Shown here: positions 1-64,000 of the stretch, piece by piece
How positions within the stretch are numbered: the stretch's first letter is position 1
Layout of the letters: every line of letters starts with the position of its first letter
Source of the DNA: Bordetella pseudohinzii
GTDB lineage: Bacteria; Pseudomonadota; Gammaproteobacteria; Burkholderiales; Burkholderiaceae_B
Direction: 5' to 3'
Assembly (NCBI RefSeq): GCF_000657795.2
Contig: NZ_JHEP02000003.1
Coordinates: forward strand, 248,001-312,000
DNA length: 64,000 nucleotides
The notes under the pieces: model-generated
Told to the model about the DNA's origin: nothing
Seen by the model: only the letters and a program-made list of their open reading frames with translations
Databases searched by the model: none
Translations under genes and position numbers: made by a program

Positions 1-1368
1 GAAATCCTTTCGCGCGAAATCTCCGTGGACGAGGACCTGCCGGCCTGGTGCAGGCTGACGGGCAATGAACTGGTCTCCTGGACCCAGCAGGACGGGCAGC
101 GCAGCTTTCTGGTGTGCAAGGGCGCGCTGGCCGAACGCCAGGCGCCCGCCGCCCCGGCCAAAGCGCCCCGGCCGGCCGAACCGCGCCAGGCGCCGCGCCA
201 GCGCATCGCCGCGCCGCCCCTGCCGCCGCTGGCCGTCACCGGCATGGGCAGCTGGCCCCGGCCGCGCTGGATGATAGAGGCCATGCACGCCCATGTGCAG
301 GGCCGCCTGTCGGAGGCGGCTTTCCAGGAGACGGCCGACGACGCCGTGCGCCTGGCCGTGGCCGCGCAGGAGCAGGCCGGCGTGGACATGATCACCGATG
401 GCGAACAGCGCCGCGACAGCTATGCCAGCTTCGTGGCCTCGCGGCTGGACAACTGCCAGCTGATTCCGCTGACCGATCTGCTGCCCCTGGTCGACGATCC
501 CGAGGCCTTCGCCGCCGAGCTGCGCGCGCTGGACATCCCCGCCGGCGAAGTGCGGCATCCGGCCGTCTTCGGCCGGCTGGCGCGCTCGCGCCCGCTGGTG
601 GCGCACGAGGTCGATTTCGCGCGATCCGTCACGGGCAAACCGGTAAAGGTGGCCTTGCCCGGTCCCTATCTGCTGACGCGCACCATGTGGATGGAGTGCA
701 TCTCCGACCGCGCCTACGACAACCGCGAAGCGCTGGCGGCCGACATCGTGCGGGTGTTGCGCCAGGAGCTGGCCGAACTGCTGGACGCCGGCGCGGCCCT
801 GGTGCAATTGGACGAGCCCGTGCTGTCCGAGGTGGTGTTCTCCGGCGCCAAGAACAAGCGCAGCTTTATGTGCGGTGCGCTGTCCGAATCGCTGGCGCCC
901 GCGCAAGAGCTGGCCTTCGCGCGCGACCTGCTCAACGCCGTGCTCGACGGCATGCCGCAGGAGCGCACCGCCCTGCATGTCTGCCGGGGCAATTGGACAC
1001 CGGACGAAAGCGTGGCGCTGTCGGGCGATTACGCACCCCTGCTGCCCACGCTGGCGCAGGTGCGCGTGGGCGCCTATCTGCTGGAGATGTGCACGCCGCG
1101 CGCCGGCGACGTGGCCATGCTCAAGGCCCTGCCCGATCATGCCCGCATCGGCATCGGCGTGGTCAATCAAAAAGATCCGGCCATCGAGTCCGAAGACGCG
1201 GTGGCCGCGCGCATCGAGCGCGGCATCGGCCTGTTCGGCCGCGACCGGCTGCTGCTGCATCCGGATTGCGGCTTTGCCACTTTTGCGGACAACCCGATCT
1301 GTTCGGCCGGAATCGCCCAGCAGAAACTGGCCGTGATCGCCCAGGCGGCCGGGCGGTTCGCGCGATGA
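1..1368 (+). CDS. TusA-like domain fused to MetE-type (cobalamin-independent methionine synthase II) domain, 5' partial
   Basis: The reading frame is open from base 1, so the start lies upstream; a GTG at 25 is internal to a domain and is not a convincing start. Window residues 1-42 resemble the C-terminal half of TusA sulfur carriers (a DLPAWC segment, then ELVSW and a closing beta strand ending in CKG). After a Pro/Ala-rich linker (about 45-70) comes a MetE/UROD-type barrel. It has the zinc-ligand pattern of cobalamin-independent methionine synthase: LHVC (His326, Cys328), the Glu of YLLEMC and HPDC (Cys423). The barrel matches only the catalytic half of MetE. Methyl or thiol transfer is a reasonable expectation, but the substrate is unknown. 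The TusA CPxP active site would lie outside the window. Confidence 0.8.
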   Translation, partial: EILSREISVDEDLPAWCRLTGNELVSWTQQDGQRSFLVCKGALAERQAPAAPAKAPRPAEPRQAPRQRIAAPPLPPLAVTGMGSWPRPRWMIEAMHAHVQGRLSEAAFQETADDAVRLAVAAQEQAGVDMITDGEQRRDSYASFVASRLDNCQLIPLTDLLPLVDDPEAFAAELRALDIPAGEVRHPAVFGRLARSRPLVAHEVDFARSVTGKPVKVALPGPYLLTRTMWMECISDRAYDNREALAADIVRVLRQELAELLDAGAALVQLDEPVLSEVVFSGAKNKRSFMCGALSESLAPAQELAFARDLLNAVLDGMPQERTALHVCRGNWTPDESVALSGDYAPLLPTLAQVRVGAYLLEMCTPRAGDVAMLKALPDHARIGIGVVNQKDPAIESEDAVAARIERGIGLFGRDRLLLHPDCGFATFADNPICSAGIAQQKLAVIAQAAGRFAR

Positions 1369-1423
1369 CCGGGCCGCGGGGCGCCCGCAAGGCTATGATG
1401 GCGCACCCCGGACTGGAATCATC

Positions 1424-1687
1424 ATGAATAAATACGACCTCGAAAAGAACAAGGCCCTGAAGCTGGCCGGCCAGCTGCGCCAGGGCGGCACGCCCGGCCG
1501 CTTCGGCGCCGGCCAGGCCCCCGACCGGCGCGAGCAGCGCAAGCTGGACCAGGCCGCCGGCCTGGTGCCCTTCGCGCTCAAGCTGCCCCAGGCCCAGGCC
1601 GAACGCCTGCGGGCGCTGGCCCAGGAGCGCGGCGTCTCGACCAACGACATCGTCGCCGAGCTGCTGCAAAAAGCGCTGGACGCCTGA
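1424..1687 (+). CDS. Small conserved-looking hypothetical protein with possible ribbon-helix-helix C-terminus
   Basis: 87 aa, ATG start preceded by GGACTGGAATC. The N-terminal half is Lys/Gly/Arg-rich and likely disordered. The C-terminal 35 residues (from [19 protein letters not shown] to LLQKALDA) look like the beta strand plus two helices of a ribbon-helix-helix fold: the strand FALKLP, then a helix, then STNDIVAELLQKAL. That would suit a small DNA-binding or antitoxin-like protein, but no toxin gene is adjacent. It lies 55 bp after the MetE-like gene and 6 bp before yaiI, so co-transcription is likely. I do not recognise the family, and the function is not assigned. Confidence 0.6.
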   Translation: MNKYDLEKNKALKLAGQLRQGGTPGRFGAGQAPDRREQRKLDQAAGLVPFALKLPQAQAERLRALAQERGVSTNDIVAELLQKALDA

Positions 1688-1693
1688 CCGCCC

Positions 1694-2158
1694 ATGCATA
1701 TCTGGGTCGATGCGGACGCCAGCCCGGCCGTCATCAAGGACATCCTCTACCGCGCCGCCCAGCGCTGGCGGCTGCCGCTGACGCTGGTGGCCAACCAGAT
1801 GCTGCGCACCCCGCCCTCGCCCTGGATCCGCGCCGTGCAGGTGCCGCGCGGCTTTGACGTGGCCGACGCGCATATCGCCCAGCATGCCGTCGCCGGCGAC
1901 CTGGTCATCACCGGCGACATCCCCCTGGCCGCCGATGTGCTGGCCAAGGGGGCCATGGCGATCAACCCGCGCGGCGAGCGCTATTCGCCGGAAACCATAC
2001 GCGAACGCCTGGCCATGCGCGACATGATGGAAGAACTGCGCGCCTCGGGCGTGGACGCGGGCGGCCCCTCCGCCTTCAGCCAGGCCGACCGCAAGGCTTT
2101 CGCCAACCAGCTGGATGCGCTATTGGCGCGGCAGGCGCGCGGCCAACCCGGGCCCTGA
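1694..2158 (+). CDS. yaiI: YaiI/YqxD family (UPF0178) protein
   Basis: 154 aa, the usual family length. It opens with the family signature WVDADASP near residue 4, an Asp cluster typical of PIN/NYN-like nuclease folds. Later come [10 protein letters not shown] and a GxxYxxxxI segment (GERYSPETI). The family is widespread and its biochemical role is not established. A nuclease-like fold is inferred from the conserved acidic residues. The gene follows the small upstream gene by 6 bp. Its 3' end overlaps the convergent DUF1275 gene by 39 bp. Confidence 0.85.
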
Positions 2159-2767
2159 GCGCCACGCCAGCCGCGCCGCGCCCAGGCCGGCCACGGCGGC
2201 GATGAGCGGCAGGGTGCAGGCGGTATACCGGCTGTCGAACCAGGCGCAGGCGGCCACGCCGGCCAGGAAGCTGCACCAGCGTCCCAGGCCCTGGGCGGCA
2301 GCCCAGATGTCTCCCGAGGCCAAGGCCCGGCCTGTCCTGACCAGAGTGCCGGTGATGAAGGTGACGCCCGCTTCGTCACCGCGGACCTGATTGAGCACAC
2401 CCATGGCGGCGGCAACCCAGAGGACTTGCGCGAATCCGCGGTGGGCATCGCCCGGGACGGCGGCGGCCCCCGCCAGCAGCGCGGCGCACAAACCCAACAA
2501 GACAGCGCCGCGCGAACGGGGCGCGGCCTGGCCTATCCCGGCCGCCAGGGTGGTGGCGGCAAAGAACGCCAGGATGACGGCCATGATGGGCAGCAGGGCC
2601 AGGCTCAATTGCCCGTGGCCGAGCGCCACGCCTATCCTGGCGGTGTCCCCGGTAACATAGACAGCGAATACCGGCGCGCCGCGCAGCATCATCATGGCAT
2701 CGGTCGCGCCGGCCAGCGCGATGAGAAAATGGGCCGAAGGGCCCGGCCGGGGGTCAGGGGTAGGCAT
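2120..2767 (-). CDS. DUF1275 (YoaK family) membrane protein
   Basis: 215 aa, with about six hydrophobic segments (roughly 13-35, 55-75, 88-105, 115-130, 160-178, 183-203). Family features are the early [12 protein letters not shown] stretch, a [11 protein letters not shown] motif and the later [13 protein letters not shown] motif, the paired G-N/D-T segments typical of YoaK proteins. The function is unknown, and a transporter-like role is only inferred. It is divergent from the LysR gene at 2817 with about 50 bp between starts, so that regulator may control it. The 3' end overlaps yaiI on the other strand by 39 bp. Confidence 0.8.
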
Positions 2768-2816
2768 GGCGGTCAGCGCGGCAGGGTGATGGAATCAGAT
2801 CGGGGAACGGAGAATC

Positions 2817-3713
2817 ATGAGTTTTGAACTGGCCGACCTGCGCTTGATACGGCTGTTGGTCGAGGCGGGCAGCCTGTCCGAGGCGGCGCGGCGGGTCGAC
2901 AGCTCGCCGGCGGTCATGAGCCGGCGTCTGTCCGCGCTGGAAGCGCGCCTGGCCTTGCGCCTGTTCCATCGTTCTTCGCGGCAGTTCGTGCTGACCCAGG
3001 AGGGCGCCATGCTGCACGAGCGCGCCCTGGCGGTGCTCGAGTCGGTGGCCGAGATCGAGGCCGAGATCGCCTCGGTGGGCGAGGTGCCGCGCGGCCTGCT
3101 GCGCGTGGGCGCGCCCATGCAGATCGGCCGCCAGCGCGTGGCGGCGATCGTGGCCGACTTCACGCAGCAGTATCCAGAGGTCGAGGTCCAGCTTACGCTG
3201 TCGGACGCGGGTTTCAATGTGCATGACGATGCGCTCGATGTGGCGATCCGCGCCGGCCTGCCGGACGGCCCGGACATCGTGGTCAGGCGCCTGTTGCGCA
3301 GCCGGCGCCTGATCTGCGCCACGCCTGGCTACCTGGCCAGGCATGGCACGCCTCGGGTCCCCGAGGACTTGCTGCGGCATAACTGCATCCGGCTGATCCG
3401 ACGCCGGGGTACTTTCGATCCCTGGCTGTTCCGGCATGCCAATGGCGAGGTGCGCACGGTGCAGGTCGCCGGCGCGCTCACCAGCGCCAGCGGCGAGGTC
3501 ATGTACGACTGGATCATGCAGGGGCGTGGCATCGGTCAAAAAGCCTTGTGGGATGTCGAAGAGGACTTGAGGGCGGGCCGCCTGGTCGAATGCCTGGCCG
3601 ATTACGCCTGCCACGACATCGCGCTGTATGCGACCTGGCGCGCGCGGCCGCAATTGCCGCTGCGCTTGCGCCGTTTTGTCGATAGCCTGGCGCTGGCCTT
3701 CGGCGCCGATTGA
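2817..3713 (+). CDS. LysR-family transcriptional regulator
   Basis: 298 aa, typical LTTR length. The N-terminal winged HTH (about 1-60) reads LRLIRLLVEAGSLSEAARR then SSPAVMSRRLSALEARL. A linker helix and the substrate-binding effector domain (about 90-295) follow, with the common GLLRVGAPM entry and VDVAIRAG-like segment (LDVAIRAGLPDGPD). ATG start with GGAACGGAGAATC upstream. It is divergent from the DUF1275 gene, the most likely target by LTTR convention. The downstream amidohydrolase is convergent and less likely to be controlled. The inducer cannot be predicted. Confidence 0.9.
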   Translation: MSFELADLRLIRLLVEAGSLSEAARRVDSSPAVMSRRLSALEARLALRLFHRSSRQFVLTQEGAMLHERALAVLESVAEIEAEIASVGEVPRGLLRVGAPMQIGRQRVAAIVADFTQQYPEVEVQLTLSDAGFNVHDDALDVAIRAGLPDGPDIVVRRLLRSRRLICATPGYLARHGTPRVPEDLLRHNCIRLIRRRGTFDPWLFRHANGEVRTVQVAGALTSASGEVMYDWIMQGRGIGQKALWDVEEDLRAGRLVECLADYACHDIALYATWRARPQLPLRLRRFVDSLALAFGAD

Positions 3714-3726
3714 GGCCGGCCGCGCG

Positions 3727-5121
3727 TCAAACGATGGGCACGCCCGACTCGCGCATCAAGCGCTGCGCCGAGGCCTGCAAGGCCGTGGTGTCCAGGCGGC
3801 CCGCGTGGCGCAGCACGCCGTCTTCCTTGACGACTTCGCCGGCGATCATCACCAGCGAGACATCATTGGGCTGGGCATAGGAAACCACCGCCTGGACCGG
3901 GTCCTGCGTCGACAGGATATGCGGCCGGCTGCGTTCGATCATGATGAGGTCTGCTTGCTTGCCGGGCGCCAGGCTGCCGATGCGCTCGGCCATGCCCAGG
4001 GCGGCCGCATTGCCGCGCGTGGCCCATTCCAGCACCTCGCGCGTGCGCACGGCCGTGGTCTTGATGGGCGAGCCGCCGGTGCCCACCGCCGCGCCCGCGC
4101 TGGCCTGTCCGGCCAGGGCGGCGAAGGCATCCTGGTTGGCGTACATGCGCTCGACCAGCAGGGTGGTGCGCATGAGATCGAACATATCGCCCTTGTTGCC
4201 GACCTCGCTGTCCACGCCGATCGAGGGCAGGCCGCCGGCGGCGCGCACGCGCCCGCTCAAGGGGCGGCGCGCATGGAATTGCATCTCCACGCCCGGCGTG
4301 GCGGTGATCGAGGCGCCATGGTCGATCAGCAGGCGCACTTCGTCGTCCTCGAAGTAGTTGGCGTGCACGACATTGTGGCGACCGGCCAGCAGACCTTCGG
4401 CGGCCAGTTGCCGATAGCCTCCGGGCACCAGGCGGTTGGGGCGGCCCCAGGCGTGCGCGCTGCTGAGCAGATCGAAATCCAGGGCGGCGCGAAAATCCTG
4501 CCGGCAGACTTCCAGCGTCGCGTAATCCGGACCCAGGATGGCCATGGCCAGCGTGACCCGGGCCTGATCATCGGACAGCGCGCCCAGGCGCAAGCGGCGG
4601 ATCTCGGCCACGGGGTGCGGGATCTCGGAGAAATGCCGCTCGCCGGGGCGCGGCTTGGGTTTGATCGTGCCGTGGCCGAACACGGCGCGGATGCCGCTGG
4701 CCTGCAAGGCCTGGATCGCGGCATCGGTGTGCTCGGGCGTGCTGTTGTTGTGGCACCAGTCGAAGATGGTGGTCACGCCCGCGTCCATCTGCGAGAAGGC
4801 GCCGGCCAGTGTGCCCAGATAGGTGTCTTCCGGCGTGTAGAGCGGCGCCAGGCGGCCATGGAAATAGTTGAAGTAATCCAGCCCGGCCCAGTTGCCGCCG
4901 ATGCCGCGCAAGGCGGTTTCCCAGGTATGGATATGGGCGTTGATCAGGCCGGGAAGGACCAGCCTGCCGGCCGCGTCGATGCGGCGGGCGTGGGGAGCGT
5001 CGATCCGGGGGGCGATGCGCGCGATGCGGTCGGCCTCGATCAGGATGTCGGCCTGCGGCAGGTCGCCGATGGCCGGGTCCAGCGAGAGAAGATGGGCGCG
5101 CGTGATCAGTGTTTGCGGCAT
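3727..5121 (-). CDS. Amidohydrolase family protein (cytosine deaminase / SAH deaminase-like)
   Basis: 464 aa. The barrel carries the metal-binding pattern of the AHS superfamily: NAHIHT (HxH) after strand 1 near residue 60, later His in VVHANYFEDDE, and the Asp of SIGVDSEVG. A composite N-terminal beta domain (DILIEADRIARIAP) and a C-terminal VxxVxxxGEVVKEDG strand are typical of TrzA/AtzB/Ssn-type deaminases and chlorohydrolases. It probably hydrolyses an amino or amide group on a heterocycle or related small molecule; the substrate is unknown. The gene starts 2 bp after the stop of the Bug gene at 5124, so the two form an operon in which the binding protein may supply the substrate. Confidence 0.85.
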   Translation of the reverse strand: MPQTLITRAHLLSLDPAIGDLPQADILIEADRIARIAPRIDAPHARRIDAAGRLVLPGLINAHIHTWETALRGIGGNWAGLDYFNYFHGRLAPLYTPEDTYLGTLAGAFSQMDAGVTTIFDWCHNNSTPEHTDAAIQALQASGIRAVFGHGTIKPKPRPGERHFSEIPHPVAEIRRLRLGALSDDQARVTLAMAILGPDYATLEVCRQDFRAALDFDLLSSAHAWGRPNRLVPGGYRQLAAEGLLAGRHNVVHANYFEDDEVRLLIDHGASITATPGVEMQFHARRPLSGRVRAAGGLPSIGVDSEVGNKGDMFDLMRTTLLVERMYANQDAFAALAGQASAGAAVGTGGSPIKTTAVRTREVLEWATRGNAAALGMAERIGSLAPGKQADLIMIERSRPHILSTQDPVQAVVSYAQPNDVSLVMIAGEVVKEDGVLRHAGRLDTTALQASAQRLMRESGVPIV

Positions 5122-5123
5122 GG

Positions 5124-6071
5124 TCAGGGGCTCTTCTTCAGGCCTTGCTTTTGCAGGGCGGCGGCGATGGTCTGGTCTTCCTGGGCGATGACGTTGGCAA
5201 AGGCCTCATGGGGCAGGAAGGCGGGCTGAAAGCCATTGGCCAGGCCGCGCTTCTTGAAGTCTTCGCTTTGCACGGTGGCGCGCACGGCCTGTTCGATGCG
5301 CGCGCGCACGGCGTCGGGCAAGCCCCTGGGCGCGGCCACGCCGCGCCACATATCGGCGCTGAAATCGTAGCCCTGCTCCCGCGCCGTGGCCACGGACGGA
5401 AACGAGGGATCGCGCCGCGAGGCCAGCACGCCCAGCACCTTGACCTTGCCGGCCGCGACCTGCGGCGCGACCGAGCCTGGCAACGTCATCGAGGCATCGA
5501 TGTCTCCGCCCAGCAGGCTGGTGATGGAGAAGGCCGAGGCAAAGGGAATGTGGTTGACCTCCACCTTCTGCTGCTCGAAGAAGGCCTCGGAAGCGATCTG
5601 CAGATGGCTGCCCACGCCCGAGTTGCCGACCCGCAGCTCGCCCGGCTTGCGCCTGGCCTGCGCGATCAGGCCGGCCAGGTCGTCGAAGGGCGCGTCGGCG
5701 CGGGCCACCAGCACGGGCGACTCGATGCTGACCTGCGCCACGGGTGTAAAGGACTGGTAGTCAAACGGCAGCGTGCCGGTGTGGTAGGCCGTGGAGATCG
5801 AATTGGAGTTCATGATCAGGGCATAGCCGTCAGGCTTCTGGTTGGCCGTGTAGCGGTAGGCCACCGCCCCGCCGGCGCCAGGCTTGTTCATGATCAGCAC
5901 CGGCTGGCCCAGTTCGCGCGCCATGCCCTCGCCCAGGGCGCGGCCGACGACGTCGGGCGCCGTACCGGCCGCCCATAGAATGGTCAGTTCCACCGGCCGC
6001 GCCGGGTAGGTCTGCGCCTGCGCGGCGCTGGCCAACAGGACGGCGCCGGCGGCCGCGATCATGATTTTCAT
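5124..6071 (-). CDS. Bug-family (tripartite tricarboxylate transporter) solute-binding protein
   Basis: 315 aa. An N-terminal signal peptide (KIMIAAAGAVLLASAAQA, cleavage about residue 20) precedes the Bug fold: YPARPVELTILWAAGTAPD at the first lobe, then NKPGAGGAVA and the later TGTLPFD/VGNSGVGSHLQIA segments. Start at the ATG after a strong AAGGGGAA Shine-Dalgarno. Bug proteins bind carboxylates or other small polar solutes in the periplasm. No TctA/TctB membrane gene is present nearby, so it must share a transporter encoded elsewhere or act as a sensor. It is translated just ahead of the amidohydrolase, whose substrate may be its ligand. Confidence 0.9.
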   Translation of the reverse strand: MKIMIAAAGAVLLASAAQAQTYPARPVELTILWAAGTAPDVVGRALGEGMARELGQPVLIMNKPGAGGAVAYRYTANQKPDGYALIMNSNSISTAYHTGTLPFDYQSFTPVAQVSIESPVLVARADAPFDDLAGLIAQARRKPGELRVGNSGVGSHLQIASEAFFEQQKVEVNHIPFASAFSITSLLGGDIDASMTLPGSVAPQVAAGKVKVLGVLASRRDPSFPSVATAREQGYDFSADMWRGVAAPRGLPDAVRARIEQAVRATVQSEDFKKRGLANGFQPAFLPHEAFANVIAQEDQTIAAALQKQGLKKSP

Positions 6072-6264
6072 GGGTTCCCCTTGCTTTTATGTCAGGCCGC
6101 GGAGTTGGCGGCAGCAGGCATCTTAGGGAGACAGGTCCGGCGCCAACAAGACACGGCCGGACAAACCAGCTTTGCGTCGGCGGGTAAAGATGGCGTCGAG
6201 GCGGCCGGTTTTGTCGGCGCCCATGCCAAGTCTTTGCGCCCGCCGATGGCCTGGCGCGGGCCGC

Positions 6265-6293
6265 AAAAAAAGAGGATGCCTCGCGGCATCCTC
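6265..6293 (-). terminator. Intrinsic terminator of the porin gene
   Basis: A perfect 9-bp stem (GAGGATGCC / GGCATCCTC) with a 4-nt loop, followed on the minus strand by seven T residues (A-tract 6265-6271 on the plus strand). It lies 28 bp beyond the porin stop codon. Confidence 0.9.
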
Positions 6294-6320
6294 CTTGGCG
6301 CTTGCCTGCCGAGGGCAGGA

Positions 6321-7427
6321 TCAGAAGCGGTGGCGCAGGCCCACGCCCAAGGCCGTGCTCTTCAGCTCGTCGATGAAGGCATAGTTCTTGGCGTAGGAAG
6401 CATAGGCATACAGGCCGGTGCGCTTGGACAGGTCATAGCTGTAGCCCAGGCTGAAGACGTTCATCTTCTCGTCGCCGCCGGTCAGGCGGTCGTTGGACGG
6501 GTCCACCATCTGCCAGGAACCGAACAGGCTGCCCGCGCCGCCGACCGGCATGGTGGCGCCCACCATATAGGCGTTGGCCTTGAAGCCGTCCGCGAAGCGG
6601 TAGCTGCCGAATTCGTCGCTGTAGGGCGTGCCGCTGGGCAGGTCCTGGCCGACGAACCAGCCATCGGTCGTGCGGCCGTAGGCGGCGGCCAGCTTGACGA
6701 CGTCGAAGTCGTAGCTCAGGCCCAGGGCGTACTGGCGCGGCGTGGCGCCGTTGTCGATGCTGGAGCGGTTGGCGCCGTTGAGCTGGTCATAGGTCAGCGT
6801 GACATTCAGCGGGCCTTGCAGATAGCGCAGGCCGGCGGTGATGCCGCGCGTGTTGTCGGCCGTGCGGAAGCCGCTCTGGTCGCCGTTGTTGGCGTCGACA
6901 TTGAAGGAATAGCCCACGCCCAGCTCGAAGCCGTTGACCGAGGGGGTCTTGTACATGACCATGTTGTCCCAGCGCATGGTGTTGGCGGCGCTGAAACCGG
7001 TGCCGATGTTGGCCTGGGTGTAGCTGGTGTAGAAGGGGTCGATGTCGGCCAGGTAGTTCGAGCCCACGGTGGCCTGGCGGCCGAATTCCAGCGAACCCCA
7101 GGCGTCGTTGGCCAGGCCCACGGTGGCCTGGCGGCCGAACAGGCGGTCGCCCTGGGCGCGGCTGCCGTTGCCGGAGTCAAAGCCGCTTTCGAGCTTGAAG
7201 GTGGCGCGCAGGCCTTCGCCGAGGTCTTCGGCGCCGCGCAGGCCCCAGCGCGAGCCTTCCTGGATGCCGTTGATCATGCCCACGCCGCTGCCGTCGAAGC
7301 CGGGGCCCTTGATTTTGTTGTAGCCAATGCCGGTGTCGATGACACCATAGAGGGTGACTGACGTGTCTGCCTGTGCCATGCCGGCCAATGACAGGCCGAG
7401 CGCCGTTGCGAGCAACGTCTTTTTCAT
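6321..7427 (-). CDS. Gram-negative general porin (outer-membrane trimeric beta-barrel)
   Basis: 368 aa from the ATG at 7427, chosen because it begins a classic signal peptide (KKTLLATALGLSLAGMAQA) and has GGAG about 9 bp upstream; a longer in-frame start would add a non-signal extension. The mature protein begins with DTSVTLYGVIDTGIGY, the standard first strand of betaproteobacterial porins, contains GSRWGLRGAEDLG and GRQATVGL, and ends with the C-terminal Phe strand (GVGLRHRF) read by the BAM machinery. It forms a diffusion channel for small hydrophilic solutes. It is a single-gene unit with its own terminator and a long 5' leader. Confidence 0.95.
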   Translation of the reverse strand: MKKTLLATALGLSLAGMAQADTSVTLYGVIDTGIGYNKIKGPGFDGSGVGMINGIQEGSRWGLRGAEDLGEGLRATFKLESGFDSGNGSRAQGDRLFGRQATVGLANDAWGSLEFGRQATVGSNYLADIDPFYTSYTQANIGTGFSAANTMRWDNMVMYKTPSVNGFELGVGYSFNVDANNGDQSGFRTADNTRGITAGLRYLQGPLNVTLTYDQLNGANRSSIDNGATPRQYALGLSYDFDVVKLAAAYGRTTDGWFVGQDLPSGTPYSDEFGSYRFADGFKANAYMVGATMPVGGAGSLFGSWQMVDPSNDRLTGGDEKMNVFSLGYSYDLSKRTGLYAYASYAKNYAFIDELKSTALGVGLRHRF

Positions 7428-7742
7428 CCGAGAGATCTCCATACCGGGGTTGGCACCGCGAAATGCCGGTGCAAAAAAAAGGAACAAAACATCGGCAGGA
7501 TGTCGTTCCCAGGCCCCAAGTGTAGGCCAATTTGCTGGCTATTCCGTCTAATTGCAGGCAATCGCCATGTATTCCGGCCGACTTTGAAACATTGAGTTTC
7601 CGAAACAGCCCGCGGCGGTCCTCTCAATGGACGTGATTATCCGAACGGCATAAGTCCCCGTTCCGGATTAATGCAAATGCCGCGCCGGATTTTCCCGCCT
7701 TGGTTTGGTCCGTCGATTATCTCCGGGGGATGGAGGGGCGGG
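7428..7742. other. Intergenic region between the porin and the lipoprotein operon
   Basis: No gene is supported here. On the porin side there is a small hairpin (GCACCG/CGGTGC around 7456-7475) next to an A8 run, which would lie in the porin mRNA leader. The rest is of mixed composition and probably holds the porin promoter, but I cannot place -35/-10 boxes with confidence. Confidence 0.5.
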
Positions 7743-7772
7743 CGGGATTATGAATCCCGTAGGGACGTCCCT
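7743..7772. promoter_or_regulatory. Two adjacent palindromes upstream of the lipoprotein operon
   Basis: CGGGATT-ATG-AATCCCG (7743-7759, perfect 7-bp arms) is followed one base later by the perfect palindrome AGGGACGTCCCT (7761-7772). Directly downstream is an AT-rich, promoter-like stretch (7773-7802) in otherwise GC-rich DNA. The position suggests operator sites for the operon starting at 7850. The binding protein is unknown. Confidence 0.5.
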
Positions 7773-7849
7773 ATTTGTGACATTTGAAATATTTAGTACA
7801 CTTCGGACACCAAAACGGCGAAATCGTTCGCCTGCACACGGAGAAGTCA

Positions 7850-8530
7850 ATGATCAAGGCGGTGATGAAGGCCGGCACGCTGATCGCGCTCGCGGCAGCA
7901 CTGGCAGGTTGCGCAACCGAACGTTCGCAGGCCGTGGCGCCGCCACAGACGGCGGCGGCTTCCAAACCCGCCTATCAGGGCCCGCGCAGCCCGATTTCCG
8001 TGGGCAAGTTCGATAATCGCAGCAATTATCTGCGCGGAGTATTTTCCGACGGGCAGGATCGCCTGGGCGGACAGGCCAAGACGATTTTGGTCAGCCATTT
8101 GCAGCGCACTGGCCGATTCTCCGTCATGGATCGCGAGAACCTGAGCGAAATCGCGCAGGAGGCGGCTTTCAATAAAAAGGCCAACCAGATCAAGGGCGCG
8201 CGTTATGTGGTGACGGGCGATGTGACGGCCTTCGGCCGCAAGGTGACGGGCGACAACCAGCTCTTCGGCATCCTGGGCCGCGGCAAGGAGCAGGTGGCCT
8301 ACGCCAAGGTCGACCTGAACGTGGTCGATGTGTCCAGCTCCGAAGTCGTCTACTCGGTGACCGGCGCCGGCGAGTACGCCCTGTCCAACCGCGAGGTGCT
8401 GGGCTTTGGCGGCGCGGCGGGCTACGACTCGACCCTCAACGGCAAGGTGCTGGACCTGGCCATCCGCGAAGCCGTGGACCGCCTGGTCGACGGTGTCGAA
8501 CAGGGCGCATGGCGTCCGTCCGCCAACTGA
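7850..8530 (+). CDS. CsgG/HfaB-family outer-membrane lipoprotein
   Basis: 226 aa from the ATG at 7850, chosen because it opens directly into a lipoprotein signal (AGTLIALAAALAGC, lipobox LAGC, Cys about residue 20). The mature part resembles the periplasmic domain of CsgG-type proteins: ISVGKFDNRSNY, DGQDRLGGQAKTILVSHL, GRFSVMDREN, GARYVVTGDVTAFG and VAYAKVDLNVVDVSSSEV. CsgG forms the curli secretion channel, but no curli subunit genes are present. Proteins of this subtype occur with DUF4810 and DUF799 lipoproteins, as here, and their joint role is unclear. First gene of a three-gene operon. Confidence 0.85.
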   Translation: MIKAVMKAGTLIALAAALAGCATERSQAVAPPQTAAASKPAYQGPRSPISVGKFDNRSNYLRGVFSDGQDRLGGQAKTILVSHLQRTGRFSVMDRENLSEIAQEAAFNKKANQIKGARYVVTGDVTAFGRKVTGDNQLFGILGRGKEQVAYAKVDLNVVDVSSSEVVYSVTGAGEYALSNREVLGFGGAAGYDSTLNGKVLDLAIREAVDRLVDGVEQGAWRPSAN

Positions 8531-8538
8531 GGACGGCC

Positions 8539-8949
8539 ATGACGATCCCTCGATTGACCCGCGCGGGCCTGGCCTGCGCCCTGGCGCTTGGCCTGTCGGC
8601 CTGCGCGCAGCAGAAGTCCCTGTACAGCTGGCAGAGCTATCAGCCTTCGGTATACGCCTATCTCAAGGACGATGGCTCGGATCCGACCGCCCAATTGGCG
8701 GCCATGGAGAAAAACGTCGAGACCGCGCGTTCGGCCGAGCAGGCCCTGCCGCCTGGTTTCCGCGCCCATATGGCCTTGCTCTATCTGAAGACCGGCCAGG
8801 ACGACAAGGCCGTCGAACAGTTCAATGGCGAGAAGAACGCCTTTCCGGAGTCGGCGCCCTTCATGGACTTTCTGATGAGCAAGAAGGATGCGTCGGTGGC
8901 CGGCCTGGCCAAGTCCGCGACTGACACCAACACCGCAAAAGGGAAGTGA
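8539..8949 (+). CDS. DUF4810 lipoprotein
   Basis: 136 aa. ATG at 8539 with GAGGAC just upstream, 8 bp after the CsgG-like stop. The signal peptide ends in a lipobox (LALGLSAC, Cys about 21). The mature region LYSWQSYQPSVYAYLK followed by a helical, TPR-like second half (GFRAHMALLYLKTGQDDKAVEQF) is typical of DUF4810. The helical repeat hints at a protein-protein contact role in the periplasm. It is encoded between the CsgG-like and DUF799 partners, so all three lipoproteins probably act as one complex. No enzymatic residues stand out. Confidence 0.85.
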   Translation: MTIPRLTRAGLACALALGLSACAQQKSLYSWQSYQPSVYAYLKDDGSDPTAQLAAMEKNVETARSAEQALPPGFRAHMALLYLKTGQDDKAVEQFNGEKNAFPESAPFMDFLMSKKDASVAGLAKSATDTNTAKGK

Positions 8950-8954
8950 GCCTC

Positions 8955-9611
8955 ATGATCCGTACTCTGTTCCGTGCCGGCCTGCTGGCAGCGCTGGCGG
9001 TCCTGACGGGTTGCGTGGCCGCCCCGCAGCGCAATGTCGATTACGGCGCGTTCCGCGAAAGCAAGCCCGCCTCCATCCTGGTGTTGCCGCCCCTGAATGA
9101 ATCGGTGGAGCCGGTCGCTTCGGCCGCGGTGCTGGCCCAGGCGACCTATCCGCTGGCCGAATCGGGCTATTACGTCGTGCCGGTGGCGGTCATGGATGAG
9201 ACCTTCCGCCAGAACGGCATGATTTCCCCCGAGGATGCGAACCAGGTGCCGCCGGCCAAGCTGCGCGAGATCTTCGGCGCCGACGCCGCGCTGTATCTCA
9301 AGGTCAAGCAATATGGTTCGTCCTATCAGCTGCTGGGCAGCGTGACCACGGTCGCGGTTGACGCCTCGCTGGTCGATCTGCGCACCGGCGCGCAGCTCTG
9401 GGAAGGCACCAAGACGGTGGTCCAGGCGGGCAATGGCAGCCAGGGCGGCATTCTCGGCATGCTGGTGCAGGCCGTGGTGGATCAGGTGGTCAACACCCTG
9501 ACCGACCGCGCCTATGGCGTGGCCGCCCTGACCAATCAGCAATTGCTGATGGCCGGTACCCAGGGCGGTCTGCTCTACGGTCCGCGGTCCCCGCATTACG
9601 AGTTCAAGTAA
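8955..9611 (+). CDS. DUF799 (GNA1162-like) lipoprotein
   Basis: 218 aa from the ATG at 8955; a GTG three codons earlier is less likely. The signal peptide has lipobox LTGC (Cys about residue 20). The mature sequence starts APQRNVDYGAF and SILVLPPLNES, the DUF799 family opening, and continues with DAALYLKVKQYGSSYQLLG and LWEGTKTVVQ. Related to the neisserial lipoprotein GNA1162. The fold resembles the anticodon-binding-like domain shared with CsgG and LpoB/TolB N-domains, so a structural outer-membrane role is likely. Last gene of the operon, followed by a 10-bp hairpin. Confidence 0.85.
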   Translation: MIRTLFRAGLLAALAVLTGCVAAPQRNVDYGAFRESKPASILVLPPLNESVEPVASAAVLAQATYPLAESGYYVVPVAVMDETFRQNGMISPEDANQVPPAKLREIFGADAALYLKVKQYGSSYQLLGSVTTVAVDASLVDLRTGAQLWEGTKTVVQAGNGSQGGILGMLVQAVVDQVVNTLTDRAYGVAALTNQQLLMAGTQGGLLYGPRSPHYEFK

Positions 9612-9620
9612 GTCCTCCCG

Positions 9621-9650
9621 GACCACGGCCCCTGCAACAAGGCCGTGGTC
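9621..9650 (+). terminator. Hairpin after the lipoprotein operon (terminator-like, no U-tract)
   Basis: Perfect 10-bp arms GACCACGGCC / GGCCGTGGTC with a 10-nt loop, 9 bp after the DUF799 stop. The following bases are TGGTGTAG, without a T-run, so termination efficiency is uncertain; it could instead protect the 3' end of the mRNA. Confidence 0.5.
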
Positions 9651-9685
9651 TGGTGTAGCCTTGGCGGCTCCAACAAGGAGAGGAC

Positions 9686-10546
9686 ATGGCTAGCAGCACG
9701 CAGCGAAACAGTCCCGCGCCCTATGGGGGCGCGGGTCCGGCCCGCAAAGTCACGCCACGGCGCCTGCAGGAAATGCGCGACGCCGGCGAGAAGATTGTCA
9801 TGCTCACCGCCTATGACGCGGTCTTCGCGGGCCTGGCCGGGCAGGCCGGCGTGGATGCCGTACTGGTGGGCGATTCCCTGGGCATGGTCTGCCAGGGCCG
9901 CGACAGCACGGTGCCGGTGACGATGGACGATATGGTCTATCACACGCAAAGCGTGGCCCGCGGCCTGGCCGACTCTCCCTCTCTTCTATTGTCCGATCTG
10001 CCTTTCGGCAGCTATCACGGCGGCCAGGACGACGCCATGCGCAATGCCGTGCGTCTGATGCAGGCGGGCGCGCAGATGGTCAAGCTTGAGGGCGGCGGCT
10101 GGACCGCGCCCCTGGTGCGTTTCCTGGTCGAGCGCGGCGTGCCGGTGTGCGCCCACCTGGGGCTCACGCCGCAGACCGTGCATGCCTTGAGCGGCTATCG
10201 CGTGCAGGGGCGCGACGATGACGGCGCCGCCCGGCTCGAGCGCCATGCGCGCGAATTGGCCGACGCGGGGGCGACCCTGCTGGTGCTGGAGATGGTGCCG
10301 GCCGCCCTGTCGGCGCGCATCACCGCGGCCCTGCCGGCTTGCCACACCATAGGCATAGGCGCGGGCGCCGGCACCGCGGGCCAAGTGCTGGTGATGCACG
10401 ATATGCTGGGCGCCAGCCTGGGCAAGACGCCGCGCTTCGTGAAGAATTTCCTGGCTGGCAGCGGCGGCGTGCGCGAGGCCTTCGAGGCCTATGCGCGCGC
10501 GGTGCGCGAGGGCAGCTTCCCCGACGACGCCCTGCACGCCTGGTAG
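9686..10546 (+). CDS. panB: 3-methyl-2-oxobutanoate hydroxymethyltransferase (ketopantoate hydroxymethyltransferase)
   Basis: 286 aa. Makes ketopantoate from 2-oxoisovalerate and methylene-tetrahydrofolate, the first committed step of pantothenate and CoA synthesis in the cytoplasm. Conserved segments: [10 protein letters not shown]-like opening ([13 protein letters not shown]), [19 protein letters not shown] with the metal-binding Asp, [36 protein letters not shown] and VLVMHDMLG. The N-terminus is about 15 residues longer than usual. panC is not adjacent. Start ATG follows GGAGAGGAC. Convergent with the Hsp70-like gene, with only 4 bp between stops. Confidence 0.95.
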
Positions 10547-10550
10547 CGTC

Positions 10551-11792
10551 TCAGCCGAACTTGCGCCGGGCATCCAGCGCCAGGCCGGCGCCGATGCTGC
10601 CGAACAGGTCGCCCTCGACGCTGCGCGCCCCGGGTAGCAGGGCCGAGACACGTTCGCGCAGGCAGGGCACGCGGCTTGATCCGCCGGTGAAGAACAGGGT
10701 GTCGACCGCGCTCACGCCGGCGTCGGCCAGCAGGCGCGCCACCGTCTTTTCGACGCGGTCGATCAGGCCGCTCATGGAGATATCGAACGCCGGGCGGTCG
10801 ATGTCGGCCGCCAGTTGCGGCGCGATGCGCGCCAGGTCGATACGGGTGGCGGGCGCTTCGGACAGGGCGATCTTGGCTTCTTCGACCTGGATGGCGACCC
10901 AATGGCCCTCGCGGTTCTTGATGAGGGTCATCAGGTGGCCGATCTTGTCGCGTTCGACGGCCTGGGCCTGGATGAAGGCGAAGGTCTCGGCCGCCTTGCG
11001 GGTATAGGCCTGGTTGATGGTGTGCCAGCAGGCCAGGTTGGCGTATTGCGTCGAGGGCACGTCCTTGCCGGTCTTGAGCTGTCCGCCAAGGCCGAACAGC
11101 GGCATGACGTGGGCCAGGCTCAACTGCTTGTCGAAATCGGTGCCGCCGATATGCACCCCGCCATGGGCCAGGATGTCCTCGCGGCGGTCGGCGCGGCCGG
11201 CGCGCTGCGGTCCCAGGCGGATGAGCGAGAAGTCGGAAGTCCCGCCGCCGATGTCGATGACCAGCACCAGTTCTTCGCGCGAGATCTGCGATTCGTAGTC
11301 GAAGGCGGCCGCCAGCGGCTCATACTGGAAGGCAATGTCGCGCAGGCCCACCGCGCGGGCGATCTCGCCCAGGGTGTCCTGGGCCAGCTGGTCGGCCTTG
11401 GGGTCGTCGTCCACGAAAAAGACCGGCCGGCCGAGCACGGCGGCCTCGAAGCCGCGGCCCGCCGCGCGTTCGGCGCGGGCCTTGAGCTCGGCGATGAAGC
11501 GCGTGAGCAGCACCCTGAACGGCAGGGCGCGGCCGGCCACCTCGGTGTGGCCTTCCATCAGGGAGCTGCCCAGCAGGCTCTTCATGGAGCGCATCAGGCG
11601 GCCGTCATAGCCGGCCACATAATCGGCGATGGCCGCGCGGCCATAGCTCACCTCCTCATCTTCGTCATGAAAGAAGATGGCCGAAGGCAAGGTCGGTTTG
11701 CCGTCTTCCAGCGCGAGCAGGGCGTGCTGTCCGGGGCGCATCCAGCCGACGGTGGAGTTGGAGGTGCCGAAGTCGATTCCGCAGGCAGTCAT
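10551..11792 (-). CDS. YegD-like Hsp70-family ATPase
   Basis: 413 aa. The actin-like ATPase fold is clear: GIDFGTSNSTVGW (phosphate 1), LVIDIGGGTSDFSLI (phosphate 2) and FFTGGSSRVPCLRE (adenosine motif). The C-terminal peptide-binding domain of DnaK is absent, as in E. coli YegD. Role unknown in this family; a specialised chaperone or regulatory ATPase is inferred from the fold. It is encoded alone, away from dnaK/dnaJ/grpE. The start ATG is well defined by the DFGTSNS motif at residue 7. Confidence 0.85.
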   Translation of the reverse strand: MTACGIDFGTSNSTVGWMRPGQHALLALEDGKPTLPSAIFFHDEDEEVSYGRAAIADYVAGYDGRLMRSMKSLLGSSLMEGHTEVAGRALPFRVLLTRFIAELKARAERAAGRGFEAAVLGRPVFFVDDDPKADQLAQDTLGEIARAVGLRDIAFQYEPLAAAFDYESQISREELVLVIDIGGGTSDFSLIRLGPQRAGRADRREDILAHGGVHIGGTDFDKQLSLAHVMPLFGLGGQLKTGKDVPSTQYANLACWHTINQAYTRKAAETFAFIQAQAVERDKIGHLMTLIKNREGHWVAIQVEEAKIALSEAPATRIDLARIAPQLAADIDRPAFDISMSGLIDRVEKTVARLLADAGVSAVDTLFFTGGSSRVPCLRERVSALLPGARSVEGDLFGSIGAGLALDARRKFG

Positions 11793-11905
11793 GGAAAACC
11801 AGGAAAAAAGCGCGCTAGTGTAGCCCAGGCCGCCGCTGCCTAGGGGTATGCCGGAATGGAGCCCGGGGGGCGGCGGCCGGATAATGCGCCCAGTATCGCG
11901 CCCTT

Positions 11906-12889
11906 ATGTTGCATGCCATGACTCCCCCGCCTCCCCTGGCCGACACCATCGTCGGTGACCATCCCTCCATCGTGGCCTTGCGCGATCTGGTGCTGCGCGT
12001 GGCGCGCAGCCGCGCCAGCACGGTGCTCATCTACGGCGAGACCGGCACCGGCAAAGGCCTGGTGGCGCGCGCCCTGCACGATCATTCGGCGCGCGCCGAA
12101 AAAGGTTTTACCGAGATCAATTGCGCCGCCATACCCGGCAATCTGCTGGAGTCCGAGCTGTTCGGCCATGAGCGCGGCGCCTTCACGGGCGCTGTCGCGC
12201 GCAAGGAAGGCTTGCTGGAGATCGCGCATGGCGGCAGCGTCTTCCTGGACGAGGTGCGCGAGCTCGAACCCATGATGCAGGCCAAGATCCTCACCTTGCT
12301 GGACAGCCGGCGCTTCCGGCGCATCGGCGCGGTGCATGAGCTGACGACCGATGTGCGCTTTATCGCGGCCACCAACAAAATCCTGCTGGGCGAGGTGGAC
12401 GCGGGCAAGTTCCGCGATGATCTGTACTACCGCCTGCAGGTGGTGTCGATCAATCTGCCGCCGCTGCGCGAGCGCGGCGATGATGTCTTCGTGCTGGCCG
12501 ACCGCTTCCTGGCGCGCTACAACCGGCTGCATGCCAGCGCCTTCCGGCGCATCGATCCGGCGGTGCAGGAGGTCTTTCGCCGCTATCGCTGGCCGGGCAA
12601 TGTGCGCGAGCTGGGCAATCTGCTGGAGCGCATCTGCATCCTGGACAGCGGCGAGACCGTGGGCCTGGAGCATCTGCCGGCGCGCATCGTGCGCGATGCC
12701 AGCGCGCCGGCCGGCGCGGGCGACTACGCTGCCCGCACGGCGGATTTCCAGCGCCGCATGATCCAGGCGGCGCTGGCCGCGCAGGGCGGCAGCCTGGCCG
12801 CCGCCGCCCAGGCCCTGGGGCTGACGCGGCACGCCCTGCGGCACCAGATGCTGCGGCTGGATCTGGAAAAAAAGCCCGGCCGGGCCTGA
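11906..12889 (+). CDS. Sigma-54-dependent transcriptional activator lacking an N-terminal sensor domain
   Basis: 327 aa. The AAA+ domain starts almost at the N-terminus: Walker A GETGTGKG, the sigma-54 contact loop GAFTGA intact in HERGAFTGAV, Walker B VFLDEV (the second acidic residue is Glu), and arginine-finger region FRDDLYYRL. A C-terminal Fis-type HTH (LAAAAQALGLTRHALRHQM) binds DNA. There is no receiver, PAS, GAF or ACT domain, so activity is probably controlled by a partner protein or by its level, as in PspF. It is convergent with the AtuA/DUF4387/Bug operon, whose promoter carries a -24/-12 element, and is its probable activator. A second in-frame ATG lies at 11918. Confidence 0.9.
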   Translation: MLHAMTPPPPLADTIVGDHPSIVALRDLVLRVARSRASTVLIYGETGTGKGLVARALHDHSARAEKGFTEINCAAIPGNLLESELFGHERGAFTGAVARKEGLLEIAHGGSVFLDEVRELEPMMQAKILTLLDSRRFRRIGAVHELTTDVRFIAATNKILLGEVDAGKFRDDLYYRLQVVSINLPPLRERGDDVFVLADRFLARYNRLHASAFRRIDPAVQEVFRRYRWPGNVRELGNLLERICILDSGETVGLEHLPARIVRDASAPAGAGDYAARTADFQRRMIQAALAAQGGSLAAAAQALGLTRHALRHQMLRLDLEKKPGRA

Positions 12890-12898
12890 CGGCCGGGC
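12867..12898 (-). terminator. Intrinsic terminator of the AtuA-DUF4387-Bug operon
   Basis: On the minus strand: perfect 9-bp stem GCCCGGCCG / CGGCCGGGC with a 7-nt loop, then seven T residues (plus-strand A-run 12867-12873). It lies about 28 bp beyond the Bug stop codon, inside the last codons of the convergent sigma-54 activator gene, whose Lys-Lys codons supply the A-run. Confidence 0.85.
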
Positions 12899-12925
12899 CG
12901 GGGAAGCGCTGCGTCAAACCAGAAT

Positions 12926-13888
12926 CTATTCGACGCTGATGTGGTGGCTGCGGGCCACGTCGCGCCACAAGGCATAGTCGCGGGCGACGCGCTGGCCGAA
13001 TTCGGCGCTGCCGATGGCCGCGGGCACGGTGCCGTCCATGTCCAGCAGCGCGGTGCTCTCGGGCGTTCTGGCCACGCGGCCGATGGCCTGGTTGTAGCGG
13101 TCGACCAGGTCCTGGGGCGTGCCGGCCGGGGCGAACACGCCGACCCAGATATCGACCGCGTAGCCGGGCAGGATGGCCGCGGCCGGCGTCAACTTGGGAA
13201 AGGCCGGATGGGGGTCGCGGGCCGTGGTCGCCACCAGCTTGATCTTGCCCGACTGCACCAGCGGCGCCAGCGAGCTGTAGTTGGCCAGCATGATGTCGAT
13301 CTGTCCGCCGGCCATGTCGGAAGCGGCATTGGCCGCGCCCTTGTAAGGCACATGGGTCATGCTGACCTTGGCGGCGTCGTCCATCATCACGGTCGCCAGG
13401 TGCGCCAGCGAGCCGATGCCGGCCGTGCCGTAGTTGAGCACGTCGGGCTTGGCGCGCGCGGCCTCCAGCACGTCGGCCAGGCTGGCATAGGGCTTGGCGC
13501 CGGTCACGCCGATGACCAGCGGCCCCTCGCCCACCATGGCCACCGGCGCGAAGCTCTTGACCGGATCGTAGGGCATGCGCGGCTGCGTGGCGGCCGAGGT
13601 CAGAAAGGTGGACGAGGTCAGCAGCAGGGTCGCGCCGTCCTTGGCCGACTTGGCCACGTAGTCCGAGCCGATGACGCCGGCCGCGCCGACACGGTTCTCG
13701 ACGATGACGATGGTTTTCAGCTGTTCCGCCAGCTGGGGAGCGATCGCGCGCGCGATGGCGTCATTGCTCGCCCCGGCGCTGAAGGGCACCACGATCTTGA
13801 TCTGCTTGGGCACCGGCGTGGGCGCCTGCTGGGCCTGGACGCCGGCGGTCAGCGCGCACAGCGCCAGCGCCCGGAAGATGGTTTTCAT
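12926..13888 (-). CDS. Bug-family solute-binding protein
   Basis: 320 aa. Signal peptide KTIFRALALCALTAGVQAQ, then the Bug core: PKQIKIVVPFSAGASNDAIAR, VENRVGAAGVIGSDYVA, LNYGTAGIGSLAHL, VPYKGAANAASDMAGGQ and WVGVFAPAGTPQDLV. A strong AAGGGGAAT ribosome site precedes the ATG. Third gene of the sigma-54-type operon, 54 bp after the DUF4387 gene. It probably binds the compound handled by the AtuA/DUF4387 pair. No TctA/TctB is nearby. Confidence 0.9.
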   Translation of the reverse strand: MKTIFRALALCALTAGVQAQQAPTPVPKQIKIVVPFSAGASNDAIARAIAPQLAEQLKTIVIVENRVGAAGVIGSDYVAKSAKDGATLLLTSSTFLTSAATQPRMPYDPVKSFAPVAMVGEGPLVIGVTGAKPYASLADVLEAARAKPDVLNYGTAGIGSLAHLATVMMDDAAKVSMTHVPYKGAANAASDMAGGQIDIMLANYSSLAPLVQSGKIKLVATTARDPHPAFPKLTPAAAILPGYAVDIWVGVFAPAGTPQDLVDRYNQAIGRVARTPESTALLDMDGTVPAAIGSAEFGQRVARDYALWRDVARSHHISVE

Positions 13889-13942
13889 AGATTATTCCCC
13901 TTGTATAGGCCGGGGCCTGCGCCGGGCAGGCCCGCGTGCCGG

Positions 13943-14263
13943 TCAGCGTTGCACGGGCAGGTCCAGCAGCGGCGCGTACTGCTGGGCGCCGAAGATATCG
14001 CCATCGCCCGCCGAGCCGCTGGGCACGAGGCGATAGATGGTGAATTTGATCGCCAGGCCGGGATCGTATTCGACAAAGTCCGAGATGCGCGCGTCGGGGA
14101 TGCGATAGAGCGCGGCCACGCTCTTGCGCGTGAGCGCGCCCGAGCGTTTCACCGATTCATAGGTGTCGCGGTCGCGGAAGATGATGTCGAAGGTGATCTT
14201 GTTCACGCCGGCATTCTTGCTGCGTATGGTCTTGGCGAGTTCGCTCAGTTTCTGCGTGGGCAT
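13943..14263 (-). CDS. DUF4387 family protein
   Basis: 106 aa, normal for the family. Typical residues are LAKTIRSKNAGVNKITFDI near the start and YDPGLAIKFTIYRLVPSG near the C-terminus. DUF4387 proteins are commonly encoded beside AtuA-type (DUF1446) proteins, as here (11 bp apart), and the two probably form one enzyme or complex. The reaction is not established. Start ATG is supported by the tight spacing to the upstream gene. Confidence 0.85.
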   Translation of the reverse strand: MPTQKLSELAKTIRSKNAGVNKITFDIIFRDRDTYESVKRSGALTRKSVAALYRIPDARISDFVEYDPGLAIKFTIYRLVPSGSAGDGDIFGAQQYAPLLDLPVQR

Positions 14264-14274
14264 GGCGGGTTCTC

Positions 14275-15630
14275 TCAGGCCTGGATGATGTGGGTTTGGA
14301 TCAGTTCGAAGATGTCGTCCACCGGGATGGTGTGGTTCAGCGTCCAGCGATACGCGGCGCTGGCGCGCACGACTTCATCGAGGGGGAAGGACACCGATCC
14401 GGCCGTGCCCTTGACGTCGGGCAGGCGGGCATAGAACATCTGGCGCAGGCCCGTCAGGGTGAGCTCTTCGGCCATCTCGGCCGTGGGCGCCACGCCTTGC
14501 ACCATGATGCACAGCTCGTGCGCCGGCTGGTCGCGCAGCGGCTCCAGGTCGCCCATGACGCCGTCGCGGCCATAGACCTTGTAATGCAGTTCATAGCCGT
14601 TGTCGCCGAAGCGTTCGCGGACTTTGTCGCGGGCCCAGCCGATGACGCGGTCGATGTTGGCGATGGTGTAGGGATCGCGCACGCCGCACAGGCCGATGTA
14701 GCGCTCGCCCACCTTGCCCGAGCCTTCCAGTTTGACGGTCAGGCGCTCCGAGGGGATGAAGCGCGAGCCGGTGATGCGGGTGGTCTTTTCGTCGAGCTGC
14801 TCATAGTGGCATTCGCGCATATCCAGTTTGCCGCCGGCGAAGAATTCTTCGTAGGGGTTGGAGCGCTCATACATGGCGTGGCCGGCCACCGAGGCGATGG
14901 TGCAGCGCTGCTCGGGGTGCATGGCCGTGACGCGCACGTCCTCATGGCTGATCTCGCCCATCACGGTTTCCTTGCCGCCATAGGGTTCGGCGCAGAACGA
15001 CGCGCATTCCAGCACCTTGCCCAGGTAATAGGCCTGGTCGGCGGCAAAGCCATGATGCAGCGCGGGCGCGGCGAACACGGCGGCATCCGAGCTGCGTCCG
15101 CCGATGATGACGTCGGCGCCGGCTTCCAGCAGCTTCAGATAGGGTTGCACGCCGGCTACGGCGACGATCCGCGCGGTGGCGTCCAGCTCGGCCTCGGTCA
15201 GGTCGGCGTAGCCGTCCAGGCCGACGATGGCCGCGCCCGCGCGCATCTTGCCGCGCACGAACTCCGGATCGACCTCGGAATAGAAATAGCCGATCTTGAA
15301 CGGCGCCAGTCCATGCTTGGCGGCCAGTTCGCGGATGATGCGCACATAGAGGTCCACCCGGCTGTTCGAGCCGGTGTCGCCGGCCGAGCCGATGATCATG
15401 GGCACGCCCTGGCTGCGCGCGGCCAGCAGCATCTGCTCCAGGTCGTGCCGCTGCCAGGCCTCGGGGCTGGTCGAGGTATCCGAACCCAGGGGCACGGGGC
15501 CCACGTCGTCGCTGCCGGAGTCGGCGGCGATGTAATCGGGCCGGGCGCGCACGCCGGCCTGGAAACTCTCGGTACGCAGGGGGGCGAAGCCCAGGTGTCC
15601 GTTCGGACAAATGATTCTCATGGAGCGCAT
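14275..15630 (-). CDS. AtuA-family (DUF1446) acyclic terpene utilization-like protein
   Basis: 451 aa, matching the AtuA/DUF1446 core: IICPNGHLGFAP, YIAADSGSDDVGP, GSAGDTGSN, GADVIIGGRSSDAAVFAAP and LRQMFYARL with PLDEVV near the end. AtuA is needed for acyclic terpene catabolism in Pseudomonas, but other Atu enzymes are missing here, so the substrate is open. First gene of an operon with DUF4387 and a Bug protein. The start could be the ATG at 15630 or the one at 15621. A sigma-54 promoter about 50 bp upstream predicts activation by an enhancer-binding protein, probably the one at 11906. Confidence 0.85.
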   Translation of the reverse strand: MRSMRIICPNGHLGFAPLRTESFQAGVRARPDYIAADSGSDDVGPVPLGSDTSTSPEAWQRHDLEQMLLAARSQGVPMIIGSAGDTGSNSRVDLYVRIIRELAAKHGLAPFKIGYFYSEVDPEFVRGKMRAGAAIVGLDGYADLTEAELDATARIVAVAGVQPYLKLLEAGADVIIGGRSSDAAVFAAPALHHGFAADQAYYLGKVLECASFCAEPYGGKETVMGEISHEDVRVTAMHPEQRCTIASVAGHAMYERSNPYEEFFAGGKLDMRECHYEQLDEKTTRITGSRFIPSERLTVKLEGSGKVGERYIGLCGVRDPYTIANIDRVIGWARDKVRERFGDNGYELHYKVYGRDGVMGDLEPLRDQPAHELCIMVQGVAPTAEMAEELTLTGLRQMFYARLPDVKGTAGSVSFPLDEVVRASAAYRWTLNHTIPVDDIFELIQTHIIQA

Positions 15631-15681
15631 CTTTTGACTCGGTTGAGGAAGGCCGCACAGGGCCGGGATGTCTCGGATAAC

Positions 15682-15697
15682 GCAAACTCCGTGCCAA
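15682..15697 (-). promoter_or_regulatory. Sigma-54 (-24/-12) promoter of the AtuA operon
   Basis: Minus-strand TTGGCACGGAGTTTGC matches the -24/-12 consensus, with the invariant GG and GC separated by exactly 10 bases. The predicted transcription start near 15671 would give a leader of about 40 nt before the ATG at 15630. A gene for a sigma-54 activator lies at the other end of the operon. Confidence 0.85.
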
Positions 15698-15770
15698 CCG
15701 CGGCTTGCGGAAAATATGCCGAGGAATCAAAGCCTTGATGCGTGGACGCGACACCGTGCGCCGCTGATGC

Positions 15771-15805
15771 GCGTGCAATTCGCGCATCATGCGCGAATTG
15801 CACGC
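15771..15805. promoter_or_regulatory. Perfect 16-bp inverted repeat, candidate enhancer (UAS) for the sigma-54 promoter
   Basis: Arms GCGTGCAATTCGCGCA and TGCGCGAATTGCACGC, separated by TCA, centred about 94 bp upstream of the -24 element, the usual distance for an enhancer site. No T-run follows on either strand, so a terminator for the diguanylate cyclase gene is less likely. The probable ligand is the Fis-type HTH of the activator at 11906 (inference). Confidence 0.65.
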
Positions 15806-15835
15806 ATGAGACCGGCGGCGCCGTGGTCGTCCGGC

Positions 15836-16978
15836 TCAGGCCGCCATGGCCCAGCGCCCCTTTCCGGCGCTTTTGGCCAGGTAAAGCGCGCGATCCGCAG
15901 CCTTGAGGATGTCGACCATGTCGTGGCCGTGCTGTGGAATGAGGGCGATGCCCAGGCTGGCGGAAATCCCCACCTCGCCGGCTTCGCCCAGTTCATAGGG
16001 TTTGCTGACGTCGGCGATGAGGCGTTCGCCCAGCGCGCGCGGGTCCGCGTGACGGTCGACGCGCAGCAGCAGCACGAATTCGTCGCCGCCGATGCGGGCG
16101 ATGGCGCTGCCGTCCGGCGCGAGGGCGCACAGGCGCTGCGCGACCTCGCGCAGCAGCCGGTCGCCGCTGGCGTGCCCGCTGGTGTCGTTGACCGCCTTGA
16201 AGCCGTCCAGGTCGAGGTAAAGCAAGGCGTGCTGCTCGCCGCGCTCGCGCGCCAGCGTGGCGGCCTCGGACAGGGCCAGGCTCAAGCCCAGACGGTTGAG
16301 CAGGCCGGTGAGAAAGTCGCGCCGCGCGCGTTCGTCGTTTTCGCGTTCGGCCCGCATGGTGGCCACCAGCATGGCGTTGAGCTTATAGGCCGCCACGGTC
16401 ATGCTGGCGATATAAAGCGGCAGCTGCATGCCGATCACCCACAGCTGCCAGCCGGCGTTGAAGATCGGCACGGCGATGCAGGGCCCCAGGGCCAGGATGA
16501 CCATGGCGGCCGTCAGGCGCGGCGCGCCGAAGTTGCGAAAGCAGATGCCGCCCACCATGGCCGCGGCGGACAGGCAGGTGATGGCGATGGCGATCCAGTC
16601 ACCGCTCAGGGCGCTGATGGTGATGCCATAGCCGACACTGCCGGCCCATCCCAGGGTGAGCAGCAGATAGACATCGGTATGAGTGGCGCCGCCGCGCCGC
16701 GCATGGCGGTGCGCCGAGATCAGGATGCCGCCGCGCGTGATGCAGATGAAGAGCTCCAGCGCGACCCAGCCGTAGAAGATGGGCGTGCCTACGCGCCAGG
16801 CCAGGACGGCGGCGACCATGAGGCTGTTGAGCACGCCGCCGATGAAGATGGATAGGGTGCCGAACAGACTGCCGATCAGGGCGCGCTGAATGTCGAGGGG
16901 GACGTCCTGTCCGGGATGGGCCAGCCACCGCGTCAGACGCCAGGTCGGCATGGAGTAGGTGCTACGGGTCGGGAGCAT
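15836..16978 (-). CDS. Membrane-bound diguanylate cyclase (GGDEF domain)
   Basis: 380 aa from the ATG at 16978; 16951 is an alternative and neither has a clear ribosome site. About six transmembrane helices fill residues 25-215. After a short helix (MRAERENDERARR) comes a GGDEF domain with DFLTGLLNRLGLSLAL, LYLDLDGFKAVNDTSGH and an intact RIGGDEF. The RxxD inhibitory site expected just before GGDEF is absent (the positions read PDGS). There is no EAL domain. It makes cyclic-di-GMP at the membrane; the signal is unknown. It lies upstream of the AtuA operon on the same strand but is separated from it by the inverted repeat and sigma-54 promoter. Confidence 0.9.
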   Translation of the reverse strand: MLPTRSTYSMPTWRLTRWLAHPGQDVPLDIQRALIGSLFGTLSIFIGGVLNSLMVAAVLAWRVGTPIFYGWVALELFICITRGGILISAHRHARRGGATHTDVYLLLTLGWAGSVGYGITISALSGDWIAIAITCLSAAAMVGGICFRNFGAPRLTAAMVILALGPCIAVPIFNAGWQLWVIGMQLPLYIASMTVAAYKLNAMLVATMRAERENDERARRDFLTGLLNRLGLSLALSEAATLARERGEQHALLYLDLDGFKAVNDTSGHASGDRLLREVAQRLCALAPDGSAIARIGGDEFVLLLRVDRHADPRALGERLIADVSKPYELGEAGEVGISASLGIALIPQHGHDMVDILKAADRALYLAKSAGKGRWAMAA

Positions 16979-17074
16979 GCGTGGCGGTCGTGGCGGGCGG
17001 ACTAGAGATATAGCCCGCCCGCATGGCCATCGCAAGAGCCGGAGCGGCATTTTTTTTCTTGCCGCGGCGGCGCG

Positions 17075-17605
17075 TCAGACCTGCCAGCGCAGCACCCATG
17101 CCTGGCGCTGTCCGCGGCGCAGCCGCCCCGTGCCCAGGCGCAGCAGCGTGGTGTAGAGACCCTGGCGGCCTTGCACCGGCCGCGGTCCGGTGGCGCAGAC
17201 GGCGACGCTGCCTTGCGCCAGGGGCAGCACCATGGGGCGGGACTGCATGCGCGGGCGCTGTTCGACGGCGATGGCGTGGCCGCCGTCGAAATCCTGGCCC
17301 GGCGCCGACAGCAGGATGAGCAGCTGCAGGGGAAAGACATCCGGCGCGTGGCTGGCCGACAGCGCCAGGGCCTGTCCGGCCGCCAGCGTCTGCTCTTCCA
17401 GCCGCGGCCGGCGGGCCGTGGGGGCGCCGGCCGCCTCGCCCAGATGGGCCTGCCATTGCCGCGCCAGCGGTTCGAGGCGGTCGCGCAGCGCGGCGGCCCA
17501 GGCCGGCGGCCTGCCTTGGCGCAGGGCCGCGCGCGCCGCCTCGTCCAGCCGTTCGTCCAGCAGGGCCCAGCCTTCGCCGGCCAGGCGGCTTTCCAGCGTC
17601 GGCAT
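17075..17605 (-). CDS. 2OG-Fe(II) oxygenase-like protein lacking the iron ligands
   Basis: 176 aa. The core DVFPLQLLILLSAPGQDFDGG (shortened here: VFPLQ, LLSAPGQDFDGG, VLPLAQGS) closely matches the oxygenase encoded at 19404, so the two are paralogues. In that protein the HQD iron motif sits just before EEVFPL. Here the same positions are Leu82 and Ala84, and the distal His region is also replaced (RQGLYTTLLRLG). The protein is therefore predicted to be catalytically dead as an iron dioxygenase. It is the last gene of the ada cluster, 3 bp after ada. A regulatory or scaffolding role is conceivable. The reading frame is intact, so it is not an obvious pseudogene. Confidence 0.7.
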   Translation of the reverse strand: MPTLESRLAGEGWALLDERLDEAARAALRQGRPPAWAAALRDRLEPLARQWQAHLGEAAGAPTARRPRLEEQTLAAGQALALSASHAPDVFPLQLLILLSAPGQDFDGGHAIAVEQRPRMQSRPMVLPLAQGSVAVCATGPRPVQGRQGLYTTLLRLGTGRLRRGQRQAWVLRWQV

Positions 17606-17608
17606 GGC

Positions 17609-18652
17609 TCAGGCCGCCAGCGCCTGTTCGCGGCGCAGCAATTCGCGCTTGCGGGCCACGCCCCAGCGATAGCCCGACAGCGCGCCGTCGTTGCGCACGA
17701 CGCGGTGGCAGGGGATGGCCACGGCCAGCATGTTGGCGCCGCAGGCCTGGGCCACGGCGCGCACGGCCTTGGGGCTGCCGATGCGGCGGGCGATGTCGCT
17801 GTAGGAGGCGGTTTCGCCGGGCGCGATCTGGGTCAGCGCGCGCCAGACGCGCTCCTGGAAGGCGGTGCCGCGCACATCCAGCGGCAGGTCCACGGGCGCG
17901 CCGGGCGCCTCCACCAGGCCGACCACGGTGGCCATCATGCCCTCATAGGCCGGATCGCCGCCGATCAGCTCGGCCTTGGGGAAGCGGTCTTGCAGGCTCT
18001 GCAGCAGCGGCTCGGGGTCATCGCCCAACAGGATGGCGCAGACCCCGCGATCGCTTTGCGCCACCAGGATGGCGCCCAGCGAGCATTGCCCGATGGCGAA
18101 GTAGAGCCGGGCATTGGCGCCGCCTTCGCGGTACTCGCTGGGCTTCATGCCCAGCATGCCGTCGGCGGCGGCATAGAAGCGGCTGTTGGAGTTGAAGCCG
18201 GCCGCGTAAAGGGCGGTGGTCACGTCTTCGCCGCCGTCGAGCCGCCGGCGCAGGCGGCGGGCCCGGTGGGCCTGGGCATAGGCGCGTGGCGTCAGGCCGG
18301 TGGCGGCCTTGAAGACACGGTGGAAGTGGTAGCTGCTCACGCCGAGTTCGGCCGCAAGCTCGTTCAGCGAGGGCAGGGTGTCGGCCGTCTCGATGCGGCG
18401 GCAGGCCTGGGCGACCCAGCCGGCATGGGCCCGGCTGACGCGGGCCTGGACCTGGCTGGGCCGGTAGCCGGCGGCCTCGGCCTCCTGAGCGGTGGCGAAG
18501 AATTCGACGTTCTCCGGACGCGGCAGGCGGGCCGGATTGCCCGGGTGGTTGTAGACGCCGGTGGTCTTGACGGCATAGACGAAGCGGGCGTGAGGATCGC
18601 GGGCGATCACGGCGGCCCAGCGGGGATCGGTGTCGGTGAGGCGCGTGTTCAT
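17609..18652 (-). CDS. ada: Ada-type protein: AraC-like regulator fused to O6-methylguanine-DNA methyltransferase, N-terminal cysteines lost
   Basis: 347 aa. N-Ada domain (1-75), AraC HTH (about 90-185; LNELAAELGVSSYHFHRVFK) and a C-terminal methyltransferase with the active-site IPCHRV (Cys315) and the helix FQERVWRAL. The C-terminal repair activity looks intact. The four zinc cysteines of canonical N-Ada (E. coli Cys38, 42, 69, 72) are replaced: VYNHPGNPAR gives Asn35 and Asn39, and YRPSQVQAR gives Ser66 and Gln69. Methyl-phosphotriester sensing by the usual Cys switch should be impossible. Encoded with alkB and an oxygenase on the same strand, 99 bp after alkB. Confidence 0.9.
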   Translation of the reverse strand: MNTRLTDTDPRWAAVIARDPHARFVYAVKTTGVYNHPGNPARLPRPENVEFFATAQEAEAAGYRPSQVQARVSRAHAGWVAQACRRIETADTLPSLNELAAELGVSSYHFHRVFKAATGLTPRAYAQAHRARRLRRRLDGGEDVTTALYAAGFNSNSRFYAAADGMLGMKPSEYREGGANARLYFAIGQCSLGAILVAQSDRGVCAILLGDDPEPLLQSLQDRFPKAELIGGDPAYEGMMATVVGLVEAPGAPVDLPLDVRGTAFQERVWRALTQIAPGETASYSDIARRIGSPKAVRAVAQACGANMLAVAIPCHRVVRNDGALSGYRWGVARKRELLRREQALAA

Positions 18653-18751
18653 GGCGGACTCATGAAAAACAAGGTAAGACCACTGTAGACGGGCGCGGGC
18701 CAGGGCGCACTCCGCGTCTTGCGGCCGAATTCCCGCGCCGCCCCGTCCAGG

Positions 18752-19402
18752 CTACTGTACCGCGGGCCCCGCCCGGCGCAGGGTGAGGTTGATGCGCTGG
18801 CGGCCCACCACGGGATGCTCGCCTTCGGCCAGCGGCAGGATGCCGTGAAAGCGCAGCCGGTCCGCGCCGCCCCAGACGGCGACATCGCCGTGCCGCAGCG
18901 GCACGCGGGCGCAGCGGTCCTGGCGGCGCAGTCCGCCAAACAGGAAAACCGCCGGCAGGCCCAGCGAGACCGAGACGATGGGGGCGCCGAAATCCGCTTC
19001 ATTGCGGTCCTGGTGCAAGCTCATGCGCGCGCCGGGCGCATAGTGGTTGATCAGGCAGGCATCGGGCCGGAATCCCGCAAACCCGGCCATGGCGGCGGCT
19101 TCGGCCGCCAGCTCGGCGAATACGGCCGGCAGGGGCGGCCAGGGCAGGCCGCTTTGCGGGTCATGGGATCGATAGCGATAGCCCTGCCGGTCCGTGGTCC
19201 AGCCCAGCTCGCCGCAATTGGTGATGGCCGCCGACATGGTGAAGCCGCCCGGCGTCAGCATATGGCGCGGCGGCGCGCCGGCCTCGATGTCCGCCAGCGC
19301 GGCGAGGAGACGCTCGGCCCGCGCCAGGGCCAGGCCGCGCAGCACGCAGGCCTGGGGCCCCAGCGCGATGCGGTTGTCGTCGGCGAAGAGTTCGGCCTGC
19401 AT
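18752..19402 (-). CDS. alkB: AlkB-type alpha-ketoglutarate-dependent DNA dealkylase
   Basis: 216 aa from the ATG at 19402, one base after the upstream oxygenase stop. Oxidative demethylation of 1-methyladenine and 3-methylcytosine. Signature residues: the NHYAPGARMSLHQDRNE segment (shortened: LHQD holds the Fe ligands His and Asp), the SVSLGLPAVFLFGG core, distal His in RFHGILPL and RINLTLR (2OG-binding Arg). PMTPGG-like HMLTPGGFTMS near residue 50 matches the AlkB substrate-loop region. It forms an alkylation-repair group with ada and two oxygenase relatives. Confidence 0.95.
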   Translation of the reverse strand: MQAELFADDNRIALGPQACVLRGLALARAERLLAALADIEAGAPPRHMLTPGGFTMSAAITNCGELGWTTDRQGYRYRSHDPQSGLPWPPLPAVFAELAAEAAAMAGFAGFRPDACLINHYAPGARMSLHQDRNEADFGAPIVSVSLGLPAVFLFGGLRRQDRCARVPLRHGDVAVWGGADRLRFHGILPLAEGEHPVVGRQRINLTLRRAGPAVQ

Positions 19403-19403
19403 C

Positions 19404-20132
19404 TCAGGAAGCGTCGTGGAAAATAATACCCAGGGTGTGGCGCTGGCCGGCCCGCACGGCGGCCACGCCATGGCGCATGGCGCGCCGGTGCCAGCCGCGC
19501 GGGCCGGCGGCCGGCCGGTGGTGCACGGCAAAGACCAGGGCGTCGCCCTGGGCCAGCGGCAGCACATCGGCCTGGGGCGGATGTCCGGCGCGCTGCTCGG
19601 TCATGACGAATTCCCCGCCCTCGAAATCCACGCCGGGCGTGGACAGCAGCACCACGCATTGCAGCGGGAAGACTTCTTCGCCGTAGAGGTCCTGGTGCAG
19701 GCAGTTGTAGTCGCCGGCGCCATAGCGCAGGATGAGCGGCGTGGGCCGGGCCTGGCCCGCCCGATGGCAACGAGCCAGGTAATCGGCATGTTGCTCGGGA
19801 TAGTCGGCCGGCTGTCCCAGGCGCCGGGCCCAGTCGCGCGCGATGGGCGCCAGGCGCGCATACAGCGCCGCGCGCCACAAGGCCAGGGCCGCCGGCAGCG
19901 GGTAGGCGAAGTACTGGTATTCCCCCTGGCCGAAACCATGGCGCGCCATGACCACGCGGCTGCGGTAGCGGCCGCCGCCGGCGTCATAGGCCCGCGCCAG
20001 CTGGCGGCATTCGCCGGGCCGCAGCAGGGCGGGCAGGATGCCGCGGCCCTCGGCATCCAGGGATTGCGAGAGCGCGGCCCAGTCCTGGGCGTCAAGGCGC
20101 TGGTCGATGCGGCGGGAGAGATCGGCGGTCAC
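19404..20132 (-). CDS. 2OG-Fe(II) oxygenase (prolyl-4-hydroxylase-type fold)
   Basis: 242 aa with the GTG start at 20132; an in-frame ATG at 20189 would add 19 residues of unlikely character. Catalytic residues are present: CLHQDLYGEEVFPL (HxD iron ligands), VVLLSTPGVDFEGGEF, then the distal His of MRHGVAAVRAG and the Arg of GQRHTLGIIFH for 2-oxoglutarate. The substrate is unknown. The tight coupling to alkB (1 bp) and ada points to alkylation stress, possibly repair or protein hydroxylation (inference). Confidence 0.85.
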   Translation of the reverse strand: MTADLSRRIDQRLDAQDWAALSQSLDAEGRGILPALLRPGECRQLARAYDAGGGRYRSRVVMARHGFGQGEYQYFAYPLPAALALWRAALYARLAPIARDWARRLGQPADYPEQHADYLARCHRAGQARPTPLILRYGAGDYNCLHQDLYGEEVFPLQCVVLLSTPGVDFEGGEFVMTEQRAGHPPQADVLPLAQGDALVFAVHHRPAAGPRGWHRRAMRHGVAAVRAGQRHTLGIIFHDAS

Positions 20133-20209
20133 GATGGATGGCGCTTGCGGTGGACAACTCAGTCTAGACGGCGCGCCGGCGGCGCGCATCCCATGTCTTG
20201 CGCCCGAAT

Positions 20210-21112
20210 TCAGCGCCGCAGCGCGGCGCGCAGCCAGGCATGGCAGCGGGCCACGGGCGGGCGCTGGGCCGCCGTGTGGGCCAGCAGGGCGATCGAGCGC
20301 TCGGTGGCGGGCTCGCCCAGGCCCAGCACGGCCAGCGAACCGGGCCGCTGCGGCAAGGTGTACAGGCGCGAAATCAGGCCCACCCGCTGGCCGGCCCGCA
20401 CCAGGCTGTAGAGCGAGTCGGTGTAGTGCAGGGTATGCACTTGGTCCGCGGCCAGGCCGTGCTGGGCCAGCGCGGCCAGGATCATGCTGTGGGTGCTGCC
20501 GCGCGACAGCATGGCCAGCCGCTCGCCCGCCAGGTCGCGCCAGTGCAGGCGCGGCCGTCCGGCCAGTCGGTGTCCGGGCGCCAGCACCGCGACCAGCTCG
20601 TCGCGGGCGATTTCCTGGGCTTGTATCTGCGGCGGCAGCCCGAAGTCCAGACCCAGGCCCAGATCCAGGGCGCCGTTCTGCAATCCGCTGATCAGCTCGT
20701 CGTTCAGGACATCGCGCAGCTGCAGCTCGATGTCCGGATGCGCGGACTGCCAATCGGCCAGCAAGGGCGCGATCAGCGGCATGGTCGAGGGAATGCAGCC
20801 GATGCGCACCACCGCGGCCTCGGCGTGCAGCAGCCGGTGCAGCTCCTGCGCGCCCTCATCGAAGGTATTGAGCATCCATTGCGCCTGGGCGTAGAGCGCG
20901 CGGCCGGCCTGGGTGAGCCGCACATGGTGGGTGCTGCGGTCAAAGAGCGGCGCGCCCAGAACGGCTTCCAGCTCCCGGATGGCCGAGGACAGCGCCGGCT
21001 GGCTCAAGGCCAGGGCCTGGGCGGCCCGGCTGAAGCTGGCGTGCCGGGCCACTTCGACAAAGCCGCGCAGCTGGCGCAGGCTGGGCTGCCGGTGCGGCGC
21101 TTCAGGCGTCAT
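20210..21112 (-). CDS. LysR-family transcriptional regulator
   Basis: 300 aa. N-terminal HTH: LRQLRGFVEVARHASFSRAA, then LSQPALSSAIRELEAVLG. The effector domain (about 95-300) begins with VVRIGCIPSTMPLIAPLL and includes LDLGLGLDFGL. It is divergent from the Bug/M20/phosphoribosyltransferase operon at 21234, with a 121-bp AT-rich spacer carrying a dyad, the standard LTTR arrangement. It probably senses the compound imported or hydrolysed by that operon. Confidence 0.9.
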   Translation of the reverse strand: MTPEAPHRQPSLRQLRGFVEVARHASFSRAAQALALSQPALSSAIRELEAVLGAPLFDRSTHHVRLTQAGRALYAQAQWMLNTFDEGAQELHRLLHAEAAVVRIGCIPSTMPLIAPLLADWQSAHPDIELQLRDVLNDELISGLQNGALDLGLGLDFGLPPQIQAQEIARDELVAVLAPGHRLAGRPRLHWRDLAGERLAMLSRGSTHSMILAALAQHGLAADQVHTLHYTDSLYSLVRAGQRVGLISRLYTLPQRPGSLAVLGLGEPATERSIALLAHTAAQRPPVARCHAWLRAALRR

Positions 21113-21129
21113 GATGAGGGCTGCTTATA

Positions 21130-21147
21130 AGATAAATGGATTAATCT
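21130..21147. promoter_or_regulatory. Dyad in the LysR/Bug divergent spacer, candidate LTTR box
   Basis: AGAT-N10-ATCT inside a strikingly AT-rich stretch (21121-21175) between the divergent LysR and Bug genes. Flanking TTATA and ATAA extend the symmetry imperfectly. Spacing and location fit an LTTR recognition site overlapping both promoters. There is no direct evidence of binding. Confidence 0.4.
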
Positions 21148-21233
21148 ATAAAAATATATCACTTCAGTTATTACGCGCCCGTCCTTACGATGGCCCCGCC
21201 CGCCGCCTGCGCGGCTTCTTCCGATTGCCTCCC

Positions 21234-22217
21234 ATGTCCAAACGCCTGTCTTTTCTCGCGGCGGCCCTGTTGGCGCCGCTGTTGGCCGTGTCCGCCGCCT
21301 GCGCGGCCGCGGCCTGGCCTGCCGCCAAGCCCATCACCCTTATCGTGCCGGTGAGCGCCGGCGGCAATGTCGACACCACCGCGCGCCTGGTGGCGCAGCG
21401 TCTGGGCGAGCGCCTGAATCAATCCATCGTCGTCGAGAACGTGGCCGGCGCCGGCGGCGTGGTCGGCGTGGGCAAGGCCATTCATGCCCAGCCCGACGGC
21501 TATACCGTGGTGATCGGCTTCGATGGTCCGATCAGCGTCGCGCATCTGATCAATCCCGCCGTGCGCTACGACGCCGAGCAGCGCCTGGCGCCGGTCGGCC
21601 TGGTGACGACCGCCCCGGTGGTCATGCTGGCCCGTCCCGGCCTGGCCGTGAATTCCATCGAAGAGCTGCTGGCCCTGGCCCGGCGCGAGCCCGGCAAGCT
21701 GACCTACGCGACCTCGGGCGTGGGCACCGTGCTGCACCTGGCCGTGGAAGTCATGCAGGAGCAGGCCGGCGTGAAGCTGGTGCACGTGCCCTATCGCGGC
21801 GGCGCGCAGATCGCCAACGATGTCATGGGCGACCAGGTGGACCTGGGCATGCTGGTGACCACCAGCGCCACGCCCCTGGTGCAGCAGGGCAAGCTGCGCG
21901 CGCTGGGTGTCACCTCGGCGGCGCGCGCCAGTTCGCTGCCGCAGGTGCCGGCCTTTGGCGAGACCGCCGCGCTCAAGGGTTTTGACCTGAATACCTGGAC
22001 CGGCCTGTTCGTGCCGGCCGGCACGCCGCCTGAGATCATCGCGCGCCTGAACGAGGCGCTCAATGCCGTGCTCCAGCTGCCCGAGGTGACGGCGCGCCTG
22101 AAGGACGGCGGCGCCACGCCGGGCCAGGGCAGCCCGGCCGCCTTCGCCGACTTTCTCAAGAAAGAACAGGCCACCTACGCCCGCATCGTGGCCAGCGCCC
22201 GCATCACGCAGGAGTAG
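21234..22217 (+). CDS. Bug-family solute-binding protein
   Basis: 327 aa from the ATG at 21234, which opens a signal peptide (KRLSFLAAALLAPLLAVSAACAAA). Core motifs: AKPITLIVPVSAGGNVDTTAR, NVAGAGGVVGVGKAI, TYATSGVGTVLHLAVEVM, VPYRGGAQIANDVMGDQ and TGLFVPAGTPPEI. First gene of an operon with an M20 amidohydrolase (3 bp downstream) and a phosphoribosyltransferase. Likely captures an N-acylated or amide compound in the periplasm (inference from neighbours). Confidence 0.9.
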   Translation: MSKRLSFLAAALLAPLLAVSAACAAAAWPAAKPITLIVPVSAGGNVDTTARLVAQRLGERLNQSIVVENVAGAGGVVGVGKAIHAQPDGYTVVIGFDGPISVAHLINPAVRYDAEQRLAPVGLVTTAPVVMLARPGLAVNSIEELLALARREPGKLTYATSGVGTVLHLAVEVMQEQAGVKLVHVPYRGGAQIANDVMGDQVDLGMLVTTSATPLVQQGKLRALGVTSAARASSLPQVPAFGETAALKGFDLNTWTGLFVPAGTPPEIIARLNEALNAVLQLPEVTARLKDGGATPGQGSPAAFADFLKKEQATYARIVASARITQE

Positions 22218-22220
22218 CCG

Positions 22221-23390
22221 ATGAGCATGCTTCCCGAGGTCGCCGCCATCCAGGACGAGATGGTGGCCCTGCGCCACCGCCTCCATGCCCATCCCGAATT
22301 GGCCTATGAAGAAGTCGCCACCGGCGACCTGGTGGCCGAATGCCTGCGCGCCTGGGGGTATGAGGTGCATCGTGGCCTGGGCGGCACGGGCGTGGTGGGC
22401 CAGCTGCGCCGCGGCAGCGGCACGCGGCGCCTGGGCCTGCGCGCCGATATGGACGCCCTGCCCATCCACGAAACCACCGGCCTGCCCTACGCCAGCCGCC
22501 TGCCCGGCAAGATGCACGCCTGCGGCCATGATGGCCATACCGCCACGTTGCTGGCGGCCGCGCGCGTGCTGGCCGAGCGCGCGGTTTTCGATGGCACGCT
22601 CAACCTCATCTTCCAGCCGGCCGAGGAAGGCCATGGGGGCGCGCAGCGCATGATGGCCGACGGCCTGTTCGAGCGTTTCCCTTGCGACGCGATCTACAGC
22701 TTCCACAATGAGCCGGGCTATGCCGCCGGCCAGTTCGGTTTCCGGTCCGGCGTGATGTACAGCTCCTCGGATACCGCCATCCTGACCGTGCGCGGCGAGG
22801 GCGGCCATGGCGCCATGCCGCATGTGGCCGTGGACCCCATCGTGGCCGCCGCGCATATCGTGCTGGCCCTGCAGACCATTGTTTCGCGCGAGATCGATCC
22901 CAACGATATGGCGGTCGTCACCATCGGCGCCATTCATGGCGGCGATGCGCCCAATGTGATTCCGGCCAGCGTGGAGCTGCGCCTGACCATACGCGCGCGC
23001 CGGCCCGAGACCCGGCAGCTGCTGCGCGACCGCATCACGGCCATCGCGCAACAGCAGGCCGCCGTTCATCGGGCCACAGTCGAGGTGGACTACCGCTGGC
23101 GCTATCCGCCGGTCATCAACGATGCCGCCGCCACGGACTTCGCGCGCGAGGTGGCGCGCCAGTCGCTGGGCGAGGCCGCGCTGATTGCCGACCTGCAGCC
23201 GCTGCAGGCCAGCGATGACTTCGCCTTCATGCTGCAGGCCGTGCCGGGCAGTTATTTCATTGTCGGCAATGGCGAGGGCGAAGGCGGTTGCATGGTGCAC
23301 AACCCGGGCTATGACTTCAACGATGCGCTCCTGCCGCGCGTGGCCACCTATTGGGTGCGCCTGGCCGAGCGCTTCCTGGGAGGCGCCTGA
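22221..23390 (+). CDS. M20-family amidohydrolase (hippurate hydrolase / N-acyl amino acid amidase type)
   Basis: 389 aa. Typical M20D features: LRHRLHAHPELAYEE near the start, GLRADMDALPI, MHACGHDGHTA (metal ligands Cys and His), FQPAEEGHGGA with the catalytic Glu pair, the lid domain with GGHGAMPH and IHGGDAPNVIP, and a C-terminal DDFAFML. Cleaves an amide bond of an N-acyl amino acid or similar substrate in the cytoplasm. ATG start follows a GGAGTA ribosome site. The TGA stop overlaps the next ATG by one base, indicating translational coupling. Confidence 0.9.
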   Translation: MSMLPEVAAIQDEMVALRHRLHAHPELAYEEVATGDLVAECLRAWGYEVHRGLGGTGVVGQLRRGSGTRRLGLRADMDALPIHETTGLPYASRLPGKMHACGHDGHTATLLAAARVLAERAVFDGTLNLIFQPAEEGHGGAQRMMADGLFERFPCDAIYSFHNEPGYAAGQFGFRSGVMYSSSDTAILTVRGEGGHGAMPHVAVDPIVAAAHIVLALQTIVSREIDPNDMAVVTIGAIHGGDAPNVIPASVELRLTIRARRPETRQLLRDRITAIAQQQAAVHRATVEVDYRWRYPPVINDAAATDFAREVARQSLGEAALIADLQPLQASDDFAFMLQAVPGSYFIVGNGEGEGGCMVHNPGYDFNDALLPRVATYWVRLAERFLGGA

Positions 23391-24076
23391 TGTCGCAAGC
23401 CTTCGATCCCACCACGGCCTATTGGCAGGAGATCGTGGTCTTGCCGGAGGCGCCTCGCGGCCCCTATCGCCGCAGCTATCCGGCGCGCCTGCCCGATGGG
23501 CGCTATCTGGTGCTGCCCTTGCGCGGCGTGCCGGGAGACAGCGAGCGCTGCGTGGCCTCGCTCATCGCCAATCACGCGGCGTTGGACGTGGTCGAGACGC
23601 TGGCGGGCTTCATGGCGCGGCAGGCGCGGCACTTTGCGGCCGAGGTGGTGGTGGGCCTGCCCACGCTGGGCCTGGCGTTCGCGCCCCTGGTGGCGCGCGG
23701 CCTGGGCTTTAGCCGCTATGTGCCTTTCGGCTATTCGCGCAAATACTGGTACGACGATGCCCTGGCCGTGCCGGTGCGTTCGCTGACCACGCCAGACAGC
23801 GCCAAGATGCTTTATGTGGATCCCAATCTGGCCGGCAGCCTTCGCGGCCGGCGCGTGCTGGTGGTCGATGACGCCGTCAGCACCGGGCAGACCATGGCTT
23901 CGGCCTTGACCCTGCTGGCGCGTTGCGACGCCGACGTGGCCGGCGTGGTCGTGGCCATGCGCCAGGGGCAAGGCTGGCGCGCGCTGCGCGACGCGCGCGG
24001 GCGTCCGGTCGAGGTGGAAGGCGCCTTCGATTCGCCGCGTATGCGGCGTGTCGAGGGCGGCTGGATGCCGGAATGA
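23390..24076 (+). CDS. Phosphoribosyltransferase-family protein
   Basis: 228 aa from the ATG at 23390, overlapping the M20 stop (TGATG). PRPP-binding motif VLVVDDAVSTGQT near residue 160, the type I phosphoribosyltransferase signature. It is preceded by VVVGLPTLGLAFAPLVARGLG and YSRKYWYDDAL, as in purine/xanthine-type PRTases. The exact base is unknown. The operon with a Bug protein and an amidase suggests salvage of a heterocycle released by amide hydrolysis, or a purely regulatory PRTase; neither can be shown here. Confidence 0.8.
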   Translation: MSQAFDPTTAYWQEIVVLPEAPRGPYRRSYPARLPDGRYLVLPLRGVPGDSERCVASLIANHAALDVVETLAGFMARQARHFAAEVVVGLPTLGLAFAPLVARGLGFSRYVPFGYSRKYWYDDALAVPVRSLTTPDSAKMLYVDPNLAGSLRGRRVLVVDDAVSTGQTMASALTLLARCDADVAGVVVAMRQGQGWRALRDARGRPVEVEGAFDSPRMRRVEGGWMPE

Positions 24077-24143
24077 AGACCGCGTCCGCTCGGGGACAGG
24101 CGTGCTGCAAACAGCCGGCGGCGCGTTTCGGGGGGGCTAGGCC

Positions 24144-24650
24144 GTGAGGCGCGTGCTCGTCAGCGCCTGCCTGTTGGGCCAGCCGGTGCGCTATGACGGC
24201 CGCGACGCGGCGCGGCCGCATCCCATCCTGCGGCGCTGGGCCGACGAAGGCCGCATCGTGGCGCTTTGCCCCGAGGTGGCGGGCGGCCTGTCTATTCCGC
24301 GCCCGGCCGCCGAGATCGAGCCTGGCGCCGATGGCCGGGCGGTCTGGCAGGGGTTGGCGCGCGTGCGCCAGCGCGATGGCGGCGACGTCAGCGCGGCCTT
24401 CGTGGCTGGCGCCCGCCAGGCGCTCGAACTGGCGGCCCGGCACGATATCGCCGCGGCGGTGCTCAAGGAAGGCAGCCCTTCCTGTGGCAGCGGCCAGATC
24501 CACGATGGCCATTTCCAGGGCAAGCGCGTGGCGGCCATGGGCGTGACCGCGGCCGCGCTGGCGCAGGCCGGCCTGCCGGTCTTCAGCGAACACCAGCTCG
24601 AAGCCGCCGACGCCTGGCTGCGCGCCCAGGACCGCTGCTCCGCTCCCTGA
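24144..24650 (+). CDS. DUF523 family protein
   Basis: 168 aa with a GTG start after a G-rich ribosome-binding stretch. Family landmarks: VLVSACLLGQPVRYDG at the N-terminus (conserved Cys), CPEVAGGLSIPRPAAEI, then LKEGSPSCGSGQIHDG with a conserved CG pair and MGVTAAAL. The conserved cysteines suggest a metal or sulfur role; the family is uncharacterised. It is 67 bp after the phosphoribosyltransferase and may be read through from that operon. Confidence 0.85.
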   Translation: MRRVLVSACLLGQPVRYDGRDAARPHPILRRWADEGRIVALCPEVAGGLSIPRPAAEIEPGADGRAVWQGLARVRQRDGGDVSAAFVAGARQALELAARHDIAAAVLKEGSPSCGSGQIHDGHFQGKRVAAMGVTAAALAQAGLPVFSEHQLEAADAWLRAQDRCSAP

Positions 24651-24688
24651 TTCTTGCCTTCTGTCCGGGTATTCCCGTATTCCATACA

Positions 24689-24734
24689 TAGTTGCGTACG
24701 CAACTAGGAGGGCATATAGTTGCGCACACAACCA
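24689..24734. promoter_or_regulatory. Two palindromic operators upstream of the monooxygenase operon (probable MarR sites)
   Basis: TAGTTGCGTACGCAACTA (24689-24706) is a perfect 18-bp palindrome. TAGTTGCGCACACAACCA (24717-24734) is a second, imperfect copy with its centre 28 bp away. Both lie just upstream of the ATG at 24755. The operon ends with a MarR-family gene, whose product is the natural candidate for binding. Confidence 0.7.
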
Positions 24735-24754
24735 TATGATATCTGGAGACTGGC

Positions 24755-26305
24755 ATGTCGCAAGGCGATCGTGTACCTGTTCTTATCGCCGGCGGCGGCC
24801 CGGTGGGCCTGATGCTGGCCTTGCTGCTGGCCCGCCAGGGCATCGCCTCGGTGACAGTGGAAGCCGATGCCGGCTATTGCGAAGGCAGCCGTGCCATCTG
24901 CATGTCGCGCCGCTCGCTGGAGATCCTGGCCTGGGGCGGCGTGGACGGCCCGGTGCTGGAAAAAGGCCTGCCCTGGAGCGGCGGACGCAGCTATTACGGC
25001 GATCGCGAGGTCCTGCATTTCGAGATGCCGCATGAGCCCAGCCAGCGCTTCGTGCCCATGGTCAATATCCAGCAGTACTACATCGAGGAATACATCGACC
25101 AGGCCCTGCGCGAGCACGCCGGCCTGGCGCAAGTGCTGTGGAACAGCCGGGTGACCGGCCTGCGCCAGGACGGCGAAGGCGCCACCGTGACGGTGCAGAC
25201 GCCTGAAGGCAGCCGCGAGCTGCGCGCCGGCTGGGTCGTGGCCTGCGATGGCGGACGCAGCACGGTGCGCGAGCTGCTGGGCCTGTCCTTGAAGGGCATG
25301 CAGTACGAAGGGCGCTATGTGATCGTGGACATCCGCCAGAAGAGCCGGCGCGCCACCGAGCGCCTGGCCTGGTTCGATCCGCCGTCCAATCCGGGCTCCA
25401 CGCTGCTCATGCACCGCCAGCCCGATGATGTATGGCGCATCGACTATCAGATCCGCGACGATGAGGATCCGGCCGAGGCGGTCAAGCCGGAGAACGTGCT
25501 GCCGCGGGTGCGCAGCCACCTGGCGATGATAGGCGAGGATGAGCCTTGGGAGCCCTTGTGGATATCCATCTACAACGCCAAGTGCCTGACGCTGGACAAC
25601 TACCGTCATGGGCGGGTGCTGTTCGCGGGCGACGCGGCGCACCTGGTGCCTATTTTCGGCGTGCGGGGCCTGAATTCCGGCCTGGACGACGCGGCCAATC
25701 TGGCCTGGAAGCTGGCCGCGGTGCTGTCGAACCGCGCCGGCGAGGCGCTGCTGGACAGCTACAGCCAGGAGCGCGTGGCCGCCGCGCGCATGAACATCGC
25801 CTACGGCGCCAAGAGCACCGAGTTCATGGCGCCGCCGGACTATGGCTTTGAACTGCTGCGCCAGGCGACGCTGCGCCTGGCCCTGCGCGAGGAAGGCGTG
25901 CGTTCGCTGATCAACCCGCGCCAATCCGAGCCGGTCTTCTATCGCGACAGCGCGCTGAACCTGGCCGATGGCGCGCCGGACGCCGGCGCGCAGGCCGCGC
26001 CAGGCATGCCGGCGCCCGAATGCGAGCTGAGCGAGGGCGGCCGCCGGCGCCACCTGACGGAATGGTTCGGCAAGGATTTCACGGTGTTGGCGATAGGCGA
26101 TGAAGCGCCGGCGCTGGCGTCTTGCCAGGGCGCGCAGCTGCTGCACATCGGGCCGGGGACGGCCGTGAGCGACAGCGGCCAGTTGCGCGAGCGTTATGGC
26201 CAGGCACGGCTTTACCTGATCCGTCCCGACGGCTATGTGTTGGCGCGCTGGAAGGAGATCGACACGCAAGCCCTGCGCCAGGCATTGGCGTCGTTTGGAA
26301 TCTGA
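24755..26305 (+). CDS. FAD-dependent aromatic monooxygenase (PHBH/MhpA type)
   Basis: 516 aa. The FAD-binding fold is clear: LIAGGGPVGLMLALLLARQG at 10-29, the DG motif ACDGGRSTVRELLG near 165, and GRVLFAGDAAHLVPIFGVRG then LNSGLDDAANLAWKLA (GD motif) near 290. The C-terminal third resembles the thioredoxin-like domain of phenol hydroxylase relatives. It should hydroxylate a phenolic substrate with NAD(P)H and oxygen. The substrate is undetermined. The operon continues with a DUF2783 gene, a Bug protein and MarR, and carries two upstream operators, so induction by the aromatic substrate is likely. Confidence 0.9.
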   Translation: MSQGDRVPVLIAGGGPVGLMLALLLARQGIASVTVEADAGYCEGSRAICMSRRSLEILAWGGVDGPVLEKGLPWSGGRSYYGDREVLHFEMPHEPSQRFVPMVNIQQYYIEEYIDQALREHAGLAQVLWNSRVTGLRQDGEGATVTVQTPEGSRELRAGWVVACDGGRSTVRELLGLSLKGMQYEGRYVIVDIRQKSRRATERLAWFDPPSNPGSTLLMHRQPDDVWRIDYQIRDDEDPAEAVKPENVLPRVRSHLAMIGEDEPWEPLWISIYNAKCLTLDNYRHGRVLFAGDAAHLVPIFGVRGLNSGLDDAANLAWKLAAVLSNRAGEALLDSYSQERVAAARMNIAYGAKSTEFMAPPDYGFELLRQATLRLALREEGVRSLINPRQSEPVFYRDSALNLADGAPDAGAQAAPGMPAPECELSEGGRRRHLTEWFGKDFTVLAIGDEAPALASCQGAQLLHIGPGTAVSDSGQLRERYGQARLYLIRPDGYVLARWKEIDTQALRQALASFGI

Positions 26306-26316
26306 GGCACAAGGCC

Positions 26317-26490
26317 ATGACCCATCAAGAACTCGACCAGGTCTATACCGAGCTGGCCCATACCCTGAGCCGCGCGGGCGAAGCGCGCGCGCCGCTGCTG
26401 CTGTCCATGGTCTGTCTGGCCTTGTTGAGCCGGCAGGACGACGCGCCCGCGGCGCTGGAGATCATCCGCCAGGCAGAGCAATCGCTCTGA
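26317..26490 (+). CDS. DUF2783 small protein
   Basis: 57 aa, starting 11 bp after the monooxygenase stop. MTHQELDQVYTELAHTL at the N-terminus, then a hydrophobic helix (LLLSMVCLALLSRQDD) and a short amphipathic tail. DUF2783 proteins are of this size and are found beside flavin monooxygenases, so it may be an accessory or stabilising subunit. The function is not known. Confidence 0.75.
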   Translation: MTHQELDQVYTELAHTLSRAGEARAPLLLSMVCLALLSRQDDAPAALEIIRQAEQSL

Positions 26491-26546
26491 CCCGGCGCCC
26501 CGCAGTATCCACAAAGCAAGAAAACATAAAACCCCGAGGAGACATC

Positions 26547-27521
26547 ATGATGTTGCGAAAAGCGGCGGCGTTTGCGGCCGGCCTGACCCTGTCCATCCTG
26601 GCCGGCGCCGCGAATGCGGCCGGCTATCCCGAGCGCCCCATCGAATGGGTCGTGCCCTATCCGGCCGGCGGCGGCTCGGACATCGTGGCGCGCACGCTGT
26701 CCGAACCCATGGCGCGCGAACTCAAGCAGACCCTGATCATCTCCAACAAGCCGGGCGCGGCCACGGCCATCGGCGCCGACTACGCGGCGCGGGCCAAGGC
26801 GGACGGTTATGTGATGCTGACGGGCGATACCGCCACGCTGGCGGCCAATCCTTCGCTCTATCCCAAGCTGGCCTATCAGCCGCAGCGCGATTTCGACGCC
26901 GTGGGATTGATGACGCGCTTTTCCATGATCCTGGTCGTGCATCCTTCGGTGCCGGTCCAGACCTATGAGCAGTTCGTGGCCTGGGCCAAGACGCAGAAAG
27001 ACGGCGTGCCCTATGCCACGCCGGGCTCGGGCAGCCCGCATCACCTGGCGACCGAGCTGTTGCGCGCCCGCACCGGCCTGAACCTGGTGCATGTGCCCTA
27101 TCGCGGCGCGGCGCCCGCCGTGCAGGATGTGGTGGGCGGCCAGGTGCCCATGATGTTTGTCGACTCGGCCACCGGCATGCAATACATCGCCTCGGGCAAG
27201 CTGCGTCCCATCGCCGTGGCCAGCGACAAGCGTCCGGCCGGCTTCCCGCAGGTGCCCACCCTGATCGAATCGGGCCTGGACGGTTTCGAGGCCTATGCCT
27301 GGCAAGGGCTGGTGGTGCCCAAGGGTACGCCGTCCGATATCGTCGCCACGCTGAACCGGGCGCTGCAAAGCGCGCTGGCGCAGCCCGCGGTGCGCGAGCG
27401 CTTCGCCGCCATGGGGTTGGAGACCCTGCCGGGCACGCCCCAGGCCATGGCGAGCTATGCCGCCGAAGAGCAGGCCAAATGGGCCAAGGTCATCAAGGAG
27501 GCCGGCATCAAGGTGGATTGA
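26547..27521 (+). CDS. Bug-family solute-binding protein
   Basis: 324 aa. Signal peptide LRKAAAFAAGLTLSILAGAANA follows a strong GAGGAGA ribosome site. Core motifs: YPERPIEWVVPYPAGGGSD, NKPGAATAIGADYAA, PYATPGSGSPHHLATELL, VPYRGAAPAVQDVVGGQ and AWQGLVVPKGTPSDIV. Its position between the monooxygenase and MarR genes suggests it binds the aromatic acid or analogue degraded by this operon. No cognate TctAB genes are visible. Confidence 0.9.
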   Translation: MMLRKAAAFAAGLTLSILAGAANAAGYPERPIEWVVPYPAGGGSDIVARTLSEPMARELKQTLIISNKPGAATAIGADYAARAKADGYVMLTGDTATLAANPSLYPKLAYQPQRDFDAVGLMTRFSMILVVHPSVPVQTYEQFVAWAKTQKDGVPYATPGSGSPHHLATELLRARTGLNLVHVPYRGAAPAVQDVVGGQVPMMFVDSATGMQYIASGKLRPIAVASDKRPAGFPQVPTLIESGLDGFEAYAWQGLVVPKGTPSDIVATLNRALQSALAQPAVRERFAAMGLETLPGTPQAMASYAAEEQAKWAKVIKEAGIKVD

Positions 27522-27571
27522 TGGCGGCTGGCTTGTGGCACACTCGCAGCTTCTTATGAGGTACGCAGACC

Positions 27572-28039
27572 ATGTCCAACGATAGCGCCGTCCATGATGA
27601 TCTGCCCGCGCTGGATCGCTTCCTGACCTATCGCATGCATGTCGTCAACAAGATCAGCGATCGCGACAGTGCCCAGGCCTACGCCGAGCAATACCAGCTG
27701 CCCATCGGCGAGGCGCGCTGCCTGGCGGCCATCGGCCGCTTCGCGCCGCTGTCGGTCAACGACCTGGCGCTGGCGGCCAACCTCAACAAAGGGCAGGCCA
27801 GCCGCTGCGCCCAGGCCTTGAGCGATGCCGGCCTCATCCGCAAGGCGGTCAGCCATGTCGATGGGCGCGGCGTGGTGCTCAGCCCCACGGCCAAGGGCCA
27901 GAAGCGCTATCGCCAGCTCATCGAGCTGATCGCGCGGCGCAACGAAGAGATCTTCGGCTGCCTCACCGCGCGCGAACAGGCCGAACTGAGCCGCATGCTG
28001 GACAAGATCATCAGCCACCTGCGTCCCGCGGAGGGCTGA
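27572..28039 (+). CDS. MarR-family transcriptional regulator
   Basis: 155 aa. Winged HTH with YQLPIGEARCLAAIGRFAPLSVNDLALAANLNKGQASRC (recognition helix; written here as LALAANLNKGQASRCAQAL) and the wing VDGRGVVLSPTAKG. Long N- and C-terminal helices form the dimer interface. Last gene of the monooxygenase operon, and likely a repressor of that operon through the twin palindromes at 24689-24734. Its stop is only 2 bp from the convergent heme ATPase stop. Confidence 0.9.
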   Translation: MSNDSAVHDDLPALDRFLTYRMHVVNKISDRDSAQAYAEQYQLPIGEARCLAAIGRFAPLSVNDLALAANLNKGQASRCAQALSDAGLIRKAVSHVDGRGVVLSPTAKGQKRYRQLIELIARRNEEIFGCLTAREQAELSRMLDKIISHLRPAEG

Positions 28040-28041
28040 GT

Positions 28042-28827
28042 TCAGCGCATCAGCACCAGCAGGGCGCCGGCCTCGCGCGGATGCGGCAACACCTCGGCCT
28101 GCACGCCATAGACATGGCGCAGATTCGCCGGCGTCAGGACCTCGGCCGGCGCGCCCTCGGCCACCGCCGCGCCATCGGCCAGCAGCATGATGCGGTCGCA
28201 CCAGCGCGCGGCCAGGTTGACGTCATGCGCGATGACCAGCACGCCCGCGCCCTGCTCGCGCGCCAGCTCGCGGGCCGTGCGCAGCAGGTCGATCTGGTGC
28301 CGGGGATCGAGGTTGGAGATGGGCTCGTCCAGCATCAGGTAGCGCGGCTCGCCGGCGGGCGCGGCCTGGCATTGCGCCAGCACCCGCGCGAATTGCACGC
28401 GCTGCTGCTCGCCGCCCGAGAGTTCCAGATAGCGCCGTTGCGCCAGATGGCTCACGCCGGCCTGGCGCAACGCCTGCTCGCAGAGCTGGCCGACCTGCCC
28501 GGGGCTGAGTTCGGGAAAGGGATAGGCGCCCATGGCGACGACTTCTTCGACGCCGAGATCAAAGGACAGCGAGGGCTTTTGCGGCAGCACGGCGCGCAGC
28601 CGCGCCTGTTGGCCGGGCGCCAGCTGGCGCAGGGGCCGGCCATTGATCTCGACCTGGCCGCTGACGGGCGCCAGCTCGCCGGCCAGGCAGGCCAGCAGGG
28701 TGGACTTGCCGGCGCCGTTGGCGCCCAGCAGGCCCAGCACGGCGCCCGGCGCGAGGGTGAGTGAGACCTGGGTCAGGATGCGCTTGCCGCCGCGCTCCAG
28801 GGTGAGGTGATGGGCTTGGAGTGTCAT
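28042..28827 (-). CDS. bhuV: Heme ABC transporter ATP-binding protein
   Basis: 261 aa from the ATG at 28827. Walker A GANGAGKST near residue 37, Q-loop LPQKPS, signature LSGGEQQRV, Walker B YLMLDEP with ISNLD, and the H-switch IAHD. The C-terminal AEVLTPANLRHVYGV is typical of the HmuV/FepC/BtuD group. It powers heme import by BhuTU from periplasm to cytoplasm. The start overlaps the bhuU stop by one base. Last gene of the bhuRSTUV operon. Confidence 0.95.
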   Translation of the reverse strand: MTLQAHHLTLERGGKRILTQVSLTLAPGAVLGLLGANGAGKSTLLACLAGELAPVSGQVEINGRPLRQLAPGQQARLRAVLPQKPSLSFDLGVEEVVAMGAYPFPELSPGQVGQLCEQALRQAGVSHLAQRRYLELSGGEQQRVQFARVLAQCQAAPAGEPRYLMLDEPISNLDPRHQIDLLRTARELAREQGAGVLVIAHDVNLAARWCDRIMLLADGAAVAEGAPAEVLTPANLRHVYGVQAEVLPHPREAGALLVLMR

Positions 28828-29831
28828 CAGTAGCGGCGTCCGCGGGCCAATAGCCACAAAAAGAAGGGCCCGCCCACCAGCGCGGTCACCAGGCCGATGG
28901 GCAGCTCGGCGGGCACGACCACGATGCGCGCCAGCCAGTCGGCCAGGGCCAGCGCCACCGCGCCGGCGAGGATGCAGGCCGGCAGCAGCCAGCGGTGGTT
29001 GGCGCCCAGCGCCATGCGCACCAGGTGGGGCACGACCAGGCCGACAAAACCGATGCCGCCGGTCGCCGCGACCAGCGGCCCCACCACCAGGGCGGTGACG
29101 ACGATGAGCTTGCGGCGCAGGCGCGACAGCGCAAAGCCCAGGTGCTGGGCTTCGCGCTCGCCCAGCAGCAGGGCGTTGAGGGCGCGCCACTGGCGCATCA
29201 GCCACAGGCACCAGAACAGCGTCCAGGGCGCCAGAAAGGCCAGTATGGGCCAGCGCGCGCCGGCCAGGCTGCCCATGTTCCAGAAGGTGAGGTCGCGCAG
29301 CTGCGCATCGCTGGCGATGAAGGTCAGCAGGCCGATGAGCGCGCCGCAGACCGCATTGATGGCGATGCCCGCCAGCAGCAGGCCGGCCACGCCTTGCACG
29401 CGCCGGCCCAGCGTATAGGCGCAGGCGGTGGCGGCCAGGCTGCCCGCGAAGGCGGCCGAGGCGGTCAGGAAGAAGCCGCCCGCGCCCAGCACGATGGCGG
29501 CCACCGCGCCCAGGGCCCCGCCCAGCGAAATGCCGACCAGGCCGGGTTCGGCCAGCGGATTGCGGAATAGCGCCTGCATGGTCGCGCCGCAGATGGCCAG
29601 GGCCGCGCCGGTCACCAGCGCGAACAGCACGCGCGGCAGGCGGATGTCCCAGATGATGTTGTGCCACAGCGTATCGTCGGGGCCGGCCTGCCCGCCAAGC
29701 AGGCGCGGCAGCGCCGCCAGCGGGATGGACACCGCGCCGCTGGCCGTGGCCAGGCCCAGCACCACGATAAGCGCGAGCGCCAGGCCGCCCAGGATCCAGC
29801 GCGCGCGGACCGGCTCAGTGGGCGGCGTCAT
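28827..29831 (-). CDS. bhuU: Heme ABC transporter permease
   Basis: 334 aa, FecCD-type, with about nine to ten transmembrane helices. Typical segments: RLPRVLFALVTGAALAICGATMQALFRNPLAEPGLVGIS (characteristic core: RNPLAEPGLVGIS), AINAVCGALIGLL, WNMGSLAG and GFVGLVVPHLVRM, the coupling region contacting the ATPase. The start overlaps the bhuT 3' end by 17 bp, indicating coupled translation. Confidence 0.95.
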   Translation of the reverse strand: MTPPTEPVRARWILGGLALALIVVLGLATASGAVSIPLAALPRLLGGQAGPDDTLWHNIIWDIRLPRVLFALVTGAALAICGATMQALFRNPLAEPGLVGISLGGALGAVAAIVLGAGGFFLTASAAFAGSLAATACAYTLGRRVQGVAGLLLAGIAINAVCGALIGLLTFIASDAQLRDLTFWNMGSLAGARWPILAFLAPWTLFWCLWLMRQWRALNALLLGEREAQHLGFALSRLRRKLIVVTALVVGPLVAATGGIGFVGLVVPHLVRMALGANHRWLLPACILAGAVALALADWLARIVVVPAELPIGLVTALVGGPFFLWLLARGRRY

Positions 29832-30648
29832 GCTGGATGCAAGGCTGTTGTTTGAGAAAGCGGATGGCCTGGCCCAGGCGCGGGCCGGTGCCCAGCGCCA
29901 GCAGGTCGTCCATGGCGATGATGCATTGCTGGCGGGCGGCCGGCGTGTTGGCCAGCCCGGGCTGCTGGTAGAGCTTGTCCAGCCCGCCGGAGGCCGCGAC
30001 CGAGGCCGAGGTCACGATGATGGCCTGCGGCGCCAGCGCGCCTATGCCTTCGGCCGACACGGGTTTGTAGCCCTGCTGTCCGGTCATGACATTGTCCAGG
30101 CCGGACAGGCGCAGCAGCAGGTCGGCCGCCGTGCCGCCGCCGGCGGCCTGGGGCGTGCCGGTGCGGTTCATGAGCATCACGGCCCGCTTGCCCGAGGCCG
30201 GCAGGGCCTGGGCCGCCCGCAGGTCCCGCCGCACCTGGGCCAGCAGGCGTTCGCCTTCGGGCCCGGCCTGCAGCGCATCGGCGATCTGGCCGATGCGGGT
30301 TTCGAGAGACTGCAAGGATGGTTCGTCGGAGACGCGCAGCACGGTCACGCCGACGTCGGCCAGGCGCTTGAGCGCATCGGGCGGCCCGGCCTGCTCGGAG
30401 GCCAGCACCAGGTCGGGCTTGAGCGCCAGCACGCCTTCGACCGGGACGCTGCGGTAATAGCCCACGCGGGGCAGCCGGGTGGCGGCGTCGGGATAGATGC
30501 TGGACAGGTCATCGCCCACCAGCATGTCGCCCTTGCCCAGCGCGTAGACGATTTCCGTCACGCTGCCGCCCAGTGTCACGACACGTTCGGCCGCCGCGGC
30601 CGGCAAGGCCAGGCAGGCTGCGAGCGCGGCGCCCAGCAGTCTTTTCAT
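29815..30648 (-). CDS. bhuT: Periplasmic heme-binding protein
   Basis: 277 aa from the ATG at 30648 (GAGGTG upstream). Signal peptide KRLLGAALAACLALPAAAA. The HmuT/ShuT-like class III fold is indicated by RVVTLGGSVTEIVYALG and GVLALKPDLVLASEQAGPP, with a Tyr-containing RVGYYRSVPVEG loop where heme-coordinating Tyr is found in HmuT relatives. Delivers heme to BhuUV. Confidence 0.93.
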   Translation of the reverse strand: MKRLLGAALAACLALPAAAAERVVTLGGSVTEIVYALGKGDMLVGDDLSSIYPDAATRLPRVGYYRSVPVEGVLALKPDLVLASEQAGPPDALKRLADVGVTVLRVSDEPSLQSLETRIGQIADALQAGPEGERLLAQVRRDLRAAQALPASGKRAVMLMNRTGTPQAAGGGTAADLLLRLSGLDNVMTGQQGYKPVSAEGIGALAPQAIIVTSASVAASGGLDKLYQQPGLANTPAARQQCIIAMDDLLALGTGPRLGQAIRFLKQQPCIQHDAAH

Positions 30649-30655
30649 ATGCACC

Positions 30656-31702
30656 TCAAGCGGCCAGGGGTTGTTCGCACAGGCCGAGCATCAGCTGTCT
30701 CCAGGCGGGCAGCTCGGGCTTGCCGGGCTTGCGTTCGCCAAAGAATTGCACGATCAGCTCGCCGTTGGCCGCGTAGAGCTCCAGCGAGGTCACCCAGCCG
30801 TCGGAGGTCGGCCTGTTGACCACCCAGGTCTGGGCGACGGCGTCCGTGTTCAGATGCAGATTAAAGCGCGGATCGAGCACATTGAACCAGGGCCCGGTGC
30901 GGCGCAGCGCATGCACCGGGCCGGTGTGGATCTGGATCATGCCGCGGTTGCCCACGAAGCACATGATGGACAGCCCGCTTTCGGCCGCCTGCCCGAGCAT
31001 GCGCTCGACGGTGTCGGCCGGCACGATCTGGGCCAGGTCGCTGCCGGCGGCGGCCAGCGCCGCCTGGCGCGCCACCTTGAATTTGCGCAGCAGCGGAAAG
31101 AACTCGTGCGTGTCCTTCATGGCCAGCCAGGCCTCGCGCAGGGCCTGCGGATCGGCCACGCGGCGGTCTTCGACGGTCGCGGCGATAGGCTCGGGGACGG
31201 GCCAGGCCGGCGCGCCGGCGAATTTGTCGATCAGGGCCTGCCAGGCCGCCGCGTCGCTGGCTTCGGTGCGGTAGACCTTGTGCACCGCCACGCCCTCGGC
31301 GTCGAAGAATTGCAGGCTGTGGTGGTTGTCCTGCTCGACCGCCCAGACCGAACGCCAGCAGTTGAAGAAGACGCGCAGATCGATGTCCGGGCCAAGCACC
31401 AGGCCTACCGCGCCCTCGGCCTGGATGTCCTCGTAGCGGCCATGGCGCTCGTGCACGCACCATTCGTTGCGGGTCAGCGCCATGACTTCGCCCAGGGTGC
31501 CCAGCTCGCGGAAGACGGTCCGCGGGTCCGCCGCCAGGGCGGTCACCCGGGCGGCGCCACAGCCGGCGGCGATCCACTCGGCCTCGCTCACGCCCAGCGC
31601 CTGGGCCGCGTTGCGGGCGCGCTGCCCGGGCTGGCTGGCGGCATAGGCATCGTGGCGGGCGCGCAGATCGCTGGCGCGCTGCTCAAAAGAAAGATCGGTC
31701 AT
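30656..31702 (-). CDS. bhuS: Hemin-handling/degrading factor of the HemS/HmuS type
   Basis: 348 aa from the ATG at 31702. Two tandem HemS repeats: first half LGTLGEVMALTRNEWCVHERHGRY with FFNCWRSVWAVE, second half FVGNRGMIQIHTGPVHALRR with GPWFNVLDPRFNLHL. Cytoplasmic protein that receives imported heme and releases or traffics it. Encoded between bhuR and bhuT, the usual Bordetella order. Confidence 0.93.
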   Translation of the reverse strand: MTDLSFEQRASDLRARHDAYAASQPGQRARNAAQALGVSEAEWIAAGCGAARVTALAADPRTVFRELGTLGEVMALTRNEWCVHERHGRYEDIQAEGAVGLVLGPDIDLRVFFNCWRSVWAVEQDNHHSLQFFDAEGVAVHKVYRTEASDAAAWQALIDKFAGAPAWPVPEPIAATVEDRRVADPQALREAWLAMKDTHEFFPLLRKFKVARQAALAAAGSDLAQIVPADTVERMLGQAAESGLSIMCFVGNRGMIQIHTGPVHALRRTGPWFNVLDPRFNLHLNTDAVAQTWVVNRPTSDGWVTSLELYAANGELIVQFFGERKPGKPELPAWRQLMLGLCEQPLAA

Positions 31703-31757
31703 GCGGTTTCTCCTAGGTCCGGCGGGCGGGTCCCGATCCCGCCCGCGCAAGGGGGGA

Positions 31758-34307
31758 TCAGTATTGATAGGTCAGGGACAGGCGCACGCTGCGGCCGGGT
31801 TCGGTGTACCAGTCTACCGGGCGCGGGATGGCCGTGGCGCCGGCGGTCGGCACATTGATGGCTTCCCAGTACTTTTTGTCGAAGAGGTTGAAGACGCCCA
31901 ACTGTAACTGCATGCCCTTGACGGCGGCAGGCCGCCAATAGGCCATCAGGTCGACCACGCCATAGCCCGGGGCCTGGAAGTCGGGATAGCGCACGCCCGG
32001 GCCGGCATCCGGATACGACACCTTGTCGCGCTTGCGCGCGGCCGTCAGCAGCGCGTCCACGCCCCATTGATCGCGCGCATAGCCCAGGCCCAGCACCGCC
32101 TTCAGGGCGGGGATGGCGTTCAGGTATTGGCCCTTGCCCTGGTCCTTGCCCACGGCCCAGGCCAGCGAGCCCCAGGTGCGCCAGTTGGGCGCGAATGTCC
32201 AGTGCGCGGAAGCCTCGGCGCCATAGATGCGCACGCGATCGCGGTTGGCGATGCCGATCACGCCCAGCGGATACTGCCCGGCCCAGCCCGGCTGCCATTG
32301 CGGCGAGGACGGGTCGAGAGGGACGTTTTTGTCGATGAAGTTCTGGTAGCGGTTGTCGAACAGGGAGAGCGCGCCGCCCAGCGCATCGTCGCCCAGTTTG
32401 GCGCCCAGCTCCCAGCCCTTGCTGACCTCGGGCTTGAGGCCGGGGTTGCCCACGCGCAGATAGGTGCCCGCGCCGCCGTAGTTGGTGTAGAGCTCGCTGG
32501 CATTGGGGGCGCGGTAGCCGAAGCCGTATTGCGCGTAGAGCGTGAGATCTTCGCGCGCTTTCCAGCTGCCCAGCAGCTTGGGCGAGAAGCGGCCGCCCGA
32601 TGAGGCGGGCGGCAGCGTGCCCCGGGAGTTGGCATTGTTGCCATAGCCGTCGCTGGACTGCGGCTTTTGCGCGTAGTGGTCGTAGCGCAGCGAGGGGGTC
32701 AGGGTGTAGCGGCCGTCGCCGAAGCCGAATTCATCCTGGGCCCAGAAAGCAAACTGGCTGCCCTTGACCCGCGGCATGTCGGCCTGGTTGGTGTGCAGCA
32801 GCTCGCATGAGCGCGGGCCGAAGGGCGCTCGCATGCCGGCCGGGATGGCCGGGCAGTTGTCGTAGCCGTCGGAGTATTGCTGGGTGCGGTTGCCCATCCA
32901 TTCGCCGCCCAGGGTCAGGCGCTGCGTGACGGGGCCTTCGAAACGGCGGCTGGCTTCGGCGCTCACGCCGAAGAGCGACTCGCGGATGGAATTGCCGCGT
33001 CCATAGGGCCCGTAGGGATAGCCATAGCGGTGGGGATCGTTGGGGATGATGAAGGCGCGGCTGTTCTTGCTGCGTTGGCCGTCCATGGCATTGTCCAGCG
33101 TGACGCGCTGCCAGTAGACCTTGGCCGTGGCGCTGTCGATCAGGCCGCCGGCGGCCGGGGCGATGTACTGGTAGTCCAGCGACACGCGCTCGCGCCGGGT
33201 GGTCTTGACCGTCGAGTTTTCGCCATACAGATAGTTGGTGCCCCGGCCCTGATCGAACATATTGTCCAGATCGCCCTGGCGCTTGAAGTATTCGCCCGTC
33301 AGGCCGAAGCGGTGGCCGCCATCGATTTTCTGCTGCAGCTTGGCCAGGAAGTTGCGCTGGGTGTAGCGCTCGGGCGTGGGTTCGCTGCGCCGGGGGCCAT
33401 AGCCGCCGACGTCGCCGCGGTTGTCCAGCGCATGGCCGGCGCGGGCGCCCGCTTGGATCAGCCAGGCGGTGTTGTCATGGAGGCGGCCGGCCAGCGCGGC
33501 ATTGACGCCGCGGCTGGTGTCGGCCGAGTCGTAGTCGGTCTTGGCCAGCGCGCCCAGGTCGCTGCCATCGCGCAGCAGGTCGGAGGGGTCCAGTGTGTGC
33601 AGATCGGCCATGCCGCCCAGCGCGCCCGAACCGGCCTTGGCCGAATCGGCGCCGCGCACGATGTCCAGGCGCGACAGCGTGTTGAAGTCCACGGCTTCCA
33701 GGCCGCCCTTGACGCCGCGCGCGCCGTCATCCAGGAAGGGCAGGCGGATGCCGTCGATGCGGGTGAGCACGCGGTCCTGATCCAGGCCGCGGATATTGAT
33801 GCTGTTGTTCTGGCGGTTGAAGGCCACGCCCGGGTCCAGGCGCTTGCCGACATCGCTCCAGCTGTAGGCCATGGCCGCGTCCAGCGCCGGGCGCGACGTG
33901 CTGCTGACCCAGGCGGGGTCGGCGCGCGTGCTGGCGCCCTCAACCAATACCGGCGGGAGCTGGTGCACGGCATCGGGGCGCAGCACATAGGTGCCGTCGC
34001 CCTGGCGGCTGGCCACCAGCGAGGTGTTCGACAGCAGCCGGGCCAAGGCTTGTTCGGGGGTGTAGCTGCCGCTCAGGCCCGGGCTGGTGAGCCCGGCCAC
34101 GGCCGAGGGCTCGTAGAGCAGCGTCAGGCCGGCCTGGTCGGCATAGCGCGCCAGCGCGTCGGCCAGCGGCGCGGCGGCGATCTGGTAGGTCTGGGGCGCG
34201 GCGCGCTGGGCCAGGGCGGGCGCGCAGACGCTAAGCGCCAGGGCCAGGGAGGTCAGCGCCCCGGCGCGCGCCGGGGCCGAAAGAAAGCGAAGTCGTACAG
34301 ATGCCAT
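31758..34307 (-). CDS. bhuR: TonB-dependent heme receptor with N-terminal STN signalling domain
   Basis: 849 aa from the ATG at 34307. Signal peptide (to about residue 34), then an STN domain (about 38-110; TYQIAAAPLADALARYADQA, SGSYTPEQALARLL), plug (about 130-270; INIRGLDQDRVLTRIDGIR) and beta-barrel with the heme-receptor YRAPNASELY (FRAP-like) and NPGLKPE (NPNL-like) motifs; the C-terminus ends in a SLTYQY strand. The STN domain lets it signal to the anti-sigma HurR when heme binds. It heads bhuRSTUV, 102 bp after hurR, the spacer where a HurI-dependent promoter is expected. Confidence 0.95.
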   Translation of the reverse strand: MASVRLRFLSAPARAGALTSLALALSVCAPALAQRAAPQTYQIAAAPLADALARYADQAGLTLLYEPSAVAGLTSPGLSGSYTPEQALARLLSNTSLVASRQGDGTYVLRPDAVHQLPPVLVEGASTRADPAWVSSTSRPALDAAMAYSWSDVGKRLDPGVAFNRQNNSINIRGLDQDRVLTRIDGIRLPFLDDGARGVKGGLEAVDFNTLSRLDIVRGADSAKAGSGALGGMADLHTLDPSDLLRDGSDLGALAKTDYDSADTSRGVNAALAGRLHDNTAWLIQAGARAGHALDNRGDVGGYGPRRSEPTPERYTQRNFLAKLQQKIDGGHRFGLTGEYFKRQGDLDNMFDQGRGTNYLYGENSTVKTTRRERVSLDYQYIAPAAGGLIDSATAKVYWQRVTLDNAMDGQRSKNSRAFIIPNDPHRYGYPYGPYGRGNSIRESLFGVSAEASRRFEGPVTQRLTLGGEWMGNRTQQYSDGYDNCPAIPAGMRAPFGPRSCELLHTNQADMPRVKGSQFAFWAQDEFGFGDGRYTLTPSLRYDHYAQKPQSSDGYGNNANSRGTLPPASSGGRFSPKLLGSWKAREDLTLYAQYGFGYRAPNASELYTNYGGAGTYLRVGNPGLKPEVSKGWELGAKLGDDALGGALSLFDNRYQNFIDKNVPLDPSSPQWQPGWAGQYPLGVIGIANRDRVRIYGAEASAHWTFAPNWRTWGSLAWAVGKDQGKGQYLNAIPALKAVLGLGYARDQWGVDALLTAARKRDKVSYPDAGPGVRYPDFQAPGYGVVDLMAYWRPAAVKGMQLQLGVFNLFDKKYWEAINVPTAGATAIPRPVDWYTEPGRSVRLSLTYQY

Positions 34308-34409
34308 GAGGTCTTTCCGGTCAGGGGTAGCCGTTGCCATTGCTTCCCATGACCGCCGAGCGGTTCAAATCGGACAGCTCATGCGCCGTTTTTTTGTAAC
34401 AGGGATCAT

Positions 34410-35342
34410 TCAGGTGTCCAGCGGGCCGATCACGACCCAATAGGCGGTGCGGCGGCGCACCGCCACGGGCAGGAGCGCCGGCAGCGCGCGCAGCACGCCA
34501 TCGGTGTTATCGAGCTGGAAGGTGCCCGAGACGCGCAGCCTGGCGACGGCCGGGTCGCAGCGCACGACGCCGCGCCGGTGGCGGGCGATCTCGGCGGCGA
34601 ACTCGGCCAGCGACATGCCGCGCGCCTGGAGCACGCCGCGCAGCCAGGGCGGCTGGCCGTCCACGGCCGTGGACAGGATGCGCAGCGCGCGGGCGTCGAA
34701 CCAGGCGGCCTGGGGCGCGTCCACGGTGGCGGCCGCGCCCAGGGCTGGCCGCAGCCGCACCTGGCCTTCGTAGACGTCGACCCGGCAGCCCGCGTCCAGC
34801 AGGCGCAGGACGAAGCGCGACTGGCTGGCGCCGACCTGCCCCTGCGGGGTGTGCGCCACGCAGGGGTGGGCGCCGGCGCGCACATAGATTTCGCCAGCGC
34901 GCAGCCGCAGGCCATCGGCGGTGATGTCCACCGCCGTGCCGCTGTTCAGGGTGACCAGGGTGCCGTCGGCCAGCGTGATGTCGCGCCGTTCGCCCGGCGC
35001 GCTGCGGTGGTCGGCCAGCAGGCCGGCCCGCCGGCCGCCATGCCAGGCCGCCCAGGCGGCTGGCGTGCCGAGGATGAGCGCGGCCAGGGTCTTGAGCGCC
35101 AGGCGGCGGGTCTTGAAGGCCGGCCGCTCCAGCGTGGCGCGGGCCAGCTCGGGCGGCAGGCCCCCCAGCAGCGCCTTGAGCCGCTGGGCGCGCTGCCAGG
35201 CTTGTTCGTGCATGGCGCTGCGGGCGCGCCAGCGGTCGATGGCGGCCGTGTCTTCGGCGCTGGCCTGGCCGGAAGCCAGGTGCAGGAGCCAGCGCGCCGC
35301 CTCGCGGGCCACATGGCGGTCGATGGCGCCGTCCGGGCTCAT
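34410..35342 (-). CDS. hurR: FecR-family anti-sigma regulator of heme uptake
   Basis: 310 aa from the ATG at 35342, overlapping the hurI stop (ATGA). The N-terminal anti-sigma part reads EAARWLLHLASGQASAEDTAAIDRW. One transmembrane helix (about 82-100; LALKTLAALILGTPAAWAAW) follows, then a periplasmic FecR domain (GERRDITLADGTLVTLNSGT, RLRAGEIYV) and a C-terminal STN-like segment. It holds or activates HurI in response to the receptor. Confidence 0.93.
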   Translation of the reverse strand: MSPDGAIDRHVAREAARWLLHLASGQASAEDTAAIDRWRARSAMHEQAWQRAQRLKALLGGLPPELARATLERPAFKTRRLALKTLAALILGTPAAWAAWHGGRRAGLLADHRSAPGERRDITLADGTLVTLNSGTAVDITADGLRLRAGEIYVRAGAHPCVAHTPQGQVGASQSRFVLRLLDAGCRVDVYEGQVRLRPALGAAATVDAPQAAWFDARALRILSTAVDGQPPWLRGVLQARGMSLAEFAAEIARHRRGVVRCDPAVARLRVSGTFQLDNTDGVLRALPALLPVAVRRRTAYWVVIGPLDT

Positions 35343-35857
35343 GCCTCGCCCATCGCCAGGATGCATTGCTCGTAGGCGCGCAGGATGTGGCGCTGCACCG
35401 TGCGCACCGACAGCTGCAGGCGCTCGGCGATGGCGGCCTGGGGCAGGCGATCGACCTGGGCCAGCAGGAAGGCGGTGCGCGTCTTGGCCGGCAGGGCGGC
35501 CAGCAAGGCGTCGACGTGGTCCAGCGTCTCGAGGATCAGCAGGCGCTGCTCGGGCGCGGGCGCGCGCTCGGGCGGCAGCGCGGCCAGGGCTTCTTCATAG
35601 GCCCGCTCCAGCGAGCGTCGGCGGTAGTGATTGAGCAGCAGGCGGCCGGCGATGGTGACCAGATAGGCGCGCGGCTCGCGCACGGCGGGCAGCTCGCGGC
35701 GGTGCCGCAGCACGCGCACGAATGTGTCCTGGGCCAGGTCCGCCGCATCGAAGCTATTGCCCAGCTTCTTGCGCAGCCAACCGTTCAGCCAGCCATGATG
35801 ATCGGTATAGAGTCGGTGGACATCGTCTTGGGAGGCAGAAAACACGTTGGCGCCCAA
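35339..35857 (-). CDS. hurI: ECF sigma factor for the heme uptake operon
   Basis: 172 aa, FecI-type. Region 2 DAADLAQDTFVRVLRHR with AYLVTIAGRLLLNHYRRR, and region 4 LAALPAKTRTAFLLAQ, LPQAAIAERLQLSVRTVQRHI. It drives bhuRSTUV in the presence of heme through HurR and BhuR (known from Bordetella). A Fur box sits 5 bp upstream of the ATG, so iron repression acts on this gene. Confidence 0.95.
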   Translation of the reverse strand: MGANVFSASQDDVHRLYTDHHGWLNGWLRKKLGNSFDAADLAQDTFVRVLRHRRELPAVREPRAYLVTIAGRLLLNHYRRRSLERAYEEALAALPPERAPAPEQRLLILETLDHVDALLAALPAKTRTAFLLAQVDRLPQAAIAERLQLSVRTVQRHILRAYEQCILAMGEA

Positions 35858-35861
35858 TGTA

Positions 35862-35880
35862 AATGAAAATAACTCTCATT
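35862..35880. promoter_or_regulatory. Fur box upstream of hurI
   Basis: AATGAAAATAACTCTCATT, a near-palindrome (AATGARA/TCTCATT arms) close to the Fur consensus, immediately upstream of hurI in an AT-rich patch. Expected to repress hurI under iron sufficiency. Confidence 0.75.
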
Positions 35881-36167
35881 CTATTAAATGGGCGTGAAAC
35901 TGCAATTGGAATTTGTCCTTCGCGCTCAGGCCGGATGGCGGGCAAGCAGTTCGGCGACTCGCTGGCGGCCATGGCGGGTTCCGGGCCGCTGGCCGGACGC
36001 GCAGGTGCCTGAAAACACGGGTATTTCGCGCGGGTTGTTGCCAAGCCGCAACAGGCCGCGCGGAAAGCCGGCGGCGCATCGCGCGTTGCACTTTTCGTCA
36101 GGCGGCTATGCCAAAATGGCGGCACACCGGCCCTGTTGCCGCTGACCTTTTTTGGTATCACCACATC
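35881..36167. other. Intergenic region between hurI and the beta-propeller gene
   Basis: No gene is supported. It should hold the hurI promoter at its left edge and the promoter of the plus-strand group starting at 36168. The short ORFs crossing it lack ribosome sites and coding character. Confidence 0.5.
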
Positions 36168-37163
36168 TTGAATCCCCTGCATCTGATCCGTTGCGCTCTG
36201 GCGAGCGCGGGGATGGCGTTCAGCCTGTCGGCGGCCGCGGCCCCGATCTTCGTGCTCAACTCGCTCAACGCCAACGTCAGCATCATCGATCCTGCTACCT
36301 ATACCGAGCTGCGGCGCGTGCCGACCGGCAAGGAGCCGCATCACCTTTATCTGACGCCCGACGAAAAATCGCTCATGGTCGCCAATGCGCTGAGCGACAC
36401 CATCACCCTCATGGACCCGCGCACCGGCGATATCCAGCGCACGATCACCGGGATCGTCGATCCCTACCAGCTGCGCTTTTCGCCCGATATGAAGTGGTTC
36501 GTCACGGCGGCCAACCGCCTGGACCACATCGACATCTACGAGTACAAGCCGCTGGGACAAGGCCAGGGTTTCGACCTCAAGCTGGCCAAGCGCGTGCCGG
36601 CGGGCAAGACGCCCAGCCATATCGCCATCGACAGCAAGAGCAAGGTCACCTATGTGTCGCTGCAGGACAGCGACCAGGTGATCGCCATCGACCTGGCCAC
36701 GCAAAAGCCCTTGTGGACCATGCCGGTGGGCAAGACGCCGGCCGATGTCTTCATCACCGGCGACGACAAGATCCTGCTGGTGGCGCTGACGGGCGACAGC
36801 TATGTCGAGGCCTATGACCTGACCGCCAAGCCGGCCAAACTCATCAAGCGCATCAAGACCGCCGCCGGCGCGCATGCCTTCCGCGCCCAGGGCGACGGCC
36901 GCCATCTCTTCGTGAGCAACCGCAGCGCCAACACCATCAGCCGCATCGACATGCGCGCGCTGGAGGTCACCGACACCTTCGCGGCGCCGGGCGGCCCGGA
37001 CTGCATGGATGTCTCCAAGGACGGCAAGCTGCTTTTCGTCACCTCGCGCTGGGCGGGCAAGCTGACGGTCATCGATCTCGACAAAAAAACCGTCAGCAAG
37101 CAGGTCCGCGTGGGCAAGTCCCCGCACGGCGTGTGGACGCTGAACCATGCGCCGGCCCGCTGA
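36168..37163 (+). CDS. Secreted YVTN-type beta-propeller protein
   Basis: 331 aa if translation begins at the TTG at 36168, which gives a signal peptide (NPLHLIRCALASAGMAFSLSAAAA); the ATG at 36213 is too close to the cleavage site. The mature protein has repeated strands such as VSIIDPATYTELRRVPTGKEPHHLYLTPD (repeat core: VPTGKEPHHL), VANALSDTITLMDP, VPAGKTPSHIAID, MPVGKTPADVFI and VRVGKSPHGVW, i.e. a seven-blade-like propeller of the YVTN family. The ligand is unknown. The 3' end overlaps the deacetylase gene by 17 bp, so the two are co-translated. Confidence 0.8.
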   Translation: MNPLHLIRCALASAGMAFSLSAAAAPIFVLNSLNANVSIIDPATYTELRRVPTGKEPHHLYLTPDEKSLMVANALSDTITLMDPRTGDIQRTITGIVDPYQLRFSPDMKWFVTAANRLDHIDIYEYKPLGQGQGFDLKLAKRVPAGKTPSHIAIDSKSKVTYVSLQDSDQVIAIDLATQKPLWTMPVGKTPADVFITGDDKILLVALTGDSYVEAYDLTAKPAKLIKRIKTAAGAHAFRAQGDGRHLFVSNRSANTISRIDMRALEVTDTFAAPGGPDCMDVSKDGKLLFVTSRWAGKLTVIDLDKKTVSKQVRVGKSPHGVWTLNHAPAR

Positions 37164-37944
37164 CCGGCGCCGGATATGGGCGGCCGGCCTGCTGGCCGCC
37201 GCCGTCTCCCAGGCCGCGGCCGCGCCGGCGGCCTGCGACAAGCCCGTCTATCTCACCTTCGATACCGGGCATATGGGGGTGGCCGACCTGGTCGCCGACG
37301 TCCTCAAGCGCCAGGGCGTGCGCGCCACGTTTTTCCTGGCCAATGAGCGCACTCTCAGCAATGGCAGCAGCCTGGACGCGCAATGGGCGCCCTGGTGGAA
37401 GGCGCGCGCCGCCGAAGGCCATGTGTTCGGCTCGCATACCTACGATCACGTCTACTGGCGCGGCGATCTGCCCGACGGCGGATTCCGCGTGCGGCCCAGC
37501 GCCGGCCCGGACAATGGCAAGACCGAGACCTGGACGGCGGCGCAATATTGCCGCGAGATCCGGCGCTCGGCGCAGCGCTTCACCGAAATGACCGGCAAGG
37601 CCATGCTGCCGCTGTATCGCGCGCCCGGCGGCAAGACCTCGCCGGCGCTCTTGGCGGCGGCCCGCGACTGCGGCTATGCCCATGTCGGCTGGGCCGACGC
37701 CGGCTTCCTGGGCGATGAGCTGCCCAGCGACAAATATCCTAATGCCGCCCTGCTGGACCAGGCATTGCGCCGCATCCGGCCCGGCGATATTCTGCTTGCA
37801 CACCTGGGCATCTGGTCGCGCAAGGATCCCTGGGCGCCGGCCGTGCTGGAGCCGCTGATCACCGGCCTGAAGGCCAAGGGTTTTTGTTTCGCCACGCTCG
37901 ATGCGCATCCGGCGTATCGCCAGTGGCTCGCCACGCCTCACTGA
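37147..37944 (+). CDS. Polysaccharide deacetylase (NodB-type), variant motif 1
   Basis: 265 aa with signal peptide RRIWAAGLLAAAVSQAAAAP. NodB motifs: YLTFDTGHMG (motif 1, catalytic Asp present, but the usual second metal-binding Asp is Thr), GSHTYDH (motif 2, both His present), RAPGGKTS (motif 3), AHVGWADAGF and DILLAHLG. It may deacetylate a cell-envelope glycan in the periplasm. Starts inside the end of the propeller gene and ends 6 bp before the fatty-acid hydroxylase gene. Confidence 0.85.
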   Translation: MRRPADRRRIWAAGLLAAAVSQAAAAPAACDKPVYLTFDTGHMGVADLVADVLKRQGVRATFFLANERTLSNGSSLDAQWAPWWKARAAEGHVFGSHTYDHVYWRGDLPDGGFRVRPSAGPDNGKTETWTAAQYCREIRRSAQRFTEMTGKAMLPLYRAPGGKTSPALLAAARDCGYAHVGWADAGFLGDELPSDKYPNAALLDQALRRIRPGDILLAHLGIWSRKDPWAPAVLEPLITGLKAKGFCFATLDAHPAYRQWLATPH

Positions 37945-37950
37945 TTCACC

Positions 37951-38940
37951 ATGGAAACACTCAGCCAGCTGTTTTCACAATGCCAGCAATGGCTGTTCGA
38001 GACAGCCGTGCAGCCCCTGCTCTTTCACCTGGGCCTGGCCAGCATCATCGAAGACGCCTACGACGGCACGATGTGGCTCCTGGTGGGCCTGGTCCAGATC
38101 GTCATCATGGTGGCGATCTTCGGCGCGCTGGAGCGCTGGCGTCCGGTCGAGGCGGTGCGCGACCGCCAGCAGGTCTTCGTGGACGTGGTCTACACCCTGG
38201 TGCATCGCCTGGGCCTGTTCCGCATCCTGTTGTTCTTCACGGTCGAGCCGCTGTGGGACAGCGTCTTCGGCGCCCTGCACACCTGGGGCCTGGCGACCTT
38301 TCAGCTCGACCAGGTCTGGCCGGGCGTGACCGACGGCCCCTGGGCCAGCCTGCTGCTCTACCTGCTGGTCTTCGACCTGGTGGATTATTGCTACCACCGG
38401 GCCCAGCACCGCTACAGCTGGCTGTGGGCGCTGCATTCGCTGCATCACAGCCAGCGCCAGATGACCCTCTGGAGCGACAACCGCAATCACCTGCTCGACG
38501 ACATGCTGCGCGACGTGGTCATCGTGCTGGTGTCCCAGCTGATCGGGGTGCCGCCGGCGCAGTTCGTGGCCGTGGTGGCCATCACCCAGCTGACCGAAAG
38601 CCTGTCGCACGCCAATCTGCGCGCCGGCTTCGGCCGGTTGGGCGCGCGCCTGGTCGTGGGGCCGCGCTTTCACCGCCAGCATCATTCCATCGCCTATGAC
38701 GCCTCATCGCCGGGGCCGGCCGGGGGCTACAACTTCGCCGCGCTCTTTCCGGTCTGGGACATGCTGTTCGGCACGGCGCGCTTTGACGGCGATTACGGCC
38801 CGACCGGCATCCACGACCAGCTGCCGCAAGGCGGCGGCCGCGACTATGGGCGCGGTTTCTGGGCCCAGCAGTGGCTGGGCCTGAGGCGCATGTTCGCTAG
38901 GGCCGAGCCGCGGCGCTCGGATCGTGCGCCTGCTTCTTGA
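37951..38940 (+). CDS. Sterol desaturase / fatty acid hydroxylase family membrane protein
   Basis: 329 aa with about four to five membrane helices (25-45, 52-72, 90-110, 130-150 and near 200). The three di-iron histidine clusters are present: YHRAQHRYSW, HSLHHSQ and FHRQHH near residues 150, 165 and 245. Such enzymes hydroxylate or desaturate lipids using oxygen. The substrate is unknown. It follows the deacetylase by 6 bp and overlaps the convergent thioesterase 3' end by 44 bp. Confidence 0.9.
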   Translation: METLSQLFSQCQQWLFETAVQPLLFHLGLASIIEDAYDGTMWLLVGLVQIVIMVAIFGALERWRPVEAVRDRQQVFVDVVYTLVHRLGLFRILLFFTVEPLWDSVFGALHTWGLATFQLDQVWPGVTDGPWASLLLYLLVFDLVDYCYHRAQHRYSWLWALHSLHHSQRQMTLWSDNRNHLLDDMLRDVVIVLVSQLIGVPPAQFVAVVAITQLTESLSHANLRAGFGRLGARLVVGPRFHRQHHSIAYDASSPGPAGGYNFAALFPVWDMLFGTARFDGDYGPTGIHDQLPQGGGRDYGRGFWAQQWLGLRRMFARAEPRRSDRAPAS

Positions 38941-39409
38941 TCGCGTCGTGCCGGTTTTCCATTTCCTGGCGCAGGGCGCGGCGCTGCTTGGCCGCCTCGA
39001 AGCGCTGGAACTCCTCGACCGTGCGTAACTGCAGGGGCGGCACGGCGGTGGGCTGGCCCTGGTCGTCGACCGCCACCATCGTGAAATAACAGCTGTTGGT
39101 GTGGCGCACCAGCTTGCGCCGGATGTCCTCGGTCACGACCTTGATGCCGATTTCCATCGACGTGCGGCCGGTGTAATTGACCGAGGCCAGAAACGTCACC
39201 AGCTCGCCCACGTGGATGGGTTCGCGAAAGACCACCTGGTCCACCGACAGGGTCACCACGTACTGGCCGGCATAGCGGCTCGCACAGGCGTAAGCCACCT
39301 GGTCCAGGTATTTGAGGATGGTGCCCCCGTGCACATTGCCTGAGAAATTCGCCATGTCGGGCGTCATCAGGATGGTCATCGAAAGCTGGTGGCTGAAAGC
39401 GTCTTCCAT
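38897..39409 (-). CDS. Acyl-CoA thioesterase (YciA/BACH hotdog family)
   Basis: 170 aa from the ATG at 39407-39409. Hotdog motifs: NFSGNVHGGTILKYLDQVAYACASR (core NVHGGTILKYLDQ with the catalytic Asp), then VSVDQVVFREPIHVGE and TSMEIGIKV. Hydrolyses short to medium acyl-CoA in the cytoplasm. A Lys/Arg-rich C-terminal tail extends beyond the fold. The 3' end overlaps the convergent hydroxylase gene by 44 bp. Confidence 0.9.
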   Translation of the reverse strand: MEDAFSHQLSMTILMTPDMANFSGNVHGGTILKYLDQVAYACASRYAGQYVVTLSVDQVVFREPIHVGELVTFLASVNYTGRTSMEIGIKVVTEDIRRKLVRHTNSCYFTMVAVDDQGQPTAVPPLQLRTVEEFQRFEAAKQRRALRQEMENRHDAIKKQAHDPSAAARP

Positions 39410-39447
39410 GGCGGTGCTGCGGGTTGCGAAGTGGCTATCGTACTCGC

Positions 39448-40872
39448 CTATTGCGGCGCGGCGCTGCCGGCCGCCGCCGTTTCGGGCCGCTCGGCCCGCA
39501 GCAGGGGCGGATTCCAGCGGCCGTCCAGGGCGGCGGCGGCCGGCAGATAGATGCGCAGCAGCAGGTTGACGGCCTCGCCCGACAGCGGCAGCCAGTTGGC
39601 CCGCTCGGCCTCCGCCGGCGGATCGGCCTGCAGATACAGCTCCAGCGAGCCGTCCGGGTTGTAGCGCAGCGGGTCGCGGTCGCCCACGCTGTGGCGCCGG
39701 TAGGGATTGGGCACGGCCTGGCCCTGCGCATCGAAAGCCGCCAGCGTCCAGAAGGCGTCGCCCGGCGGCAGCGCATCGGCCTCGAAACGCAGCACATAGC
39801 GCGCGCCGCTGTCGATGGGCAGGCCGTCGGCGTCGGTCACCAGGCGCAGCGTCAGCACGTCCTCGGGCAGTTCGGCCCCGGGTTGCAGCCAGGCCATCCA
39901 GGCGCGCTTGAGATAGGCGCCGCCATAGGCGCCCATGGCCTCGCGCTCGGCCACCCAGCCGCGCGCATCGGGCTGGCGCGCGCGGGCCAGGGCTTCGATA
40001 TAGGCCGGCGCCTCGCGCGCGGCGCGGCGCAGGGCCTGCTGCACGGTGTTGTCCTGCCGGGACAGGGCGAACTGCTGGCCCGGCGCGATGCCCAGGCGGC
40101 GCAGGCGCGCCAGCATGGGCTGGTCGGTAGCGTGCGCGGGGTTTTTGCGCAGCAGCTCGGCGCCGTAGGCGAAAAAGACATCGGCCGGCATGGTCGCCAG
40201 CTGCCGGGCGACCGGGGTGGCAGGATCCAGGGCGGGGTCCGACTTGACCTGCATGGACTGCGCGCCCCGGTTCCAGTCCTGCAGCGGGGTCAGGATAAAG
40301 CCGTCCTGCAAGACCTGGGTCTCGGCCGCCGCGCCGGGCTGCAGCAGTCCCTGCAGCCAGACATGGCTGGTCGGCGCGTCGATGCGCTGCATGGCCGGCG
40401 GCAGCGCCGCCGTCCATCCGGGCGGCACCACGGCGTAATTGCCCCGCCCGGTGCCGGTGCTGCGCTTGCCCAGGACCGCGAAGGCCTCGCTCCAGAGATC
40501 GTGCAGCGTCAGGGTGTAGAGCCGGCCCTGGGTGGGCGGCACCGAAATCACCACGGGGCCGTCGCTCAGGTCCAGCCAGGCCGACATGCGCAGCATGTCG
40601 GCGTGCGCCCAGGCGCCGCCGGCCGCGCCGTCGCGTTGCATCCAGAAACGGTTGGCCGGCGCGTGGCCGGCCTGGCCCGCGGCCTTGGGAGACACGGCCT
40701 GGCGCCGCGCCAGGTCCATGGACACCAGGGGGTAGAGATAAATATAGGCGTCGAAGGCGATGCGCTGGACCTCGGCCGCGGCGGCCGGCGGGTCGGCCAG
40801 GCTTTGGGCCGGGCCGGGCAAGGGGGCGAACAGGGCGGCCAGGCACAGGACGGCCACATTCAGGCGGCGCAT
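39448..40872 (-). CDS. DUF1254/DUF1214 secreted protein
   Basis: 474 aa from the ATG at 40872, which starts a signal peptide (RRLNVAVLCLAALFAPLPGPAQS). The DUF1254 domain (about 30-170; AYIYLYPLVSMDLARRQ, DLSDGPVVISVPP, LTLHDLWSEAFAVLG) precedes DUF1214 (about 340-460; LPIDSGARYVLRFEADALPP, FWTLAAFDAQGQ, LQADPP). The family is periplasmic and of unknown function. Single gene, in the same direction as the thioesterase. Confidence 0.9.
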   Translation of the reverse strand: MRRLNVAVLCLAALFAPLPGPAQSLADPPAAAAEVQRIAFDAYIYLYPLVSMDLARRQAVSPKAAGQAGHAPANRFWMQRDGAAGGAWAHADMLRMSAWLDLSDGPVVISVPPTQGRLYTLTLHDLWSEAFAVLGKRSTGTGRGNYAVVPPGWTAALPPAMQRIDAPTSHVWLQGLLQPGAAAETQVLQDGFILTPLQDWNRGAQSMQVKSDPALDPATPVARQLATMPADVFFAYGAELLRKNPAHATDQPMLARLRRLGIAPGQQFALSRQDNTVQQALRRAAREAPAYIEALARARQPDARGWVAEREAMGAYGGAYLKRAWMAWLQPGAELPEDVLTLRLVTDADGLPIDSGARYVLRFEADALPPGDAFWTLAAFDAQGQAVPNPYRRHSVGDRDPLRYNPDGSLELYLQADPPAEAERANWLPLSGEAVNLLLRIYLPAAAALDGRWNPPLLRAERPETAAAGSAAPQ

Positions 40873-41020
40873 GCGGCGCTCCAGAAGACAGAAATGAGGA
40901 CAGCTCCCGTGCGCGGCGGCGCGGCGGGAAGGAAGGCCGCATGGTAGCAGCGCGCGGGCGCGGCAAAATCGGCGAATACGCCGCTTTCTTGAGCCAAATC
41001 GCAATTTGTGCGCCGCGCAA

Positions 41021-41050
41021 TTGATATCCGCGATGTAAGCACCCTATACT
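41021..41050 (+). promoter_or_regulatory. Putative sigma-70 promoter of the formate dehydrogenase operon
   Basis: TTGATA (41021-41026), an 18-bp spacer and TATACT (41045-41050), in an AT-richer patch about 80 bp before the ATG. I see no clear FNR or -24/-12 site nearby. Confidence 0.55.
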
Positions 41051-41131
41051 GCCCTTAACTGTGACGCCCGCGGGGTCTTTGCGAGAGGCGAGGCTTGGCG
41101 TCACTTTCCTCCACCCAGAAGGGAGTGCTTC

Positions 41132-44100
41132 ATGCTCAACATGAATCGCCGCCAGTTCTTCAAGGTGACAGGGTCGACGCTGGCAGGCTCCAGCCTGGTG
41201 ATGCTGGGCGCCGCGCCCGGCACGGCCATGGCCGAAGTCCGCCAGTACAAGCTTGCGCGCATGACGGAAACGCGCAACACCTGTCCTTACTGTTCGGTCG
41301 CCTGTGGCGTCTTGATGTACGGGCTTGGCGACGGCGCCAAGAACGCCAAGGCGAGCATCGTCCACATCGAGGGCGATGCCGATCACCCGGTCAACCGGGG
41401 CACCCTCTGTCCCAAGGGGGCTGGCCTGATTGATTTCATCCACAGCCCCAACCGCCTCACGTATCCGGAGTACCGCGCGCCGGGCTCGGATAAATGGCAG
41501 CGCATGTCCTGGGATGAGGCGATGACGCGCATCGCCAAGCTCATGAAGGAAGACCGCGACGCCAACTTCGTGCAGAAGACGGCTGACGGCAAGACCGTCA
41601 ACCGCTGGCTGACCACCGGCATGCTCGCGGCTTCGGCCAGCAGCAACGAGGTCGGCTACATCACGCACAAAGTTGTGCGCAGCATGGGGATGCTGGCGTT
41701 CGACAACCAGGCTCGTGTCTGACATGGCCCGACGGTGGCAGGTCTTGCCCCGACGTTTGGCCGTGGAGCGATGACGAACCATTGGGTCGACATCAAGAAC
41801 GCGGATGTAGTGCTGATCATGGGCGGCAACGCCGCCGAGGCCCACCCTTGCGGGTTCAAATGGGTCACGGAAGCGAAAGCCCATAACAAGGCGAAACTGC
41901 TGGTCGTGGACCCGCGCTTTACGCGCTCGGCGTCCGTGGCCGATTTCTACGCGCCCATACGCACCGGGACCGACATCGTCTTCCTGGGCGGCGTCATCCG
42001 CTATCTGCTGGAAAACGACAAAGTCCAGCACGAGTATGTGCGCAATTACACCGACTTCTCGTTCATCGTCCGCGAGGACTTCAAGTTCGAGGACGGCATC
42101 TACTCGGGCTACAACGCCGAGAAGCGCAGCTACGACAAGGCATCCTGGGACTACGAGCGAGGCGAGGACGGCTACGTCAAGACCGATCCCACGCTGCAGC
42201 ATCCGCGCTCGGTCTACCAGTTGCTCAAGCAGCACTACTCGCGCTACACGCCGGAGATGGTCGAGCGCGTCTGCGGCACGCCCAAGGACAAGTTCCAGTA
42301 TGTCTGCGAGACGCTGGCGTCGACGGCCACCACGGACCGCGCGGCCACCATCCTGTACGCGCTGGGCTGGACGCAGCACTCCATCGGCTCGCAGATCATC
42401 CGCACCGGCGCGATGCTGCAGCTGCTGCTGGGCAATATCGGCGTGGCCGGCGGCGGCATGAATGCGCTGCGCGGGCACTCCAATATCCAGGGCCTGACCG
42501 ATCTGGGGCTGATGTCCAACCTGCTGCCGGGCTATATGACCCTGCCCGGCGAGGGCGAGCAGGATTTCGGCAAATACATCGACGTGCGCACGCTCAAGCC
42601 GCTGCGTCCCAACCAGCTGAGCTACTGGCAGAACTACAAGAAGTTCCATGTCAGCCTCATGAAGGCCTGGTGGGGCGGCGCGGCCACGGCGGAGAACAAC
42701 TGGGCCTACGATTATCTGCCCAAGCTGGACAAGCTCTACGACATGCTGCAGACGTATGAGCTGATGAACCAGGGCAAGGTCAATGGCTACATCTGCCAGG
42801 GCTTCAACCCGCTGGCCGCCGCGCCCAACAAGGCCAAGCTGACCGCGGGCTTCTCCAAGCTCAAGTTCCTGGTCATCATGGATCCGCTGAACACCGAGAC
42901 TTCGGAGTTCTGGCGCAATGCGGGCGAGCACAACGACGTCGATCCGGCCAAGATCCAGACCGAAGTCTTCCGCTTGCCCACCACTTGTTTCGCCGAGGAA
43001 GAAGGCACGCTGGTCAATTCGGGCCGCTGGCTGCAATGGCACTGGAAGGGCGCCGAGCCCCCGGGCGAGGCGCGCAGCGATATCGAGATCATGGCCGATC
43101 TCTTTACCCGCATGCGCGAGATGTACCGCAAGGACGGCGGCGCCTATCCCGATCCCATCGTCAACCTGTGGTGGCCGTACTCCAATCCGGAGAACCCGAC
43201 GGCGGTCGAGCTGGCCAAGGAGTACACGGGCCGCGCGCTGGTCGACCTGACCGATCCCAAGGATCCGACGCGCGTCACCCGCAAGGCCGGCGAACAGCTG
43301 GCTGGATTCGCGGAACTGCGCGACGATGGCTCCACCATCAGCGGCTGCTGGATCTTCGCGGGCGCCTGGAGCGAGGCGGGCAATCTCATGGCGCGGCGCG
43401 ACAACAGCGATCCGACCGGCATCGGCCAGACCCTGAACTGGGCCTGGGCCTGGCCGGCCAATCGCCGGGTGCTGTACAACCGCGCATCCTGCGACGTGCA
43501 AGGCAAGCCCTTCAATCCGCGGCGCAGTCTCATCGCCTGGAATGGCAAGGCCTGGGGCGGCGCCGATATCCCGGACTTCAAGGGTGACGAGAATCCGGCC
43601 GGCGGCATGGGTCCCTTCATCATGAACCCGGAGGGCGTGGCGCGCTTCTTTGCCCGCGCCGGCATGGCCGAAGGGCCTTTCCCCGAGCACTACGAGCCTT
43701 TCGAGAACCCGCTGGGCTACAACCCGCTGCATCCCAAGCAGCCGCTGGCCGTCAGCAACCCGGCCGCGCGCGTGTTCAAGTCAGACCTGGAGGCCATGGG
43801 CAAGGCGGATAAATTCCCGCATGTGGCCACCACCTATCGCTTGACCGAGCATTTCCACTACTGGACCAAGAATGTCCGGCTCAATGCCATCCTGCAGCCC
43901 GAGCAATTCGTCGAGATCGGCGAGGCGCTGGCCAAGGAGCTGGGCATCGCCAATGGTTCGCGCGTGAAAGTGTCGTCCAACCGCGGCTACATCAAGGCCG
44001 TGGCCCTGGTCACCAAGCGGATCAAGGCGCTGACCATCGAGGGCCGCACCGTGCACCAGGTGGGCATCCCCATCCACTGGGGCTTCGTGGGGGTGGCGAA

Positions 44101-44200
44101 ACCGGGCTTCCTGACCAATACGCTGACGCCTTTCGTGGGCGACGGCAACAGCCAGACGCCCGAGTTCAAATCCTTCCTGGTCAAGGTCGAGAAGGCATAG
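41132..44200 (+). CDS. fdnG: Formate dehydrogenase-N/O alpha subunit, selenoprotein (UGA = Sec197)
   Basis: 1022 residues if the in-frame TGA at 41720-41722 is read as selenocysteine. The sequence NQARV[20 protein letters not shown] matches E. coli FdnG/FdoG exactly at the Sec position. Tat signal [10 protein letters not shown] (5-14), [4Fe-4S] cysteines 51, 54, 58 and 93 ([14 protein letters not shown]), and a molybdopterin dinucleotide domain to the C-terminus ([12 protein letters not shown]). It oxidises formate in the periplasm and passes electrons to FdnH. The frame on both sides of TGA is continuous. AAGGGAG precedes the ATG. A SECIS hairpin follows the UGA, and selABCD lie downstream. 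Confidence 0.95.
41720..41757 (+). promoter_or_regulatory. SECIS element in the fdnG mRNA
   Basis: Starting at the UGA, the mRNA folds a hairpin with upper stem GGUGGCA / UGCCCC, a bulged U, and apical loop GGUCU (41741-41745). The bulged U and GU-containing loop are the features SelB recognises in E. coli fdh mRNAs. Confidence 0.85.
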
Positions 44201-44210
44201 GAGCCAAGCC

Positions 44211-45110
44211 ATGTCGATGCAATCACTGGACATCAAACGCCGCTCCGCCACCACCACGCCGCCGCCCGGCGTGCGCGAGCCCTCGACCGGCAGCGTCGCC
44301 AAGCTGATCGACGTCTCCAAGTGCATAGGCTGCAAGGCCTGCCAGGTGGCCTGCATGGAGTGGAACGATCTGCGCGACGAGGTCGGCGTGAACGTGGGGG
44401 TCTATGACAACCCGGCCGATCTCACCGAGCATTCCTGGACCGTCATGCGTTTCTCGGAGTACGAGAACGACAAGGGCGACCTGGAGTGGCTGATCCGCAA
44501 GGACGGCTGCATGCACTGCGAGGACCCGGGCTGCCTGAAGGCCTGTCCCTCGCCGGGCGCCATCATCCAATACAACAACGGCATCGTGGATTTCCACGAA
44601 GAAAACTGTATTGGCTGCGGCTATTGCATCACGGGCTGTCCGTTCAACATCCCGCGCATCTCGCAGAAGGACCACAAGGCCTATAAGTGCACCCTGTGCT
44701 CGGACCGCGTGGCCGTCGGCCAGGAGCCTGCCTGCGTCAAGACCTGTCCCACCGGCGCCATCGTGTTCGGCACCAAGGACGACATGAAGCAGCACGCGGC
44801 CGAACGGATAGAAGACCTGAAGTCGCGCGGTTTCCAGAACGCCGGCCTGTACGATCCCCAGGGGGTGGGCGGCACGCACGTCATGTACGTGCTGCACCAT
44901 GCCGATAAGCCGCAGCTCTATCACGGCCTGCCCGAGGATCCCAAGATCAGTCCCATGGTCTCGCTCTGGAAGGGCATCGCCAAACCGCTGGGCGTGGCCG
45001 CCATGGCGCTGACGGCGCTGGCCGGCTTCCTGCACTACATCCGGGTCGGTCCCAACGAGACCGACGAGGAAGACGAACGCAAGGCTGAAGAGGAGGCGCG
45101 CCATGGCTGA
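44211..45110 (+). CDS. fdnH: Formate dehydrogenase beta subunit (four [4Fe-4S] electron carrier)
   Basis: 299 aa. Four ferredoxin-type clusters: [41 protein letters not shown] and [21 protein letters not shown] (trimmed; the CxxC frames are clear). A single C-terminal transmembrane helix ([17 protein letters not shown]) anchors it, as in FdnH/FdoH. Transfers electrons from FdnG to the cytochrome b subunit. The stop overlaps the fdnI start by 8 bp. Confidence 0.97.
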
Positions 45111-45750
45111 CCCCCGTCGCTCCAAGCAGATCCAGCGCTATACGGCCGGTGAACGCACCAATCACTGGCTGATCGCGCTGACCTTCATCCTGCTGGCCCT
45201 CTCGGGCCTGGCGCTCTTTCATCCGGCCTTCTCCTGGCTCTATGCCCTGCTGGGCGGCGGCCCCTGGACGCGCATCCTGCACCCCTTCATCGGGGTCGTG
45301 ATGTTTGTCTGCTTCTTCGTCTTCGCCGGCCATATGTGGCGGCACAACCTGATGACGAAGAACGACCGCCAGTGGCTGCGCCAGCTGGGCGACGTGCTGA
45401 ACAACCGCGAGGACAAGCTGCCCGAGGTCGGCAAGTACAACGCCGGCCAGAAGCTGCTGTTCTACGCGCTGGTCATCTGCATGCTGGGCCTGATCCTGAC
45501 CGGCATCGTGATGTGGCGCCCCTACTTCGCCGGGTATTTCCCGATAGACGGTATCCGCGTCGCCTCGCTGTTGCATGCCTTTTTTGCTTTTGTGTTGATT
45601 TGCGCGATCATTGTGCATATCTACGCGGCGATCTGGGTCAAGGGTTCGGTCCGAGCCATGGTGCGCGGCACCGTGAGCTGGGGCTGGGCCTGGAAACATC
45701 ATCGCGCCTGGTTCCGTTCGGTTCGCAAGGAGTCGCCTGGCGGCGAATAA
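45103..45750 (+). CDS. fdnI: Formate dehydrogenase gamma subunit (cytochrome b556)
   Basis: 215 aa, four transmembrane helices (about 20-40, 55-75, 115-135, 155-175). Candidate heme-ligand His residues: [29 protein letters not shown] and [22 protein letters not shown] (His pairs). Passes electrons to quinone in the inner membrane. Followed 38 bp later by a strong stem-loop. Confidence 0.95.
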
Positions 45751-45787
45751 GTCCGCCACCGTCCCCGCCGGGCCCGACGGCCCGCCG

Positions 45788-45834
45788 CACGGCTGCGATG
45801 CGCGCTTGGCGCGCCCGCAGCCGTGTTTGTTTCT
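45788..45834 (+). terminator. Stem-loop with U-tract between fdnI and fdhE (partial terminator)
   Basis: Perfect 10-bp arms CACGGCTGCG (45788-45797) and CGCAGCCGTG (45816-45825), with a further inner GCGC pairing, followed by TTTGTTTCT. It would reduce read-through from fdnGHI into fdhE-selAB. Confidence 0.75.
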
Positions 45835-45846
45835 CTGGAGAGTGCT

Positions 45847-46782
45847 TTGCAGCGAATTCTGCCGCGCGGCGAGATCGAATCCCTGGATCACACCGCCATT
45901 GCCCGCCTGCGCCAGCCCGAGCGCGCCACGGTCTTCAGTGCGCGCGCCGCGCGCCTGCGGGCCCTGGCCGAAGGCAATCCCATTGCCGACTATCTGCGGC
46001 TGATGGCCGATGTGGCCGATGCCCAGCAGGCCGCGCTGGCGTCCTGCCATTTCCCGGGTCCGGCCGCCGAGCGGGTCGAGCTGGCCCAGGCGCATGGCAT
46101 GCCGCCGCTGCAGGCCGTGGCCTGGGAGCGTGATCCGGCCTGGCGCGAGGTGCTGGACCAGTTGCTGGCGCGCGTGTCCGCCCTGCCCGCCACGCCCGAG
46201 GCGGCGCGCGACGTCTGCGAACGCTGGCGCGAGGCGCTGGCCCGCGACCCGCAGGCGGTCGAGGATCTGGCCGATGCCTTGCTGGCCGAGCGGACGGTAG
46301 GCGTGGACAGCGCCGCCGCGCCCCTGGTGATGGCCGCGCTGCAAGTCTATTGGACCGACATGGCCTGCCGCTTCGATCCCAAGGCCATGCCGGTGGCCAG
46401 CCCCTTCGGAGTCTGCCCCATGTGCGGCAGCCTGCCGGTTTCCAGCGTGGTGCGCGTGGGCGGGCAGTCGGACGGCCTGCGCTACCTGGCCTGCGGCCTG
46501 TGCGCCTGCGAATGGCACCTGGTGCGCGTGACCTGCAGCCACTGCCAGAACACCAAGGACGTGGCCTATCACAACATCGCCGGCCGCTCCGAAGCCATCA
46601 AGGCCGAGTCCTGCGACAGTTGCCACAGCTACCGCAAGATCTTCTATCAAGAGAAAGACCTGCATGTCGAACCCGTGGCCGACGATCTCGCCAGCCTGGC
46701 GCTGGACGTGCTGATGGGCGAGGCGGGCTACCACCGGGCCAGCGGCAATCCGCTGCTCTGGCATGAGGAGAGCGCCGAATGA
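45847..46782 (+). CDS. fdhE: Formate dehydrogenase accessory protein FdhE
   Basis: 311 aa from TTG at 45847, chosen because GGAG ends 6 bp upstream and the N-terminus ([12 protein letters not shown]) aligns with E. coli FdhE (IRIIPQDEL). The alternative GTG at 45823 lies within the hairpin. Rubredoxin-like CxxC pairs: [26 protein letters not shown] with CSHC, and [10 protein letters not shown] (iron-binding). Needed for activity of the respiratory formate dehydrogenase before Tat export. The 3' end overlaps selA (ATGA). Confidence 0.92.
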
Positions 46783-48194
46783 GCGCGGCCGCGCCGGGCG
46801 ACATCCCCTCGCTGGACCGTCTGCTCAACCACGACGGCTATGCGGCGCTGCTGGAGCGCCACGGCCGCAGCCAGGTCGTGGCCGTGCTGCGCGAGCAATT
46901 GCAGGGCTTGCGCGAACGGGCGCTGGCCGGCGGCCTGGCGCTCGACGAACTCCAGGCCGGCGTCCTGGCGGCGGCCACCGCGCAGGCCCTGGCGGCGCGC
47001 AATGCGCCGCGCCTGACTGCGGTGTTCAACCTGACCGGCACCGTGCTGCACACCAATCTGGGGCGCGCCCTCCTGCCCGACGAAGCGGTCGATTCGGTGC
47101 TGCGCGCGCTCACGCGCCCGGCCAACCTGGAGTTCGACCTGGAGACCGGCGCGCGCGGCGACCGCGATGATCTCATCGAAGACCTGCTGTGCGAGCTGAC
47201 CGGCGCGGAGGCGGCCACGGTGGTCAACAACAATGCCGCGGCGGTGCTGCTCATGCTCAATGCGCTGGCCGATCGCCGCGAAGTCATCGTCTCGCGCGGT
47301 GAACTGGTCGAGATCGGAGGGGCTTTTCGCATCCCCGACATCATGAAGCGCGCCGGCGCCCGGCTGGTCGAGGTCGGCACCACCAACCGCACGCATGCCG
47401 CGGACTACGCCAACGCCATCGGCCCGCGCACCGCGATGCTGATGAAAGTGCATTGCAGCAACTACGCCGTGACCGGTTTCACCAAGAGCGTGAGCGTGGC
47501 CGAGGTGGCGGCGATGGCCCACGCCCAGGGCCTGCCCGCCACGGTCGATCTGGGCAGCGGCACCCTGCTGGACCTGACGCAGTGGGGGCTGCCGCGCGAG
47601 GACACGGTGCGCGAGACCATCGCAGCCGGCGCCGACCTGGTCACGTTCAGCGGCGACAAACTGCTGGGCGGACCGCAGGCCGGCCTGCTGGTCGGCCGCG
47701 CCGACCTCATCCGCAAGATCAAGAAAAACCCGCTCAAGCGCGCCCTGCGCGTGGGCAAGCTGACGCTGGCCGCGCTTGAGCCCGTGCTGGCCCTCTACCG
47801 GGCGCCGGACAAGCTCGCCGAGCGGCTGACGACCTTGCGCCTGCTTACGCGGCCGCAGCGCCAGATGCAGGCCCAGGCCGAACGCCTGCGCGCGGCCATG
47901 CAGCACGCCGTGGGGCCCGGCTTCGGCGTCGAGGGCGTGGCGATGTTCAGCCAGATCGGCAGCGGCGCGCTGCCCATTGATCAATTGCCCAGCTTCGGTC
48001 TGGCCATACGCTATCTGGGCCGCGGCCGCGGCCGCGCCGGCCGTCACCTGGAGCGTCTGCAGGCCAGCCTGCGCGCGCTGCCGCGGCCGGTGATCGGCCG
48101 CATCGACGATGATGTCTTCTGGCTGGATTTGCGCTGCCTCGAAGCGCGCGACGAGGCCGAGTTTGCCGCGCAACTGACGGAGCCCCTGGCATGA
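46779..48194 (+). CDS. selA: L-seryl-tRNA(Sec) selenium transferase
   Basis: 471 aa. Converts Ser-tRNA-Sec to selenocysteinyl-tRNA-Sec using selenophosphate. N-terminal domain, then the PLP fold with [18 protein letters not shown]-like segment ([20 protein letters not shown]), [15 protein letters not shown], and the PLP lysine in [13 protein letters not shown]. The usual SelA length. Its start overlaps fdhE and its end overlaps selB by 4 bp, so the three are translationally coupled. Confidence 0.97.
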
Positions 48195-50119
48195 TCGTCG
48201 GCACCGCCGGCCATATCGACCACGGCAAGACCACCCTGGTGCGCGCCTTGACCGGGGTCGATACCGACAGGCTCAAGGAAGAAAAAGCGCGCGGCATTTC
48301 CATCGAGCTGGGCTATGCCTACACGCCCCTGGCCAATGGCGATGTGCTGGGCTTTATCGACGTCCCGGGCCACGAGAAACTCGTGCACACCATGGCCGCC
48401 GGCGCCAGCGGCATCGACTTCGGCCTGCTGGTGGTGGCCGCCGACGATGGCGTGATGCCCCAGACCCGCGAGCACCTGGCCATCCTCGCCCTGCTGGGCG
48501 TGGACCGGGGGGCGGTCGTCATCACCAAGGCCGACCGCGCGGACGCCGGCCGCATCGAGGCCGTCAAGGACGAAATCCGCGCCCTGGCCGCGGCTTCCTT
48601 TCTGCAGGATGCGCCCCTGTTCGTCGTGGCCGCCGGCCAGCCCGGCGATCCCGGCGTGGCCGGGCTCAAGACCTGGCTGCACGCCCAGGCCCAGACCCTG
48701 GCGCCGCGTCCGGCCAGCGGCTTGTTCCGCCTGGCGATAGACCGCGCCTTCACGCTGGCCGGCCATGGCACGGTGGTCACCGGCACGGTGCACGATGGCA
48801 TGGTGCGCGTGGGCGAGGACGGCGCCGATCTGCGTCTCATGCCGGCCGGACGGGCGGTCCGGGTGCGCAGCATCCATGCGCAGAACCGCAGCAGCGATAC
48901 CGGCGCGGCCGGCCAGCGCTGCGCCCTGAACCTGCCGGGCGTGGACAAGGACGATATCGCGCGCGGCGACTGGGTGGCCGATGCGCGCTGCTTCACGCCC
49001 TCGCGGCATCTCGATGTCGAACTGCGCTGGCAGGGCGACACGCCGCTGTCGGCCTGGACGCCGCTGCATGTGCATCTGGGCGCGGCGCGGGCGCTGGCCC
49101 ATGCCGTGCCGCTGGCGCCCGCCGAGCTGCCCGCCGGACAGACCGGGCGGGTGCAGCTGGTCTTCGACGAGCCGCTGTGCGCCATGCCCGGCGACCGCTA
49201 CATCGTCCGCAATGCCCAGGCCAACCGCACCGTGGGCGGCGGACAGGTGCTGGACCCCAATGCGCCGGACCGCAAGCGGCGCTCGCCCGCGCGCCTGGCC
49301 TGGCTGGACGCCGTCGCCGCCTATCTGGCCGATGGCGATTTGCGGCCCGTGCTCGCGCAGGCGCCGCTGGGCATCTCCGAACTCGCGGTCCTGCGCCTGG
49401 GCGCGGCCGGCCGCCTGCCGGCCGCCGCGCGCTGGGTGGCGCCGCGCCAGGGCGGCGGGCGCATCCTGATCGACGAGGGGCGCTGGCAGGCCCTGCACGA
49501 CGACCTGGGCGCCGCGCTCGCGGCCTTTCATGCGCAGTTTCCCGACGAGCCGGGCGCCGATGCCGCGCGGCTGCGGCGCATGGCCTGGCCCCAGGCCACG
49601 CCCGAACTCTGGCAGGCCCTCCTGGAAAGCGCGGCCGAACAAGGCCTGGCGCGGCGCAATGGCGTCTGGTGGCAGCTGCCCGACCATGGCGTGTCGCTGA
49701 GCGAGGCCGAGGCCGCGCTGGCCGAGCGCGCGCTGCCGCTGCTGCAGCAGGGCCGCTACGATCCGCCCTGGGTGCGCGACATGGCGCGCGCGCTGCATGT
49801 GCCCGAAGACGATATGCGCCGCCTGATGCGCAAGCTGCTGCGCCGTGGCGACGTGGTCCAGGTGGTGCGCGATCTTTTCTATCACCGCGAACCGATGCAG
49901 GCCCTGGCCGCCATGGTGGCCGGGCTATGCCGTGAGCAGGGCAGCGCCGAGGCCGCGCCCTTTCGCGACCTGACCGGCCTGGGGCGCAAGCGCGCCATCC
50001 AGATCCTGGAGTTCTTCGACCGTGTGGGCTATACGCGGCGCTTGCGCGACGGCCATGTGTTGCGCGCCGACAGCGCGCTCTACGCGCACCCACAAGCCGG
50101 GGACGAGTCGTTATCATAG
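48191..50119 (+). CDS. selB: Selenocysteine-specific elongation factor SelB
   Basis: 642 aa. G-domain: [17 protein letters not shown] (G1), the switch region with [19 protein letters not shown] (G3) and ITKAD (G4). Domains II and III follow to about 340, then four winged helices (about 370-642; ending with [21 protein letters not shown]) bind the SECIS RNA. Delivers Sec-tRNA to the UGA in fdnG. tRNA-Sec begins 12 bp downstream. Confidence 0.97.
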
Positions 50120-50131
50120 AGGCCCGTTAAC

Positions 50132-50227
50132 GGAAGGCATGCGTGCCCGGTGGCACGGCTGGGCTTCAAACCCAGTTGGGGACGTCAGACGTTCCCAGGT
50201 AGGTTCGACTCCTGCTGCCTTCCGCCA
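50132..50227 (+). tRNA. selC: tRNA-Sec (anticodon UCA)
   Basis: 96 nt including encoded CCA. Extended acceptor arm GGAAGGCA with matching TGCCTTCC, long variable arm (TTGGGGACG TCAGACGTTCCCA region), T loop GGTTCGACTCC, and anticodon TCA at 50166-50168 within the loop CTTCAAA, as in E. coli selC. Located between selB and selD. Confidence 0.97.
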
Positions 50228-50285
50228 TCTCCCCGGCCGGCCGGGTGCTATGCTTTGAGCGCCCCTGACCCGATGGAGATAGCGC

Positions 50286-51335
50286 ATGCCCACCGACACC
50301 ATTCCGCGACTGACCTCGCTTTCCCATGGCGGAGGCTGCGGCTGCAAGATCGCTCCTGGCGTATTGTCGGAATTGCTGGCGCGCTTCGTGCCGCAGCGCA
50401 GCGACCCCAACCTGCTCGTGGGCACCGAAACCGCCGATGACGCGGCGGTCTATCGCCTCAACGATCAGCAGGCCCTGATCGCCACCACCGATTTCTTCAT
50501 GCCCATTGTCGACAATCCCTTCGACTTCGGGCGCATCGCCGCGACCAATGCGCTGTCCGATATCTACGCCATGGGCGGCAAGCCCATCATGGCGCTGGCC
50601 ATCGTGGGCATGCCCATCAATGTGCTGCCGCACGATGTGATCGCCGAGATCCTGCGCGGCGGCGAGTCCGTCTGCCACGACGCCGGCATCATGATCGCCG
50701 GCGGCCACAGCATCGACTCGGTCGAACCCATTTATGGCCTGGCGGCCATGGGCCTGGTCCACCCCGATTTCATCAAGCGCAATGCGGATGCGCGCGCCGG
50801 CGATGTGCTCATCCTGGGCAAGCCGCTGGGCGTGGGCATCCTGTCGGCGGCGCTGAAGAAAAACCGTCTGGACGAGGCCGGCTATGCCGCCATGCTGGCG
50901 GCCACCACCAAGCTCAACCGCCCCGGGGCCGACCTGGGCGCCCTGCCCGGCGTGCACGCCATCACCGATGTCACCGGCTTCGGCCTGCTGGGCCATGCGC
51001 TGGAGATGGCGCGCGGCGCCGGCCTGACCGCCAAGCTGCGCCTGAGCGACCTGCCCTGGATTCCGGGAGTGCGCGCCCTGGCCGCCGAGGGCGTGGTCAC
51101 GGGCGCTTCCGGCCGCAACTGGGCCTCTTATGGCGACGCCATACGCCTGGGGCCCAAGGTCGGCGACGCCGAGCGCGCCCTGCTGACCGATCCGCAGACC
51201 TCGGGCGGTCTGCTGGTGGCCTGCGCGCCCGAGGCGGCCGCCCAGGTGATGGATATCTTCGCCGCCGGCGGCTTTGCCGACGCCGCCGTCATCGGCGAGA
51301 TGGCCGTCGGCGATCCGGTGGTGCAGGTCGGCTAG
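50286..51335 (+). CDS. selD: Selenide, water dikinase
   Basis: 349 aa. Makes selenophosphate from selenide and ATP. Active-site segment SHGGGCGCKIAP with Cys18 and Lys21, then VGTETADDAAVY, ATTDFFMPIVDNPFDFGRIAA (catalytic Asp segments), MGGKPIMAL, GGHSIDSVEPIYGLA, and a C-terminal ITDVTGFGLLGH. It carries Cys, not Sec, at the active site, so it does not need its own product. Start ATG 58 bp after the tRNA. Convergent with the metallo-hydrolase gene. Confidence 0.97.
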   Translation: MPTDTIPRLTSLSHGGGCGCKIAPGVLSELLARFVPQRSDPNLLVGTETADDAAVYRLNDQQALIATTDFFMPIVDNPFDFGRIAATNALSDIYAMGGKPIMALAIVGMPINVLPHDVIAEILRGGESVCHDAGIMIAGGHSIDSVEPIYGLAAMGLVHPDFIKRNADARAGDVLILGKPLGVGILSAALKKNRLDEAGYAAMLAATTKLNRPGADLGALPGVHAITDVTGFGLLGHALEMARGAGLTAKLRLSDLPWIPGVRALAAEGVVTGASGRNWASYGDAIRLGPKVGDAERALLTDPQTSGGLLVACAPEAAAQVMDIFAAGGFADAAVIGEMAVGDPVVQVG

Positions 51336-51362
51336 GCGGGCCGCCGCGCCCTTCGGACTGCG

Positions 51363-52322
51363 TTATTTGTTGCGCAGGGGCGCGTACTCCAGCGGCACCC
51401 AGACATAGCCCGCGCCGTCCGGCCGCACATGGCCCAGCCCCGGAAACGGCAGGTGCGCGCCGCCTATCCACAGGCGTTCGCGCGCCGCGTCGGCCAGGAT
51501 CTGGCGCCGCGTGGCGATGGCCTGGCTGCTTTCCACGTCGAACTCGACGGCGATCTCGGGCCGGCGCAGCTGCACCGCGTGGTTGTGCACGATGTCGCCC
51601 CAGATCAGCAGGGTCTGGCCGCCCGAGCTCAGGCGGTAGGAGCGATGGCCGGGCGTGTGTCCCGGGCTCTCGACGATGTCCAGGCCCGGCATGATGCCCG
51701 GGTCGCCGTCATAGGCGATGAAACGGCCGCTCTCCTGGTACGGCGCCACGGCCTGGGCGGCCATGGCGAACATGGGCCGGGCGGCTTCGGGCGCGGCCGA
51801 GGCGAGGGTCTTGTTCAGCCAGTAGGCGGTTTCTTCGCGCGCGGCATAGACCTTGGCGCGCGGAAAGCGCGCCTGGCCGTCGGGCGTGATCAATCCACAG
51901 GCATGATCGGGATGCAGATGGGTCAGCAGCACCGCGTCCACGTCCGCCGGCGCGTAGCCGGCGGCCCGCAGATTGTTCTCCATCTGGCCGAGCGTGGGGC
52001 CGAAACAATGGCCCGTGCCGGTGTCGACCAGCAGCAGCTGGGCGCCGGTGTGCACCAGATAGCCGTTGACGGCGGTCTGCATGCCGCTGGCGCGTTGCGC
52101 GAACATATCGGCCAGCAGGCGCTGGACATCCTGGGGCGAGGCGCCGGTCAAGACCTTGGGGTCGAGATCGACATAGCCGTCATAGAGGGCGGTGACGACG
52201 AAGTCGCCCAATGTCATGCGCTGAAAGCCGGGCGCTTGCGCGGTCTGGACAGGGGCGGCCTGGGCGCCGCCCAGGAGGGCTAAGGTCAGTCCCAGGGCGG
52301 CCGCGATGCGGGCAAAAGACAT
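51363..52322 (-). CDS. Secreted metallo-beta-lactamase-fold hydrolase
   Basis: 319 aa with a signal peptide (SFARIAAALGLTLALLGGAQA). MBL motif LTHLHPDHACG (HxHxDH) near residue 140, then the zinc ligands in ESPGHTPGHRSY and LIWGDIVHNHA. It resembles AHL-lactonase or quinoprotein-relay-type MBL proteins; the substrate is unknown. It starts 20 bp after the LysR gene on the same strand and is probably co-transcribed with it. Confidence 0.85.
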   Translation of the reverse strand: MSFARIAAALGLTLALLGGAQAAPVQTAQAPGFQRMTLGDFVVTALYDGYVDLDPKVLTGASPQDVQRLLADMFAQRASGMQTAVNGYLVHTGAQLLLVDTGTGHCFGPTLGQMENNLRAAGYAPADVDAVLLTHLHPDHACGLITPDGQARFPRAKVYAAREETAYWLNKTLASAAPEAARPMFAMAAQAVAPYQESGRFIAYDGDPGIMPGLDIVESPGHTPGHRSYRLSSGGQTLLIWGDIVHNHAVQLRRPEIAVEFDVESSQAIATRRQILADAARERLWIGGAHLPFPGLGHVRPDGAGYVWVPLEYAPLRNK

Positions 52323-52342
52323 GGCAGGGCTCCGTGCAGGGG

Positions 52343-53251
52343 TTATCGGTCAGCTTCGGATAATGCCTGAGTTCGCAGCCATTCGGCCACGATGTCGGCC
52401 TCGGCCGAGGGCCGGCGCGGATTGCGCACCAGCCAATACGATAGCGGCGTGCTGCCGGCTGCCTCGCCGCCCACGGCGCGCAGCCGCCCATCGGCCAGCA
52501 TGGGCGCGATCAGGGCATGGCGGCCCAGGGCCACGCCATGGCCGGCCAGCGCCGCATGGACGACCTGGTCATATTGGTTGAAGCGCAGCATGCTCCTGGG
52601 CCTTGCGCGGCCCAGGCCGCGCGCTTCCAGCCAGCCATGCCATTGCAGCCAGGGGCGCGTGGGGTCGTCGAATTCCAGCAGGACCTGTTCTGGCAGGCTG
52701 TCGCCGTCCAGGCGCGCCATGGCCAGCGAGGGATGGGCCACCGGCAGCACGGTCTCGCCGAAAAGCCACTGGGCGTCTTCGCTCACCTGTTCGGCCGTGC
52801 AGTAGCGGATGGCGATGTCCACGCCCTCGCGGTCCAGGTCCATGATGCGGTTGTCGGCGGCCACCCGCACATCGATATCGGGGTGGGCGGCCTGGAAGGC
52901 GCCCAGGCGGGGCAGGAGCCAGAGCGAGGCCACGCCTATGGTGGTGGTGACGGTCACGGGCAGGCGCCGGCCGGGCGTGCGCCACTGCGCGCTGAGTTCG
53001 CCCAGTTCGGTCAGCCAGGGGTCGGCCAGGCGGAACAGCTGGGCCCCTTCGGGCGTGAGCGAGATACTGCGAAAGCCGCGCCGCAGCAGGGCGACTCCCA
53101 GATGGGCTTCGAGGCTGCGGATCTGCCGGCTCACGGCCGACTGGGTCACGTGCAGGTCCTGGGCGGCCAGGGTGATGCTCATGCGGCGCGCCACCGCCAC
53201 AAAGCCCCGCACCAGATCCAGGGGCGGTAATTTAGCGAGAGGGAATGGCAT
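52343..53251 (-). CDS. LysR-family regulator (GcvA-like)
   Basis: 302 aa. HTH: LDLVRGFVAVARRMSITLAA, then LHVTQSAVSRQIRSLEAHLG. Effector domain from about 92, with VTTTIGVASLWLLPRLGAFQ and VDIAIRYC, a GcvA-subgroup pattern. Upstream of the MBL gene on the same strand and divergent from the DsbA-family gene at 53485; either may be its target. Confidence 0.88.
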   Translation of the reverse strand: MPFPLAKLPPLDLVRGFVAVARRMSITLAAQDLHVTQSAVSRQIRSLEAHLGVALLRRGFRSISLTPEGAQLFRLADPWLTELGELSAQWRTPGRRLPVTVTTTIGVASLWLLPRLGAFQAAHPDIDVRVAADNRIMDLDREGVDIAIRYCTAEQVSEDAQWLFGETVLPVAHPSLAMARLDGDSLPEQVLLEFDDPTRPWLQWHGWLEARGLGRARPRSMLRFNQYDQVVHAALAGHGVALGRHALIAPMLADGRLRAVGGEAAGSTPLSYWLVRNPRRPSAEADIVAEWLRTQALSEADR

Positions 53252-53484
53252 TCGTAAAACTCATGTCATGACGCCGTGAAAGTCGCTTGAGCAATATTAC
53301 CTTCCGGCCGTCCAATAGCAGCTGAACGAATAAGCGGGCGCGGCCTGGCAGGGTGGTTTGGGAATGCCAGGCGCTTCCGGCGCCCGGAGCGCTGTTCTAT
53401 GCTTTGGGCTGGAACGGCTCGCGGCCTGCCCGCGATGTCGCCATCCGCGGGCCGCGCCCGCCCCTATTGCCGGAGTGCTTCCTG

Positions 53485-54102
53485 ATGACCCTTCCCGCCG
53501 CGCCCAGCGTTGAGATGTGGTTTGATTTCGCCAGCCCCTACAGCTATCTGGCCATGGCCCGCGTCGATGCGCTGGCCCGCGCGGCCGAGGTCAGGCTGGT
53601 GTTGCAGCCCTTTTTGCTGGGGCCCATCTTCCAGGCCCAGGGCTGGAATGACAGCCCCTTCCGGCTCTTTCCCGGCAAGGGCGCCTACATGATGCGCGAC
53701 ATCGCGCGCCTGGCCGACAAATATGGCGTGCCCTACAACCGCCCCATGATTTTCCCGCGCATGGGCGTGCTGCCCGCGCGCCTGGCCTTGCTGGGCCAGC
53801 ACCAGCCCTGGGGGGCGGATTTCTGCCGCGCGGTCTTTCGCGCCAACTTCGCCGAAGACCGCGACATCCAGGACGAGGATGTGATGCGCGAAATCCTGCA
53901 AGATCTGTCCCTGGACGCCACGGACTGGATCGCGCGCGCCAAGACCGAGAACAGCAAGGAGGCCTTGCGCCGGCAGGTCGACCGCGCCCGCCAGCATGGC
54001 ATCTTCGGCGCGCCGACCTTCCTGGCCGACGGCGAGATGTTCTGGGGCAATGACAGGCTCGAAGACGCCCTGCAATGGGCGCGCGACCGGAGCGCGGCAT
54101 GA
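53485..54102 (+). CDS. DsbA-family oxidoreductase / 2-hydroxychromene-2-carboxylate isomerase-like
   Basis: 205 aa from the ATG at 53485, preceded by GGAGTGC; a longer ORF upstream has no ribosome site. MWFDFASPYSYLAMARVD is the thioredoxin-fold start with Ser in place of the redox CxxC, typical of HCCA isomerase and kappa-class GST relatives. PFLLGPIFQAQGW and GIFGAPTFLADGEMFWGNDRL complete the family pattern. Likely GSH-dependent isomerase; the substrate is unknown. Followed by an intrinsic terminator-like hairpin. Confidence 0.88.
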   Translation: MTLPAAPSVEMWFDFASPYSYLAMARVDALARAAEVRLVLQPFLLGPIFQAQGWNDSPFRLFPGKGAYMMRDIARLADKYGVPYNRPMIFPRMGVLPARLALLGQHQPWGADFCRAVFRANFAEDRDIQDEDVMREILQDLSLDATDWIARAKTENSKEALRRQVDRARQHGIFGAPTFLADGEMFWGNDRLEDALQWARDRSAA

Positions 54103-54139
54103 GCCGGCCGCCGCGGCCGATCTGGGGCGGCTCCTCCCC

Positions 54140-54168
54140 GGAGGCGGACGATTGCGCCGCCTCCTTTA
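54140..54168 (+). terminator. Terminator-like hairpin after the isomerase gene
   Basis: GGAGGCGG / CCGCCTCC perfect 8-bp stem, 9-nt loop, then TTTAT. About 38 bp after the stop. Confidence 0.65.
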
Positions 54169-54187
54169 TCGAAGTTTCAGGCGGACG

Positions 54188-54340
54188 ATGAAAAACACTG
54201 CCCATCGCGGGCTGCCCATGCCGGGCAGCCGTTCCATGACCCAATTCCGCAGCGCCCGCATCCGCCGGGTGGCTTTTCACTGGCGCCGCCGCCAGGAGAT
54301 GCCCGCCGCGCCGGCGGGCGGCGACGGCAAGAAAGACTAG
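54188..54340 (+). CDS. Possible small basic protein
   Basis: 50 codons from the ATG at 54188, with AGGCGGACG just ahead. The product is very basic (RSARIRRVAFHWRRRQE) and unlike any family I recognise. It starts after the hairpin, and its stop abuts the convergent alcohol dehydrogenase stop. It could equally be non-coding. Confidence 0.3.
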   Translation: MKNTAHRGLPMPGSRSMTQFRSARIRRVAFHWRRRQEMPAAPAGGDGKKD

Positions 54341-54341
54341 A

Positions 54342-55376
54342 TCAGGCGGTCATGTCCAGCACGATGCGGCCTTCGATCTGGCCCTTGTGCATCTTGTCGA
54401 ACACTTGGTTGATGTCGTCCAGGCGCGCGGTGCTGATGGTCGCGGCCACGCGGCCGTCGGCGGCGAAATCCAGCGATTCCTGAAGATCCAGCCGCGTGCC
54501 GACGATGGAGCCGCGCACGGTCAGGCCATTGAGCACGGTGCTGAAGATGGGCAGCGGGAAGTCGCCCGGCGGCAGGCCGTTGAGCGAAATCGTGCCGCCG
54601 CGGGCGGTCATGCCCATGGCCTGCTCGAAAGCCTTGGGCGAGACGGCCGTCACCAGCACCCCTTGCACGCCGCCCGAGGTCAATTTCTTGACCTCGGCGG
54701 CCGGATCGGCGCTGGTCTTGGCGTTGACCACGATTTCGGCGCCCAGGCGGCGCGCCAGCGCCAGCTTGTCGTCATCGACATCGACGGCGACCACGTGCAG
54801 GCCCATGGCCCGCGCATATTGCACCGCCATATGGCCCAGGCCGCCGATGCCGGAGATGGCCACCCAATCGCCCGGCTTGGTGTCCGTCACCTTCAGGCCC
54901 TTGTAGACCGTCACACCGGCGCACAGCACCGGGGCGATCTCGGCAAAGCCGATATTGGCCGGCAAATGGCCGACATAATTGGGGTCAGCCACCACATATT
55001 CCGCGAAGCCGCCATTGACCGAGTAGCCGGTGTTCTGCTGCGCCTCGCACAGGGTTTCCCAGCCGCCCAGGCAGTGGCGGCAATGGCCACAGGCCGTATA
55101 GAGCCAGGGCACGCCCACGCGGTCGCCTTCCTTGACGAATTTCACGCCCGCGCCCACGGCGGAGACGAAGCCCACGCCTTCGTGGCCCGGGATGAACGGC
55201 GGATTGGGTTTGACCGGCCAATCGCCTTCGGCGGCGTGCAGGTCAGTGTGGCAGACGCCCGAGGCCTGGATGGCGACCTGAATCTGCCCGGGGCCGGGCA
55301 TGGGAATGGGAGCGTCCTCGATCACGAGGGGTTTGCCGAACTCGCGGACCACCGCGGCCTTCATGGTTTTTGCCAT
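54342..55376 (-). CDS. adhP: Zinc-dependent alcohol dehydrogenase (AdhP type)
   Basis: 344 aa from the ATG at 55376. Catalytic zinc: Cys-His in [15 protein letters not shown] and GHEGVGFV. Structural zinc: four Cys in [20 protein letters not shown]-binding [13 protein letters not shown] then [11 protein letters not shown]. Oxidises ethanol and other primary alcohols to aldehydes. Single gene; no regulatory signal was identified. Confidence 0.93.
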
Positions 55377-55471
55377 TGCCGTTCTCCAGTGTGCGCCCGC
55401 GCAAGGAAAAGGGGGAGGATCAGCTCCCGGACACGCGGGATACCTTCTCACTGTATCGCAGCATGGCCGGC

Positions 55472-55504
55472 GGCGCCTTGCGTATCGTCAAGACGCAAGG
55501 CGCC
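55472..55504 (-). terminator. 12-bp perfect hairpin downstream of trpC
   Basis: GGCGCCTTGCGT / ACGCAAGGCGCC with a 9-nt loop, about 20 bp after the trpC stop. No T-run follows on the minus strand, so it is either a U-independent terminator or a 3' stabilising structure for the trp mRNA. Confidence 0.55.
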
Positions 55505-55523
55505 GGGCGCCGGATCGGCAGGG

Positions 55524-56312
55524 TCAGGCGACCAGGCGGGCCAGTTCGACGCCGGGCTCTTCGGCGCGCATGAAGGCTTCGCCGACGAGGAAGGCGTGCA
55601 CGCCGTTCTTGCGCATGAGCTGGACGTCCTCGGGCGTGAGGATGCCGCTCTCGGTGACCACGCGCTTGCCGGCCGGGATGCGCGGCAGCAGGTTCAGGGT
55701 GTTTTCCAGCTTGGTCTCGAAGGTGCGCAGGTTGCGGTTGTTGATGCCCAGAAGCGGGGTCTTCATCGACAGCGCCACATCCAGCTCCTGCTCGTCATGG
55801 ACTTCGACCAGGACGTCCATGCCCAGGTCCAGCGCCAGGGCTTCGTAGTCGCGCAGCTGGGAAGGCGTGAGCGCGGCCACGATGAGCAGCACGCAGTCCG
55901 CGCCCATCGCCCGCGCCGAGATGATCTGGTAGGGGTCGATGATGAAATCCTTGCGCAGCACGGGCAGCGGGCAGGCCGCGCGCGCGCGGCGCAGGTTGTC
56001 GTGCGACCCCTGGAAGAAATGCACATCGGTCAGCACCGACAGGCAGGCCGCGCCGTGCACGGCATAGGAGGCCGCGATCTCGGCTGGATCGAAGTTTTCG
56101 CGCAGCACGCCCTTGGAGGGCGAGGCTTTCTTGATTTCGGCGATCACGCCGGCCTTGCCTTGCGCGATCTTGTCCTCGATGGCCTGGGCAAAGCCGCGCA
56201 CGTCCTGGCGGGCCTGCGCCTCGCGCAGCAACTCGGCCTCGCTGCGCAACTGGCGAGCGGTAGCGACTTCCTCGACCTTGACGGCGAGGATCTTCGCGAG
56301 AATGTCGTTCAT
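55524..56312 (-). CDS. trpC: Indole-3-glycerol-phosphate synthase
   Basis: 262 aa. (Beta-alpha)8 barrel with [13 protein letters not shown] (catalytic Lys), [37 protein letters not shown] and [11 protein letters not shown], then VTESGI. Monofunctional, without the TrpF fusion seen in E. coli. The start overlaps the trpD stop by 4 bp. Last gene of trpEGDC. Confidence 0.97.
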
Positions 56313-57340
56313 TTTGAAAATTTCCGGGTGTATGCGCAGAATTCTTCCAACTTGGCGCGTGCCGCCCCGTTGGCGATCGTCTCAAATGCCAGCGTCAATG
56401 CTGACTCGATGCTGTCGGCCTTGTTGCCGGCGTAGATGGCCAGGCCGGCATTCAGTGCGACGATATCACGCGCCGCCCCTTCGACATTATCCAATGCTTC
56501 GATGACAAGTTCACGCGACTGTTCGCGATTGGACACCTTGATACTGCGATTGGACATCATGGATAGCCCGTAGTCTTCCGGATGAATCTCGTATTCGCGT
56601 ACGACCCCGTCCTTGAGTTCGCCGACCAGGGTGGCCGCGCCCAGGGAGGCTTCGTCCATGCCGTCCTTGCCGTGCACCACCAGCACATGGCGCGAGCCCA
56701 GGCGTTCCAGCACCCGCACCTGGATGCCCACCAGGTCGGGGTGGAATACGCCCATCAGCTGGTTGGCCGCGCCGGCCGGGTTGGTGAGCGGCCCCAGGAT
56801 ATTGAAGATGGTGCGCACGGCGAGCTCCTTGCGCACGGCGGCGACGTTCTTCATGGCGCCGTGATGCGCCGGGGCGAACATAAAGCCGATGCCGGTGGCC
56901 TGGATACATTCGGCGACCGCTTCGGGCGAGAGCTGCAGATTGGCGCCCAGGGCCTCCAGCACGTCGGCGCTGCCCGAGGAGGAGGAAGCGCTGCGGTTGC
57001 CGTGCTTGGCGATGGGCACGCCCGCCGCCGCGGCCACGAACATGGCCGTGGTCGAGATATTGAAGGTCTGGCTGCCGTCGCCGCCGGTGCCGCACATATC
57101 CAGCAGGTCTTGCGGATTGGGCGTGACCACCGGCGTGGCGAACTCGCGCATGACCTGGGCCGCGGCCGTGATCTCGCCCACGGTTTCCTTCTTGACGCGC
57201 AGGCCCATCAACAGCGCGCTGGCGATCTGCGGCGACATCTCGCCGCGCATCAGCATGCGCATCAGGTGCAGCATCTCATCGTGGAAGATCTCGCGGTGCT
57301 CGATGCAGCGGGTCAAGGCCTCGGAGGGAGAAATCGTCAT
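56309..57340 (-). CDS. trpD: Anthranilate phosphoribosyltransferase
   Basis: 343 aa. Key segments: [17 protein letters not shown] (PRPP loop), [57 protein letters not shown] (core: [11 protein letters not shown]) and [10 protein letters not shown]. Couples anthranilate to PRPP. Lies 16 bp after trpG and overlaps trpC. Confidence 0.97.
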
Positions 57341-57356
57341 GGTGGGTCCCCTTGTT

Positions 57357-57920
57357 CTAGATATTCAGGAAGTTGCGCAGCATGTCGTGCCCGTGCTCGC
57401 TGAGCACGGACTCCGGATGGAACTGTACGCCGTATAGCGGCAGGGTTTTATGACGCACCCCCATGATGTCGCCGTCGGGGGCGGTGGCGGTCACCTCCAG
57501 CACGTCCGGCAGCGTGTCCGGGGAGATGGTCAGCGAGTTATAGCGGATGACGGTATAGGGCGAAGGCAGGCCCTTGAAAATATCGGTGCCGGTATGGCTG
57601 ACCTGCACGGTCTTGCCGTGCATGATGGTCTGGGCGCGGACAATGTCGCCGCCATAGGCCGCGCCGATGGCCTGGTGGCCCAGGCAGACGCCCAGGATGG
57701 GCAGTTTGCCGGCGAATTCGCGGATCAGCGGCACCGAGATGCCGGCCTCGGCCGGCGAGCAGGGGCCGGGCGAGACGCAGATGCGGTCCGGCGCCATCGC
57801 GGCGATCTCTTCCAGGGTGATCTGGTCATTGCGCGCCACGCGCACGTCTTCGCCGAGTTCGCCGAAGTACTGCACCAGGTTGTAGGTAAAGGAATCGTAG
57901 TTGTCGATCATCAGCAGCAT
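57357..57920 (-). CDS. trpG: Anthranilate synthase glutamine amidotransferase component
   Basis: 187 aa. Class I glutamine amidotransferase: [18 protein letters not shown] at the start, [11 protein letters not shown], nucleophile Cys in [11 protein letters not shown], and the His-Glu of [12 protein letters not shown]. Supplies ammonia to TrpE. 68 bp after trpE. Confidence 0.97.
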
Positions 57921-57988
57921 GGCTGGGCAACCTCAGGAAATTGAAGGGCGTAAGGCCCGGTATACATACGAGCTCTGGGATCGTCGGT

Positions 57989-59509
57989 TCAGATGGGATC
58001 GTCCAGGCCGTGCTGCACCTGTTCGGCGGCGCGCAGCACGGCACGCGCCTTGGCTTCGGTCTCGGCCCATTCCAGCTCGGGCACGGAGTCGGCCACCACG
58101 CCGGCGGCGGCCTGCACGAACAGCGTGCCGTTCTTGATGACGCCGGTGCGGATGGCGATGGCCACGTCCATTTCGCCGCCATAGCTCAGGTAGCCGGCCG
58201 CGCCGCCGTAGATGCCGCGGCGCACGGGCTCCAGTTCGTCGATGATTTCCATCGCCCGCACCTTGGGCGCGCCGGTCAGCGTGCCGGCCGGGAAGGCCGC
58301 GCGCAGCACGTCCATGCTGCTCATGCCGGGGTTGAGGTTGCCGGTCACGTTGGACACCAGGTGCATCACGTGCGAGTAGCGCTCGATGGCCATGGTGTCG
58401 CTCACCTTGACCGAGCCGATCTCGGCCACGCGGCCCACGTCGTTGCGCGCCAGGTCGATCAGCATGACGTGCTCGGCGATTTCCTTGGGGTCGGCGCGCA
58501 GCTCGGCGGCCAGGGCCAGGTCTTCCTCGGGCGTGGCGCCGCGCTTGCGGGTGCCGGCCAGCGGGCGGATGGTGATCTGCGACTTGAGCCGGCCGTCTTC
58601 CTGGACCTGCTCCTGGCGCACCAGGATCTCCGGCGACGCGCCCACGACCTGGAAGTCGCCGAAATTCCAGAAATACATATAGGGCGAGGGGTTCAGCGAG
58701 CGCAGCGAGCGGTACAGCGACAGCGGTGCGTCGCGGAAGGGCTTGGCGATCACCTGGCCGACCTGCACCTGCATCAGGTCGCCCGCGGCGATGTATTCCT
58801 TGGCGCGCCGCACCGCGGCCAGGTAGTCCTCCTTGGCGAAGTCGCGGCGCTCTTCGGTCTGCATGCTGGCGTGGCTGTACGGGATGTCCACCGGCTTGCG
58901 CAGGCGGGCGCGCAGCTCCAGCAGGCGTTCCTGGGCGCGGTTGTAGGCTTCCGGCTGGCTCGGGTCGGCATAGACCATGAGATAGGTGCGGCCGGCCAGG
59001 TTGTCGACGATGACCAGCTCATCGACATGCAGCAGCATGATGTCCGGCGTGCCCCCGTCCATTCCTTCCGGGAAGGGCTTGACCGCGGGGCCGAGGCGCG
59101 GCTCGATATGGCGCACGGTGTCATAGCCGAAGTAGCCGGCCAGGCCGCCGCAAAAGCGCGGCATGCCCGGGCGCAGCGCCACCTTGAAGCGCGCCTGGTA
59201 CTGCTCGATGAAGGCCAGCGGATCGCCCTCGTGCGTTTCGATGACCTCGCCGTCGCGCAGCACCTCGGTCTTGCGGCCGCTGGCGCGGATGACGGTGTGC
59301 GCCGGCAGGCCGATGAAGGAGTAGCGCCCGAAACGCTCGCCGCCGACGACCGATTCCATCAGGCAGCTCATGCGGCCGTTCTGCGGGCCGGCGTGGGCCA
59401 GCTTCAGGTAGATGGCCAGCGGCGTGTCGAGGTCGGCATAGGTTTCGGCGACCAGCGGGATGCGGTTATAGCCTTGGGCGGCGAGGGCTTTGAATTCAAG
59501 TTCGGTCAT
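57989..59509 (-). CDS. trpE: Anthranilate synthase component I
   Basis: 506 aa from the ATG at 59509; a longer upstream ORF would run into the attenuator. Chorismate-binding domain: QVVGASPEILVR, RPLAGTRKRGATPEED, LAMLIDLARNDVGRV-like (HVMLIDLARNDVGRV), and a C-terminal GGAAGYLSYGGEMDVAIAIR. Tryptophan feedback element LMES near residue 50 (Ser of the LLES motif conserved), suggesting feedback inhibition. Expression is expected to be controlled by the trpL attenuator upstream. Confidence 0.97.
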   Translation of the reverse strand: MTELEFKALAAQGYNRIPLVAETYADLDTPLAIYLKLAHAGPQNGRMSCLMESVVGGERFGRYSFIGLPAHTVIRASGRKTEVLRDGEVIETHEGDPLAFIEQYQARFKVALRPGMPRFCGGLAGYFGYDTVRHIEPRLGPAVKPFPEGMDGGTPDIMLLHVDELVIVDNLAGRTYLMVYADPSQPEAYNRAQERLLELRARLRKPVDIPYSHASMQTEERRDFAKEDYLAAVRRAKEYIAAGDLMQVQVGQVIAKPFRDAPLSLYRSLRSLNPSPYMYFWNFGDFQVVGASPEILVRQEQVQEDGRLKSQITIRPLAGTRKRGATPEEDLALAAELRADPKEIAEHVMLIDLARNDVGRVAEIGSVKVSDTMAIERYSHVMHLVSNVTGNLNPGMSSMDVLRAAFPAGTLTGAPKVRAMEIIDELEPVRRGIYGGAAGYLSYGGEMDVAIAIRTGVIKNGTLFVQAAAGVVADSVPELEWAETEAKARAVLRAAEQVQHGLDDPI

Positions 59510-59546
59510 GTCGGGTCTCGTAGGGGGTGGGGACCAGGCACGCAAC

Positions 59547-59578
59547 AAAAAAGCCCGGTCCTTGGCGGTTCCGGGCTT
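59547..59578 (-). terminator. trp attenuator terminator
   Basis: On the minus strand: stem AAGCCCGG / CCGGGCTT with a 12-nt loop and a run of six T. It sits between trpL and trpE, about 40 bp before the trpE ATG, as in classic attenuators. Confidence 0.85.
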
Positions 59579-59624
59579 GGCTTTGGGCACTATCGCGGCG
59601 CGCGCGTCTAGGGCCGGGGAGAGA

Positions 59625-59699
59625 TCATCGCCACCCGGAAGACAAACGCCACCAACGCCACGAGGCGTTGCGCATTTGGGTCAGGGGGCGAGTCTTCAT
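59625..59699 (-). CDS. trpL: trp leader peptide
   Basis: 24 codons from ATG at 59699 to TGA at 59625. Trp codons occupy positions 14, 16, 17 and 23 (core SWRWWRLSSGW). The stop lies about 47 bp before the attenuator stem. Ribosome stalling at these codons when Trp-tRNA is scarce would permit trpE transcription. No strong Shine-Dalgarno is visible. Begins 43 bp after the gph stop. Confidence 0.85.
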   Translation of the reverse strand: MKTRPLTQMRNASWRWWRLSSGWR

Positions 59700-59742
59700 T
59701 GGGTATGGCGAGGGCTAAATAAATGGTGCCGGGGCAGTGGTC

Positions 59743-60438
59743 TCAGAGCGGCCGGCCGCTTTCGGCATGGCGCGCGATCCAGGCTGCTGCCTCGACGAGC
59801 GAATCAACTATACCATCGACATCGAGCGAACGCACGTCCATGCCCTCGTTGTACCCATAAGGCACGGCCAGCACCGCCGTGCCGGCGCTGCGGCCGGCCT
59901 GGGCATCGTTGACCGAATCGCCGATGGTCACCGATTCGCGCGGGGTCACGCCCAGCTGTTCGCAGGCATGCAGCACCTGATCCGGATCGGGCTTGCGCCG
60001 CGCGCAGGTATCGCCGCAGACCACCACGTCGAAAAAACCCGCCAGGCCGGTGCGCTGCAGCAGCGGCAGGGTGAACTCGGTCGGCTTGTTGGTCACCACG
60101 GCCAGCTTCATGTCCATGTCGCGCATGAGCTTGAGCCCTTCGATCACGCCATCGAAGACGCGGGCGCGGTCGCCGTTGACCAGGTGGTAGTGGCGGTAGA
60201 AAGACTCGCGCCCCTTGGCGAAGAGCGAGTCTTCCACCTCGCCGCCGTCGCGGCTGGCCGCCAGCGTGCGGCGCACCAGGTTGTCCACCCCCTTGCCCAC
60301 GAAGGTGGCGAGGACATCGTCGCGCAGCGGCGGCATGTCCAGTTCGACGCGCATGGCGTTGGCCGCCATGGCGAGATCGGGGATCGAATCGAGCAGGGTG
60401 CCGTCCAGGTCCAGCAAGGCAGCGCGGTAACGGTTCAT
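59743..60438 (-). CDS. gph: Phosphoglycolate phosphatase (HAD family)
   Basis: 231 aa. HAD motifs: LLDLDGTLLDSIPD (nucleophile Asp), AVVTNKPT (motif II Thr), CARRKPDPDQVL (motif III Lys) and SVTIGDSVNDAQAGR (motif IV). Removes 2-phosphoglycolate formed in repair. Encoded 15 bp after rpe, upstream of trpL on the same strand. Confidence 0.95.
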   Translation of the reverse strand: MNRYRAALLDLDGTLLDSIPDLAMAANAMRVELDMPPLRDDVLATFVGKGVDNLVRRTLAASRDGGEVEDSLFAKGRESFYRHYHLVNGDRARVFDGVIEGLKLMRDMDMKLAVVTNKPTEFTLPLLQRTGLAGFFDVVVCGDTCARRKPDPDQVLHACEQLGVTPRESVTIGDSVNDAQAGRSAGTAVLAVPYGYNEGMDVRSLDVDGIVDSLVEAAAWIARHAESGRPL

Positions 60439-60453
60439 AGGGCTTCTCTCGGC

Positions 60454-61155
60454 TCAGGCGGCCAGGGTTTCGCCGCGCGCGATCTCGTCGCGCAGGGCCT
60501 TGATGACGGCGGTGTAGTCGGGCTTGCCGAAAATGGCCGAGCCGGCGACAAAGGTGTCGGCGCCGGCGCGGCGGATTTCGGCGATGTTATCGGTTTTCAC
60601 GCCGCCGTCGACTTCCAGCAGGATGGGCTGGCCGCCGGCCTGGGTCCAGGCGTCGATGCGGGCGCGCGCCTCGCGCAGCTTGGCCAGGGTGGACGGGATG
60701 AAGGCCTGGCCGCCGAAACCGGGGTTGACCGACATCAGTAGCACGACGTCCAGCTTGTCCATCACATAATCCATGTAGGAAAGCGGGGTGGCCGGGTTGA
60801 AGACCAGGCCGGCTTTACAGCCGCTGTCGCGGATCAGGCCCAGGGTGCGGTCCACATGGCGGCTGGCCTCGGGATGGAAGGTGATGATGTCGGCGCCGGC
60901 CTTGGCGAACAGCGGGACGATCTCGTCGACCGGTTCGACCATGAGATGCACGTCGATGGGCACTTGCACATGGGGACGGATGGCGGCGCAAACCATGGGC
61001 CCGATGGTCAGGTTGGGCACGTAGTGGTTGTCCATCACGTCGAAATGAATCCAGTCGGCGCCGGCGGCGACGACATTGCGGACTTCCTCGCCCAGGCGGG
61101 CGAAGTCGGCGGATAGAATGCTGGGAGCGATGCGGGTGGTGGCCGGGGCGGACAT
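60454..61155 (-). CDS. rpe: Ribulose-phosphate 3-epimerase
   Basis: 233 aa using the ATG at 61155 ([20 protein letters not shown]); in-frame starts at 61179 (ATG) and 61188 (TTG) are also possible, none with a clear ribosome site. Metal and catalytic residues: [51 protein letters not shown]. Pentose phosphate and Calvin-type epimerisation of ribulose-5-P. Head of rpe-gph-trpEGDC. Confidence 0.95.
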
Positions 61156-61284
61156 GGTGTTCGGGGTATCCAAGGGCATAATGTGCAATTATTGCAGTTT
61201 GGCGCCCAGGCTTGCGTTACCGGTTTGTGTAGACGCCCTGGTCCGCCCGTATCGTATTGTCGAGTGCCAAACCGGGAAAGGCCT

Positions 61285-61659
61285 GTGAAACCCTACGATC
61301 TGACCGTATCCGTGACTCCGCGTTTCGTGCCGGAGCAGTCCGATCCCAGTCAACAGCAGTACGTTTTCGCCTACACGGTGCGCATCACCAATACCGGCGC
61401 GCACCCTGCCCAGGTCATCAGCCGCCACTGGATCATCAGCGACGGCAACCAGCGCGTGCAGGAAGTCCGCGGCCTGGGCGTGGTCGGGCAGCAGCCCCTG
61501 CTGGCGCCGGGCGAAACCTTCGAATACACCAGCGGCTGTCCGCTGCCGACCCCGGTCGGCACGATGCGGGGTTCCTATCACTGCGTCGGCGAGAACGGCA
61601 TACCTTTCGAGGTGCCGATCGCCGAGTTCGTGCTCGCCATGCCCCGCACCCTGCACTGA
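61285..61659 (+). CDS. apaG: ApaG protein
   Basis: 124 aa from GTG at 61285, after GGGAAAGG. ApaG fibronectin-like fold: YVFAYTVRITNTG, LISRHWIISDGN-like (VISRHWIISDGN), VVGQQPLLAPGETFEYTSG and GTMRGSYHCVGENG. Function is poorly defined (linked to Mg/Co tolerance in E. coli). Divergent from rpe; mltA follows 14 bp downstream. Confidence 0.95.
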   Translation: MKPYDLTVSVTPRFVPEQSDPSQQQYVFAYTVRITNTGAHPAQVISRHWIISDGNQRVQEVRGLGVVGQQPLLAPGETFEYTSGCPLPTPVGTMRGSYHCVGENGIPFEVPIAEFVLAMPRTLH

Positions 61660-61673
61660 CCTCACCCGTCTTC

Positions 61674-62966
61674 ATGAAACGTCTACTTTGCCTGTCCCTG
61701 CTGTCGGCGCTGCTGGCAGCCTGTTCCACCACATCGGAAATCCCGCCCGAAAGCGCCAGGCCCGGCGGCGCGCCGCCGGTGGCCGAGGGGCCGCTGGCCG
61801 TGCCTGCGCTGTCGGCCCTGCCCGATACGCCGGCGCGCAACCTGGCCGGCCGCTACCAGCGGGCGGCCTGGAGCGAACTGCCCGGCTGGGAGAGCGATGA
61901 CCTGTCGCGCCTGTGGCCGCTGGTGCTGCGCAACTGCAAGGGCCTGATGCGCCCGACCTCGGGCAATCTGGCGGCGCCGGCGCGCGCCACGCCGCGCGCC
62001 TGGCAGCCCGTCTGCGCCGCGGCCGCCGACCCGGCGCGCGCGCCGGCCGCTGGCGACGCCGCCGCGGTGCGCCGTTTCATGCAGGCCTATCTGCAGCCCT
62101 GGCGCCTCAATGGCGCCGACGGCCGCCCGGCCGTCAACACCGTCACGGGCTATTACGAGCCCCTGGTGCGCGGCGCGCGCGAGCGCAGCGCCCGCCACCA
62201 ATGGCCGCTGTATGGCGTGCCCGACGACCTGCTCACCATCGACCTGGGCGCCGTCTATCCCGATCTGGCCGGCAAGCGCGTGCGCGGCAAGCTCGATGGC
62301 CGCCGCGTCGTGCCCTATGACACCCGCGCCGGCATCGAAGCCTCCGACCGCAAGCCGCCCGTGGTGGCCTGGGTCGACGATCCCGTGGACAACTTCTTCC
62401 TGCAGGTCCAGGGCTCGGGGCGCGTGCAGCTCACCGAAGGCCGCGACGCGGGCAAGACCATACGGGTGGCCTATGCCGACCACAATGGCCAGCCTTATGT
62501 GTCCATCGGGCGCTGGCTGATCGACCGCGGCGAGCTGCGCGCCGACCAGGCGTCGATGCAGAACATCCGCGCCTGGGCGCAGCGCAATCCGGCGCGCGTG
62601 CAGGAAATGCTCAACGCCAACCCGGCCGTGGTCTTCTTCCGCGAAGAGGCCGTGGCCGATCCCGAGCAAGGCCCCAAGGGCGCCTATGCCATTCCGCTGG
62701 CGCCCGGCCGCTCGATCGCGGTGGACGCCAGCTTCGTGCCGCTGGGCACGCCCGTTTATCTCGCGACTACCTACCCCGCCTCCGAGCGGCCCTTGCAGCG
62801 CCTGGTGTTCGCCCAGGACACGGGTACGGCCATCCGCGGCGCGGCGCGGGCCGATTACTACTGGGGCTTTGGCGATGAGGCCGGGCAGCAGGCCGGCCGC
62901 ATGAAGCAGCGCGGCCAGATGTGGCTGCTGTGGCCCAAGCAGGCCGGGGAGCCCTCCGCAAGATGA
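61674..62966 (+). CDS. mltA: Membrane-bound lytic murein transglycosylase A
   Basis: 430 aa. Lipoprotein signal KRLLCLSLLSALLAAC (lipobox LAAC). MltA core: TVTGYYEPLVRGAR, YGVPDDLLTIDLGAVYPDL, AGIEASDRKPPVVAWVDD, DNFFLQVQGSGRVQL and a C-terminal 3D domain with FAQDTGTAIRGAARADYYWGFG (the catalytic Asp lies in the AQDTGTAI segment). Cleaves glycan strands in peptidoglycan at the outer membrane. The stop overlaps the next start (ATGA). Confidence 0.95.
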   Translation: MKRLLCLSLLSALLAACSTTSEIPPESARPGGAPPVAEGPLAVPALSALPDTPARNLAGRYQRAAWSELPGWESDDLSRLWPLVLRNCKGLMRPTSGNLAAPARATPRAWQPVCAAAADPARAPAAGDAAAVRRFMQAYLQPWRLNGADGRPAVNTVTGYYEPLVRGARERSARHQWPLYGVPDDLLTIDLGAVYPDLAGKRVRGKLDGRRVVPYDTRAGIEASDRKPPVVAWVDDPVDNFFLQVQGSGRVQLTEGRDAGKTIRVAYADHNGQPYVSIGRWLIDRGELRADQASMQNIRAWAQRNPARVQEMLNANPAVVFFREEAVADPEQGPKGAYAIPLAPGRSIAVDASFVPLGTPVYLATTYPASERPLQRLVFAQDTGTAIRGAARADYYWGFGDEAGQQAGRMKQRGQMWLLWPKQAGEPSAR

Positions 62967-64000
62967 AACACCAGATCCTTGTCTGCGGCGCCGGCATCGT
63001 GGGCCTGTCGGCCGCGCTGGCGCTGGCCAGGCGCCAGCAGCGCGTGGCCGTCCTGGCGCCGCGCGCCAACGTGCCGCCCGCCGAGCCGGACGTCTATCAT
63101 CCGCGCGTCTACGCCATATCGCCGGCCAGCCAGCGCTTCCTGGCGGAACTGGGCATCTGGGATGCCATGCCCGCCTCCCGGCTGACGCCCGTCACGGCCA
63201 TGGAAATCCACGGCGACGCCGACGGCCGGGTCGAACTCAAGGCCTGGCAGGCGGCCCGCAACGAGCTGGCCTGGATCGCCGAGGCCGGCGAGATCGAGCG
63301 CGTGCTCATCCAGGCCACGCGCATGTTCGGCATTCCCTGGATCGAAGAGCGCGCCGTCGCCTGGCGTGACGGCGAGGTCGAGACCGAAAGCGGGCAACGC
63401 CTGGCGGCCGAACTCTTCGTGGGCGCCGACGGCGCGTCGTCGCCGCTGCGCGAGGCCGCCGGCCTGAAGCATGCAAGCAAGTCATACGCCGACATCGGCC
63501 TGGTCATGCACCTGGATGCCGAACAGCCTCACCACGGCACGGCCTTCCAGTGGTTCCGCGACGACGGCGTGCTGGCCCTGCTGCCCTTGCCCGACACGCG
63601 CGACGGCGCCCAGGTCTCCATGGTCTGGTCCATGCGCGAGGACATGGCGCGCCGGCTCATGGACATGCCCGCGCCCGAGCAGGCCGCCGAACTCGAAAAG
63701 CGTCTGGTCCTGGCCAGCGAGGGCCGTCTCGGCCGCCTGCGCGCGCGCGGCCGCCTGCATGGCTTTCCGCTCACGCTGGAGCATGCGCAGATGGTGGCGC
63801 CCGGCATCGCGCTGGCCGGCGACGCCGCGCACCGCCTGCATCCGCTGGCCGGCCAGGGCCTGAACCTGGGCCTGGGCGATGTCGAGGCCCTGGCCCGCGC
63901 CGTGGCCGGGCGCGAGCCCTACCGCCAGGCTGGCGACATCCGTGTGCTGCGCCGCTATCAGCGCGCGCGCGCCGAACCGGTGCTGGCCATGCGGCTGGCC
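62963..64000 (+). CDS. UbiH/UbiF/COQ6-type FAD hydroxylase, 3' truncated by the window
   Basis: 346 codons are visible and the frame is still open at the window end. FAD fold: ILVCGAGIVGLSAALALARR (residues 5-24), middle AELFVGADGASSPLREAAG (DG motif) and VAPGIALAGDAAHRLHPLAGQGLNLGLGD (trimmed; GD motif AGDAAHRLHPLAGQG), matching ubiquinone-biosynthesis hydroxylases. Probably hydroxylates the benzene ring in ubiquinone synthesis. Start overlaps the mltA stop. Confidence 0.9.
   Translation, partial: MKHQILVCGAGIVGLSAALALARRQQRVAVLAPRANVPPAEPDVYHPRVYAISPASQRFLAELGIWDAMPASRLTPVTAMEIHGDADGRVELKAWQAARNELAWIAEAGEIERVLIQATRMFGIPWIEERAVAWRDGEVETESGQRLAAELFVGADGASSPLREAAGLKHASKSYADIGLVMHLDAEQPHHGTAFQWFRDDGVLALLPLPDTRDGAQVSMVWSMREDMARRLMDMPAPEQAAELEKRLVLASEGRLGRLRARGRLHGFPLTLEHAQMVAPGIALAGDAAHRLHPLAGQGLNLGLGDVEALARAVAGREPYRQAGDIRVLRRYQRARAEPVLAMRLA

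Follow-up and report, generated by a model that had tools for sequence, protein, structure and literature searches.

Why would an alkylation-repair gene cluster keep a paralogue of one of its own oxygenases after that paralogue has lost its iron ligands? The question is raised by a locus of Bordetella pseudohinzii, which we studied in a 64,000-nt stretch of DNA (hereafter the window). The cluster at 17075-20132 encodes an active PF09859 oxygenase (Oxy1), AlkB, Ada and an iron-less paralogue of the oxygenase (Oxy2). The original prediction, made from the letters of the window, held that the paralogue is kept for a non-catalytic role, perhaps pairing with the active oxygenase, AlkB or Ada. The features of the cluster, in window coordinates, are as follows.

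17075..17605, minus strand: Oxy2, truncated PF09859 paralogue without iron ligands, 176 aa (translation, profile, alignment, AlphaFold2)
17237..17257, minus strand: RPRMQSR hairpin of Oxy2, residues 117-123, not in Oxy1 (alignment, AlphaFold2)
17354..17362, minus strand: lost HxD of Oxy2, Leu82-Ser-Ala84 opposite the His/Asp of Oxy1 in ungapped register (alignment)
17609..18652, minus strand: Ada, its methyltransferase for O6-methylguanine (PCHR) intact, with an AraC helix-turn-helix (profiles, alignment)
18446..18550, minus strand: Ada residues 35-69, zinc/methyl-acceptor site with its ligands replaced (comparison with E. coli Ada)
18717..18732, minus strand: putative Ada box GAATTCGGCCGCAAGA, with AAT as A box and GCAA as B box; the Ada start lies 64 bp downstream
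18752..19402, minus strand: AlkB, His-x-Asp intact (profiles)
19404..20132, minus strand: Oxy1, PF09859 oxygenase with HQD...H...R, GTG start (translation, profile, alignment, AlphaFold2)
20196..20211, minus strand: putative Ada box GAATTCGGGCGCAAGA, 63 bp ahead of the Oxy1 start

Iron site and fold of the two oxygenases

Oxy1 and Oxy2 are separated in the window by AlkB and Ada, with Oxy2 3 bp downstream of Ada; Oxy2 is not always adjacent to Oxy1. AlkB scores 335.1 bits against the NF011930 equivalog model (cut-off 267) and 170.7 bits against TIGR00568, under that model's own cut-off of 231.05. A sigma-70 scan returned no promoter, and one unconvincing terminator was seen.

The two reading frames translate as first described. 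Oxy1 matches the whole PF09859 (Oxygenase-NA) profile with 265.7 bits, and Oxy2 matches only profile positions 84-164 of 172, with 101.3 bits (Pfam cut-off 26.2). BLAST aligns the two proteins over 140 columns at 36% identity (E 3e-20), and the shared core described from the letters (VFPLQ, LLS.PG.DF.GG and EQR) is indeed common to both. As described, the sequence of Oxy1 carries the iron triad and the 2-oxoglutarate (2OG) Arg (H146, D148, H221, R231), and Leu82/Ala84 of Oxy2 stand opposite His146/Asp148 when counted ungapped from VFPLQ; BLAST places Ser83/Ser85 there, and MAFFT a gap and Ala84. None of these three alignments puts a His or Asp on the HxD positions, so that an alternative alignment restoring the triad can be set aside. 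The distal His is also gone, the RHG of Oxy1 reading LRLG in Oxy2 with Leu for His, and the 2OG-type Arg is kept (R167 opposite R231). A nearby H86xxD89 is wrongly spaced for an iron motif; of five close orthologues, one (G002) has no His86 and none has the distal His. Oxy2 further lacks about 33 residues of its N-terminal half and about 15 residues ahead of the iron site. At the position of the hairpin motif, Oxy1 reads AGHPPQA.

AlphaFold2 models have a mean pLDDT of 95.1 for Oxy1 and 79.5 for Oxy2, whose jelly-roll strands are retained. RPRMQSR forms the turn between strands 111-116 and 123-127 in the Oxy2 model. With Oxy1 as query, the fold search gave matches to 2OG oxygenases, the best at E 7.8e-10. 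For the window Oxy2, Foldseek found no PDB match at E <= 0.001, HalA being near the top of its matches but not significant, and VIA-align gave Z up to 9.2 against prolyl hydroxylases, barely over the guide value for common arrangements.

Reciprocal motifs across genomes

Oxy2 persists over many genera. Proteins without an intact HxD make up exactly one side of a branch (48/106 rows, support 100/100). The independent evidence for Oxy2 as a class is that these proteins are again exactly one clade on a tree built without the HxD and hairpin columns (78/205 rows, SH-aLRT 99). Across the 59 genomes read, the Arg-rich hairpin RPR.Q.R is kept in 48/48 Oxy2, all retrieved with the profile or the window protein as query rather than with the hairpin; it is missing from all 47 active copies read in Oxy2-bearing genomes and kept in 9 of 11 active copies from genomes without Oxy2. 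In a class sample, 12 of the 13 genomes with a readable single active copy have RPRxQSR (one partial) and one has VPRAQSK.

The same arrangement recurs in a set of 119 genomes or loci, from which 20 named loci duplicating other genomes had been taken out. Oxy2 occurs together with a hairpin-less active copy in 88 of the 119 and with a hairpin-bearing active copy in none, in the stretch read; these counts cover the copies that were read. All 97 Oxy2 of this set lack an intact HxD by definition, since Oxy2 was so defined, and those from the named-locus scan carry the hairpin by construction, since the scan patterns came from it. No protein among the 205 lacks both motifs, some Oxy2 rows having been found with the hairpin as query.

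The pairing has exceptions. Two genomes (G007, G133) and probably a third (G617) have a hairpin-less active copy but no detectable Oxy2, which shows that Oxy1 can persist on its own. At least 6 of the 21 Oxy2-bearing genomes of one set carry a further full-motif copy elsewhere, and the partner in one Oxy2-bearing genome (G625) has a half-kept motif, RPHMQPR. Independent co-loss pairs number one on supported branches and five on all branches, too few for a sign test to reach significance.

The window Oxy2 is the reduced end of this wider pattern, with little more left than the jelly-roll core and the hairpin. Oxy2 is truncated in ten species of the genus, five of which have no iron ligand left. 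The ten truncated copies are only 36 to 90% identical to the window copy, and their hairpin reads RPR[ML]Q[ST]R in nine and RPRQQSR in the tenth.

Selection, Ada and other explanations

Ten pairs of close Oxy2 orthologues gave dN/dS of 0.25-0.49, with upper bounds below 1 in every pair. The window copy gave 0.25 (0.11-0.44) against G004 and 0.42-0.46 against three more distant species, and in one full-length pair the upper bound exceeds 1. In the seven comparisons with both proteins, the Oxy2 value is higher than the Oxy1 value by a factor of 1.6 to 4.7, although in the closest pair the intervals overlap (0.11-0.44 for Oxy2, 0.04-0.25 for Oxy1). Selection on Oxy2 is purifying, which speaks for retention, yet it is relaxed, which would also fit slow decay.

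Is Oxy2, then, a slowly decaying duplication relic, functionless in this genus? Its relaxed selection, its truncation with complete ligand loss in half of the ten species and the genome (G007) without a detectable copy would agree with such a relic, but the upper bounds below 1 and a hairpin block conserved through ten otherwise divergent truncated copies do not, and we consider this explanation unlikely. Retention for a non-catalytic role, as first proposed, is well supported by the old iron-less clade, the open frames, the dN/dS upper bounds below 1 in the ten close pairs and the hairpin present in all 48 Oxy2.

Ada, treated as ordinary in the original prediction, is itself stripped of metal ligands. 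Window Ada shares with E. coli Ada the three-part layout, the C-terminal PCHR methyltransferase (O6-methylguanine site), the B-box contacts (Tyr/His/Arg at the F114/H115/R118 positions of the helix-turn-helix; contacts and A/B box definition as in PMC4437013), the Arg45 equivalent (Arg42) and the Ada boxes. It differs in having none of the four zinc/methyl-acceptor cysteines, Cys38/42/69/72 being replaced by Asn35, Asn39, Ser66 and Gln69 (or Val68), and in lacking an equivalent of Arg71. Cada2-like regulators (PMC10957082) likewise have no zinc-cysteine sensor and keep the C-terminal methyltransferase Cys, but Cada2 has no A-box domain and carries an RLHD motif. In window Ada the domain is still present, only its cysteines being gone, and RLHD is absent, as it is from all 74 Ada rows. 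Caulobacter Ada orthologues missing part of the regulatory region have already been described (PMC1839093); they lack a whole motif, unlike window Ada, which retains the zinc domain and has other residues at the ligand positions.

Putative Ada boxes, unseen in the original prediction, lie ahead of both Oxy1 and Ada, the first bases of GAATTCGGGCGCAAGA overlapping the stop codon of an upstream LysR-type gene. With up to one mismatch allowed, the Ada-box pattern has two matches in the window, and 36 of 100 shuffles reach as many, so that it is no rarer than expected by chance. The pattern applied to the genome was written from the two window sites, which therefore match it exactly by construction. 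Across 154 loci, AATTN5GCAAG has 119 matches against 3 for the reversed pattern. The case for these candidate boxes rests on two exact window matches, alike in placement, together with the 119-against-3 comparison. Because the zinc/methyl-acceptor cysteines are lost, repair of methylphosphotriesters by Ada is probably no longer the trigger of induction; methylation of the C-terminal Cys, or a second regulator, is more likely to be.

Loss of the Ada cysteines is associated with Oxy2: none of the 16 Ada with four cysteines occurs together with it. This association, the 3-bp spacing in the window and the cluster gene ending at most 250 bp before the Oxy2 domain in 49 non-duplicate named loci (24 times Ada, 13 times an active oxygenase, with no such gene in 12) would fit Oxy2 having Ada rather than Oxy1 as its partner, perhaps to co-regulate with it or to present DNA to the methyltransferase. 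The reciprocal motif loss, however, involves the active oxygenase. Nine Ada without the four cysteines come from genomes in which no PF09859 protein was seen, and Ada without an N-domain also occurs in three Oxy2-bearing genomes (G012, G013, G017); of the seven Ada labelled N-domain-less, that of G008 runs off the end of its contig and row L172 is ambiguous. We regard Ada as sole partner as unlikely, too; as a second partner, given the spacing, it is possible. Among the partners offered by the original prediction, the active oxygenase is favoured because of the reciprocal motif loss.

In 2OG halogenases, the Asp of the iron site is absent. Full-length Oxy2 could by analogy still be an enzyme with an altered metal site (His-x-Arg ... 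His), given a first His kept in 73 of 97 Oxy2, a distal His and Arg retained in most alignment rows and the place of HalA in the Foldseek list, but such halogenase-like chemistry is not favoured and seems quite improbable, since the Asp position is highly variable (Arg in 46, otherwise His, Ser, Gln, Cys, Gly, Asn, Trp and others), several lineages have also lost the first His, and both His are missing from the window copy.

A possible split dioxygenase

The reciprocal loss of motifs suggests a heteromer of Oxy1 and Oxy2. An ancestral single PF09859 enzyme would have combined the HxD...H...R active site with the Arg-rich RPRMQSR beta-hairpin. After duplication the two features would have parted, the site for iron and 2-oxoglutarate surviving in Oxy1, which lost the hairpin, and the hairpin surviving in Oxy2, which lost the iron site. 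The two proteins would be in physical contact, the hairpin would act in trans, either on DNA or at the active site of the partner, and the substrate may be alkylated DNA. We put at about 0.6 the probability that Oxy1 is the catalytic subunit of a heteromeric dioxygenase for alkylation repair in which Oxy2 has been kept as a non-catalytic subunit. A broader version is put forward more tentatively, at slightly worse than even odds: beta- and some gammaproteobacteria would share a widespread adaptive-response module whose PF09859 dioxygenase has become an obligate heteromer, the active site lying in one subunit and the hairpin coming in trans from the iron-less paralogue; the Ada of this module, without its zinc-cysteine sensor, would be induced in some other way.

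Known systems offer partial parallels. The single-copy PF09859 form belongs to the same family and has a like neighbourhood (Ada, often AlkB), but holds in one protein the iron site and hairpin that are here divided over two. We rate the Oxy1/Oxy2 pair as akin, by analogy, to heterodimeric 2OG oxygenases such as TlxIJ, set inside a reworked Ada response. TlxI/TlxJ (PMC12141560) is a heterodimeric Fe(II)/2OG oxygenase (PDB 7VBQ) of paralogous subunits, in which TlxI, without the 2OG-binding Arg, is kept as an auxiliary subunit; Oxy1 and Oxy2, judged on sequence, are likewise paralogues of which one is catalytically defective. TlxIJ differs in being a fungal meroterpenoid enzyme and a proven complex, whereas the Oxy pair is known from sequence; the 2OG Arg is what TlxI lost, whereas in Oxy2 this Arg is still there and the iron ligands are gone, and TlxJ alone retains some activity. 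Structural similarity of 7vbr and 7vbq to the window Oxy2 (Z 8.1 and 8.0) is not above the common-arrangement guide value. The AdoMetDC prozyme of trypanosomes (PMC5201418) is reported to be similarly a dead paralogue needed by an active enzyme; it is unrelated to Oxy2, and activation is reported for the prozyme, whereas Oxy2 is known from its sequence.

Titles and abstract openings in the open-access literature searched yielded nothing on PF09859, DUF2086 or a cysteine-less Ada. The original description of the PF09859 family was reportedly a computational prediction. If the proposed explanation is true, a family for which no experimental paper was found would in many bacteria function in split form, the RPRMQSR hairpin would be a defined target for finding the substrate, and how such bacteria sense methylation would become a directly testable question.

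Gene cluster and the iron-ligand-less paralogue

A minus-strand run at 17075-20132 holds four genes, with 1 bp separating Oxy1 from AlkB and 3 bp separating Ada from Oxy2:

19404-20132, minus strand: Oxy1, oxygenase with iron site (GTG start; PF09859 by Pfam)
18752-19402, minus strand: AlkB (Pfam and NCBIfam)
17609-18652, minus strand: Ada (Pfam and NCBIfam)
17075-17605, minus strand: Oxy2, iron-ligand-less paralogue (PF09859 by Pfam)

NCBIfam has no model for either oxygenase, and Oxy1 and Oxy2 are exactly the two PF09859 matches in this genome. On the same strand, the genes for a GGDEF-domain protein (15836-17050) and a LysR-type regulator (20210-21112) lie directly downstream and directly upstream of the cluster, respectively; the stop codon of the latter is overlapped by the Ada box before Oxy1.

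Oxy2 shares 36% identity with Oxy1 across 140 columns. The original prediction that it has lost the His-x-Asp (HxD) iron ligands and the distal His is borne out: in no alignment are the iron positions occupied by His or Asp; they read Leu82/Ala84 (ungapped), Ser83/Ser85 (BLAST) or gap/Ala84 (MAFFT), and Leu stands at the distal position. The 2OG-type Arg is retained. Oxy2 is also shortened, about 33 residues of the N half and about 15 ahead of the iron site being gone. AlphaFold2 models it as a jelly-roll core (mean pLDDT 79.5; 95.1 for Oxy1). Confidence is low in two segments, residues 59-68 and residues 80-89, the latter corresponding to the region of the lost iron site.

Conservation of Oxy2, as had been proposed, agrees with its dN/dS (Nei-Gojobori), which is 0.25 to 0.49 in ten close-orthologue pairs with all upper bounds below 1. 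Between the window and genome G004, the values are 0.25 for Oxy2 (0.11-0.44; 0.13-0.54 in a second bootstrap), 0.12 for Oxy1 (0.04-0.25), 0.09 for Ada and 0.16 for AlkB. In seven species pairs having both genes, the Oxy2 value exceeds the Oxy1 value by a factor of 1.6 to 4.7. Seven other pairs of full-length Oxy2 give 0.21 to 0.35, with one upper bound above 1.

Reciprocal loss of iron site and hairpin

Oxy2 is no local accident. PF09859 occurs in all 15 searched genomes of the genus and in 94 of 229 in the family. Among 59 genomes from which stretches were read (57 of the same family, two from other families of the order), 48 have Oxy2; most were picked for having two PF09859 copies, and the reading took in some of their copies rather than all. 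A scan of named genomes, some of whose titles denote possibly misbinned MAGs, adds Burkholderia, Paraburkholderia, Caballeronia, Cupriavidus, Variovorax, Dyella, Pseudomonas, Sodalis, Serratia and others; these loci were retrieved with a hairpin pattern, so their Oxy2 are biased toward its presence. When 106 proteins are placed on a tree, those lacking an intact HxD (48) fall together on one side of a single branch (support 100/100). The same holds for 78 rows in a 205-row tree that includes the named genomes (199 rows different) and omits the HxD and hairpin columns (SH-aLRT 99), where the iron-site state changes a single time.

PF09859 enzymes without a partner mostly carry the iron site together with the block TEQRPRMQSR, which includes an Arg-rich hairpin, RPR.Q.R. 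In the 59 genomes, the hairpin is kept in 48/48 Oxy2 and absent from 47/47 active copies (those with an intact iron site) read in Oxy2-bearing genomes. In genomes without Oxy2, 9 of 11 active copies keep it, one as RPRMQSC; the other two belong to G007, a species of the window's genus in which Oxy2 was not found, and G133. Four genomes (G008, G205, G207 and G208) have Oxy2 with no full-length active copy within the stretch read. Across 119 genomes or loci, after 20 duplicates were taken out, 88 combine Oxy2 with hairpin-less active copies, 20 have only the full-motif form, nine have Oxy2 alone in the stretch, and G007 and G133 are the exceptions. All nine Oxy2-alone cases have a further PF09859 match elsewhere in the genome; the five read (four Cupriavidus, one Burkholderiaceae MAG) have the iron site, and G625 pairs it with a half-kept hairpin, RPHMQPR. 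A full-motif copy lies elsewhere in at least 6 of a set of 21 Oxy2 genomes, so the rule holds for the cluster partner, not the whole genome. At the HxD positions of the 97 Oxy2 in the 119 genomes or loci, His/Arg is commonest (46) and the first His is retained in 73. All ten truncated Oxy2 copies, every one from the window's genus, retain RPR[MLQ]Q[ST]R. None of the 205 proteins lacks both motifs, a count biased because the named Oxy2 were found via the hairpin. Few events count as independent, a single pair on supported branches and five overall, so the argument draws on how persistent and exclusive the pattern is rather than on repeated origin.

A third copy, Oxy3, with an intact iron site and TES[DN]PKKPGR or similar replacing the hairpin, often follows Oxy2 (loci L144, L148-L153, L163, L172, L184, L192, L199 and others). 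The G007 locus (L037, 3223-5215) reads Oxy1-AlkB, then a methyltransferase that lacks the regulatory half of Ada. In a class sample of 370 genomes, 16 have a PF09859 match, the window's own included. Thirteen have a single readable active copy, of which 12 read RPRxQSR (G411 partially) and one VPRAQSK; outside these, G329 has a fragment, and G617 has an Oxy1-type copy and an Oxy3-type fragment, with Oxy2 not found.

Ada, its boxes and candidate sensors

At the positions of Cys38, 42, 69 and 72 of E. coli Ada, the window Ada reads Asn, Asn, Ser and Gln (or Val), respectively, and its PCHR is intact. Cys38 is the E. coli methyl acceptor (PMC4437013). Of 73 Ada classified (one identical pair among them), 16 keep four Cys: 12 accompany a full-motif single oxygenase, four no PF09859 seen, and none Oxy2. 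Of the remaining 57, 34 retain just the Cys38 equivalent, 15 retain none of the four, six lack the domain, one is cut by a contig end and one is unclear; 45 of the 57 accompany Oxy2, three a single enzyme, and nine no PF09859 seen. Company was scored in the locus for named records, otherwise in fetched stretches or by genome search. As the Cys38-only class is the largest, the acceptor Cys has outlasted the zinc site. The best Ada tree requires three changes of the four-Cys label and seven of the no-Cys label; well supported branches force only one and two, respectively.

The element GAATTCGG[GC]CGCAAGA lies 63 bp before Oxy1 and 64 bp before Ada, with no third exact copy in the whole genome; in the window alone, with one mismatch allowed, Ada-box matches do not exceed chance. 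In 154 loci totalling 1.45 Mb, with duplicates left in and position disregarded, AATTN5GCAAG has 119 occurrences, spread over 82 loci, and the reversed pattern three. This enrichment indicates that A and B boxes persist after the zinc site is gone. By the contact positions described in PMC4437013, Arg45, an A-box contact in E. coli Ada, has an equivalent in Ada rows having the N-domain; the window Ada has no Arg71 equivalent, and its B-box contact positions read Tyr/His/Arg.

One candidate sensor is a protein encoded elsewhere in the genome, an AdaA-AlkA fusion (domains Ada_Zn_binding, HTH and AlkA_N) that retains all four Cys. Its helix-turn-helix reads DRHLRR, and the genome pattern scan listed no Ada box of the cluster type near it. 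Alternatively, Ada may be activated through its C-terminal Cys, a route demonstrated for Cada2 (PMC10957082). Unlike Cada2, the window Ada has no RLHD and keeps its N-domain, so it is not Cada2-like. The same paper places ccna_00745, a predicted 2OG dioxygenase gene, in the Caulobacter methylation response; the PF09859 gene found in the Caulobacter control genome may be this gene.

A proposed split-enzyme model

We favour a reading of these sequences in which Oxy1 and Oxy2 would constitute a split enzyme, Oxy1 holding iron and 2-oxoglutarate and Oxy2 contributing the Arg-rich hairpin, which AlphaFold2 models place in a turn between two strands. We infer the Oxy1-Oxy2 contact, the role of the hairpin and the substrate. 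That 2OG oxygenases can work as such a pair is documented for TlxIJ (PMC12141560). The simplest history would start from an ancestral homodimer in which the hairpin worked in trans.
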